45,128 bases of DNA from Actinomycetes bacterium. GTDB lineage: Bacteria > Actinomycetota > Acidimicrobiia > Acidimicrobiales > Acidimicrobiaceae. A program made the position numbers and the translations under genes. Position 1 is the first letter of the stretch. Each line of letters begins with the position of its first letter. Location of the stretch: NCBI GenBank assembly GCA_021784785.1, contig JAJYHJ010000017.1, forward strand, positions 1 through 45,128, written 5' to 3'. The notes under the pieces were generated by a model, which had not been told where the DNA came from, did not search any database, and saw nothing but the letters and a program-made list of their open reading frames with translations. This document shows positions 1 to 45,128 of this stretch, one piece after another.

Positions 1-1
1 C

Positions 2-97
2 GATACTGGCCGTGCTTGGAGAGGCGAGAACGACTCTCAGACGAGTGAGAATGAAGCCCAAGGGAAGAACCTTGAGAACGGTGCATCTGGTGAGTAG
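2..97 (+). CDS. 3' end of a CDS truncated by the window edge (...GENDSQTSENEAQGKNLENGASGE*), hydrophilic tail
   Basis: Frame 2 open from the window edge to TAG at 95-97; polar low-complexity C-terminus. Confidence 0.35.
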   Translation, partial: DTGRAWRGENDSQTSENEAQGKNLENGASGE

Positions 98-396
98 ACT
101 CACTATTTATCATTCAGATGCAACGGTATCGTTTGCCTTCAGTGTGAGAACTTGAGTGGCTGGGTCGTGTGGCCGCGGGAAGCTTCAAGTGTGTCAGCTC
201 CCACCGACACAAGACCGTGACGGGCCGACAGGGGGCAAGAAGGTCCTGGTCGGTGCCGCATGGGGTTGTGTACCTAAGGTTGTGCAAAAGTCTGCGTCAA
301 TGAGAGACTACCAATCTGACAGCTAGGGTTTTCGCCTGATATTAGCGTTAGCTATCATAGTGAGTTGGCTAATAGTTCGGAGTGGTTGCGCTTTGA

Positions 397-666
397 TTAG
401 TTGTTGTGGGTGCGCCTATATCCGTCAGATTGGTACCGGAACAGTTCTTGCACTCTAACTGTGTGAGGGCGGCCTTGTTCTAATTCAGTTGAAGCTTTGG
501 AGTTCAATATTGCTTTTGCCTTGGCGATTTGTTGTAAAGCCTTCTCTCGATCGATTGGTGATCGGTAGCTTTGGTAGTATGCGCTTTTGGTGGATATCTC
601 TTCGGGAAATAACGTCTCTATAAGTTCCATAATGAGATTATGGAGCAAGGGAGTTACAAACCACAT
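397..666 (-). CDS. hypothetical protein, 89 aa
   Basis: ORF track; no family recognised; start could be an internal Met. Confidence 0.45.
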   Translation of the reverse strand: MWFVTPLLHNLIMELIETLFPEEISTKSAYYQSYRSPIDREKALQQIAKAKAILNSKASTELEQGRPHTVRVQELFRYQSDGYRRTHNN

Positions 667-835
667 AACCTAGGGAGCGGCGGTCCGTTCGCATGTCGCT
701 TGCTCTCTTTAGAGGTTGGCGTGAGATTAGAAAGAAACGCTCTTTAGATTAATTAATTGCAACTGACCTAGATGTTGCGTCGGCCAACGAGTTGGTTGGA
801 TCTGCTCTCATTAGATTTAGACAGCCTCTGTAGGC

Positions 836-2782
836 TCAGTTGAAGTCTGTCTGGCTGCGCATAGCAATTTGTTGTACAGCTTCAAGCCTCGGTACAACGG
901 CAGTCTTTTTACCGCCAGGATGCACCTCCTTACCATAAGCCTCATCGACAAGTCTTCCGACCTCTGCTCCGTCGATAGTCTCCTTCTCCAAAAGCGCATT
1001 AGCTACTGCTTCGAGCCCCGCCTTATGTTCAACCATGAGGTCTGTGGCTCGTTGCTCTTGTTCTCTTAGAATACGTTCGACCTCTTCGTCGACGACTCGT
1101 TGAGTGTCTTCAGAGTAGTCTCTGGAATGCATGAGATTTTCCCCTAAGAACACCATGCCTTGCGATCCCCACGCCATGGGTCCAATTCGGTCACTCATAC
1201 CCCACTCGCGTACCATTTTTCTTGCGAGTTCTGTATTGCCAACAAGGTCGTTGGAAGCGCCAGTAGAGAGATCACCGTAGACCAGCATCTCAGCTACTCG
1301 GCCTCCCATTCTCACCACTAAGGAGTCTTCGATGTACTCTTTGGGATAGATATGTCTCTCTTCCATTGGAAGCTGTTGAGTTACTCCTAACGCCATTCCC
1401 GTGGGAAGAATCGTTACCTTGTGCACTGGGTCTGCATACTTAAGCACGTAAGCCAGTAGTGCGTGACCGCCCTCGTGATAGGCGACTCTTTCCTTCTCTT
1501 CGTCTGAAAGTACCATAGAGTCGCGACGTTGTCCCATAAGGACGCGGTCCCGTGCGTCCTCAAAGTCAGCCATGGCGATCTCTTCTGAGCCCCTTCGTAC
1601 TGCGTGCAATGCGGCTTCATTAACTAAGTTTGCGAGGTCGGCACCACTCATTCCCGGAGTACCTCGAGCGATGACCGCTAGATCGACGTCGCTTGACAGC
1701 CTCTTTCCTTTGCAATGAACCTTTAGAATAGGTAAGCGTTCTTCCAGGTCAGGCAAGGGCACGACGATCTGGCGATCGAAACGGCCAGGTCGCAAGAGCG
1801 CCTCGTCTAAGATGTCTGGTCTGTTGGTGGCGGCCATAATTACGACACCTTCTGCAGGGTCGAAACCGTCCATCTCTGAAAGCATCTGATTTAAGGTTTG
1901 TTCTCTTTCGTCATGCCCACCCCCGAGGCCAGCACCACGTTTTCTGCCTATCGAGTCGATCTCGTCGATAAAGATAATTGCGGGAGCTTGCTTTCGAGCT
2001 GTCTGGAACAAGTCTCGTACTCGACTTGCGCCCACGCCTACGAACATCTCCATGAAGTCAGATCCGCTAACGGATAAAAAGGGGACTCCTGCCTCGCCTG
2101 CAACTGCTCGTGCAAGTAACGTCTTTCCTGTTCCTGGGGGTCCAACAAGTAGAATGCCTTTGGGAGTTCGGGCTCCTATAGCCGTGAATCTCATCGGTGA
2201 CTTGAGGAAATCCACGACCTCCTTGATTTCAGATTTGACTCCGTTGTAACCAGCGACGTCGTCGAAGGTCGTCCGCGGTCGCTCTGCGGAGTATAGCTTT
2301 GCCTTTGACCGGCCGATCGACATGATTCCGGACATCTGGCCTTGTGCTCGCCTATTGAACCAGATAATTATTCCTAAAAAGAGCAAGAATGGTAGTGCAT
2401 AGGAAAGTAAAGAGTCCAAAAGGTTTGATGAGGAGTTCGAGAAACTCAAGTTGACGTTGTTTTTTTGGAGCTGAGCGACTTCGGTACTGATCTCTGGCAA
2501 TGGTCCGTTTACGGTAAATGCGGTTCCATTTTTTAGTGTACCTGTAATTATTCCTGTCGTGTTGTCGATGACTGCCGAGGCTATCTGGTTGCTCGATACA
2601 TCTTTTACAAAGGTGTTGTAGCTAAGTGGTTGGCTAGTTGTACGCGTAGACACCGAGGAGTAGAGGAAGAATATTCCTGCTACGATAAAGATACCGATGG
2701 CTATCCATCTCCAGCCTTGGTCTGCAGAAGGACGGGGCTTTTGACTATTTGTTGACCTCATGTCGTTGAAGTTGCGACTCAT
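836..2782 (-). CDS. ftsH: ATP-dependent zinc metalloprotease FtsH
   Basis: Walker [12 protein letters not shown] region, HEGGH zinc motif, N-terminal TM segments. Confidence 0.97.
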
Positions 2783-2914
2783 ACTTATAGATGTTAAGCG
2801 CTTTTAGGCGATAACAGGTGCTTTTAGACGCTCTCTAAGAATACTCAAAGCCTCAAATTATCTTTCTTTTACATGTAAGTGGGGGAGTTGATCCTAGTAG
2901 GGTAAGGTTTTCCT

Positions 2915-3664
2915 ATGCAAGAGCCTCCTTCTTACTCCTCCCCTAAGAAAAAATCTTTTCCTTTCTGGCTTCCTCTTATATCCCTACCTTTAGGACTTTT
3001 GGTAGCATCTTTAGCAGCGAGTATCGTTGCTCTGGTTCAAGGTCAAAGTACGACTCACCTTGTCGTGAATGCACCTATACTTGCGGCCGATGAGGTAGGC
3101 CTTTGGATTGTATTTCTCGGAGCACTAGTTATCGGCGTACGCAGATACGGCTCTGGTTCTTTCATTCAAGACTATGGCTTCAAGGTTAAGTTGTGGCCCG
3201 ATGTTCCCTTCGGGCTGGCGATTGGCGCGTTCTGTCAGTTGGTGGTGCTGCCGGTTCTGTACCTCCCCTTTGAGGCCGGCAATCCTTCTTTTGCGAAGGC
3301 GCTTTCACAACCTGCGAAGACCTTAGTGGGCTCTGGAAAATCGGGTGGAGAAGCTCTTGTCTTTGCAATCATCGTCGTTGGTGCTCCAATTATGGAAGAG
3401 CTGTTTTTCCGAGGACTTACCTTGAGGTCTTTGGAGGCGTTGTCGGCGAAGTTGGCTTCACGAATCCGAGGCGTTTTGGTGGTCGTTGTAACTGGCGTGT
3501 TCTTCGCTCTGGCACACTTTGAACCTCTCCAGTTTTTGGGGTTATGGGTTGTGGGTATGGTTCTTAGCTATATGTCGTATAGAACCCGAAGACTGGGTAT
3601 GTCTATCTTTACCCACATGAGTTTCAACTTGGTCGCTTTTGTTGCTCTAGTGAGTGTGCGTTAG
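2915..3664 (+). CDS. CPBP family intramembrane metalloprotease (CAAX protease-like)
   Basis: Multi-TM with EELFFRG and later His-containing FALAH motif. Confidence 0.88.
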   Translation: MQEPPSYSSPKKKSFPFWLPLISLPLGLLVASLAASIVALVQGQSTTHLVVNAPILAADEVGLWIVFLGALVIGVRRYGSGSFIQDYGFKVKLWPDVPFGLAIGAFCQLVVLPVLYLPFEAGNPSFAKALSQPAKTLVGSGKSGGEALVFAIIVVGAPIMEELFFRGLTLRSLEALSAKLASRIRGVLVVVVTGVFFALAHFEPLQFLGLWVVGMVLSYMSYRTRRLGMSIFTHMSFNLVAFVALVSVR

Positions 3665-3779
3665 GTGTGTTTTTGTCATATGTGACGTTTGTGGCTGGTA
3701 ACTGCTAAAGAAACGGACAGCCTGTGCCGAAGATACATAGTTGGGAAAGCTCAAATGAGCAGATCTGTGGAGGATTTGA

Positions 3780-3962
3780 TTGTTGTCTAACATTTGTCCA
3801 AACTGTCATGAAACCTCACTCGTAGAGATATCGCTAAGGGTTGCAGGACACGAGGTAACTTTGAGAAGCTGCTCGGCGTGTGAGTCAAGATGGTGGAATC
3901 GAGACGGCGAGACCTCCCAGGTGCACGAGGTCTTATACCTTGCATCGCAGACTAGGCGTTAG
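3780..3962 (+). CDS. small zinc-ribbon protein
   Basis: 60 aa, CPNC...CSAC; TTG start after GGAGG-like SD. Confidence 0.5.
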   Translation: MLSNICPNCHETSLVEISLRVAGHEVTLRSCSACESRWWNRDGETSQVHEVLYLASQTRR

Positions 3963-4027
3963 CGAAAAAGCTGAGATTAACTTAAGCGTTCGCTCTCTCA
4001 GTAGTCGGAGCTAGGTAGGCTTTACCC

Positions 4028-6532
4028 GTGCAGATTTCGGAGTCACCAAAGAGAGAGTTCTCCGGCGGACACGACGACGTGAGTTCGCCAAGTGCAATAG
4101 GGGGTAGGTACTCTTTCATTAAGAGAAACTACGGTATCTTCATCGCCATTGGCTGCTCGTTGTTTGTGTTCTTTTCTCTTCATCCTTCACTGATCCTCGC
4201 CAATACTACTACGGCCGGCGGTGACACCGGAGCACATTTTATCGTTCCATACTTTGCGTGGAAGGACGTGTTTTCACACTTCGAGATAAGTGGCTGGTCG
4301 CGTATCTGGTACAACGGCTTTCCTTTACTCACTTTTTACTTTCCCTTACCTCCATTGATGGTCGACCTACTTTCATTTGTAATCCCCTATGACGTGGCTT
4401 TCAAGTTGATGACTCTTAGCGGTTCGTTTGCTCTACCTCCGCTTATGTATGTGCTTGGTCGTAGCGCCCGACTGAGGGAACCCTACCCAACACTTTTGTC
4501 ACTGGCGTCTTTAGGGTATCTCTTTGATAGGACCTATACGATTGACGGTGGGAATATTGCCTCAACACTTGCTGGTGAGTACTCGTTCTCGGTGGCGCTA
4601 GCCTTCGGCGTAGGGTTTTTGGCGGTCGTCTTCAGCGGCTTGAACTCTAATAAGAAGGTAGCTTTGGCGTCGGTTCTCTATGCCTTGACAGCGCTATCTC
4701 ATCTTCTTCCAGCCTTCTTCGTCGCAGTGGTGGCGATAGTATACGTGCTCTTTGGTAAGGAGCGGTTGGAACTAGTCCGTCTGGCGATAGCGGGGACATT
4801 GGGTGCCCTGATATGTGCTCTGTGGCTGATACCGTTCGCTGCCAATATCTACTATACGACATCTATGGGATGGACAAAGGTTACTACTTATGTTCAATCT
4901 TTGGCCCCCAATCCCTTGAGGCCTTGGATCTACTTGGCTCTATTAGGGGTGGTATTTTCAATTTATAAAAGGAGGCGCCTAGGTGTTACGTTCAGTATCG
5001 TTGCGGTCGTCTCGGTACTGTCTTTTGTATTTCTACCCCAAGGTGCCGTCTACAACGCGCGAGCGTTGCCATTTTTCGTGTTTTCTATCTACGTGTTAGC
5101 AGCAGCAGGTGTTGCAGAGTTTGCTCTTTGGCTACCAAGAGTTCTGATGTTTTGGCGAATAGGACAGAACCGGTCGGTCTTAGTCGGAGACGAAATGGAT
5201 CGTTTTACCGCATTTAAAGATTCTCGGGTCGAATACTTGGGCGATGATAGTGGGCTTGGGAACGGAAGTGACGACCTTTCACCTGGAGCCTTTGACCAAA
5301 GAGACGACCAATACTCCAATGAACGCCACTCTTCCCAAATCGTGTCACAACACTATCTAAAGGATAGATCAAGGGCCAAAGTCGGAGCTGTCTTGTTCTT
5401 CATATTCGTGACCATAGTCGGTGTGGTTGCCCCTGTTGTTGACTTACCCTCTTGGCTCCAGTCGCATGTAACGCAGTCCTTCGTGCCAAGCTGGGCTAAC
5501 TGGAACTACTCTGGGTATCAAGCGAAACCAGGCTGGCCCGAGTACCAACGGTTGATGGTGGCCATGAATTCCGTGGGCAAAAGTTATGGGTGTGGGCCGG
5601 CGATGTGGGAGTACAACTCCAATGAAAACAACTTTGGTACACCTATGGCACTAATGCTTCTTCCATTTTGGACTCATGGTTGTGTGGACTCTATGGAAGG
5701 GCTGTTCTTTGAATCGTCGGCTACGACGCCTTATCATTTTCTAAATCAGTCGGAACTTTCGTACTCACCGTCAGATGCAATGGCAGGGCTTCCCTATACC
5801 GGATTAAACGTCCCCCTTGGGGTCAAACACCTACAGATGTTGGGAGTGAAGTACTATATGACTTTCTCTCCAGTAGTCAAGCAGCAGGCCTCAAAAGACC
5901 CTAATCTTCTACTTTTGAAGACGGTTCCCGCGGTCGATCCGAGTCTGAGTCAAAGTGGGTCGGTCCTTGGGCAGAGTTGGAATATCTACCTAGTTCGAGG
6001 TTCTCAAAGTGTTGTGCCTTTGACTCACCTGCCTGTAGTTTGGAAGGGTATGCGTGGCGGGAAAAGTGATTGGTTGAAGTATTCGGTTCGATGGTATCAA
6101 AATCCGAGCCAATGGAGTATATACCGAGCGCAAAATGGACCTAGTAACTGGAAGAGAATAACGCCAGGCGCGTCTGTGGGATCAGAACCCAAACTACCTT
6201 CAGTCCAAGTTTCAGGCACTTTGATGAATACAGATTCGATCTCTTTCAACGTCTCTAAGGTGGGTGTTCCCGTAGTGGTTAGGGAGTCCTACTTCCCGAA
6301 CTGGCACGTAACTGGAGCTTTGGGTCCTTATAGGGTGGCTCCTAACCTTATGGTGGTGGTTCCAACATCCACTCACGTCAACTTGACTTATGGATCTACG
6401 CCTGTAAATGTTATAAGCGACGGCGTATCGTTGCTGGCTGTACTTGCGGTTATAGGCGTCTGGTTCGAGATACCTGAAACAATTTGGAGAAAACTACGCG
6501 GTGGAAGAGCGGCCTCTCTGACTAACCTTTAG
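4028..6532 (+). CDS. large polytopic membrane protein (6-pyruvoyl-tetrahydropterin synthase-related / glycosyltransferase-like)
   Basis: 834 aa, many TM helices, GGDTGAHF near the N-terminus. Confidence 0.65.
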   Translation: MQISESPKREFSGGHDDVSSPSAIGGRYSFIKRNYGIFIAIGCSLFVFFSLHPSLILANTTTAGGDTGAHFIVPYFAWKDVFSHFEISGWSRIWYNGFPLLTFYFPLPPLMVDLLSFVIPYDVAFKLMTLSGSFALPPLMYVLGRSARLREPYPTLLSLASLGYLFDRTYTIDGGNIASTLAGEYSFSVALAFGVGFLAVVFSGLNSNKKVALASVLYALTALSHLLPAFFVAVVAIVYVLFGKERLELVRLAIAGTLGALICALWLIPFAANIYYTTSMGWTKVTTYVQSLAPNPLRPWIYLALLGVVFSIYKRRRLGVTFSIVAVVSVLSFVFLPQGAVYNARALPFFVFSIYVLAAAGVAEFALWLPRVLMFWRIGQNRSVLVGDEMDRFTAFKDSRVEYLGDDSGLGNGSDDLSPGAFDQRDDQYSNERHSSQIVSQHYLKDRSRAKVGAVLFFIFVTIVGVVAPVVDLPSWLQSHVTQSFVPSWANWNYSGYQAKPGWPEYQRLMVAMNSVGKSYGCGPAMWEYNSNENNFGTPMALMLLPFWTHGCVDSMEGLFFESSATTPYHFLNQSELSYSPSDAMAGLPYTGLNVPLGVKHLQMLGVKYYMTFSPVVKQQASKDPNLLLLKTVPAVDPSLSQSGSVLGQSWNIYLVRGSQSVVPLTHLPVVWKGMRGGKSDWLKYSVRWYQNPSQWSIYRAQNGPSNWKRITPGASVGSEPKLPSVQVSGTLMNTDSISFNVSKVGVPVVVRESYFPNWHVTGALGPYRVAPNLMVVVPTSTHVNLTYGSTPVNVISDGVSLLAVLAVIGVWFEIPETIWRKLRGGRAASLTNL

Positions 6533-6580
6533 TGGTTACCGGAGCACGGGACCAATGACAGGTGGTGAGTCATAACAGAC

Positions 6581-7930
6581 ATGGATACATCGATCTTTAA
6601 AGCATATGATATCCGAGGTGTTGTACCTCAGGAACTCGACGAAGAGTCGTGCCGGCTCATTGGAGCTGCCTTTGGGCGCTTCATTAAGAGCACGCAAGTT
6701 ATTGTGGGTCGCGACATGAGAATCTCAGCCCAGGCGCTTGTTTCAGCGTTTACTGATGGTCTAAATGCAGTGGGCGTATCGGTTATCCAGATAGGTCTTG
6801 CTTCTACTGATATGTTGTACTTTGCTTCGGGAAGGCTTAATCTTCCTGGTGCAATGTTCACTGCTTCACATAATCCTGCGCAGTACAACGGAATCAAACT
6901 TTGCGGCCCTGGTGCTGCACCAATCTCATCTGACACGGGTCTGATGGAGATAAAGGATCTAGCACTAGAACTTGAAGGAAGTAGCCTAAAGACGGCACAT
7001 CACGCTGAGAACCAAAATCTTGACCTCTTAGATGACTTCGTAAATCACGTTAGATCCTTTGTAGATGTGACTAAATTTGCGCCGCTTAAAGTGATAGCCG
7101 ACACTGCAAATGGTATGGGTGGACTTGTAGTTCCAAGAGTGTTTGAGGGGCTGCCAGTATCGTTGGAGATACTATACCCGGATCTAGATGGAAGTTTCCC
7201 TAACCACCCAGCTGATCCAATACAACCAGAGAACTTGGTGGATTTAAAGAGTCGCGTCCTCGCTGATCGAGCAGATGTAGGTTTGGCTTTTGATGGCGAT
7301 GCGGACAGGGTGTTTCTGGTCGACGATAAGGCCAATCCGGTATCCGGATCGACGACGACCTCCTTGGTCGCTAAGGCGATGTTGGAGAAGCATCATGGGT
7401 CTACCGTCCTTTACAACCTCATCTGTTCAAAAGCAGTACCTGAGGTAATTGAGGAGAACGGCGGGGTTCCACTCAAGACCAGAGTGGGGCACTCCTACAT
7501 CAAAGCGGTTATGGCACAGTCGGGAGCCGTATTTGGTGGTGAACACTCGGGTCACTACTACTTTAGAGACAACTACCGCGCCGATTCAGGACTGATCGCT
7601 TCTATGTTCGTGCTTGCGGTCATGTCAGAGGCTAAGGAACCTTTATCACTTTTAAGACAGCCCTTAGAGCGCTATAGCGCATCAGGTGAGGTCAATACTA
7701 AAGTGAGGGACTCAAAGTCAGTTATTGCCTTTATCGAAAATGCGTATAGCGGACGAGGCGGTATCGATCATCTGGATGGGCTTACCGTGGATCTTGGGGA
7801 GTGGTGGTTTAACGTTAGGCCTTCTAATACCGAACCGCTCTTGCGACTGAACCTGGAGGCTAAGTCCGACCAGGAGGTTGCTTCTAAGCTGCAAGAGGTT
7901 CTTGCTGTGATTACAAAAGCCGATTCCTAG
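6581..7930 (+). CDS. manB: phosphomannomutase/phosphoglucomutase
   Basis: TASHNPAQYNG phosphoserine loop, DGDADR metal loop, RPSNTEPLLR. Confidence 0.95.
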   Translation: MDTSIFKAYDIRGVVPQELDEESCRLIGAAFGRFIKSTQVIVGRDMRISAQALVSAFTDGLNAVGVSVIQIGLASTDMLYFASGRLNLPGAMFTASHNPAQYNGIKLCGPGAAPISSDTGLMEIKDLALELEGSSLKTAHHAENQNLDLLDDFVNHVRSFVDVTKFAPLKVIADTANGMGGLVVPRVFEGLPVSLEILYPDLDGSFPNHPADPIQPENLVDLKSRVLADRADVGLAFDGDADRVFLVDDKANPVSGSTTTSLVAKAMLEKHHGSTVLYNLICSKAVPEVIEENGGVPLKTRVGHSYIKAVMAQSGAVFGGEHSGHYYFRDNYRADSGLIASMFVLAVMSEAKEPLSLLRQPLERYSASGEVNTKVRDSKSVIAFIENAYSGRGGIDHLDGLTVDLGEWWFNVRPSNTEPLLRLNLEAKSDQEVASKLQEVLAVITKADS

Positions 7931-7956
7931 ATCTCTTACTAAGGAGTTCAGATTAA

Positions 7957-8163
7957 ATGTCACTATCGCAGTCCCTTCTTGACATACTCGTATGCCCTTT
8001 GGACAAAGGTGAACTATGGTACTTTGAGGACGAGCAGTTTTTGTATAACCCAAGGCTAAGGCGTAAGTACAGAGTTGTCGACGACATACCTGTTATGTTG
8101 GTTGAGGAGTCGGAGATTGTCGGTGCAGAAGAGCACGAACGTATCACTAAAATTCGAAGCTGA
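7957..8163 (+). CDS. Trm112 family protein
   Basis: LLDILVCPLDKGEL...YRVVDDIPVMLVEES signature. Confidence 0.88.
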   Translation: MSLSQSLLDILVCPLDKGELWYFEDEQFLYNPRLRRKYRVVDDIPVMLVEESEIVGAEEHERITKIRS

Positions 8164-8213
8164 CAGTGACTTCGCTGAGCATAGATACTAGAAAGAGAAG
8201 TTTTTAATAAGCA

Positions 8214-9239
8214 ATGATGCAATTGGACTCTTTAGATATGTGGGGAGCAGCTGCTTCGCTGCCTGAGCAGGTAGAGGCAGCTGCTAGTGCTGCCGTTGCG
8301 CTTCACGGTCTGCCAGCAAAAAGCGAGATCGAAAACATTGTGATCTTGGGTATGGGCGGTAGCGGCATCACTGGTGACGTACTTCTCTCTATAGCGGGAC
8401 CCTTCTTAGCGGTGCCGGTAGTCGTTATCAAGTCTTATACCGTTCCGGCTTTCGTAGGCCACTCGACGTTGGTTTTTGCAGTCTCCTTCTCAGGTAACAC
8501 CGAAGAGGTTCTTGAAGCCGTAACGATCGCTGCAGAGCAAGGCGCGCAGATCGTCGTGATAGCATCAGGCGGAGAGCTGGTTCGCTTTGCAGAGTCTTCT
8601 GGATTTCCTTGGATCTCGGTTCCAAGTGACATACCTCAACCTCGTGCGGCAATAGGTGCTCTTTCGATCCCTCCTTTAGTTGTATTGGAGGAGATAGGGC
8701 TGTTCCCTGGGGCAACACATTGGATAGACCTAGCGGTTGCACAGTTGAAAAGACGACGAGACCAACTTCTATTGGAAGGATCGGTTGCTCAGGAGCTAGC
8801 CGAAAAGATTGCGGCCACTGTACCGCTGTTCTTGTCGTCAGCAGCGATGGGTCTCACAGCAGCGATGCGATGGAAAGCACAGGTAAATGAGAACGTAAAG
8901 TCTCCTGCATTTTATGGAGTCTTCCCAGAAGCCTGCCACAACGAGATCACTGGATGGGAGAACCTATACCCTGAGGCACACGCGTTCTCGATGGTAATCT
9001 TACGACACGATATTGAACATCCACAAGTTGGTCGCAGATTCTCCTTGGCGAAGGAACTTTTGAAACCCAAGGTACAAAGCTTTGTAGAACATCGTGCAGA
9101 TGGAGAAGGTGAGTTAGCTCAGCTTCTTGATTTGGTTATCGTCGGTGACTTTGTATCACTTCATCTAGCGAAGATCGCTGATGTAGACCCTGGACCGATT
9201 CCTGTACTTGTTGAGTTTAAAGAACAGTTAAAGAGTTAA
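8214..9239 (+). CDS. SIS-domain phosphoglucose/phosphomannose isomerase
   Basis: GMGGSGITGD, SFSGNTEE; adjacent to manB. Confidence 0.88.
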   Translation: MMQLDSLDMWGAAASLPEQVEAAASAAVALHGLPAKSEIENIVILGMGGSGITGDVLLSIAGPFLAVPVVVIKSYTVPAFVGHSTLVFAVSFSGNTEEVLEAVTIAAEQGAQIVVIASGGELVRFAESSGFPWISVPSDIPQPRAAIGALSIPPLVVLEEIGLFPGATHWIDLAVAQLKRRRDQLLLEGSVAQELAEKIAATVPLFLSSAAMGLTAAMRWKAQVNENVKSPAFYGVFPEACHNEITGWENLYPEAHAFSMVILRHDIEHPQVGRRFSLAKELLKPKVQSFVEHRADGEGELAQLLDLVIVGDFVSLHLAKIADVDPGPIPVLVEFKEQLKS

Positions 9240-9264
9240 CAAGCGTCCATTTTGAATCAAGTAG

Positions 9265-10569
<1,305 letters not shown>

Positions 10570-10662
10570 CTAGTCGAGCGCCTCTTGCGTTTTTTGTGTG
10601 ATGGTAGACGTGGGTCCGTTGTAGATGCTTATGTCAAAAGATATAGGTAGAAGGGAGTTAAG

Positions 10663-11205
10663 GTGCAAGTAGAGTTCCGTCATAAGGGTTGTCACCTTGA
10701 GGATTCGAGTAAAGAGTTAATAAGTGAGCGAATGGATCACATAACCCGTTTCCTCGATGAACCCCGCAATGTAGAGGTATTTTTCTCTGAAAATAATGCT
10801 AAAGCTAAGGAGCAGAGATACCTTTGCGAGGTGACTGTCGTCTCTCACGGTTACGTGGTAAGAGGACATAGCACAGGAATGGAGCTATTACAAGCATTTG
10901 ACAAGGTTGAAGATAAGCTGCGACATCAGCTGGAAAGACTTAAAACCAAGGTTTTGCATAGGTCGCAACCGCACCATAGAGATGCCAAGGTGGTCACCAA
11001 TGAACTTGGCGAAGACCTTGAAGTTAAGATTGCAAAGTCTAAAACCTTCAAAGTCCCAAAGTTAGATCCAGCGGAAGCTGCGTTTCAGATGGATCTCCTT
11101 TCGCACTCGTTTTATCTTTTTTCAAACGTACAGACGGGACGCTCGGCGGTTGTCTATAGACGCGAAGACGGCTCGGTGGGCCTTATAGATCAAGAAGCTG
11201 ATTAA
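10663..11205 (+). CDS. hpf: long-form ribosome hibernation promoting factor (HPF/RaiA)
   Basis: N-terminal S30AE-like domain and C-terminal dimerisation domain (DPAEAAFQMDLLSHSFYLFSN...). Confidence 0.9.
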   Translation: MQVEFRHKGCHLEDSSKELISERMDHITRFLDEPRNVEVFFSENNAKAKEQRYLCEVTVVSHGYVVRGHSTGMELLQAFDKVEDKLRHQLERLKTKVLHRSQPHHRDAKVVTNELGEDLEVKIAKSKTFKVPKLDPAEAAFQMDLLSHSFYLFSNVQTGRSAVVYRREDGSVGLIDQEAD

Positions 11206-11223
11206 CCCATAAGCGACTGGTCA

Positions 11224-11287
11224 CCTCTAAAGTTCGTGTTTAGATCTATTTAACTGGTCGATTTGGTCAAAAGCGAAACTTTAGAGG
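11224..11287 (+). promoter_or_regulatory. secA leader stem: CCTCTAAAGTT (11224-11234) / AACTTTAGAGG (11277-11287) with 42-nt loop, 3' arm covers a Shine-Dalgarno-like AGAGG
   Basis: 11/11 perfect inverted repeat read directly. Confidence 0.5.
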
Positions 11288-11297
11288 AGTAGTGTCT

Positions 11298-11390
11298 TTG
11301 TCGACTATGAGAGTTAAAGCATTAACTCTTTTTGCGCGGTTAGTTGCTCCGTTGTTTTTACTACGATGTAGGTTGGATGGGAATATTTGA
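11298..11390 (+). CDS. candidate secA leader peptide MSTMRVKALTLFARLVAPLFLLRCRLDGNI* (alternative GTG start at 11292)
   Basis: AGAGGAG at 11283-11289 is 8 nt before TTG 11298; basic N-region followed by hydrophobic stretch; stop TGA 11388-11390 lies inside the secA start region. Confidence 0.45.
   Translation: MSTMRVKALTLFARLVAPLFLLRCRLDGNI
11310..11333 (+). terminator. terminator/attenuator-like hairpin AGAGTTAA-agca-TTAACTCT followed by TTTT
   Basis: 8-bp perfect stem, 4-nt loop, T-run; within the uORF and 44 nt before secA ATG. Confidence 0.5.
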
Positions 11391-14118
11391 TAAAGTTCTT
11401 CGCGCTGGTGAAGGAAGAAAACTAAAACGACTCGCCGAGATAGTGCCGCTCATCAACGACCTTGAAGATGAGACAGCTGCACTTTCTGATGCTCAACTTC
11501 GAGCCAAGACAGATGAGTTTAAAGAACGGATAGCTCTTGGAGAAAGCACAGATGATCTCCTAGTTGAGGCCTTTGCAGTAGTTAGAGAGGCTGCAAAGAG
11601 GACTATCGGACAAAGGCACTACGACGTTCAGTTGATGGGTGGTATGGCCTTACACTTTGGCTGGATCGCCGAGATGAAGACCGGTGAAGGGAAAACCCTT
11701 GTCTCGACGTTGCCAGTCTATTTGAATGCTTTAGAGGGCCAAGGCGTTCATCTTGTAACTGTAAACGACTATCTCGCCCAGAGGGACTCTGAGTGGATGG
11801 GTCGAGTGTATAGGTTCCTAGGGATGACTGTTGGAAGGGTTACTCCCGACAGTCCGGACTCACAGTCCAAGCGTGAGGCGTACCAATGCGACATCACATA
11901 CGGAACGAACACCGAGTTTGGATTTGACTATCTTCGAGATAATATGGCTCGATCGCTTGATGAGATCGTGCAAAGAGGCCATCACTTTGCCATCGTTGAC
12001 GAAGTGGACTCGATCTTGATTGATGAGGCTCGAACGCCTCTTATCATCTCAGGACCATCAGAGATGTCGCAGGAGCTTTACTATCGATTCGCAGGCATTG
12101 TACGGACCTTGCGCAACGGAACCGACTACGAGGTAGACGAAGAGAAAAAGACGGTACTCCCAACCGAAGAAGGCATCATAAAGGTCGAAAAGGCGCTCGG
12201 AATTGAGAATCTCTTTGATATCTCTGCGATGGCGTTTCTTCATCAACTAAATCAAGCACTTAGAGCGAAAGAGCTTTACAAAAGGGACAAAGACTACATC
12301 ATTGAACGTGGTGAGATCAAGATTGTCGATGAGTTTACGGGCCGAACTCTTGAGGGTCGTCGCTGGTCTGAAGGGTTGCATCAAGCCGTAGAGGCCAAAG
12401 AACGAGTGCGGATAAAAGAGGAGAATCACACTTGGGCGACGGTTACGTTACAGAACTACTTCCGTATGTACGAAAAGCTCTCAGGGATGACTGGAACCGC
12501 CGAGACCGAGGCCGCAGAGTTTGCTAACACCTACGGGCTTCAAGTAATCCCGATCCCTACTCATAGAGACCTTAGGCGTGTTGACCAACCTGACTACGTC
12601 TACAAGTCAGAGATGGGCAAGTTTCAAGCGGTGGTCGATGACATAGCTGAACGACGTGACAAGGGCCAGCCGGTTCTCGTAGGTACAGCTTCAGTAGCCA
12701 AGTCTGAGCTTCTGTCTGAGCTTCTCCAAAAAAATGGTATCCCCCACTTTGTCTTGAACGCGAAAAACCATGCGTTGGAGGCTCAGATCGTAGCTCAAGC
12801 GGGACGACTTGGTGCGGTCACTGTGGCTACCAACATGGCTGGTAGAGGCGTTGATATCTTGTTGGGTGGAAACCCTGAAGGCCTTGCTCTCCAAGAGGTT
12901 TTAGCACAAGGTAAGACGACTGCCGATGAAGAAGGGAGGGTCCTTTACGAGGAGGCACTTTCAAAGTACAAAGAGATCTGCAAACACGAAGGTGATAAAG
13001 TTCGTGAGGTGGGTGGACTTTATGTACTTGGTTCCGAAAGGCACGAGAGTCGACGGATAGACAATCAGCTGCGCGGTCGTTCGGGACGTCAGGGAGATCC
13101 AGGTGACTCGAGATTCTATCTTTCGTTAGAGGATGACTTGCTGCGGCTGTTCTCCGGCGGTGCGATGACCTGGATGATGCAAAAGACCTTCCCAGACGAT
13201 CAACCGATCGAGGCGAAGATGGTAACAAAGGCTATTGAGCGGGCCCAGACAACTGTTGAAGGAAAGAACGCTGAGATTCGAAAAGAGGTCCTCAAGTACG
13301 ACGAAGTGCTAAATGAGCAGCGAAAGATTATCTATAAACAACGTCGTCAGGTTCTTGAAGGTGAAGATCTGAAAGAGCGTACCTTTGAAATACTTTACGA
13401 TGTCATCTCTGGCCTCGTTGATACCTACTGTGAAAGGGACTTTCAAGAAGAGTGGGATCTTGACGGTCTCGTAACTGAGATAAAAGGATATTGGCCGACA
13501 AAGTTTATCCTTTCAGATCTCGAGCAGGCGATCTCTAAAGACCAGCTTATTGAGTCGTTGGCTACTGAAGCAGAGGAGTACTACGACGCGAAAGAGAGTA
13601 GGCTGCCGGGTGGTTCAGACACAGCGCGAGAGATCGAACGAGAAGTGATGCTGACGGTCATCGATCAAAAGTGGAGAGAGCATCTCTCTGAGATGGACTA
13701 CCTACGCGAAGGTATCAACCTAAGGGCTATGGGACAGCAGGACCCGTTGGTCGCTTGGCAGCGTGAGGGATACGCTATGTTTAGTGAACTCATCGAGGAG
13801 ATCGATGCGGACTACCTGCGCTATGTCATGACGGTCGATGTAGTTACAGAACCTATCGCAGGTGTCGACTTAAATCAGGCCTCTTACTGGGGCGCTAACG
13901 ATCCTACGGACGTGTCACTCCTGAACACCTCCCAAGCCGTTCCTCTGAGTGAGATCATGAAGTCATCTCAGCAAGTCGAAGAGTCACATGGAGATCTGTT
14001 GGATGAAGGATATCAAGAGCCCTATATTAAAGATGCGTCTGAGAAGGTGGGACGGAACGAACCTTGTTGGTGTGGTTCTGGTATCAAGTTCAAGCACTGC
14101 CACGGCAAGGCTAGCTAA
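11377..14118 (+). CDS. secA: preprotein translocase ATPase SecA (ATG start 11377, MGIFDKVLRAGEGRK)
   Basis: GEGKTLVSTLPVYLNAL, DEVDSILIDEARTPLIISG, C-terminal CWCGSGIKFKHCH zinc motif; ORF track start 11344 is upstream of the conserved MGIF start. Confidence 0.97.
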   Translation: MGIFDKVLRAGEGRKLKRLAEIVPLINDLEDETAALSDAQLRAKTDEFKERIALGESTDDLLVEAFAVVREAAKRTIGQRHYDVQLMGGMALHFGWIAEMKTGEGKTLVSTLPVYLNALEGQGVHLVTVNDYLAQRDSEWMGRVYRFLGMTVGRVTPDSPDSQSKREAYQCDITYGTNTEFGFDYLRDNMARSLDEIVQRGHHFAIVDEVDSILIDEARTPLIISGPSEMSQELYYRFAGIVRTLRNGTDYEVDEEKKTVLPTEEGIIKVEKALGIENLFDISAMAFLHQLNQALRAKELYKRDKDYIIERGEIKIVDEFTGRTLEGRRWSEGLHQAVEAKERVRIKEENHTWATVTLQNYFRMYEKLSGMTGTAETEAAEFANTYGLQVIPIPTHRDLRRVDQPDYVYKSEMGKFQAVVDDIAERRDKGQPVLVGTASVAKSELLSELLQKNGIPHFVLNAKNHALEAQIVAQAGRLGAVTVATNMAGRGVDILLGGNPEGLALQEVLAQGKTTADEEGRVLYEEALSKYKEICKHEGDKVREVGGLYVLGSERHESRRIDNQLRGRSGRQGDPGDSRFYLSLEDDLLRLFSGGAMTWMMQKTFPDDQPIEAKMVTKAIERAQTTVEGKNAEIRKEVLKYDEVLNEQRKIIYKQRRQVLEGEDLKERTFEILYDVISGLVDTYCERDFQEEWDLDGLVTEIKGYWPTKFILSDLEQAISKDQLIESLATEAEEYYDAKESRLPGGSDTAREIEREVMLTVIDQKWREHLSEMDYLREGINLRAMGQQDPLVAWQREGYAMFSELIEEIDADYLRYVMTVDVVTEPIAGVDLNQASYWGANDPTDVSLLNTSQAVPLSEIMKSSQQVEESHGDLLDEGYQEPYIKDASEKVGRNEPCWCGSGIKFKHCHGKAS

Positions 14119-14133
14119 GCACTAGGTACTACT

Positions 14134-15237
14134 TTGGCTGACTATAAAGATCTATTTGATGAGACTTCTGCTCGGGTTAAGGCTGCTCAGGGATACTTAG
14201 GTTTCGAGAGACTTGAGCAGGAGTATGGACTTTTAGAGGCGGAGATATCGAGCCCTCAGTTTTGGAACGATCCAGATAACGCTCGAGAGCGGACCAAGAA
14301 ATTTGGCCAGATTCGCCAGGACCTAGAGACCCTGAACACTCTTACAACACTGTTAGAAGAGCTTGAGATCGCTAGAGACCTCATCGAGGCGGGTGATGAG
14401 GAGTATCGAGAAGAGTTTGAGAAGGTCCTAAATGATCTGGTTTCCCAACTTGACGAGGTTGAGATGCGCAGCCTTCTTGGTGGTGAGTTTGACGAAGGCG
14501 ACGCGGTGTGTGAGATCCATGCCGGCGTAGGAGGAACAGACGCTCAGGACTGGGCCCAGATGATGCTTCGCATGTATCAACGTTTTGCTGACTCCGAAGG
14601 TATGGAGTTTGAGCTCGATGACGTGACTGAGGGTCAAGAGGCGGGTATTCTCTCGGCAACATTTATCGTTCGTGGGAGATTTGCCTATGGGTATCTAGCG
14701 GCCGAGAAAGGAGTCCATCGACTAGTTAGAATCTCTCCATTTGACGCTCAACGACGTCGTCAGACATCTTTTGCATCACTTGAGGTCATCCCTCTAATTG
14801 ACTCCGATACTGCAGGTATAGTTATCGACGAAAAAGACCTTCGAATCGATACCTATAGATCATCAGGAGCGGGTGGGCAACATGTGAACGTTACTGACTC
14901 TGCTGTTCGGATAACTCATCTCCCTACTGGAGCGGTTGTTTCATGTCAAAATGAGAGATCTCAGCTTCAAAACAAGGCCAAGGCGATGGAGATCTTAAGG
15001 GCTAAGCTTGCTGAACGAGCCCGCATTGAACATAAGGAGGCCTTGGAAAAGATCGCAGGTCCACAGGAAGACGTTTCTTGGGGATCACAGATTCGGTCGT
15101 ATGTTCTTGCCCCTTATCAGATGGTAAAGGATCATCGTTCTGAGTACGAAGATGGAAACGTACAGGCAGTTCTCGATGGAAACTTGAAGCACTTTGTACT
15201 TCAGTATCTAAAGTGCCGAAGGTCCCAACTTAACTAA
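14134..15237 (+). CDS. prfB: peptide chain release factor 2
   Basis: GAGGQHVN; uninterrupted reading frame. Confidence 0.95.
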   Translation: MADYKDLFDETSARVKAAQGYLGFERLEQEYGLLEAEISSPQFWNDPDNARERTKKFGQIRQDLETLNTLTTLLEELEIARDLIEAGDEEYREEFEKVLNDLVSQLDEVEMRSLLGGEFDEGDAVCEIHAGVGGTDAQDWAQMMLRMYQRFADSEGMEFELDDVTEGQEAGILSATFIVRGRFAYGYLAAEKGVHRLVRISPFDAQRRRQTSFASLEVIPLIDSDTAGIVIDEKDLRIDTYRSSGAGGQHVNVTDSAVRITHLPTGAVVSCQNERSQLQNKAKAMEILRAKLAERARIEHKEALEKIAGPQEDVSWGSQIRSYVLAPYQMVKDHRSEYEDGNVQAVLDGNLKHFVLQYLKCRRSQLN

Positions 15238-15357
15238 AAATGAGCGTACCACGCGTGGTATATTGTTAGATTGATAAGAGGTTCATAACAGTTCTATGAC
15301 CTATCTTGCGTAAATATAAAGTGCAGAGATGGTCAAAGACGAGGAGGGAACGCATAC

Positions 15358-16050
15358 GTGATCCGATTAGAGAACGTGTACAAGTCTTATGCTCCAGGTC
15401 AGTTCGCCTTAAAAGGAGTGTCTTTGGAGGTTGAGCGTGGCGAGTTTGTGTTTTTGATCGGTCCGTCAGGTTCTGGCAAGTCAACTATGCTGAGACTCTT
15501 GCTTCGCGAAGATATTGCAGATCAAGGGAGCGTCTGGGTAGCGGGAAAAGATCTTTCGAAGATTCCGTCATGGAAGGTACCGTACTTTAGAAGAAACATT
15601 GGATCGATCTTTCAAGACTTTCGTCTTTTACCCAATAAGTCGGCGTACGAGAACGTGGCGTTTGCTCTTGAGGTAATTGGAAAGTCCCGTAAAGCGGCTG
15701 AGAAACAGGTTCCTCAGATACTTGAACTTGTGGGCCTTGCTGATAAGATGCATAGGCTTCCCAACGAGCTCTCTGGCGGAGAACAGCAAAGAGTAGCGAT
15801 CGCTCGAGCATTTGTAAATCGGCCCCTGATTCTGCTCGCGGACGAGCCGACGGGAAACTTGGATCCTGAGACGGCATGGGGTGTTATGAGACTCCTGGAA
15901 AGAATCAACCGCACAGGTACAGCGGTGGTTATGGCTACTCATGACGTTGGTATCGTGGATCAGATGCGTCGACGTGTAGTAGAGATCGATTCCGGGGCGA
16001 TAGCACGAGATCAGATCCGCGGTGTTTATGGACTGGGAGTCCACCAGTAG
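15358..16050 (+). CDS. ftsE: cell division ATP-binding protein FtsE
   Basis: [31 protein letters not shown]; followed by ftsX. Confidence 0.95.
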
Positions 16051-16127
16051 TAATAGTCTTTACGCCGTTATAACGTGATCGTTTCGTTTAGAATCGTGCG
16101 TCGGTTTAGTTCTTTGGGAGTAGATCT

Positions 16128-17015
16128 TTGGGTCTTTCAGTAGAGTATGTAGTTAGAGAAACAGCGGGTAACCTTTGGCGTAATCGCTTGATGTCATTGG
16201 CCGCGATGCTGACGATAGCTGTGTCTTTGGCGCTAGTCGGGTCAGCTTTGTTGCTAAAACAAGGAGTGGCTACGTCTACGCAGGCCTGGAAAGGTGGAGT
16301 ACAACTCCTGATATTTATGCAACCGAATGCTACGAACGCTCAAAGCAAAGCTATCGTAACGCAACTTGGCACTCTGCCTTCGGTTCAAAGATACTCCTAT
16401 GTAAATAAGGCGGTATCATACCAAGAGTTTCGTAGATTATTCGCTAACCAACCCGATCTTTTGAACTCGGTCTCCGAGGCGCAGATACCTCCTTCTTACC
16501 GAGTCGTGCTAAAGAACCCTTCAGAAGCTCCTTCTATCGGCCAAATCTTCAACGGGCAACCAGGTGTAAAGGCCGTGGACTATAACTTTGCTGCAATCCA
16601 GACTCTTGAGAAGGTCTCATCGATAGCCCAAGGCGTGATTATAGGGCTAGCAGTTATCTTGCTTCTATCAGCGACAGTCCTTATTTTAAATGTGATCCGC
16701 GTAGCGATATTCTCTCGAAGAAGAGAGGTCACCGTGATGAAGCTGGTAGGAGCTACGAACTGGTTTATAAGGATACCCTTTATGCTTGAAGGATTCACGC
16801 AAGGCCTCGTTGGAGCTCTAATAGCCGGTGCCGCTGTGCTCGGCATAAGAGCCCTATTTAACTATTTGATCCAGCGATTTCAAGTTCACTTGCTTAGTGG
16901 TTTTGTACTTACCTCTCATGATGTATTGATGACAGAGCTAGTAGTGTTCGCGATTGGCGTAGTTGTGGGAACGACCGGTTCTGCTCTAGCTGTTCGACGC
17001 TACTTAGACGTCTAA
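16128..17015 (+). CDS. ftsX: cell division protein FtsX
   Basis: FtsX permease topology, adjacent to ftsE, EVTVMKLVGATNWFIRIPF. Confidence 0.94.
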   Translation: MGLSVEYVVRETAGNLWRNRLMSLAAMLTIAVSLALVGSALLLKQGVATSTQAWKGGVQLLIFMQPNATNAQSKAIVTQLGTLPSVQRYSYVNKAVSYQEFRRLFANQPDLLNSVSEAQIPPSYRVVLKNPSEAPSIGQIFNGQPGVKAVDYNFAAIQTLEKVSSIAQGVIIGLAVILLLSATVLILNVIRVAIFSRRREVTVMKLVGATNWFIRIPFMLEGFTQGLVGALIAGAAVLGIRALFNYLIQRFQVHLLSGFVLTSHDVLMTELVVFAIGVVVGTTGSALAVRRYLDV

Positions 17016-17109
17016 CTCAAGGGTCGCTAGGTTATGGTGACTCTATAACCTATGGCTAAAAAGACACTTTTGTGGGCTTGACTTGGGGTTGAAAGGCTAG
17101 GTTGTATTC

Positions 17110-17637
17110 GTGTCGCTTTTACCAATAAGAACATATGGAGATCCAGTCCTTCGCTCTAGAGCGAAGGAGATAGAGGATATAGATGGAAAGTTGGCCGCTT
17201 TAGTTGAGGACATGATTGAAACCATGTACGATGCTCCCGGGGTAGGCTTAGCGGCTCCTCAGGTGGGTGTGGACAGACGACTCTTTGTCTACGACATAGG
17301 CGAAGGCCCGAAGGTGCTGGTCAATCCCGAGATAAAAGAGAGCTCTGGGGAATGGGTTTACGAAGAAGGGTGTCTGTCGGTTCCTGGACTGTGGTGGCCA
17401 ATTACGAGACCTAAAGACGTCTTGATAGTGGGGATTGACCTCGAAGGCAACGAGGTTGAAGTTGAAGGTTCCGAACTCCTCGGTAGGGTATTTCAGCACG
17501 AGTTTGATCACCTAGAAGGTGTACTACTTGTAGAGAGATTGGATGAGGATCAGAGAAAAAAAGCGATGAAGATCATCCGAACTGAGGTTGTAAAGGGTGG
17601 TGGTTCTATGATGCGTCCGCCCAAAGAACAAGAGTAA
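17110..17637 (+). CDS. def: peptide deformylase
   Basis: GVGLAAPQVG, EEGCLSVPG, FQHEFDHLEGVL. Confidence 0.96.
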   Translation: MSLLPIRTYGDPVLRSRAKEIEDIDGKLAALVEDMIETMYDAPGVGLAAPQVGVDRRLFVYDIGEGPKVLVNPEIKESSGEWVYEEGCLSVPGLWWPITRPKDVLIVGIDLEGNEVEVEGSELLGRVFQHEFDHLEGVLLVERLDEDQRKKAMKIIRTEVVKGGGSMMRPPKEQE

Positions 17638-17641
17638 AGTC

Positions 17642-18547
17642 TTGAGTATTGGAGTAAGCACTTCGAAGAGAGTCGCCTTTTTTGGAACCCCTGAACTCTC
17701 TGCAACCTATCTAAACGCACTTGTCGATAGTGGATTTAACGTCGTTTGTGTCGTAACTCGTCCACCTAAGCGTCGAGGCCGTGGCTCTTTTATGTCTCCG
17801 TCTCCAGTCGAGGAAGCGGCTCGACAAAGTAATCTTCGAGTTATCTACTCACTCGACCAGTTAGATGCGGAAACCTATGACCTTGGTTTAGTTGTTGCGT
17901 ACGGGAGAATCATCCCAGAAGCAGTTCTCAATCGAAGGCCACTCATAAACGTCCACTACTCTTTGCTACCAAAGTACCGTGGAGCGGCGCCGATGCAGTG
18001 GGCGATTCTTTCTGGAGATCAAACAAGTGGTGTGACTCTAATGCGTGTTCGGGAAGAGATGGACGCGGGTGAGATCTATGACCAGGTAACGATAGAGATC
18101 GACGGGTTATATCTCTCTGATCTTTCTGATGTGCTTACAAAGCTGGGCGTTGAGATGGTTCTAAGGTGGTTTTCGAGACCTGATGAGTGGGTCTCCAGTG
18201 GAGTTGCTCAAGTTGGCGAGATCTCTTACGCTCCTAAACTTGAGAAAGAGATCTTTCAAATAAAGTGGGATCGTTCGGTAGATGAGATTGAAAAGGTAGT
18301 CAGGCTGGGGCGATCCTTTACGTATCTAAACGGTCGTCGTTTTGCGATTCTAAGAGGGAGACCTCTTGAAGACGACATCTTTATTCCGCTGAGGCCCGGA
18401 AGTGTTGTCCGGGAGGCTCCTAATCCCTTTATATCTTGTGGTCGCGGAGCACTTGTCCCAGAAGCTGTAAGACCAGAAGGATCGAAAGAGATGAGTTTTG
18501 AGTCGTTTTTACTTGGACATCGTGACCAGAACCTCTTTTTTGGTTAA
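17642..18547 (+). CDS. fmt: methionyl-tRNA formyltransferase
   Basis: FFGTPELSATYL, NVHYSLLPKYRGAAPMQWAI. Confidence 0.95.
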   Translation: MSIGVSTSKRVAFFGTPELSATYLNALVDSGFNVVCVVTRPPKRRGRGSFMSPSPVEEAARQSNLRVIYSLDQLDAETYDLGLVVAYGRIIPEAVLNRRPLINVHYSLLPKYRGAAPMQWAILSGDQTSGVTLMRVREEMDAGEIYDQVTIEIDGLYLSDLSDVLTKLGVEMVLRWFSRPDEWVSSGVAQVGEISYAPKLEKEIFQIKWDRSVDEIEKVVRLGRSFTYLNGRRFAILRGRPLEDDIFIPLRPGSVVREAPNPFISCGRGALVPEAVRPEGSKEMSFESFLLGHRDQNLFFG

Positions 18548-18674
18548 GCTTCGTCTTTGCAGGTCACAGATGTATGGCCTTGGATCGTTAAGACATTGAT
18601 CTAGATAAAGCAGTGATGGTATAGTTGTACTTTCTTTGATGCCGTTGACTTTGAGGTGACCCGTTGCAAGTAGG

Positions 18675-18683
18675 TGATATAAT
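18675..18683 (+). promoter_or_regulatory. extended -10 promoter element TGATATAAT upstream of the molybdoenzyme operon
   Basis: TGnTATAAT; no convincing -35 at 17 bp. Confidence 0.4.
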
Positions 18684-18774
18684 AATACGGCTAATCAATA
18701 TTCAAGTTAGTATTTGCTTTATAAGTGCAACTTGATCTAGCTTTGTTAGGACAAGTTTAGGTTGAGGGGGCTCA

Positions 18775-20391
18775 TTGACACAGATGCAAAATCCTGCAAA
18801 CTCTGTGATGTTTCGAAGTCACGAAGGTGTTGCAGAGAGTTCCCGTCCCGCAGCTGGTGGCCGTCATGTTGGTGCCCGAGGCTCGGAACGGTGGGTAAAG
18901 GTATTAGACCAGACGCGCTGTATAGGTTGTCACGCGTGTACGACGGCCTGCAAGAGTGAGAACGAGGTTCCACTAGGCGTTACCCGTACCTATGTGAAGT
19001 CAGTGGATGTCGGCGCTTATCCCAATGTGCGTAGAGCATTCCAGGTGACTCGGTGTAACCAGTGCGAGAATCCTCCGTGCGTTAGCGCATGTCCGACCGG
19101 AGCAATGTATCAACGAGCCGACGGTATCGTGGACTTTGACAAGAAGATATGTATTGGATGTAAGGCTTGCATGGCCGCATGTCCTTACGATGCTATCTTT
19201 ATCAATCCTGAGGATCACTCTGCGGAGAAGTGCAACTTCTGTGCTCACCGTATAGAAGTGGGTTTAGAGCCGGCTTGTGTTGTTGTATGCCCAACTGAGG
19301 CCATATTTATAGGAAACATAAAAGATCCGAACTCTAGAGTGGCTAAGGTTGTCCAACGAGAACACGTATCTGTCAGAAAAGGCGAGAAACACACTCGGCC
19401 AGCTCTGTACTATAAGGGTGCTCACGCAGCAACTCTGGATCCTATCGCAGCGGCGAGACCCAGTGGCTCAACCTTTATGTGGTCAGAGATAACAGAGTCG
19501 CCAAAGACGGTTAACTCCGGACATCCAGAGAAGGGACATCACAACTCATCGGCGGCTGCAAAGTTATCATATGATATCGCCCACAGTGTGCCGTGGGGTT
19601 GGAAAGTTAGCCTATATACCTGGACGAAAGGTGTGGCTGCTGGATTCTACCCCTTTATATTGCTGCTGAGTTACTTTGGAAAACTGTCGTTTGGGTCAGA
19701 GATGACCAGAGTGATCGGGCCTATTGTGTCACTTGCGTTTTTGGCTATAACCGGCGTCCTCTTGATCGTCGACCTGAAGCACCCTGAGAGGTTCTACCTG
19801 CTCTTTACCCACCCTCAGTGGAAGAGCTGGCTAGTTAGGGGTGGTGTTATCATTACCGTCTATGGGGCAACTCTTCTTGGGAGCCTTGCCCTTGGCGTGA
19901 CGGGGAACTCCTCTGATATCAAGTATCTTGCACCGGTCACATTAATATTTGGTGCCTTGACAGCTTTATACACGGCGTTTTTGTTTGCTCAGTCCAAAGC
20001 TCGCGATCTTTGGCAGTCTCCACTTCTAGGTCCAATCTTGTTAGTTCAAGCCGCTTTGATCGGTTCAGGTTTGACAGCGCTGCTGCATCATTACTTAGGT
20101 GCAGAGAGCTATAGATATGCATCTGATGTATTTCTTGCTGCCTTGGTGACCCATACAATCTTTGTACTGGCCGAGATCTCGATAACACACCCAACGGCAG
20201 GTGCCCACTTGGCCGTGTACGAGATGACAAGGGCGACGATGGCGAAGTTTTTTTGGTTCGGAGTGATCGCCATCGCACTTGGATTTTTGTTTGTTGTATC
20301 TCCAGTTGTTGGCGTTGTCATCGCACTTGTTGGCTTGCTGAGCTACGAGCATGCGTTTGTCCAATCAGGTCAACGAGTTCCGCTCGCCTGA
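18775..20391 (+). CDS. fused 4Fe-4S ferredoxin (NrfC/SoeB-like) and NrfD/SoeC-like membrane anchor
   Basis: CIGCHACTTAC, CNQCENPPCVSACP, CIGCKACMAACPYDA, CNFCAHR...CVVVCP clusters followed by NrfD-type TM domain in a single ORF. Confidence 0.85.
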   Translation: MTQMQNPANSVMFRSHEGVAESSRPAAGGRHVGARGSERWVKVLDQTRCIGCHACTTACKSENEVPLGVTRTYVKSVDVGAYPNVRRAFQVTRCNQCENPPCVSACPTGAMYQRADGIVDFDKKICIGCKACMAACPYDAIFINPEDHSAEKCNFCAHRIEVGLEPACVVVCPTEAIFIGNIKDPNSRVAKVVQREHVSVRKGEKHTRPALYYKGAHAATLDPIAAARPSGSTFMWSEITESPKTVNSGHPEKGHHNSSAAAKLSYDIAHSVPWGWKVSLYTWTKGVAAGFYPFILLLSYFGKLSFGSEMTRVIGPIVSLAFLAITGVLLIVDLKHPERFYLLFTHPQWKSWLVRGGVIITVYGATLLGSLALGVTGNSSDIKYLAPVTLIFGALTALYTAFLFAQSKARDLWQSPLLGPILLVQAALIGSGLTALLHHYLGAESYRYASDVFLAALVTHTIFVLAEISITHPTAGAHLAVYEMTRATMAKFFWFGVIAIALGFLFVVSPVVGVVIALVGLLSYEHAFVQSGQRVPLA

Positions 20392-20412
20392 TATAGGTTT
20401 GAAAGAGGTTTA

Positions 20413-23352
20413 TTGATGCCAAAAGGACTTAACTTTCAGGAGTTATCCTCACATATACGATCTATCCGAGAGAAGATTGAGTCCAAAGGAGAGACGTTCT
20501 ACCAAGGACCCTCTGCTACCGACTTGTCTTCATTCCCGCCCAAGGAGCTTTGGAGTAACTGGAGTGAACTTGACTCCAAGTCGTGGCCTGAGCGGAAGCT
20601 TAAGACGTACTCCTTGATTCCGACGACGTGTTTTAACTGCGAATCGGCTTGCGGACTTCTGGCATATGTGGATAAAGAGTCAGGCGTAGTACGCAAATTT
20701 GAAGGTAATCCAGAGCACCCGGGTTCGAGGGGTCGTAACTGCGCAAAAGGACCAGCGACGTTAAATCAGATTACAGATCCCGACCGCATCCTTTACCCTC
20801 TGAAGCGGGCAGGAGCCCGTGGAGAAGGTAAATGGGTTAGGGTGTCGTGGGATGAAGCTCTCGACGACATTGCCTCTCGAGTGCGCAAAGCTATCTCCGA
20901 GGGTGCCACCGATGAAGTGGTCTGCCACATTGGTCGTCCGGGAGAAGATGGCTTTACCGAAAGGGTCCTTGCCTCTTGGGGTGTAGATGGACACAACTCG
21001 CACACCAACGTGTGTTCCTCAAACGGTAGGGCTGGATGGCACTACTGGACAGGAATCGATAGACCTAGCGCTGACTTTGCTAACTCTAAGGTCATAGTAC
21101 TTATATCGTCACACCTCGAGACAGGCCACTACTTTAATCCCCATGCCCAGCGCATCACCGAAGCAAGGATGAATGGGGCGAAGCTGATCGTGATGGATGC
21201 TCGACTTTCTAACACGGCAACGCACGCTGATTACTGGTTGTCGCCTCAACCTGGATCTGAGGCCGCTATAAACCTCGCTATTTCGAACTATCTGATCCAA
21301 AACGATCGATACAACGCGGAGTTTGTAAGACGGTGGTGGAACTGGGATCAATACATGGCTGAGGTTCGAGGCGAGCCAAACGCAACCTTTGAGGAGTTCC
21401 AGCAGGTACTAAAGCACCTCTATGAAGACTTTACGTTTGAATATGCGGCACAAGAGTCTGGTATACATATTGAGGTGCTAGAGGAGGTGGCTAAGGTGGT
21501 GGCTGGTGCCGGCACTGCTCTTGCCACTCATACATGGAGATCAGCCGCTGCTGGGAACGTTGGCGGATGGCAGATAGCAAGGACGTTACTGCTTCTAAAC
21601 GCCCTCATGGGTTCTGTTGCAACTCCCGGAGGAACTTTCCCGAACGCCTGGAATAAGTACGTTCCTCGTCCAATGCACATGCCCGATCATCCTCATAAGT
21701 GGAACGAACTTTCCTGGCCAATTGAGTATCCGCTCGCAATGAATGAACTGTCGCAGCTCCTACCTCATCTTCTCAAAGATGGGCGTGGGAAACTACAGAT
21801 GTACTTTTCTAGGGTGTATAACCCCGTATGGACCAACCCTGACGGAATGAGCTGGGTAGAAGCTCTTATGGACGAGAAGCTGATCGAGTGTTACGTTGCT
21901 TTGACTCCGACGTGGAATGAGAGTTCGTACTTTGCGGACTATATATTGCCGATGGGCCATTCGTCTGAACGACATGACTTGCACTCCTATGAACAGTACG
22001 ACGGTCAATGGATATCATTTCGCCAACCAGTGCTTAGGACCTATAAAGAACAACAAGGGGACAAGGTCGTAGATACTCGAGAGGTGAATCCGGGTGAGGT
22101 CTGGGAAGAGAATGAGCTATGGTTCGAACTCTCTTGGCGTATTGACCCAGACGGCTCAATGGGAATTCGGAAGTACTATGAGTCCAAGGAGCGTCCCGGC
22201 GAGCGGATGTCGATTGAAGAGTACTACTCCTATATCTTTGAGAACTCAGTACCGGGACTACCTGAAGCTGCAGCCAAGGAGAGTCTTACTCCACTCGGCT
22301 ATATGCGAAAGTACGGAGTTTTCGAGATTAAAAAGGGCATCGGAGCACTCTACGAGGAGTCTGTGAATCAGGACGAGCTCGAAGATCCGGCGGTAGGAAG
22401 TTTCGGCAGAGTGTATACTCGTGCTCCAAAGCCCGCCCTAAAGAACATCGTTCCTCAAGGCGATCCCGATCCCGATTCTAAAGGTAGGCGACCCATCGGA
22501 GTAGTGGTGGATGGGGAGATGAGGAAAGGTTTCCCAACTCCGTCTGGGAAACTGGAGTTTTATTCATCTACTTTGGCTAATTGGGGTTGGCCAGAGCACG
22601 CTATTCCTGGTTACATAAAAAGCCATGTGCATCCAGAGAATATGGCTCCAGATCAGATGGTTCTAATCTCCACCTTTAGGCTTCCTGTCCAGATTCACAC
22701 TCGGTCAGCGAACGCTAAATGGCTCGATGAGATAGCGCATACTAACCCAGTTTGGATTCATCCTCTCGACGCAGAGCGACTGAATATATCAGATAACGAT
22801 CTTGTGCGAGTGAATACCGATATTGGTTTCTTCGTGGCTAAGCCGTGGATTACAGAGGGCATAAAGCCCGGTGTTGTCGCTTGTTCTCACCATATGGGAA
22901 GGTGGAAGCTACACGACAATGGACAGCGGCAGATGATGAGGACCGTTGCTCTTACCAAGTCTGGCGATGAGTGGCATCTTGATCCCAAGTCCAAGGTCGG
23001 ACCATATGAAAGCACTGACCCGGACACCTCCCGTATCTGGTGGGGAGATGTTGGCGTACATCAAAACCTTACGTTCCCAGTACATCCTGACCCCATTACC
23101 GGCATGCACTGCTGGCATCAGGCAGTAAGGATTACGAAGGCGCAACCCGATGATGTACACGGTGAAGTATATGTCGACACCAAAAAAGCCCGAGAACAGT
23201 ACTTTTTATGGATGGAGAAGACTCGGTCTGCGGTGACAGTGTCTCCAGACGGTACCCGAAGGCCAAGATGGCTCATGCGACCTTTGAAGCCTTCTAAGGA
23301 AGCCTTCGTCATTCCTCCATCGGCTCTCAGTGGAGATCCTACGTCTAGATGA
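20413..23352 (+). CDS. molybdopterin oxidoreductase catalytic subunit, cytoplasmic type; SoeA-like (specific substrate uncertain); ATG at 20416
   Basis: CFNCESACGLL...CAKGPATLNQITDPDRILYPLKR; no Tat signal; operon with FeS/NrfD and TorD-like protein. Confidence 0.82.
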   Translation: MMPKGLNFQELSSHIRSIREKIESKGETFYQGPSATDLSSFPPKELWSNWSELDSKSWPERKLKTYSLIPTTCFNCESACGLLAYVDKESGVVRKFEGNPEHPGSRGRNCAKGPATLNQITDPDRILYPLKRAGARGEGKWVRVSWDEALDDIASRVRKAISEGATDEVVCHIGRPGEDGFTERVLASWGVDGHNSHTNVCSSNGRAGWHYWTGIDRPSADFANSKVIVLISSHLETGHYFNPHAQRITEARMNGAKLIVMDARLSNTATHADYWLSPQPGSEAAINLAISNYLIQNDRYNAEFVRRWWNWDQYMAEVRGEPNATFEEFQQVLKHLYEDFTFEYAAQESGIHIEVLEEVAKVVAGAGTALATHTWRSAAAGNVGGWQIARTLLLLNALMGSVATPGGTFPNAWNKYVPRPMHMPDHPHKWNELSWPIEYPLAMNELSQLLPHLLKDGRGKLQMYFSRVYNPVWTNPDGMSWVEALMDEKLIECYVALTPTWNESSYFADYILPMGHSSERHDLHSYEQYDGQWISFRQPVLRTYKEQQGDKVVDTREVNPGEVWEENELWFELSWRIDPDGSMGIRKYYESKERPGERMSIEEYYSYIFENSVPGLPEAAAKESLTPLGYMRKYGVFEIKKGIGALYEESVNQDELEDPAVGSFGRVYTRAPKPALKNIVPQGDPDPDSKGRRPIGVVVDGEMRKGFPTPSGKLEFYSSTLANWGWPEHAIPGYIKSHVHPENMAPDQMVLISTFRLPVQIHTRSANAKWLDEIAHTNPVWIHPLDAERLNISDNDLVRVNTDIGFFVAKPWITEGIKPGVVACSHHMGRWKLHDNGQRQMMRTVALTKSGDEWHLDPKSKVGPYESTDPDTSRIWWGDVGVHQNLTFPVHPDPITGMHCWHQAVRITKAQPDDVHGEVYVDTKKAREQYFLWMEKTRSAVTVSPDGTRRPRWLMRPLKPSKEAFVIPPSALSGDPTSR

Positions 23353-24254
23353 TAGTAAATCCTGGGGAGTTCAAAACCTCTGAGGTGCAAGGTAAGATCG
23401 AGCTGTTGCACGCCGCACGAGAGATCCTGGACTCTCCGGTGTTGCATCCTGAGCTAGCTCGGATCCTTGATCTTGGAGAATTTACCCCAGACGTTCATAC
23501 TGAAGTCTTTGTAATAGATCTCAAACCGTTTGCGTCTATTTACCTGTCAAAGGTGGCGACCTTAGGTGGTGAGGCTCAAGACTTGGTGGCGGGTTACTAC
23601 AGGGCTGTTGGGATGTCTGTTCCTAAGGATCCAGACTCACTGTCTCAGATGTTGGGTCACTACGAGGGGTTGTTACACTCCGTCGTTCAAGACGAAGAGG
23701 CGGTTATGCTCGAAAGGATAACCCACCTAAGGAGGGCCTTCCTCCACGAGCACATATTACCGTGGGTGCCGTTTTACCTTACGGCACTAAAGGAGTCCTA
23801 TCCGTCTTTTGCTATTTTTTCCAAAGCCTTAATAGAGCTACTGCGCTCTGATGTGGAGGAACTCAATCTTGAGATCAGAACGCGAACGCCTCTCGCACTG
23901 GCTAACCGTACGTACTTGGAGATAGATGCTGAACCAGAAGAGATGTTTTTGGACGTAAAGGCTCTTGTCTCACCTTTTTCTTCTGGGCTGATTCTTACTC
24001 AAAAAGATCTGCTTCGTTGTGCTAGTCAAAGTGGTGTCGCTGCTCGAATAGGAACGAAATCTTTCATGTTGGAGACTCTACTGGGGCAAAATCCCCAAGG
24101 TGTGCTGGAGTGGCTTTTGGGCGAGACGAAGAGACAGGGTTTGAAGTGGAAAGCCATAGAGGATGACTTTGGGAAGGTGGCTGAGAGTTGGGTTGCTTCA
24201 ACCGAGCATACCCAGTCTTACCTTGATACCTTTTTGACGTCTCTGGAGGCATAG
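23349..24254 (+). CDS. TorD/DmsD-like molybdoenzyme maturation chaperone
   Basis: Position after the Mo subunit with start overlap; QDLVAGYYRAVG..., DEEAVMLERITHLRRAFLHEHILPWVPFY resembles the family. Confidence 0.7.
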   Translation: MIVNPGEFKTSEVQGKIELLHAAREILDSPVLHPELARILDLGEFTPDVHTEVFVIDLKPFASIYLSKVATLGGEAQDLVAGYYRAVGMSVPKDPDSLSQMLGHYEGLLHSVVQDEEAVMLERITHLRRAFLHEHILPWVPFYLTALKESYPSFAIFSKALIELLRSDVEELNLEIRTRTPLALANRTYLEIDAEPEEMFLDVKALVSPFSSGLILTQKDLLRCASQSGVAARIGTKSFMLETLLGQNPQGVLEWLLGETKRQGLKWKAIEDDFGKVAESWVASTEHTQSYLDTFLTSLEA

Positions 24255-24513
24255 ATCCCACCGGTATGGACGATCGGTTGGTTATGTCTTGATATTTGGA
24301 GTTCACTTAGAGCCTCAGCGGATAGGTAGCTGGTCTGGTGACTGGCGATTTCCCTGTTCATAGGCTGCATTGCCTAGCAGCGCGGCGTCTTCTCTATTTT
24401 CTCACATATGACGGCAAATCGCGCATTTAGACTGCACAAATTCCTACATTACCTAGGATGTTTTGGTGATCGTAAATAGAGGTCTTCAATGATCTATATC
24501 AACACGAAAGACA

Positions 24514-24550
24514 GAGGCCACCTAGTTGGGTGAACTTGCCTTTTGGCCTC
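24514..24550 (-). terminator. possible terminator hairpin of the vapBC operon (GAGGCCA / TGGCCTC)
   Basis: 7-bp arms; weak U-rich tract (TGTCTTTCG) on the minus strand. Confidence 0.25.
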
Positions 24551-24556
24551 GGGGTA

Positions 24557-24976
24557 TCAAGTGCGAGCAACAGCCAAGCCGAGTGCTTGGGCTGCCTGAT
24601 ATAACGGTTCATCACCTGCAACGAGAACAATACCATCTCCGCTGAGAGTCTCCGCGGCAGCTAGGTGCACGGAATCGTACCCTTGCAGAGAATGATCCTC
24701 CGCCAATACTCCGGCACGGCGTACGAGATTGTCAGAGATTTCCACTATGTCCATCTGTTGGTATAGGTAGTCAAGGCCAAGTACCGAGTTACGCAACGCT
24801 CCCTGGTCGAGACGGCCAAGACGGACGGCCATAGCCAACGCTGCACGGCCTTCAGCGTAAACGAGCCGGATGGCGAAAATACGATTGGCCTCATTCCAAA
24901 GCAGACTTGCCCGCTCCGAGCCGGACTCCTCGACCAGGAGCGGCAAAATGGAAGAAGTGTCGAAATACGCTATCAA
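24557..24976 (-). CDS. vapC: PIN-domain toxin, VapC family
   Basis: YFDTSSILPLLVEE..., YDSVHLAAA..., AGDEPLYQAA PIN acidic residues. Confidence 0.9.
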   Translation of the reverse strand: MIAYFDTSSILPLLVEESGSERASLLWNEANRIFAIRLVYAEGRAALAMAVRLGRLDQGALRNSVLGLDYLYQQMDIVEISDNLVRRAGVLAEDHSLQGYDSVHLAAAETLSGDGIVLVAGDEPLYQAAQALGLAVART

Positions 24977-25230
24977 CGACGCTGCTCTGCTATGAGAGGG
25001 CTCACTGGTTGTTTGGTGGTCTCACGTTTTGTGGGAGCAGCCCTCTTTGTTTCAGAGGCCGGTATCACAACTCCCTGTGCTATCAACCGATCGATTGTCC
25101 TCTCCACGCCGATTGGGGTGATTCTCGCTACCGCCCGTCCGCGATCAGTGACAATGACCTCATCACCATTGCCAACTTGGGCAAGGTAACGGCTGAGATT
25201 GTTCTTAAGTTCTCGAATGCCAACTTCCAC
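24973..25230 (-). CDS. Phd/YefM-type antitoxin (VapB)
   Basis: VGIRELKNNLSRYLAQVGNGDEVIVTDRGRAVARITPI; overlaps vapC. Confidence 0.9.
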   Translation of the reverse strand: MEVGIRELKNNLSRYLAQVGNGDEVIVTDRGRAVARITPIGVERTIDRLIAQGVVIPASETKRAAPTKRETTKQPVSPLIAEQRR

Positions 25231-25243
25231 TGCTCACCTCCTG

Positions 25244-25274
25244 GTAGCTACCTGTATCTCTCTATTGTAGCTAC
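25244..25274 (-). promoter_or_regulatory. candidate TA autoregulatory operator: two GTAGCTAC palindromes 23 bp apart
   Basis: GTAGCTAC at 25244-25251 and 25267-25274, just upstream of the antitoxin SD AGGAGG. Confidence 0.5.
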
Positions 25275-25688
25275 TTATTAGGAGTTTTCAAGCTTGTCAG
25301 TGGATTGCCACTAACCCAAGCGCCGCATAGCTTCCTTAACTGGTAGTGCTTTGCAGACTTTCAGACGACATCCAACGCCGCGCTAGATTTGTTGCAACCA
25401 TAATGATGGATCACCGCAGGGTTTTTATTTGCAATAATTTGCCCAAAAGTGGCGCCACGTTACTTTGCCGTTAGCCAATCACCTTGATAAAGGTGCTCGA
25501 CTGCTTGAAAGTTAATATTAAATATGGTCTATCACGATGTTGGAAGCGAATTGGTGTCGAAGCAACAAAGGCTGTAAGGCTAGTGTCCACTTTTCTTGGT
25601 TAGGCTCACTTGTGAGCAACGGTCGTTAATTAATGCAGGCCACGTAAACTTTTGTCTAGGTATCAACTTATTGATTAGGAGAGCAGTC

Positions 25689-26192
25689 TTGAGCTTTAGC
25701 GCAAAGGTGCTTACCGTCTCTGACGGAGTCGTAGCTGGGACTCGAGACGACTCATCTGGACGGAGCCTTAAGGGGCGACTGGAACAACTTGGCTACGAGG
25801 TTGTAGAGCATCGAGTCGTAGCCGACGGCAGAGAGAGCGTTGCTGACGCGCTTAAATCCATGTCTGAGGGGTTCGAAGGTCTTATTCTTACTACTGGAGG
25901 TACTGGCTTCTCCAAGCGAGATCAGACGCCTGAAGGAACGTCAGAGGTGCTTGAACGACTCGCACCCGGACTATCAGAAGCGATGAGGCTCATAAGTCCA
26001 TTGGGAAGGCTATCTCGAGGGGTTGCTGGAGTTTTAGATAACTGCATCGTAATCAATCTTCCCGGCTCTCCTCAAGGGGCTATTGAGTCTTTGGCGGCAG
26101 TTGAGGATGTGTTGGAGCACGCTCTGTCCTTGTTGCTTGACTACCATAGTAAGCATCCAAACACCCCTGGACAAGTTGGAACAGACAAGTAG
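25689..26192 (+). CDS. mogA: molybdopterin adenylyltransferase (MogA/MoaB family); TTG start 25689 preferred over the ORF-track start 25596
   Basis: VSDGVVAGTRDDSSGRSL, LTTGGTGFSKRDQTPEGT; AGGAG SD at 25677. Confidence 0.9.
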   Translation: MSFSAKVLTVSDGVVAGTRDDSSGRSLKGRLEQLGYEVVEHRVVADGRESVADALKSMSEGFEGLILTTGGTGFSKRDQTPEGTSEVLERLAPGLSEAMRLISPLGRLSRGVAGVLDNCIVINLPGSPQGAIESLAAVEDVLEHALSLLLDYHSKHPNTPGQVGTDK

Positions 26193-27265
26193 TGGTTGAG
26201 TCTAAACCCGATCCAGCAGTCTTTGATGCGATCTTGGAGTTAGGTCAAAAGTCACAGAGTGTATCTAGACCTAACCCTTGGGTTGGTGCGGCAGTGGTTT
26301 CTGATCATGGAGTGGTGTCTTTAGGCGCGACCGAGGGACCGGGTGAGCGGCACGCGGAGGTAGTAGCCCTCGATCTAGCGGGGGACAGAGCCAACGGGGC
26401 GACGATGTATGTGACCTTGGAACCGTGCGCTCACTTTGGTAAGACACCTCCTTGTGCTGAACGGATCGCCAAAGAGGGAGTTCGTGAGGTAGTCGTTGGT
26501 ACGTTAGACCCAGACCCAAAGGTTAGCGGGAAAGGCGTGTCATACCTGATTAATGCTGGCATCTCTGTCAAGGTAATTTCGGACGACTATAGAGTAGTTC
26601 ACGGGTTGAGACAGTATGTAAAACAAAGATCTGTCGGTGAGCCATGGGTGGTTCTCAAACTTGCGATAACGATAGATGGGAAGGTTGCGGCTAAAGACGG
26701 CTCGTCGAAGTGGATAACTGGACCAAAGGCTCGACACGATGTTCATAAGCTGCGAGCGAACTCTGACGTGATCGTTGTAGGTGCTAATACCGTGCGCGTA
26801 GATGATCCGTCTTTGACTGCTAGAGACGTAGACGGTGTTGCGTTGACACGTCAACCGAAGAGAGTAGTTCTCGGAACTATTCCAGCTGATGCCAAGGTCT
26901 TGCCTGCAGAGAGTTATATGGGAAGCTTTAAAGATCTCCTGTTACGACTAGGGCAAGAAGAGGCTCTGCAGGTGTTGGTTGAAGGAGGTCCGAAGGTCGC
27001 CTATGATCTGCACGCAAGGGGACTATTGGACGAGTATGTTTTTTACATAGCGCCTATGTTGGGGCTCGGTGGATCAAGAGATGCTTTTGACGGGGGTGTG
27101 GCGTTGTCGATCGATGGGTTTTGGCGATCGAGTTTTGAAACAGTAGACCGACTTGACGCTGATCTTCGAGTCTCTTTGTTGTCAGTAGGAGCAAGGGATC
27201 TTTTAGACAACCACATTAGCTGGAGTCGACGACTTGCCCAAGAGTTGGGGGCAGAGATTGTTTAG
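26192..27265 (+). CDS. ribD: bifunctional riboflavin deaminase/reductase RibD
   Basis: HAEVVAL, PCAHFGKTPPC, KLAITIDGKVAA. Confidence 0.95.
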   Translation: MVESKPDPAVFDAILELGQKSQSVSRPNPWVGAAVVSDHGVVSLGATEGPGERHAEVVALDLAGDRANGATMYVTLEPCAHFGKTPPCAERIAKEGVREVVVGTLDPDPKVSGKGVSYLINAGISVKVISDDYRVVHGLRQYVKQRSVGEPWVVLKLAITIDGKVAAKDGSSKWITGPKARHDVHKLRANSDVIVVGANTVRVDDPSLTARDVDGVALTRQPKRVVLGTIPADAKVLPAESYMGSFKDLLLRLGQEEALQVLVEGGPKVAYDLHARGLLDEYVFYIAPMLGLGGSRDAFDGGVALSIDGFWRSSFETVDRLDADLRVSLLSVGARDLLDNHISWSRRLAQELGAEIV

Positions 27266-27306
27266 TAACTTTAGGTGGCTAACGGTATGTACGTGTAGGA
27301 GAGTCT

Positions 27307-27876
27307 GTGTTTACTGGAATCGTTGAACATTTGGGTGAAGTTGCTTTCGTCGACAACAACCGGATCGGCCTCGAATGGAAAGAAGTCGCTACTGGACTAA
27401 ATGTCGGTGACTCCGTAGCGGTCAATGGCGTCTGTCTTACGGTTACCACGATTTATGGACCTATCATAGGAATGGATGTCGTTGACGAGACCTATGAACG
27501 TAGCAACTTAGGAGTTCTAACAACTGGAGACAAGGTTAATCTTGAACGTCCTAGAGCACTTGGTGAACGACTTGACGGACATATCGTCCAAGGTCACGTT
27601 GACACTGTAGGTCGCGTCGTGAGTAAGGCTCCTGATCTTTGGGTATCTTTTCCTAAGGAGTATGGTAAATACTTGGTCGAAAAGGGCTCGATAACTATAG
27701 ATGGGGTGTCTCTTACCTTGGTTGAAGTTCAAGAAGATAGCTTTAGCGTGGCTGTTATCCCTCACACTCTAAGGGTTACTACACTTGGAGTCAGAGGAGT
27801 TGGCGATATGGTTAACTTAGAGTTTGACGTGGTTGCAAAGTACGTTGAGAAGCTAGTTAGCTTTCAGGCTTCCTAA
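27307..27876 (+). CDS. ribE: riboflavin synthase alpha subunit
   Basis: MFTGIVEHLG, SVAVNGVCLTV, GHIVQGHVD. Confidence 0.95.
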   Translation: MFTGIVEHLGEVAFVDNNRIGLEWKEVATGLNVGDSVAVNGVCLTVTTIYGPIIGMDVVDETYERSNLGVLTTGDKVNLERPRALGERLDGHIVQGHVDTVGRVVSKAPDLWVSFPKEYGKYLVEKGSITIDGVSLTLVEVQEDSFSVAVIPHTLRVTTLGVRGVGDMVNLEFDVVAKYVEKLVSFQAS

Positions 27877-27903
27877 CAGTTGAGATAAAGGAGCACGAGA
27901 GTC

Positions 27904-29172
27904 ATGGCGTTGTCGACCATCGAAGAGGCCATTGAAGCCGTTAGGGTCGGAAAGATGGTGGTTGTAGTTGATGATGAAGATCGTGAGAATGAGGGCGATC
28001 TCATCATGGCCGCTGAGTTCGTCACCCCTGAGGCGATCTCGTTCTTTTTGAACTACACATCTGGTTTGATCTGTGCACCTCTGAGAGGTGAGCGTCTTGA
28101 CGAATTGAATATACCTCTTATGGTACAGGACAATACAGAGTCGCAAAGAACGGCTTTTACCGTTTCGGTCGACTATCTAAAGGGTACTACCACAGGCATC
28201 TCCGCTGATGATCGAAGCGCAACGATCAAAGCTTTAGTAGATCCAAATACTACGCCCTCCCACTTTGCACGACCGGGTCATATCTTTCCGCTTCGTTATC
28301 GAGAAGGTGGGGTTCTAAAACGCGGTGGCCATACCGAGGCAGCTGTTGATCTTGCTGTGTTGGCGGGTCTTTATCCTGCGGGAGTGCTCTGTGAGATCAT
28401 CACCGAAGACAAGCGAAAGATGGCTCGTCTCGAGGAGCTGACCCGTTTCGCCAAGAACCACGACTTGCCGATTATCTCTATCGCCGATCTAATCAGGTAT
28501 CGAAAACGTACTGATAAGTTGGTGAGGAAGGTCGAAGGTGCAGTCGCTCGAATCCCTACGATATTCGGAGACTTTACCTGTATCGGTTATGAGTCTGTCT
28601 TGGACGGCGAACAACACGTAGTTATGATCAAAGGAGCGATCGATCCTGACAAGCCTACCCTGGTGAGAGTGCACTCAGAGTGCCTTACAGGCGATGTTTT
28701 TGGATCGTTGCGTTGTGACTGTGGACCGCAACTAGAGGCTGCCTTGGAGGAGATCTCTAAGGAAGGTTCCGGGATTGTAGTCTATCTGCGTGGTCACGAG
28801 GGTAGGGGGATCGGAATTGGACATAAACTTCGAGCCTACTCACTGCAAGAGAACGGCTCCGACACCGTAGACGCTAATGTAGAACTCGGTCTCCCTGTGG
28901 ACTCCCGGGAGTACGGAATCGGGGCACAGATCTTAGTTGACGTTGGGGTCCGTTCCATGAAACTCATGACGAATAATCCAGCTAAGTACGGTGGCTTGGA
29001 GGGTTTCGGATTGAACATCGTTGAAAGAGTACCTCTACGACCAAGGGTGAATCCAGAGAACCTAACCTATCTGCGTACTAAGAGAGACAGGATGGGCCAT
29101 CTCTTGGATGGCTTGGAAGAGTACGAGGCTAAGTACGATAAGAAAGACGACGGTGATAGCAAAGGTGTCTGA
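27904..29172 (+). CDS. ribBA: 3,4-DHBP synthase / GTP cyclohydrolase II
   Basis: DDEDRENEGDL..., RVHSECLTGDVFGSLRCDCG. Confidence 0.96.
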   Translation: MALSTIEEAIEAVRVGKMVVVVDDEDRENEGDLIMAAEFVTPEAISFFLNYTSGLICAPLRGERLDELNIPLMVQDNTESQRTAFTVSVDYLKGTTTGISADDRSATIKALVDPNTTPSHFARPGHIFPLRYREGGVLKRGGHTEAAVDLAVLAGLYPAGVLCEIITEDKRKMARLEELTRFAKNHDLPIISIADLIRYRKRTDKLVRKVEGAVARIPTIFGDFTCIGYESVLDGEQHVVMIKGAIDPDKPTLVRVHSECLTGDVFGSLRCDCGPQLEAALEEISKEGSGIVVYLRGHEGRGIGIGHKLRAYSLQENGSDTVDANVELGLPVDSREYGIGAQILVDVGVRSMKLMTNNPAKYGGLEGFGLNIVERVPLRPRVNPENLTYLRTKRDRMGHLLDGLEEYEAKYDKKDDGDSKGV

Positions 29173-29671
29173 GGTGACCCACCAACAAGTGACGCGTATC
29201 GAGGGTTCACTTATGGCACAAGGTATGAGATTTGGTCTTGTCTGCTCTCGCTTCAACGAGTTCATTACCTCTTCACTGTTACAGGGGGCTAAGGACGCTC
29301 TTTCTCGACTTGGGGTTGCAAACTCAGAGATACTGGAGGTGATGGTACCCGGAGCCCTTGAGATTCCCCAAGCTGCACGGGCTTTGGCCAGGACTGGCTA
29401 CTGTGATGCCATTATTGCTCTTGGTGCTGTCATACGCGGTGATACAGCGCACTTTGACGTGGTCGTTAATCAAAGCGCTTCGGGATTGAGTGCTGTTGAA
29501 GCGGAGTACGCTATTGTAGTGACGAACGCCATCCTTACCACTGATACCATCGAGCAGGCTATCGATCGTAGCGGCGCCAAGGCTGGGAACAAAGGGTACG
29601 AAGCGGCGATGGTTGCGGTAGAGATGGTAGATCTTTTTAGGAAAATTCGATCCTATGGAAAAGGCGACTGA
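29165..29671 (+). CDS. ribH: 6,7-dimethyl-8-ribityllumazine synthase (GTG 29165 plausible start; track start 29108 lies well inside ribBA)
   Basis: VCSRFNEFITSSLLQGA, VPGALEIPQAA, GAVIRGDTAHFD. Confidence 0.94.
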   Translation: MSEVTHQQVTRIEGSLMAQGMRFGLVCSRFNEFITSSLLQGAKDALSRLGVANSEILEVMVPGALEIPQAARALARTGYCDAIIALGAVIRGDTAHFDVVVNQSASGLSAVEAEYAIVVTNAILTTDTIEQAIDRSGAKAGNKGYEAAMVAVEMVDLFRKIRSYGKGD

Positions 29672-29693
29672 TTAATTTGGTGAAAGAGGAAAG

Positions 29694-30569
29694 TTGTTAA
29701 AACTAGTTCTGCCCAAAGGTTCTTTAGAGAAAGCGACCTTGGAGCTTTTTGCATCTGCTGATCTAACGGTTGAGAGAAGTAGTGAGGTCGACTATCGAGC
29801 TTCAATTAGCGACCCCCGTATCTCCGAAGTTCGGATTCTGCGACCCCAAGAGATACCAACTTATGTCGAAAAAGGACTTTTTGACTTTGGTATTACAGGT
29901 AGAGACTGGGTGGAAGAGACCGGAGTGGATGTAGTATCGATGGGTGAGCTGCATTACTCGAAAGCCACGACTAGACCTATCAAGGTCGTGCTTGCAGTGC
30001 CTTATGACTCGGAGATCAAAACTCCGACTGATATAAGTGACGGGATTCGTGTTTCGACCGAGTATCCCTCTACTACAAAGAGATACTTTGACGAACTTGG
30101 AGTCGAAGTTGAGGTGGTGTTTTCCTACGGAGCTACCGAAGCAAAGGTTCCTGATATCGCTGATGCAGTTGTAGAGATAACGGAGACCGGTAAGGCTCTT
30201 AGGGCGGCCGGACTTCGTATAATCGACACTTTACTTGTATCACATACTGAGGTTATTGCTAATCGAAGCGTTGCTGCTGATCCGGATAAGCTCCACGCTA
30301 TAGAGCAGATCATGACTCTACTTGAGGGAACCTTGTCGGCGCGTTCTAAGGTTCTGGTCAAGTTAAACGTTGGCGAGCGAGACTTAGAAGTCATAATCGG
30401 CCTGCTTCCGTCTATGAAAGCTCCGACAATCTCCAAACTCTATGGCGACCTAGGATACGCTATTGAGGCTGTCGTTCCACGCCATACCATCAACACCTTA
30501 ATACCAGCGCTCAAGGATCATGGGGCGACGGATATCTTGGAGATACCGTTGTCCAAAATCGTTCCCTAG
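29694..30569 (+). CDS. hisG: ATP phosphoribosyltransferase (long form)
   Basis: LVLPKGSLEKATLELF, DFGITGRDWVEE, ADAVVEITETGKALR. Confidence 0.95.
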   Translation: MLKLVLPKGSLEKATLELFASADLTVERSSEVDYRASISDPRISEVRILRPQEIPTYVEKGLFDFGITGRDWVEETGVDVVSMGELHYSKATTRPIKVVLAVPYDSEIKTPTDISDGIRVSTEYPSTTKRYFDELGVEVEVVFSYGATEAKVPDIADAVVEITETGKALRAAGLRIIDTLLVSHTEVIANRSVAADPDKLHAIEQIMTLLEGTLSARSKVLVKLNVGERDLEVIIGLLPSMKAPTISKLYGDLGYAIEAVVPRHTINTLIPALKDHGATDILEIPLSKIVP

Positions 30570-30683
30570 GTTACTGGCTGCTTTTGTGAATGGCTAAGTA
30601 TAGGTACGCTTCGTTTTGGATGTGAGAGACGGATAATCCCGAGACCTGTAATCTATTTTGGAGAATAGTCTTTACAAATTTTA

Positions 30684-30917
30684 CTACGTTGCAGTTAACA
30701 CTTCTGATGCTTCGTCGATATTGACGGCTTCTGTAGGATGAAGTGGTTCCAGTGCGCGTTTTGATGAAGCGTACCAGATGAACAGGGTATGCTGATCGAC
30801 ATCCACCGACTCTACGACGCAGACACGGGAAAGGGACGGGACCGCTTGTACAACGATAAACAAGCGCTGGCCAGGGGATAACATAGCAGCGAAGAAATCA
30901 AAATGATAGCCGCGCAT
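30684..30917 (-). CDS. hypothetical protein, 77 aa
   Basis: ORF track only. Confidence 0.3.
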   Translation of the reverse strand: MRGYHFDFFAAMLSPGQRLFIVVQAVPSLSRVCVVESVDVDQHTLFIWYASSKRALEPLHPTEAVNIDEASEVLTAT

Positions 30918-31154
30918 TATTACGAATTGTCCTAGCCATAACCGGGGAACTATCGGTGGCGGTTGACATCTTTATTTGCTTTAGACCATCGATCGGACCT
31001 TTATAAATGCTTGAATTCATATCGTTGGTATTTATGGTTGTATCTACTCAGCACGTTTACCCCGACTAACTACGGGCAACTCGGCGTCCATGTCAGTGCG
31101 GAAGAGATTGGAAGCGACCTGTAGTGGCTCTTGGGTGCTTATCTATTAACGTAC

Positions 31155-31265
31155 CGACAAAGTTTTTGTAACAGAGGCTTTGTAACGTAGTGTGGGATTG
31201 TCTAGATAGTTCATGGTGGAACTATGGGTTCATTTGATGTTTGAAGGGGAGCGACAAAGTTTTTG
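31155..31265 (+). repeat. 14-bp direct repeat CGACAAAGTTTTTG at 31155-31168 and 31252-31265
   Basis: Exact match read directly; second copy runs onto the TTG start codon of the first CRISPR-operon gene. Confidence 0.7.
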
Positions 31266-32375
31266 GAGAAAGTATTAGTGGCGACCTGCGGACTTAGTCC
31301 GCAGGTCATTACGGAGTCTGTGTATGCACTCGCACTTTGTGCTGAGGTTCCGTTTTACCCCACATCGCTAAAGGTAATCACGACCCTAGAAGGTAAAGAA
31401 AGAGTGCTTAGCACGCTATCTAGCCACGGGGAGGGTTGGCTTTTGAGGTTGTGCCAAGAGTACGATCTAAAGCCGCTGGACATCTGTGAAGAGGATATCT
31501 TGGTTCCCCCTAAGAACGTCACAAAGGGTGGAAGTCTAGAAGATATTAGAACCAGTCGGGATAATGCGATGACAGCGGACACCATAGCGCAGTTTGTAAA
31601 GGAACTGACCGAACGTGAAGATGTTATGGTACACGCATCGATTGCGGGTGGTCGAAAGACGATGGGGTACTTACTCGGATACTCACTTTCTCTTTTTGGT
31701 CGCGTGCATGACAGTCTCTCACACGTTTTGGTCTCCCCTGAGTACGAGTCCCTAGAGGGGTTTTACTATCCATCCAAGGAACCATTGTTGCTATCATCCA
31801 AGTTCGGCACTACTTTAGATGCTTCTGCGGCTCAAATCGATCTGGCGATTTTACCTTTTGTACGGCTGAGATCTTTTCTCCCCAATCACCTTCTTAATGG
31901 AAAGGTAAGTTTTTCTGAGACCGTGAATGCCATACTGTTAGGTCCAAATCTACGAGATATAAGGGTTGAGGTTAGGACATCAAGGGTGATCATCGATGAA
32001 AGTTCCATAGTACTTACGCCAATTCAAGTTGTAGTACTGAGTTACCTTATTGAAAGGGCCAAGGCGGGAGAGGGTTTGCAGTTTCCTCGAAAGAACATTT
32101 ACGATACTGAACTTGGCAATGAGCTCTTGGCTGAAGCGAAGAGACTTGGCGTTGATCTATCCCTTAGACAAGACACGCGGAATCGCCTCGCTCGGGGAGT
32201 GGACAGCTCCTACCTATACACCTTGTTTTCAAGGCTTCGTAAGAGTATTGCAAATGTTGTGGGAATTGACATAGCCCGAGTGCTTTTAAAAGAGACAAAG
32301 TCCGGGGTCGGGGAGAAGAGCGTTGAGTTTGGGGCCGATCTTAACGCTGTGACCTTCAGCTCGCAATGCGATTGA
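31263..32375 (+). CDS. CRISPR-associated CARF protein, NE0113/TIGR02584-like, with OmpR-like winged-helix C-terminus
   Basis: VATCGLSPQVITESVYALA, ASIAGGRKTMGYLLGYSLSLFGR...LSHVLVSPEYE; C-terminal SSIVLTPIQVVVLSYLIERAK...YLYTLFSRLRKSI. Confidence 0.8.
   Translation: MEKVLVATCGLSPQVITESVYALALCAEVPFYPTSLKVITTLEGKERVLSTLSSHGEGWLLRLCQEYDLKPLDICEEDILVPPKNVTKGGSLEDIRTSRDNAMTADTIAQFVKELTEREDVMVHASIAGGRKTMGYLLGYSLSLFGRVHDSLSHVLVSPEYESLEGFYYPSKEPLLLSSKFGTTLDASAAQIDLAILPFVRLRSFLPNHLLNGKVSFSETVNAILLGPNLRDIRVEVRTSRVIIDESSIVLTPIQVVVLSYLIERAKAGEGLQFPRKNIYDTELGNELLAEAKRLGVDLSLRQDTRNRLARGVDSSYLYTLFSRLRKSIANVVGIDIARVLLKETKSGVGEKSVEFGADLNAVTFSSQCD
31283..31307 (+). other. perfect hairpin GACCTGCGGAC-TTA-GTCCGCAGGTC inside codons 7-15 of the CARF gene
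   Basis: 11-bp perfect stem, 3-nt loop; no T-run afterwards. Confidence 0.6.
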
Positions 32376-32459
32376 AGGGAGAGATTTGAAAGTTTTCAAT
32401 CAACATGTGGTGAAGGTTCATCTGATACGCTTGGGCTATCCGTTTCGCGACTTCGGAGG

Positions 32460-33569
32460 TTGTATATGAGAGAGATGGCGCTATATAGAGTTAGTTTTTC
32501 GACTCCAGCGCTTTTAGGCAGCGCAGAACCTACCGTTGCAGAACTGCGAGTTCCGCCATTTCGATCCCTCCTGCGAAGTTTTTGGCGAGTGGTATATGCA
32601 GCAGATGGAGAAGTGCTCGATACAAACGCGATGTTGAGTGCTGAACAACAGATCTTTGGAGGAGTAGGCGGAAGAGGTGGCGGAAGTGAATCCTTTCGCC
32701 CCAGAAGATCATTAGTGGAATTGGCGATCACGAATGACAAAGGTAAGCCGACACTTTATCCAATTGAGAACGGATATGAGTTTACGCCAAAGCCAAGGCG
32801 CGGGAGTGGTGAACTTGCACAGCGTCTGGATTACCTCGGGTACCCGAGGGTGACTACAAATAATAAGGTTACAAGTTACAAGCAGTCGCTACTTTATACC
32901 GATAAAGAGTTTGTTTTAAGAGTTGCGTGGCCAGCGACAGACTCCTTGAGAAGCTCATTGTCAGAACAACAGGCGGAACAACTTTTTTGCGCTCTTGAAC
33001 TTATGTCGCTTTTCGGTACAGTGGGAAATCGAAGTAGACACGGCTATGGCTCCTTCTGTATGTTCAATATGGATGAGGACGAGCCATTCTATTCCTCTAG
33101 AGAAAAGCTGGAGGGTGAACTCTCCCGAGTTGCCTCAAAGTACCTGAGGTCCTGGGACAGGTGCTTTGGAGAGAAGATGGATATGTGGCCCAGATCCTTT
33201 GCAAGCCTAGAAAATAATAGCAAGCTGTCCGTGTTTATGAGCGAACAGTCCTTTAGCACCATTGTTGATGCTATGAAATCGTTGAGCGAAGTTTGGAGTA
33301 GTGCGCGCAAAAAGATGGGATCTGACAAAGAAGTTTTGGGAAGTCAAGGTAAAGGTCGAGATGTGTGCGCTTCTGAGAGATGGCCGTCGCAGCTGAGAGC
33401 CAAGATATTTCCAATTGAGGTAGAGGATAGAAAGAGGCAATTTGTCGTTGTGTTGTTTCAACTGCCGTATGGGCCCCAATCTCACAAGGAGATTTGGAGG
33501 AAGGCCCATAACTTTCTGTTCGACAATGGGTATCAACCCCTGTTCAATACAATTGGAGGGGTGAACTGA
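32460..33569 (+). CDS. cmr1: type III-B RAMP Cmr1 (start may be ATG 32466/32475)
   Basis: STPALLGSAEP...LRVPPFRSLLRSFWRVVY; FGTVGNRSRHGYGSF. Confidence 0.85.
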   Translation: MYMREMALYRVSFSTPALLGSAEPTVAELRVPPFRSLLRSFWRVVYAADGEVLDTNAMLSAEQQIFGGVGGRGGGSESFRPRRSLVELAITNDKGKPTLYPIENGYEFTPKPRRGSGELAQRLDYLGYPRVTTNNKVTSYKQSLLYTDKEFVLRVAWPATDSLRSSLSEQQAEQLFCALELMSLFGTVGNRSRHGYGSFCMFNMDEDEPFYSSREKLEGELSRVASKYLRSWDRCFGEKMDMWPRSFASLENNSKLSVFMSEQSFSTIVDAMKSLSEVWSSARKKMGSDKEVLGSQGKGRDVCASERWPSQLRAKIFPIEVEDRKRQFVVVLFQLPYGPQSHKEIWRKAHNFLFDNGYQPLFNTIGGVN

Positions 33570-33571
33570 AG

Positions 33572-36487
33572 GTGGATAATGAAAGAGCTCAGCTGCGTTT
33601 TAAGAGAAAACTTGCAGCATGGATTCATGACCCCGCAGAGAAGGCACTCGTTCTAATGCGTGATCCCAGTGGGCACGAGGGAGGGACGGTTCGATTCTTA
33701 AAGGAGAAGCTGAACCTTGAAGATAGAAGTTGGTTTAATGCTACGGCCGATCACTGGGCATCTGCGAGTGATAGACCCCAGTTTCCTAACTCTCCGCGTG
33801 AAAATGGTTTCATGCGTACGATCTCCGTAATCTTCTCCAAGGATCCGGTGATTAAGCATCCAATTTCAGGGGAAGAGTTCGATCTCTTGAACCTAGAGTC
33901 AATCGACATAGGCGAGATGAAAGCAGCGTCCTTCGATCACTTTGAGAAGCTTATAAGAACTGGTAAAGATGGGATAGATTATGAAGGGAGCTTTCTAGCC
34001 TTTTGGAGATTTGGTCCCGTTTCCCCACATGAAGGCCTAGCAGGTCTATGGTCTGTGCTTCCAGCAGATACAAGAGTGCCAGATCACAGCATCTGGAGCC
34101 ATCTGGACCTTACGAGTGCCTTTGGTACGGCTATGGATAGCGATCCGGCGCTATTTGAGCTTGCAATTGGTCCAGTTCAGAGCTTTATCAAGCAGTCACG
34201 ATCCACAGCGGACCTTTGGTCAGGATCTCATCTACTAGCCTCACTCTCATTTAGGGCTATGTCGGTGGTGATAGATCGTTATGGTCCTGACTCTGTGCTG
34301 TTCCCCTCTCTTAGAGGTCAACCCCTTATGGATCTTTGGTTGTTGCGTCGGGCACAGAAAATATCTGAGGAAGAGTTCAGTTGGTGGAAGGATAAGCTAT
34401 CCGGTGCACTAGGACGTGGACAGTCCGACTCCTCACCCCTTTATTCTGCCTCTTTGCCTAATAAATTTGTTGCGCTCGTGCCCTTTGACGAAGTCGAGGG
34501 TCTCGCAAAAGATATCAAAGACGACCTCAGAACGTATGTCTTGGAGTTGGGAATGAAAGGCGCAAAGAAACTCTTTCAAAGCGCATACGACCGGCATATG
34601 CAAGTTCAGATCAATCGTCAAATGGCAGAGTTTCCTGAGATGACATGGTCGACTACTCGATGGCCAGGGAAAAGAGAGTCTATGTCTGAGGCATCTGGAA
34701 TGTTAAAAGAGCTTCTAGGTGAGTTTCTTGGTGATAGCGATCGAGATAATGTACAAATGTTTTCCAAGCCCGCTTGGAAAGTACTGGAGCGAGTTGGAGA
34801 GTTGCCGGAGCCCGATTTTTTTTATAGGGCTAATCCAGGAGTCCTGTTTCCAGCAGTACTTGGAGTGGTTCAGGCACTCCAAGCTTCCTCAAAGAGCGAG
34901 AGGCTGTTTTCTGGTAGTACAGAACGTGACTTTCGGTGCTCTACTTGCGGAGACAGGGAATGGTTATGCACAGAACAAGAGGCTTTAGCTTATGAGAAAC
35001 ATTGGCCTTCTCCTGGCATTGGGAGGTCCGAGTCTATCTGGACGATGCTTGCTCGTAAACGTCCGCATTTGGCAAAAAAAAAGAGCGGAGAGTATCTTTG
35101 TGCTTTATGTTCCCTAAAGCGAAGCTGGCCGCTGCTTTTTAACGACGAAATAAAACATCTGCTTGGCCTGAAAATGCGGCGTTATATCGTCTCAACGCAT
35201 GCAATGGCTGCCACAATGACCCTTATCAAAAACTTAGAAAATCTCAGAGAAGTGGAAGACCGATCGAACGATAGTGACGATGAAAATAGTGAAGAAGATG
35301 CTTTGCTACCAGCACTTCCTCCAAAGTTGTATATCGAGGCTCGGAAGCTTGGCCAAGTCAATGAGTTGCAGGAACAATTAACAGAATTAGAGGACTACCA
35401 AGGCGTCCAGGAATCCAAAGCGACAGGTGAGTCCTACTATGGACTTTTGAAGATGGATGGCGACTCCATGGGTCGACTGCTTCAAAGCGGACATGAACGT
35501 AAGTACATCGATAGCTGGCATCCTAAGGTAAGGAAAAGCGCAGAAAATGTGGCTGAAGAGGTCCCTTCTCTCAGAGAGTACCTTGACTCTCGACGTCTTG
35601 TCTCGCCAGCATTTCAAAGAAGTGTCTCGGAGGCTTTGGGCAACTTCTCAACGTTTATGGTTAGGAAGATTTTAGAGCGATATCTATACGGGAAAGTGGT
35701 TTACGCGGGTGGTGACGACCTTTTGGCCTTTATACCAACGATTGACATATGTTCCTCTTTGGGTATGCTTCGTCAAGGATTTTCGGGCCAAAGTACGTTG
35801 GGGGGCGTGAATTACTTTGAGAAGGTCGACATGAAGGTAGGCGGAGGTTTCTGTTGGGACAACGATTCGCGATCGACGGGAGTACCTTTGCGAATCCTAC
35901 TTGGAAGTGAAGTGGCAACTGCTAGCTTCGGAGTGGTAATTGCCCATGCGAAGGCACCGCTTCCAGCGGTGCTATCTCAAGTGGATAGGGCCGAAGGTCT
36001 TGCAAAAAGTATGGGCCGTAACGGGTTTTGTATATCCATTATGAAACGAAGCGGTGGTGATGTGGGTATATTTGGATCTTTTGGCTCTCAAAGTTCAAGC
36101 GAAATACTTTCACCGCTCTTGACCCTAGATCGTCTTATCGGACTATTTAGTGACGAGTACTCAAGACGAGCAGCTTACATAGCAAGTACTTGGTTAGCAA
36201 GTCTTCCACCTCTGAATTCTGGATCGAGTGATCAAAGTGAATGGGAGGAAATGGTCGTATCAATGCTGAGATATCAGTTTGAACGTCAGATGAAAGACCC
36301 GGACGGGATCATGTCTGAGCAGGCTGACAAGGTAATTCGTTCTCTTGTTGTAAACGCCGTCAATGGAATGCTCAGACCTATCGACGCCCAATCATCTGAT
36401 GCGGTAATGTCATCTGAGGCGAAGGCTATCTCGTCGGTTCTTTCGGTGGCAGAGTTCTTGGCCCGGAGTAAGAGGAAAGTATCGTGA
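33572..36487 (+). CDS. cmr2: Cas10/Cmr2, with HD-like N-terminus, zinc-binding CxxC pairs and GGDD cyclase motif
   Basis: AAWIHDPAEKAL, CSTCGDREW/CALCSLKRSWP, VVYAGGDDLLAFIPT. Confidence 0.95.
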   Translation: MDNERAQLRFKRKLAAWIHDPAEKALVLMRDPSGHEGGTVRFLKEKLNLEDRSWFNATADHWASASDRPQFPNSPRENGFMRTISVIFSKDPVIKHPISGEEFDLLNLESIDIGEMKAASFDHFEKLIRTGKDGIDYEGSFLAFWRFGPVSPHEGLAGLWSVLPADTRVPDHSIWSHLDLTSAFGTAMDSDPALFELAIGPVQSFIKQSRSTADLWSGSHLLASLSFRAMSVVIDRYGPDSVLFPSLRGQPLMDLWLLRRAQKISEEEFSWWKDKLSGALGRGQSDSSPLYSASLPNKFVALVPFDEVEGLAKDIKDDLRTYVLELGMKGAKKLFQSAYDRHMQVQINRQMAEFPEMTWSTTRWPGKRESMSEASGMLKELLGEFLGDSDRDNVQMFSKPAWKVLERVGELPEPDFFYRANPGVLFPAVLGVVQALQASSKSERLFSGSTERDFRCSTCGDREWLCTEQEALAYEKHWPSPGIGRSESIWTMLARKRPHLAKKKSGEYLCALCSLKRSWPLLFNDEIKHLLGLKMRRYIVSTHAMAATMTLIKNLENLREVEDRSNDSDDENSEEDALLPALPPKLYIEARKLGQVNELQEQLTELEDYQGVQESKATGESYYGLLKMDGDSMGRLLQSGHERKYIDSWHPKVRKSAENVAEEVPSLREYLDSRRLVSPAFQRSVSEALGNFSTFMVRKILERYLYGKVVYAGGDDLLAFIPTIDICSSLGMLRQGFSGQSTLGGVNYFEKVDMKVGGGFCWDNDSRSTGVPLRILLGSEVATASFGVVIAHAKAPLPAVLSQVDRAEGLAKSMGRNGFCISIMKRSGGDVGIFGSFGSQSSSEILSPLLTLDRLIGLFSDEYSRRAAYIASTWLASLPPLNSGSSDQSEWEEMVVSMLRYQFERQMKDPDGIMSEQADKVIRSLVVNAVNGMLRPIDAQSSDAVMSSEAKAISSVLSVAEFLARSKRKVS

Positions 36488-37617
36488 TGAGGTACTTTTT
36501 TGTTCGACCAGTCGACGTTGTAATGCTGCGTGGCAACAAACTTTTTGGCGAAGCTGGGAGTTACGGTGATGTCGTTGTGCCTCCCTGGCCATCTGTCTTT
36601 GCAGGGGCATTTCGAAGTTATCTGTGGAACACACTTTCAGCTAATAAGAGGCGACAGATAATTGGAGATCCGAGGATCTGGGGTACTTTTCGACTTAGAT
36701 GGTTATCAGTCGGCCGCATCCATGGAACAGAGTTAGATTCGATGCTGGTGCCTTTGCCTAGTGACGTTGTGGTCTTAATGGAGGAAGGTAAGGCAGTAGG
36801 AATTTTAAAACCAAAAACAATCGATCGAGGGTCGATCACGTCATCTTCGGTACTTCCCATGCATATGGTAGCGTCAACGAGTGCCCCTGGAAAGACGACA
36901 AATCAAGGTCTTATTTCGAGTGCTGGCGTGAAAAAGTGGCAGGAGAGTCGACGGGGCATAGAGGTGTCCCAAGTAGGGCAGATTTTTATGTCCGATACCC
37001 GTCTGGGGATAGGTATGAACGTGGATTCGCGTACTGCCTCAGAAGGAGCTTTATACACATCAGATAGCGTAACAATGCGAGAAGGGTACGGTTTTCTGGT
37101 AGGCATCTGTGGTGAAGAGGGATTTTTACCCAAGAAGGGACTGCTTAGGCTTGGAGGAGACGGCAGGGGAGCTGAGTTTCTTGAAGTCAAAGCGAAGGAA
37201 CAGGTTGACCTTGCTACAAGACCTTCCGAGCTATTGAGAAATTCCGACAGATTGAAGATCGCTGCTGTGACGCCTCTCATCTTTGAAGATGGCTGGATTC
37301 CAGATGGAGTAAGGCAGCAGGATAACGACTATGTATTGGAGCTTGAAGGCTTCTCAGCAAGGTTGGTTTCGGTAGCTTTGAAAAGATATGAAACTATATC
37401 AGGATGGGACATGGCTAACCGTAGGCCAAAACTGGCACGACGTGCCGTTCCACCGGGTTCTGTGTACTTTTTTGATAGGTGCGAGGGAAATAAGGAGACA
37501 TTTTACAAGTGGTGCCGTGGAGGTATGCGTGATATGAGAAGGAACGAAGGCTTGAGAAGTACTGAGATTGAGGGATTCAACACCGTAGTTGTTGGTCTTT
37601 GGAGAGATAAGGAATAA
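36484..37617 (+). CDS. cmr3: Cmr3
   Basis: FVRPVDVVMLRGNKLFG...PPWPSVFAGAFRSYLW; position after cmr2. Confidence 0.85.
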   Translation: MMRYFFVRPVDVVMLRGNKLFGEAGSYGDVVVPPWPSVFAGAFRSYLWNTLSANKRRQIIGDPRIWGTFRLRWLSVGRIHGTELDSMLVPLPSDVVVLMEEGKAVGILKPKTIDRGSITSSSVLPMHMVASTSAPGKTTNQGLISSAGVKKWQESRRGIEVSQVGQIFMSDTRLGIGMNVDSRTASEGALYTSDSVTMREGYGFLVGICGEEGFLPKKGLLRLGGDGRGAEFLEVKAKEQVDLATRPSELLRNSDRLKIAAVTPLIFEDGWIPDGVRQQDNDYVLELEGFSARLVSVALKRYETISGWDMANRRPKLARRAVPPGSVYFFDRCEGNKETFYKWCRGGMRDMRRNEGLRSTEIEGFNTVVVGLWRDKE

Positions 37618-37621
37618 GGAG

Positions 37622-38557
37622 ATGTTTGAGAAGGCTGCGGTAATATTGTACTACGCCATTACCCCTACGCATATGGGGGCTGGTGATGGAGTCGGAGTGG
37701 TTGACGCTCCGATCCAGCGTGAGATTATGACTGGATATCCGGTGCTCTATGGCTCAGGATTAAAAGGTGCCATACGTCATGACCTCTCAAGAGAGTGGAA
37801 AGATCAGAGGCCTCGAGACCTTACTTTGATCTTTGGCCCAGAGTCGAAGGAGTCGTCGGAGCACGCCGGTGCAGTATCGTTTAGTGACGCGAATATAGTC
37901 CTATTTCCAGTAAAGTCGATGGAGAAAGGCTTTGTCTACGTGACCTCGCCTCTTTCTCTAGCTCGACTAGCTCGTCTTATCGAGGTTTCCAATGGCGATG
38001 CGGACTGGGGCATCGAAGCTCCGGACGACTCAGAAGCATTTGTTGCGTCAGGTTCTTCAGTTCTAGAGGTTGCCTTAGAAGATGATGGGGTAAAGAAAGT
38101 ATCGCTTGAGTATTTTGAGTTTAACCTGAAAGGCAGCGAAGAGCTTTTAAAAGCTACTACCTGGATCGCCGAGCATATAAATGCATACGATGTGGATGGG
38201 TTTTTTGCCAAGAAACTCCGTGAAGACATAGTGCTTATCTCGGAGAAAAACTTCGGTTTTTTTGTCAACAACCATACTTCAGTGGAACCTCACGTAAAAA
38301 TTGATCCAAAAACTGGAACTGCTGAAGGGAGCGCGCTCTTTTATGTCGAGAACTTGCCTCCTGAAACCCTTTTGGCAGGACTTGTCATGGCATCGAGAGT
38401 GAGGAGTCCGGAAGCGCAGGATAAAGACGCAAGCTGGGTACTTGACCAACTGAGCGATGAGATCGATAAAGAGATAGTGCAGTTTGGTGGAGATGCTACC
38501 TATGGACGTGGACTTATGCAGGTGGGGGTAGTTGAGTTGGATTTGAAGGAGAGTTAG
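37622..38557 (+). CDS. cmr4: Cmr4 (Cas7-like backbone RAMP); ATG 37622 preferred over track start 37589
   Basis: YAITPTHMGAGDGVGVVDAPIQREIMTGYPVLYGSGLKGAIRH. Confidence 0.93.
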   Translation: MFEKAAVILYYAITPTHMGAGDGVGVVDAPIQREIMTGYPVLYGSGLKGAIRHDLSREWKDQRPRDLTLIFGPESKESSEHAGAVSFSDANIVLFPVKSMEKGFVYVTSPLSLARLARLIEVSNGDADWGIEAPDDSEAFVASGSSVLEVALEDDGVKKVSLEYFEFNLKGSEELLKATTWIAEHINAYDVDGFFAKKLREDIVLISEKNFGFFVNNHTSVEPHVKIDPKTGTAEGSALFYVENLPPETLLAGLVMASRVRSPEAQDKDASWVLDQLSDEIDKEIVQFGGDATYGRGLMQVGVVELDLKES

Positions 38558-38968
38558 GTGCCAGTTTTACACACTTCTCTTGAACAGTCTCGGGTTCAAT
38601 ATGCGTATAAAGCCGTAACGGAGGCAAAGAGCGACGGCAAAAGGTTTACAAGTTATCGATCTCGTACTAAAGGTATTGGTAATTTGATTATGAACGACGG
38701 ACTGATCGGAGCTATGACGTTTATTTCGACTAAAAATGGCAAGGAGGATGGTGGAGAGATCCTCTTTCGCCATATGATAGGTTGGCTAGCCATTAGATTC
38801 CCAAATGACTTCAAACACGCTCGATCCAATAGCGTTACATCTGCCATAGAAGACCTGGTAAATGTGAGGGACTCCTCAACGTATATGCGTATCACTGAGG
38901 AGGCAATGTCCTTGGTGAGATGGTTGAGACAGATGGTTGACGTCTGTAAATCTGGAGATGAAGGATGA
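38558..38968 (+). CDS. cmr5: Cmr5 small subunit
   Basis: 136 aa, SLEQSRVQYAYKAV...YRSRTKGIGNLIMNDGLIGAMTF; position. Confidence 0.87.
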   Translation: MPVLHTSLEQSRVQYAYKAVTEAKSDGKRFTSYRSRTKGIGNLIMNDGLIGAMTFISTKNGKEDGGEILFRHMIGWLAIRFPNDFKHARSNSVTSAIEDLVNVRDSSTYMRITEEAMSLVRWLRQMVDVCKSGDEG

Positions 38969-40203
38969 GTTCTAATGGCGGCTTGCAATTAAGAGGTGGA
39001 AACCCAAAGGAAAGTAACCCTACTCCTCTTGTGCCTAATTACCTCTACCGAAGGCTCAATGGGAGTGAGGGTCGATTTCCCTATGACCAACGAAGTGGAG
39101 GGCAAAGGTTTCACGGTATGGTGAAAATGCTCAAGGACGCAAAAGGCAACAAGGACGAAAAGAAGTCAGTCATAGATGGGGTTGTGGGCGCCGGGAACTC
39201 AGATGGTGCTTCTGGGGTTGACAAAACTACATGGGAGGCAGTCTGTAAGCGTCAGAGTGAGATTCTTTTGCGATGCTACGGAGATAACGTTTTGGCGCTA
39301 CCCGTAGTTCTCACCTCCCCTCTTTTATGTGGGATCGGTGTGGAGAGCCTGACGGAGGTGGGCTTTTCATTCCAGAACCCTTATGGATTACCCTACTATC
39401 CGGGCTCGTCAATAAAGGGTTTGGCAAGAATGTGGGCATGCGAATTAGGCTTTGACGAGCGGAGAATCGATAATTTATTTGGCTCTAGAACTTGCCGGGA
39501 TCAAGTAGGTTCAAAGGGAGGTCTCTGGTTTTTGGATGCTTTCCCTGAACCAAGGTACAAGCAAGAGATTCTTACGCCACATCTCCAAAAATACTTACAA
39601 GGCGAATGTGACGAACCATCAGATTATTTTACGCCCATTCCTATCAAATTTGTAGCGATCTCCCCAGGTGCCAGGATGTGGATATGGGTTGTTGGTCGAG
39701 GGGACCAAGATGACTCTTGGCGTGTGCAGATCCAAAAGATCTTACAGCATGCTCTCGACTTTGGTATTGGGGCAAAAACCTCATCGGGATACGGACTCGG
39801 TTTCGTAGATGAACAGCTCTTTAAAGAGAATGCTCTTCTAGTAGAGGGATATAAGAGGGAGAGCGTAAGAGAGCTTGAAAAAAGACGTAAAGAGGAAACT
39901 CTGGCGTCTATGCCTCCAGAGGAAAGGCGTCTGGAGGAGATGCTTGAACATAAGTTAAGCATTCCCAGTCGTAGCAGCAAGTACATATCGATCATGAAGG
40001 ATGCTGAAAAGGATCCGCCGGATGAAGCTAGGGACTCGTTTTTAGCCTTTGTGGCCAGATTAGCCCAAGATGCATTCATTGAAGAAGATAAGTGGCTAAC
40101 TAACGATGAGCTTGCTTCATCAAGTCTTCCTAAGAAGAAGAGATTTCTAAAAGAGGATGTCCGGCTGATCTTAAAGTATATATCGTCAAACACGGTCGAG
40201 TGA
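38965..40203 (+). CDS. cmr6: Cmr6 RAMP with long charged C-terminal extension
   Basis: TSPLLCGIGVESLTEVGFSFQNPYGLPYYPGSSIKGLARMW. Confidence 0.9.
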   Translation: MSSNGGLQLRGGNPKESNPTPLVPNYLYRRLNGSEGRFPYDQRSGGQRFHGMVKMLKDAKGNKDEKKSVIDGVVGAGNSDGASGVDKTTWEAVCKRQSEILLRCYGDNVLALPVVLTSPLLCGIGVESLTEVGFSFQNPYGLPYYPGSSIKGLARMWACELGFDERRIDNLFGSRTCRDQVGSKGGLWFLDAFPEPRYKQEILTPHLQKYLQGECDEPSDYFTPIPIKFVAISPGARMWIWVVGRGDQDDSWRVQIQKILQHALDFGIGAKTSSGYGLGFVDEQLFKENALLVEGYKRESVRELEKRRKEETLASMPPEERRLEEMLEHKLSIPSRSSKYISIMKDAEKDPPDEARDSFLAFVARLAQDAFIEEDKWLTNDELASSSLPKKKRFLKEDVRLILKYISSNTVE

Positions 40204-40204
40204 T

Positions 40205-40516
40205 ATGTCAACATATCTAGTGACTCGTCATAAAGGGGCTGCTGAGTGGGTTCTTTCGAATGCAGCCAAATACTCCGTTGAGATTGATAGAGTGATTCCG
40301 CATCTCGATATTGAACTTCTGATTCCCGGAGATGTGGTGGTTGGAACGCTTCCGATTCAGATGGTGGCGTTGTTGACGGAACTAGGAGTTGGATATGTGC
40401 ACCTTTCCTTGACGGTTACGATGGATATTCGAGGTATGGAACTCACGTGCGAAGAGATGTACCGGCGCGACGCCCGGCTAGAGAGGTTCAAGGTTTGTAG
40501 AGATGAACCAGAATAG
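40205..40516 (+). CDS. csx16: Csx16 (VVA1548 family), ring-nuclease candidate
   Basis: YLVTRHKGAAEWVL...HLDIELLIPGDVVVGTLPIQMVALLTELGVGYVHLSL. Confidence 0.85.
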   Translation: MSTYLVTRHKGAAEWVLSNAAKYSVEIDRVIPHLDIELLIPGDVVVGTLPIQMVALLTELGVGYVHLSLTVTMDIRGMELTCEEMYRRDARLERFKVCRDEPE

Positions 40517-41735
40517 CGGGGGTATATGTGCGCAGATAAGTTTCGTGTCAGAAGAATCGGTGCCTAATGCGATAGCTTTGCTAGAAGAGAAACCAGATCT
40601 CTTGATTCTCGTTTCCTCTACCAAGATGCGAGGTTCACGACCCTATAACCAATTACGTGACTTTGCATTGAGCAGAGGAACCGAAGTGGTTACATTTGGA
40701 GACGAAGCCAAAGGAACGGATCTTTTGGACCTAGGTGCTTTAGCGGATGAAGTGGCGAAGTATATAAGTGGTCGTAGAGACATAACGTCTGTCTCGATCA
40801 ACTTAACCGGTGGTCCTAAGACGATGACGATTGTCTTTATGGAGTTTGCTAAGTCTCTCAAAGATCTGAAATCGATGTGGCTATATATCGATACTGATGA
40901 GAGAGTGATTTGGAGGTCGAAGCCGTCACACTTTTCCCCAAATCGTTCCCTTATGCAGGGGTATCTTTCCTTTGAGGAGTACCTCTACGTTCAAGGGTAT
41001 GAGGTAATGCGTAAACATCCTGAGTCCTATGGCGATGTCGTCAAAAATAGAGAAAAGCTGACCTTCCATCTGGCGGAAGTTGCGAGAGATAGTGCATCGC
41101 AAAAAGGTCATAGCCGCTCCATTTTGCAAGAATTACTCACACTCTTTACTAAAGCTCGTGTGAGTGATCGTGGAATAGCCTATAAGGACCAGTATCTCTC
41201 GAACGTGGATCAACGCTCTGTAAAGGTACTGGAGATGCTGACGGACTTCGGTCTTTTGGGATTGGAAAAAGTTGCGAACCATGAAAATCAATACCGAATA
41301 ACTTTTCAAGACGTACCCTCAGCGCGATATATTGGAGGCGCTTGGCTAGAAGAGTTTGCTTGGCTCCAATTAAGCAAGGCGGCTCAAGGGTGTAAATTAG
41401 ATTCAAACACCGTCATAAGCTCTGCTGTGGTAGTGAAGCCGAGAGAAGGGTCTGAGGATTCTTCAAATGAGATTGATGTTTTGTGCCTCAATCGAAACAA
41501 GATGTTGTTCGTCGAGTGCAAGTCCGGAGCCAAACCCGACAAAGAGGGTGGGGTTGCAACCTCTAAGCTGGCTGATTTGACTCGTAAAGTTGGTGGTCGC
41601 CTGGCGACATCAATTCTTGTAGCATCGGCACCTAGGCAAGAAATTCCATCTGGAAGAAGCACGGCAGTGAAGGTCTTTGCTGCGGAAGATCTCTTTGAGT
41701 TGGAGCGCTATTTTACGAAATGGTTGACCTCATAA
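40503..41735 (+). CDS. Card1/Can2-like CARF - PD-(D/E)xK nuclease (DUF1887-like)
   Basis: CARF SINLTGGPKTMTI; nuclease EIDVLCLNRNKMLFVECKSG. Confidence 0.85.
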   Translation: MNQNSGGICAQISFVSEESVPNAIALLEEKPDLLILVSSTKMRGSRPYNQLRDFALSRGTEVVTFGDEAKGTDLLDLGALADEVAKYISGRRDITSVSINLTGGPKTMTIVFMEFAKSLKDLKSMWLYIDTDERVIWRSKPSHFSPNRSLMQGYLSFEEYLYVQGYEVMRKHPESYGDVVKNREKLTFHLAEVARDSASQKGHSRSILQELLTLFTKARVSDRGIAYKDQYLSNVDQRSVKVLEMLTDFGLLGLEKVANHENQYRITFQDVPSARYIGGAWLEEFAWLQLSKAAQGCKLDSNTVISSAVVVKPREGSEDSSNEIDVLCLNRNKMLFVECKSGAKPDKEGGVATSKLADLTRKVGGRLATSILVASAPRQEIPSGRSTAVKVFAAEDLFELERYFTKWLTS

Positions 41736-42961
41736 TGGGGCTAGAGATCCTAGTTGAGCTTGAACGTATTCCGTTGGTGACGGAAGGAGGCTTAGCGGAT
41801 CGCTGGTTCTTGGAGGGGTGCCTTACCGAGGCAGTTGAAGTCATAGCATCTCTGATTACGAAGAGGGCTCCTGGAGAGCTTGAGAGATCAAGAGGGCTAG
41901 CAGCCCTAAATCGCCTCTTGACCCAACCTCCCTGGATTGCTTCAATGAGGGGTGACGGTGGTACGTTTGCAAGGTTTGTATGGCCAGGTTTCGGTGGTCC
42001 TGAGCTTGACCTGATTTTATCAATGGGCGACTCTGGGAGAGTCGGTAGTGTGCATATATGCAGGGTAGACGGTATAGCTGAAGACGGCGTGATCTATCGT
42101 CCGGCTAGAGATGGAAAAGGCCTAGGGCAAACGGATATCTCTCTAAGTGCGCCTCTAAATGTGGTATATCCGAGCCCACGGGACATTGTAATAGGTAGGC
42201 GTAAAGTTGACTATACAAAGGTGAAACTGCGAACCGAGGATGACGAATATAATTTCTCTAGGCAGGGTTCTGATCAGCTCAGTGGAGTAACCGTAAGGTT
42301 TGCAAAGTCTGTTCAAGATGCTCGGTACCTTGTGCGAGTTGTCGAATCTTTCAGAGCAGCACTTATGTCCAAGGCAAGCAGTCCTTTGGCGGCCTTTATC
42401 TCAGGAAAGCGTGGCGACGGCGTTCGACTAGATAGTCACCAACACCCTTATCTTGTTCCCCGACTTAGTGCCCATGGAATTGATGGCATTGTGATAGTTA
42501 CCGAACGGAAATGGTCATCAGTTATCTTTGAGCTGACTCGAAAGATCAAAGATCTTTATGTTCCTAGCTTACATAAAACACTGATAGCTGGAGTCACTGT
42601 TGGTGGCATTGAGGATGTCTTTGGTGCTCCCGCTCATTACCGAGTGTTTCAAAGTTATACGCCATACGTTCCGTCGCGCTACATGCACAAAAATCAAGAC
42701 CTTCTTGAGTTTGTAACTCAAGACATCGCGGCGGAACTGTCTAGGCGTGGCGTGAACTCCGATTTTCAAATAACACCGCTTAAGGGAAACGTGATTGAAC
42801 GACCGGTGGTGCTATTGGATCGACGAACTCCCAGGAGCAAGGAGAACAAAGTCTGTTATGGATATGAGTTAAAGATTGAGATGGCTGACGCTACTAATTC
42901 CCGCCTTCTTCTTGGCCGATTGAATCACTTTGGGACTGGGGTATTTCGTGGTGTTGAGTGA
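41735..42961 (+). CDS. Csb2/GSU0054-like RAMP (Cas5/Cas6-type, typical of type I-G); ATG 41735 in TAATG overlap with the previous gene
   Basis: ARYLVRVVESFRAALM...SPLAAFISGKRGDGVRLDSHQHPYLVPRLSAHGIDGIVIV; LGRLNHFGTGVF terminus; between CARF nuclease and cas4-cas1. Confidence 0.65.
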   Translation: MGLEILVELERIPLVTEGGLADRWFLEGCLTEAVEVIASLITKRAPGELERSRGLAALNRLLTQPPWIASMRGDGGTFARFVWPGFGGPELDLILSMGDSGRVGSVHICRVDGIAEDGVIYRPARDGKGLGQTDISLSAPLNVVYPSPRDIVIGRRKVDYTKVKLRTEDDEYNFSRQGSDQLSGVTVRFAKSVQDARYLVRVVESFRAALMSKASSPLAAFISGKRGDGVRLDSHQHPYLVPRLSAHGIDGIVIVTERKWSSVIFELTRKIKDLYVPSLHKTLIAGVTVGGIEDVFGAPAHYRVFQSYTPYVPSRYMHKNQDLLEFVTQDIAAELSRRGVNSDFQITPLKGNVIERPVVLLDRRTPRSKENKVCYGYELKIEMADATNSRLLLGRLNHFGTGVFRGVE

Positions 42962-44609
42962 ATTAGGAGAGATACCGTCGACAGTTCCGCTTTCTATTCT
43001 TCGAAGCTTCCTTTACTGCGAGCGTCGTGCTTATCTGGAGTGGGTAGATGCTTACGATGTCAAAACCTCTGATGACGAGCATGGAAAGGACTCGTTATTT
43101 TTACATCAGCAGCTAATCAAACGGTGGGAAATGGAATTTGGTGAAAAGATAGAGGAGTCATACTTTGTGTCTGAAGATTTCAAAATGGAAGGCAAAGTCG
43201 AATACGTCGAAGACACCTTAGAAAAGCCCGTACTCTCTCGATCTACCCCGGTGCTTCTGCGCAACACTTATCCGCCTCCCGACGTAGCGGCGTGGCCCAA
43301 CGACTTAGTCTTGGCTACTGCCATCGCAGCTTTGTTCGAAAGTTTAGCGACTGATTCCAACTCGGCGTGGATCTTCTATGGACAGGGAAACCAAAATAGT
43401 AGCCGTCATTTAGTAGAGATTACGACAGAATTGCGGACTCAGTTGGCTGCTCAAATTACGACACTGTTTGAGATGGTGCGCAGCGGTACGCTTCCGAAAA
43501 TCATAGATGATCTCGATCGCTGTTCACGATGTCCCTTTGCGGCACTGTGCCATCCCGATGAGGTGGGACCACAAGAGGGTAAGCCGATTTGGGTATCAGA
43601 TGATGTAAAGCGCCCGATGTATGTGACAGGAGCTGATCTATCGATTAACAAGGTTGGCGGACGTTTCGAGGTGCGCCGTCGTGAGGAAGTTATAGATGAT
43701 GTAAAAGCCATAGAACTATCACAATTGAATTTGTATGGTGGTGTTCGTATAAGCACACAAACGGTGTCGGAGTTGCTCAAACGCGACGTGCCCATTTTAT
43801 ACTTCAGCGCGGGAGGTTGGTTTAATGGAATAACGACCAGTTCCTTGTCGGGGAGAATCGATCTGAGAATTCGCCAGTTCCATAGATTCCAATACGGGGA
43901 TCTTGAACTTGCCAAATCGGTTGTCTCTGCAAAGGTCAGAAATTATCGTACGCTCCTAAAGAGGAACTCTGTAACGGTTGACTCGAGTGCGCTCAAACGC
44001 CTGAAGGAAATTTACTCAAGGACCATATTCGACTGCTCGGAGTTTCAAACTCTCCTCGGGCTTGAAGGTATTGCAGCAAAAATCTACTTCGAGAACTTTG
44101 CTTCGATGATTAAATATAGAGATGATGGCTACTCGAGCACGTTTGACTTTCAGGGAAGAAACCGTCGGCCACCCTTGGATCCGATTAATAGCATGCTTTC
44201 GTATGCATATGCTGTATTGATCAAGGATATATTTGTTGAACTTTTAGGTGTTGGTTTTGATCCTTTCTTAGGATTTTATCATAAGCCTCGCTTTGGGAGA
44301 CCTGCACTAGCCTTAGATTTGGCGGAGGAGTTTAGACCGCTCGTAGCGGATTCTATTGTGCTTACGTTGATTAATAAGAGGATGGTAGACGATGAGGATT
44401 TTTTAATCCATCCGCGGGGTGTCACGCTTACTAGCTCGGGAAAGAAGAAGCTGCTGATGGCTTACCAATCTCGATTGAACTCGGAAGTGATTCATAAAGA
44501 ACTGGGATATCGTATCACCTACAAGCGAGCTCTCGAGGCGCAGGCTCGGATACTAGCAGCGGTTCTAGTTGGAGATCGAGATGGTTACACACCTTTCATT
44601 ACTAGGTAA
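42930..44609 (+). CDS. Cas4-Cas1 fusion (start may be GTG 42948/42951)
   Basis: N-terminal YCERRAYLEW and CSRCPFAALCHPDE (Cas4); Cas1 part LEGIAAKIYFENF, RNRRPPLDPINSMLSYAYAVL, GFYHKPRFGRPALALDLAEEFRP. Confidence 0.95.
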   Translation: MGLGYFVVLSELGEIPSTVPLSILRSFLYCERRAYLEWVDAYDVKTSDDEHGKDSLFLHQQLIKRWEMEFGEKIEESYFVSEDFKMEGKVEYVEDTLEKPVLSRSTPVLLRNTYPPPDVAAWPNDLVLATAIAALFESLATDSNSAWIFYGQGNQNSSRHLVEITTELRTQLAAQITTLFEMVRSGTLPKIIDDLDRCSRCPFAALCHPDEVGPQEGKPIWVSDDVKRPMYVTGADLSINKVGGRFEVRRREEVIDDVKAIELSQLNLYGGVRISTQTVSELLKRDVPILYFSAGGWFNGITTSSLSGRIDLRIRQFHRFQYGDLELAKSVVSAKVRNYRTLLKRNSVTVDSSALKRLKEIYSRTIFDCSEFQTLLGLEGIAAKIYFENFASMIKYRDDGYSSTFDFQGRNRRPPLDPINSMLSYAYAVLIKDIFVELLGVGFDPFLGFYHKPRFGRPALALDLAEEFRPLVADSIVLTLINKRMVDDEDFLIHPRGVTLTSSGKKKLLMAYQSRLNSEVIHKELGYRITYKRALEAQARILAAVLVGDRDGYTPFITR

Positions 44610-44612
44610 CTC

Positions 44613-44906
44613 ATGAAACTCAGGCGTTATCTAGTATGCTACGATGTAGGAGATCCAAAGAGGCTTCGGTCGCTCGCTAAATGCCTTGAGTCCTTTGGTG
44701 ACCGTATTCAATACTCCGTTTTCATCTGCGACCTTCCTCTTGTGGAACTGAACCGAATGAAGTATCTCATAACAAAGATTACCAACAATCAAGAAGACTC
44801 AGTGATTGTTATAAATCTGGGCGTATGTAGGCCGGAGTTGGAGGAGAAGATTTTGTTGATGGGCAAGCTCGCAATTCGCCCAAACTACGTTTCGAGAGTT
44901 TACTGA
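44613..44906 (+). CDS. cas2: Cas2
   Basis: RRYLVCYDVGDPKRLRSLAKCLESFGDRIQYSVFIC, 97 aa. Confidence 0.95.
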   Translation: MKLRRYLVCYDVGDPKRLRSLAKCLESFGDRIQYSVFICDLPLVELNRMKYLITKITNNQEDSVIVINLGVCRPELEEKILLMGKLAIRPNYVSRVY

Positions 44907-45069
44907 ATGTTATGAAGAACGAGCTCAGATGAAAAGACGCTCGAGTCCTGCTAAAGGGTATAGTTTCACTGAAGTTTTAGCTAGTTTCTAATAGAATTTG
45001 AGGTTAAAGTTGGAGTTGCTCGAAATTGCCAGTTCGAGTGCTGTTCATAACTATTATAATGGAATGACT
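44907..45069 (+). promoter_or_regulatory. candidate CRISPR leader with -10-like TATAAT at 45055-45060
   Basis: AT-rich non-coding stretch between cas2 and the candidate first repeat. Confidence 0.5.
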
Positions 45070-45105
45070 GTTTCCATGCTCGAAGGGGCGTGGCCCCATT
45101 ACGAC
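45070..45105 (+). CRISPR. candidate first CRISPR repeat (36 nt) GTTTCCATGCTCGAAGGGGCGTGGCCCCATTACGAC, followed by 23 nt of a truncated putative spacer
   Basis: GGGGC-GTG-GCCCC hairpin followed by exactly 8 nt ATTACGAC (Cas6-type 5' handle length); location after cas2. Only one copy is in the window. Confidence 0.5.
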
Positions 45106-45128
45106 TCGGGAATTTGCACTCCGCAGGT

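What the first reader, a model, noticed from the sequence alone, without database searches (positions are those of the whole stretch)
31263..45105. Hybrid CRISPR locus: type III-B effector with type I-G-like processing and adaptation genes
One tight operon holds complete cmr1-6 plus two CARF proteins and Csx16, then a Csb2-like RAMP and a Cas4-Cas1 fusion, genes typical of type I-G (ex I-U). The other I-G genes (cas3, Csb1, Csx17-like cas8) are absent from the window, and no canonical cas6 is seen. This suggests I-G maturation and acquisition genes were captured to serve a Cmr/cyclic-oligoadenylate system.
Basis: partly seen in the sequence, partly recalled or inferred. Interest (0 to 1): 0.68.

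Follow-up and report, generated by a model that had tools for sequence, protein, structure and literature searches.

The report
RNA-sensing CRISPR with borrowed I-G parts
In iron-oxidising actinobacteria of the Ferrithrix lineage, an RNA-sensing (type III-B) CRISPR immune system runs on the array, RNA-cutting enzyme and memory-making genes of a DNA-targeting (type I-G) system, and the borrowed parts it probably does not need (the Cas5 half of Csb2 and the target-motif-choosing Cas4 nuclease) have decayed or been lost.

Summary
One operon carries cmr1-6, two CARF proteins, Csx16, a Csb2-like protein, a Cas4-Cas1 fusion, Cas2 and an I-G-class CRISPR array. The array continues on another contig, followed by ordinary genes. 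I found no I-G effector gene and no conventional cas6 anywhere in the 88%-complete genome. The same gene order occurs in the isolate Ferrithrix thermotolerans DSM 19514 (98% complete, also without I-G effector or cas6) and in two other Acidimicrobiia families. (1) Only the Cas6 half of Csb2 is recognisable. The Cas5 half is undetectable in the window and Ferrithrix, and absent in two relatives; the catalytic-type His is kept. (2) The Cas4 nuclease motif, intact in 81 of 84 other fusions, is lost in the window and Ferrithrix and altered in a third locus; a fourth has no Cas4 domain. The Cas1 active site is kept. (3) The repeats keep I-G geometry, but the crRNA tag ends in AC rather than GC. Most likely this is a III-B/cyclic-oligoadenylate system with I-G-derived crRNA maturation and spacer integration, probably without Cas4-based PAM selection. 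Function is inferred; no experiment was run.

The parts
31263..32375 (+). CARF protein of the NE0113/CARF5 family (TIGR02584 'ring nuclease Csm6')
   Evidence: PF09623 3.2e-33, TIGR02584 4.9e-57, PADLOC CARF5 2.6e-92
32460..33569 (+). cmr1 (divergent)
   Evidence: RAMPs 5.8e-9; PADLOC Cmr1 3.7e-9; 38% identical to the Ferrithrix cmr1 at the same position
33572..36487 (+). cmr2/cas10, with HD (H19-D20) and GGDD (713-716) motifs
   Evidence: Cmr2_N 3.1e-30, palm2 7.8e-21; motifs
36484..37617 (+). cmr3 (the Cas5-type subunit of Cmr)
   Evidence: Cas_Cmr3 9e-51
37589..38557 (+). cmr4 (Cas7 backbone)
   Evidence: TIGR02580 7.2e-62
38558..38968 (+). cmr5 (small subunit)
   Evidence: Cas_Cmr5 1.4e-18
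38965..40203 (+). cmr6
   Evidence: TIGR01898 4.8e-28
40205..40516 (+). csx16, member of a family shown to be a cA4-specific ring nuclease (PMC12409355)
   Evidence: Cas_VVA1548 1.5e-24
40503..41735 (+). Card1-type CARF-PDDEXK effector nuclease
   Evidence: Card1_endonuc 3e-12, CARF_Card1 2.8e-7; PADLOC CARF_PDDEXK 1e-44
41720..42961 (+). csb2-like: C-terminal Cas6 domain (about residues 190-413) with H240-x-H242 and H403; N-terminal ~190 aa without recognisable Cas5
42930..44609 (+). cas4-cas1 fusion: Cas4 domain (about residues 1-210) with lost RecB nuclease motif but four Fe-S cysteines; Cas1 domain with intact active site (E379, H451, D463, E466)
43194..43268 (+). decayed RecB motif region: KVEYVE and PVLLRNT where other fusions read xIDxxE and PV[DE]YKRG
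44613..44906 (+). cas2
   Evidence: TIGR01573 2.3e-12; PADLOC Cas2g 2.5e-26
44907..45069 (+). leader between cas2 and the first repeat
   Evidence: position
45070..45105 (+). first CRISPR repeat, I-G class: 4 nt + 8-bp stem + 4-nt loop + 12-nt tail ending ATTACGAC

Best explanation
This is a self-contained type III-B (Cmr) immune locus that uses the array, crRNA-processing and spacer-integration machinery of type I-G. (1) The I-G-class array is transcribed as pre-crRNA. (2) The Cas6 domain derived from Csb2 cuts each repeat 4 nt 3' of its hairpin, giving crRNAs with the 8-nt tag AUUACGAC. (3) These crRNAs load Cmr1-6; Cmr3 supplies the Cas5 function, so the Cas5 half of Csb2 was free to diverge or be lost. 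(4) When Cmr binds viral RNA, Cas10 makes a cyclic oligoadenylate, probably cA4, which switches on the Card1-type nuclease and the other CARF protein; Csx16 degrades the signal. (5) New spacers are integrated by Cas1-Cas2. The fused Cas4 domain keeps its Fe-S cysteines but not its nuclease residues, so prespacers are probably trimmed by Cas1 or host nucleases without PAM selection, which an RNA-sensing effector does not need. Shown here: gene content, homology, motif losses, repeat geometry, recurrence. Inferred: every biochemical step, the cA4 signal, and the reason for the losses.
For: Gene content. No I-G effector or Cas6 found in the window's genome or in Ferrithrix. Same gene order in Ferrithrix, G427 and in part G531. 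Csb2-like C-terminus against I-G Csb2 C-terminus: hhalign 99.6%, E 1.9e-24; the model's C-terminal domain matches Cas6 structures, 6fjw E 1.8e-6 and 4z7k TMt 0.59. N-terminus against the I-G Cas5 half: 0.3%, E 0.24, while two-sequence I-G controls score 98.1% and 97.8%; G427 and G531 proteins are only 266 and 289 aa. Repeats have the I-G hairpin plus 12-nt tail, and I-G Csb2 of T. sulfidiphilus cuts 4 nt 3' of the stem to give an 8-nt handle (PMC9638904). RecB motif HD[DE]KQ in 81 of 84 other fusions; window HEL-L, Ferrithrix HEL-I, G531 -DERL, G427 no Cas4 domain. Window and Ferrithrix keep 15 and 13 of 30 conserved Cas4 columns but 65 and 64 of 71 Cas1 columns. Pfam Cas4 is undetected in both but found in I-G and archaeal type III controls. 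In M. barkeri Cas4/1, the Cas4 mutant E101A abolishes PAM-strand cleavage, while Cas1-domain trimming is PAM-independent (PMC10504553). Csx16 degrades cA4 (PMC12409355). HD and GGDD are present in Cas10.
Against: No biochemical test. Type III loci of Methanothrix and Methanosarcinales that carry Cas4-Cas1 keep Cas4 intact (29-30 of 30 conserved columns), so pairing with type III does not by itself cause Cas4 decay. The N-terminal domain of window and Ferrithrix Csb2-like is still 190 aa and 26% alike, so it may do something. No spacer target was found, so absence of a PAM is untested. The genome is only 88% complete. H403 = Tsu H503 rests on position, not on a direct alignment.
Confidence: 0.74

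Rival explanations
1. Relic rather than capture: a complete I-G system and a Cmr system once shared this locus and array, the I-G effector (cas3, cas8g, csb1) was lost in place, and the remaining I-G genes now serve Cmr. The present mechanism is the same; the history differs.
For: G427 still has a Cas3g, a Csb1 and a second Cas4-Cas1 on another contig beside its III-B hybrid. Cas1 of the hybrids falls near actinobacterial I-G Cas1 in the careful tree.
Against: The G427 I-G Cas4-1 is very distant (29% identical, extreme branch), so it is not the donor. No I-G remnant lies in the flanks, and no intermediate with both effectors in one operon was found.
Confidence: 0.3
2. The Csb2-like protein is not the crRNA maturase: its odd N-terminus marks a new role, and crRNAs are made by another RNase.
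For: N-terminal half not recognisable as Cas5; TIGR02165 below cut-off; only 38% identical even in the Cas6 half between congeners.
Against: Catalytic-type His and H-x-H kept in all four; stem-loop geometry kept in all four repeats; no other Cas6 found in Ferrithrix; gene sits between effector and adaptation genes in all four.
Confidence: 0.12
3. The Cas4 domain is still an active PAM nuclease using altered residues.
For: Four Fe-S cysteines retained and the domain kept in frame in two species.
Against: D, D/E, K and Q all changed in both species; Lys changed to Arg and Gln to Leu in G531; whole domain lost in G427; alignment to solved GsuCas4/1 7mi4 shows PVDYKRG replaced.
Confidence: 0.1
4. 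Assembly or binning artefact joining two loci.
For: Draft genome in 183 contigs; the array is split between contigs.
Against: Same order in the cultured isolate Ferrithrix thermotolerans DSM 19514 and in two other families; overlapping genes on one contig.
Confidence: 0.01

Closest known systems
Type III-B (Cmr) CRISPR-Cas with cA4 signalling (Card1-type nuclease, Csx16 ring nuclease)
   Same: Full cmr1-6 set, Cas10 with HD and GGDD, CARF effectors, ring nuclease
   Different: Carries its own array, Cas1-Cas2 and crRNA maturase of I-G type. The 2025 classification says most type III loci apparently use Cas6 in trans and most III-B loci lack arrays (PMC12669027).
Type I-G (ex I-U): Cas3g-Cas8g-Cas7g/Csb1-Csb2-Cas4/1-Cas2
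   Same: Cas4-1 fusion, Cas2, Cas6 half of Csb2, repeat hairpin and 12-nt tail
   Different: No Cas3g, Cas8g or Csb1; no recognisable Cas5 half; Cas4 motif lost; tag ends AC instead of GC
Methanothrix/Methanosarcinales type III loci with Cas4-Cas1 (L138 III-B, L085 III-D with stand-alone Csb2-C, L086)
   Same: Type III effector with I-G-type adaptation genes, I-G-geometry repeats (L138, L086), Csb2-C as stand-alone Cas6 (L085)
   Different: Cas4 intact; one common origin with the Acidimicrobiia hybrids is rejected on Cas1 (p-AU 1.3e-4)
Type V-B loci with Cas4-Cas1 fusion (L081, L089 with Cas12b)
   Same: Cas4-Cas1 fusion serving a non-I-G effector
   Different: DNA-targeting Cas12b; Cas4 motif intact; no Csb2

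Membership tests
Type III-B (Cmr) | Cas10/Cmr2 with polymerase GGDD motif | tested here: met
Type III-B (Cmr) | Cmr1, 3, 4, 5 and 6 subunits | tested here: met
   Cmr1 weak
Type III-B (Cmr) | RNA-activated cyclic oligoadenylate synthesis | not testable with these tools
   motifs and CARF/Csx16 partners only
Type I-G | Effector genes cas3g, cas8g/csx17, cas7g/csb1 | tested here: not met
   no Csb1, no Csx17, Cas3g hits only far below cut-off in G000 and G465 (the Csx17 search rang in no control genome)
Type I-G | Cas4-Cas1 fusion of the I-G branch plus Cas2 | tested here: met
   Cas4g/Cas1g 1.5e-148, below the curated cut-off; Cas1 tree
Type I-G | Repeat: 7-8 bp stem with 12-nt 3' tail, 8-nt handle | tested here: met
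Csb2 (Cas5-Cas6) | C-terminal Cas6 domain with catalytic-type His | tested here: met
Csb2 (Cas5-Cas6) | N-terminal Cas5 domain (GRYHATPW...EWPPSPWR) | tested here: not met
   motif absent; hhalign 0.3% against 98% controls
Cas4 nuclease | RecB motif D, D/E-x-K, Q | tested here: not met
Cas4 nuclease | Four Fe-S cysteines | tested here: met
Cas6 endoribonuclease | Cleaves the cognate repeat RNA | not testable with these tools
   needs assay

The most novel reading that the evidence does not exclude
The Acidimicrobiia III-B loci have rebuilt a captured I-G module for RNA-sensing immunity. The fused Cas4 has become a non-catalytic Fe-S domain, so Cas4-1/Cas2 integrates spacers without a PAM, and the 190-aa N-terminus of Csb2-like has become a new adaptor, for example one that hands crRNA to Cmr. 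The series window/Ferrithrix (dead Cas4, odd N-terminus), G531 (altered Cas4, no Cas5 half), G427 (no Cas4, no Cas5 half) records the steps of this conversion.
Probability: 0.3. Interest if true: 0.68.

Novelty: new variant of a known kind. Interest (0 to 1): 0.55.

Why it matters
Whether type III systems need PAM-selecting adaptation is an open question: type III arrays that show a PAM are attributed to type I acquisition modules acting in trans (PMC8482600). Here nature offers the matched comparison: the same kind of Cas4-Cas1 fusion with a live Cas4 when it serves a DNA-targeting effector, and a dead or missing Cas4 when it serves only an RNA-sensing one, in a lineage with a cultured member. 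It also shows that a Csb2 Cas6 domain can be used apart from its Cas5 half, as a spare part (III-B, III-D and I-B loci). Typing by array or adaptation genes alone would misname such loci.

Tried and rejected
Spacer targets: blastn of the whole array against phages gave nothing, and six 20-nt spacer cores against IMG/VR gave nothing, so no PAM analysis was possible. Csb2-like against PLSDB plasmids and against viral contigs: no relatives, so no mobile-element carrier was found. Alignment A1 was too divergent for a collection scan; Cas4-1 was used instead. A quick Cas1 tree that included the extreme branch L152 put the hybrids beside archaea; without it they group near actinobacterial I-G, so the first placement was rejected as long-branch pull. 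N-terminal structure: low-confidence ferredoxin/RRM-like topology, no hit below E 0.028, so descent from Cas5 is undecided. No solved structure matches the Csb2-like protein or I-G Csb2-C by sequence. I first took L090 for a type III locus; it is I-B (Cas8b, Cas3b) with a stand-alone Csb2-C. Literature searches found no description of a III-B/I-G hybrid, but only open-licence papers are held and supplements were not searchable.
Full report
WHAT IS THERE. The window is contig C24 of a draft genome (2.39 Mb, 183 contigs, 88% complete). From 31263 to 44906 twelve genes run on the + strand with overlaps or short gaps: carf, cmr1, cmr2/cas10, cmr3, cmr4, cmr5, cmr6, csx16, card1-type CARF nuclease, csb2-like, cas4-cas1, cas2. 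Cas10 has the HD and GGDD motifs. The first repeat of a CRISPR array is at 45070-45105; 24 more repeats with 23 spacers of 35-43 nt open contig C147. Beyond them are an MFS transporter and housekeeping genes, not I-G genes or a cas6. The C24-C147 join is inferred from the shared repeat, which the search found on no other contig.

NOTHING ELSE SUPPLIES THE MISSING PARTS. Searches of the genome and of three relatives found no Cas6 of families TIGR01877 or PF10040 (the only hit is Cmr6, below cut-off), and no Csb1, Csx17 or genuine Cas3g in the window's genome or in Ferrithrix, which is 98% complete. The Csx17 search also rang in none of its control genomes, so it is weaker evidence than the others, although the same model recognises I-G Csx17 by direct scan. 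Genome G427 does have Cas3g, Csb1 and a distant second Cas4-1 on another contig.

IT RECURS. The same order is in G465, which is Ferrithrix thermotolerans DSM 19514 (same 20,801-base contig, L030 and L060), with every gene present at 31-57% identity. G427 (another family of the order) has cmr2-6, csx16, card1, csb2-like, cas1, cas2 and an array. G531 (a third family) has cmr2, cmr3, cmr6, csx16, a different CARF-type protein, csb2-like, cas4-cas1, cas2 and an array. Such loci are rare: four in roughly a thousand genomes sampled from the phylum, class, order and families. Ferrithrix flanks are not syntenic with the window's, so the locus has moved or been gained separately.

ONLY THE CAS6 HALF OF CSB2 IS RECOGNISABLE. 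In type I-G, Csb2 is a Cas5-Cas6 fusion. Its C-terminal half cuts the repeat (H503 in T. sulfidiphilus) and its N-terminal half is needed to assemble the I-G effector (PMC9638904). The window protein matches Csb2 only in its C-terminal half. Profile comparison of window plus Ferrithrix C-termini with I-G C-termini gives 99.6%, E 1.9e-24, while the N-termini give 0.3%, E 0.24. Two-sequence control profiles of distant I-G N-termini score 98.1% and 97.8%, so the failure is not due to shallow profiles. The I-G signature GRYHATPW...EWPPSPWR is missing. In G427 and G531 the protein is 266 and 289 aa, and the upstream gene leaves no room for a Cas5 half. H240-x-H242 and H403 are kept in all four; H403 is taken as the equivalent of H503 because it is the invariant His about ten residues from the C-terminus, not by direct alignment. 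The predicted structure's C-terminal domain (most blocks at pLDDT 80-96) matches Cas6. The N-terminal model is weak and looks ferredoxin/RRM-like, so a very diverged Cas5 remnant is not excluded. Cmr3 is the Cas5-type subunit of Cmr, which would make a Cas5 half unnecessary (inference).

THE CAS4 NUCLEASE HAS DECAYED. Eighty-eight Cas4-Cas1 proteins were aligned. The motif H, D, D/E, K, Q is intact in 81 of the 84 comparators (one more has Q changed; two lack the N-terminus in the frame read). Window: H, E, L, none, L. Ferrithrix: H, E, L, none, I. G531: none, D, E, R, L. G427 has no Cas4 domain: Cas1 begins right after the Csb2-like stop. The four Fe-S cysteines are kept in window, Ferrithrix and G531, and the Cas1 active-site residues are kept in window, Ferrithrix and G427 (the G531 frame is interrupted). 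The window keeps 15 of 30 highly conserved Cas4 columns but 65 of 71 Cas1 columns. Pfam's Cas4 model does not detect the domain in window or Ferrithrix but does in controls. In the solved Geobacter Cas4/1 (7mi4) the aligned stretch reads PVDYKRG where the window reads PVLLRNT. In M. barkeri Cas4/1 the Cas4 mutation E101A abolishes PAM-strand cleavage, and the Cas1 domain trims without regard to PAM (PMC10504553). I infer that E101 is the D/E of this motif. The likely consequence is spacer integration without Cas4-based PAM choice.

THE ARRAY IS I-G CLASS. The repeat GTTTCCATGCTCGAAGGGGCGTGGCCCCATTACGAC folds as 4 nt, 8-bp stem, 4-nt loop, 12-nt tail; on its own this fold is not stronger than shuffles (z -1.3), so the argument rests on conservation. 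Ferrithrix has GTTTCCATGCTCGAAAGGGCATGGCCCCATTACGAC, in which a G-U pair becomes A-U. Most I-G repeats in the set share this geometry, and I-G Csb2 cuts 4 nt 3' of the stem to leave 8 nt (PMC9638904); here that gives AUUACGAC. All 25 readable I-G tags end in G-C or G-G. The seven type III loci with I-G-type adaptation genes (window, Ferrithrix, G427, G531, L086, L138, L091) end in A-C. These are not seven independent cases, and AAAC tags are ordinary outside I-G (own knowledge), so the change may simply mark non-I-G use.

HISTORY. On Cas1, window, Ferrithrix and G427 form a clade (99/86); G531 falls beside an actinobacterial I-G Cas1, but one clade for all four is not rejected (p-AU 0.44). The Csb2-C tree agrees (91/89 for the three; p-AU 0.33). 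Joining them with the archaeal type III loci is rejected (p-AU 1.3e-4), and with the III-A locus L091 strongly so. Type III effectors have therefore been paired with I-G-type adaptation genes more than once. Stand-alone Csb2-C also occurs with III-D (L085) and I-B (L090). The archaeal type III loci keep Cas4 intact, so Cas4 decay is a feature of the Acidimicrobiia loci, not a rule.

VERDICT. Module exchange among CRISPR loci is well known (PMC12669027), so the hybrid itself is a new variant of a known kind. The parts that are not, as far as I could find, described are the loss of the Cas5 half and the loss of the Cas4 nuclease in step with service to an RNA-sensing effector. Functions are inferred throughout.

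Noticed in passing
L091:3-5508: Blastocatellia III-A locus (Cas10 with GGDD, Csm-type genes) followed directly by a Cas4-Cas1 fusion with intact Cas4 motif and an array whose tag is ATTGAAAC: a separate pairing of type III with I-G-type adaptation.
   Followed up: partly
L090:70-12002: Blastocatellia I-B locus (Cas8b, Cas3b) with a stand-alone Csb2-type Cas6 (261 aa), Cas4-Cas1, a CARF-HEPN and a CARF5 protein: type I effector with CARF genes and an I-G-derived Cas6.
   Followed up: partly
L085:1-11662: Methanothrix III-D locus with a stand-alone Csb2-type Cas6 domain (279 aa) next to a divergently transcribed Cas4-Cas1.
   Followed up: partly
L081:513-7305; L089:9959-19580: Acidimicrobiia/Actinomycetes MAG loci with Cas4-Cas1, Cas2, array and a ~1200-aa Cas12b (type V-B); Cas1 is sister to an I-G one (L070).
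   Followed up: partly
L138:8872-9908: Methanosarcinales III-B locus with an unassigned 143-aa ORF and a SAVED4-like protein between a Card1-like nuclease and Cas4-Cas1.
   Followed up: no
L036:10128-11760: The cas4-cas1 gene of G531 is split over two reading frames (frameshift or assembly error), so adaptation may be broken there.
   Followed up: partly
window:31263-32375: The C-terminal ~145 aa of the NE0113-type CARF protein look by eye like a winged-helix DNA-binding domain; it may regulate the operon rather than be a nuclease.
   Followed up: no
L015:1808-1846: Just past the last repeat, a 3' fragment of the repeat plus the following bases (GATGACCGCTGTCCTTC) is duplicated.
   Followed up: no
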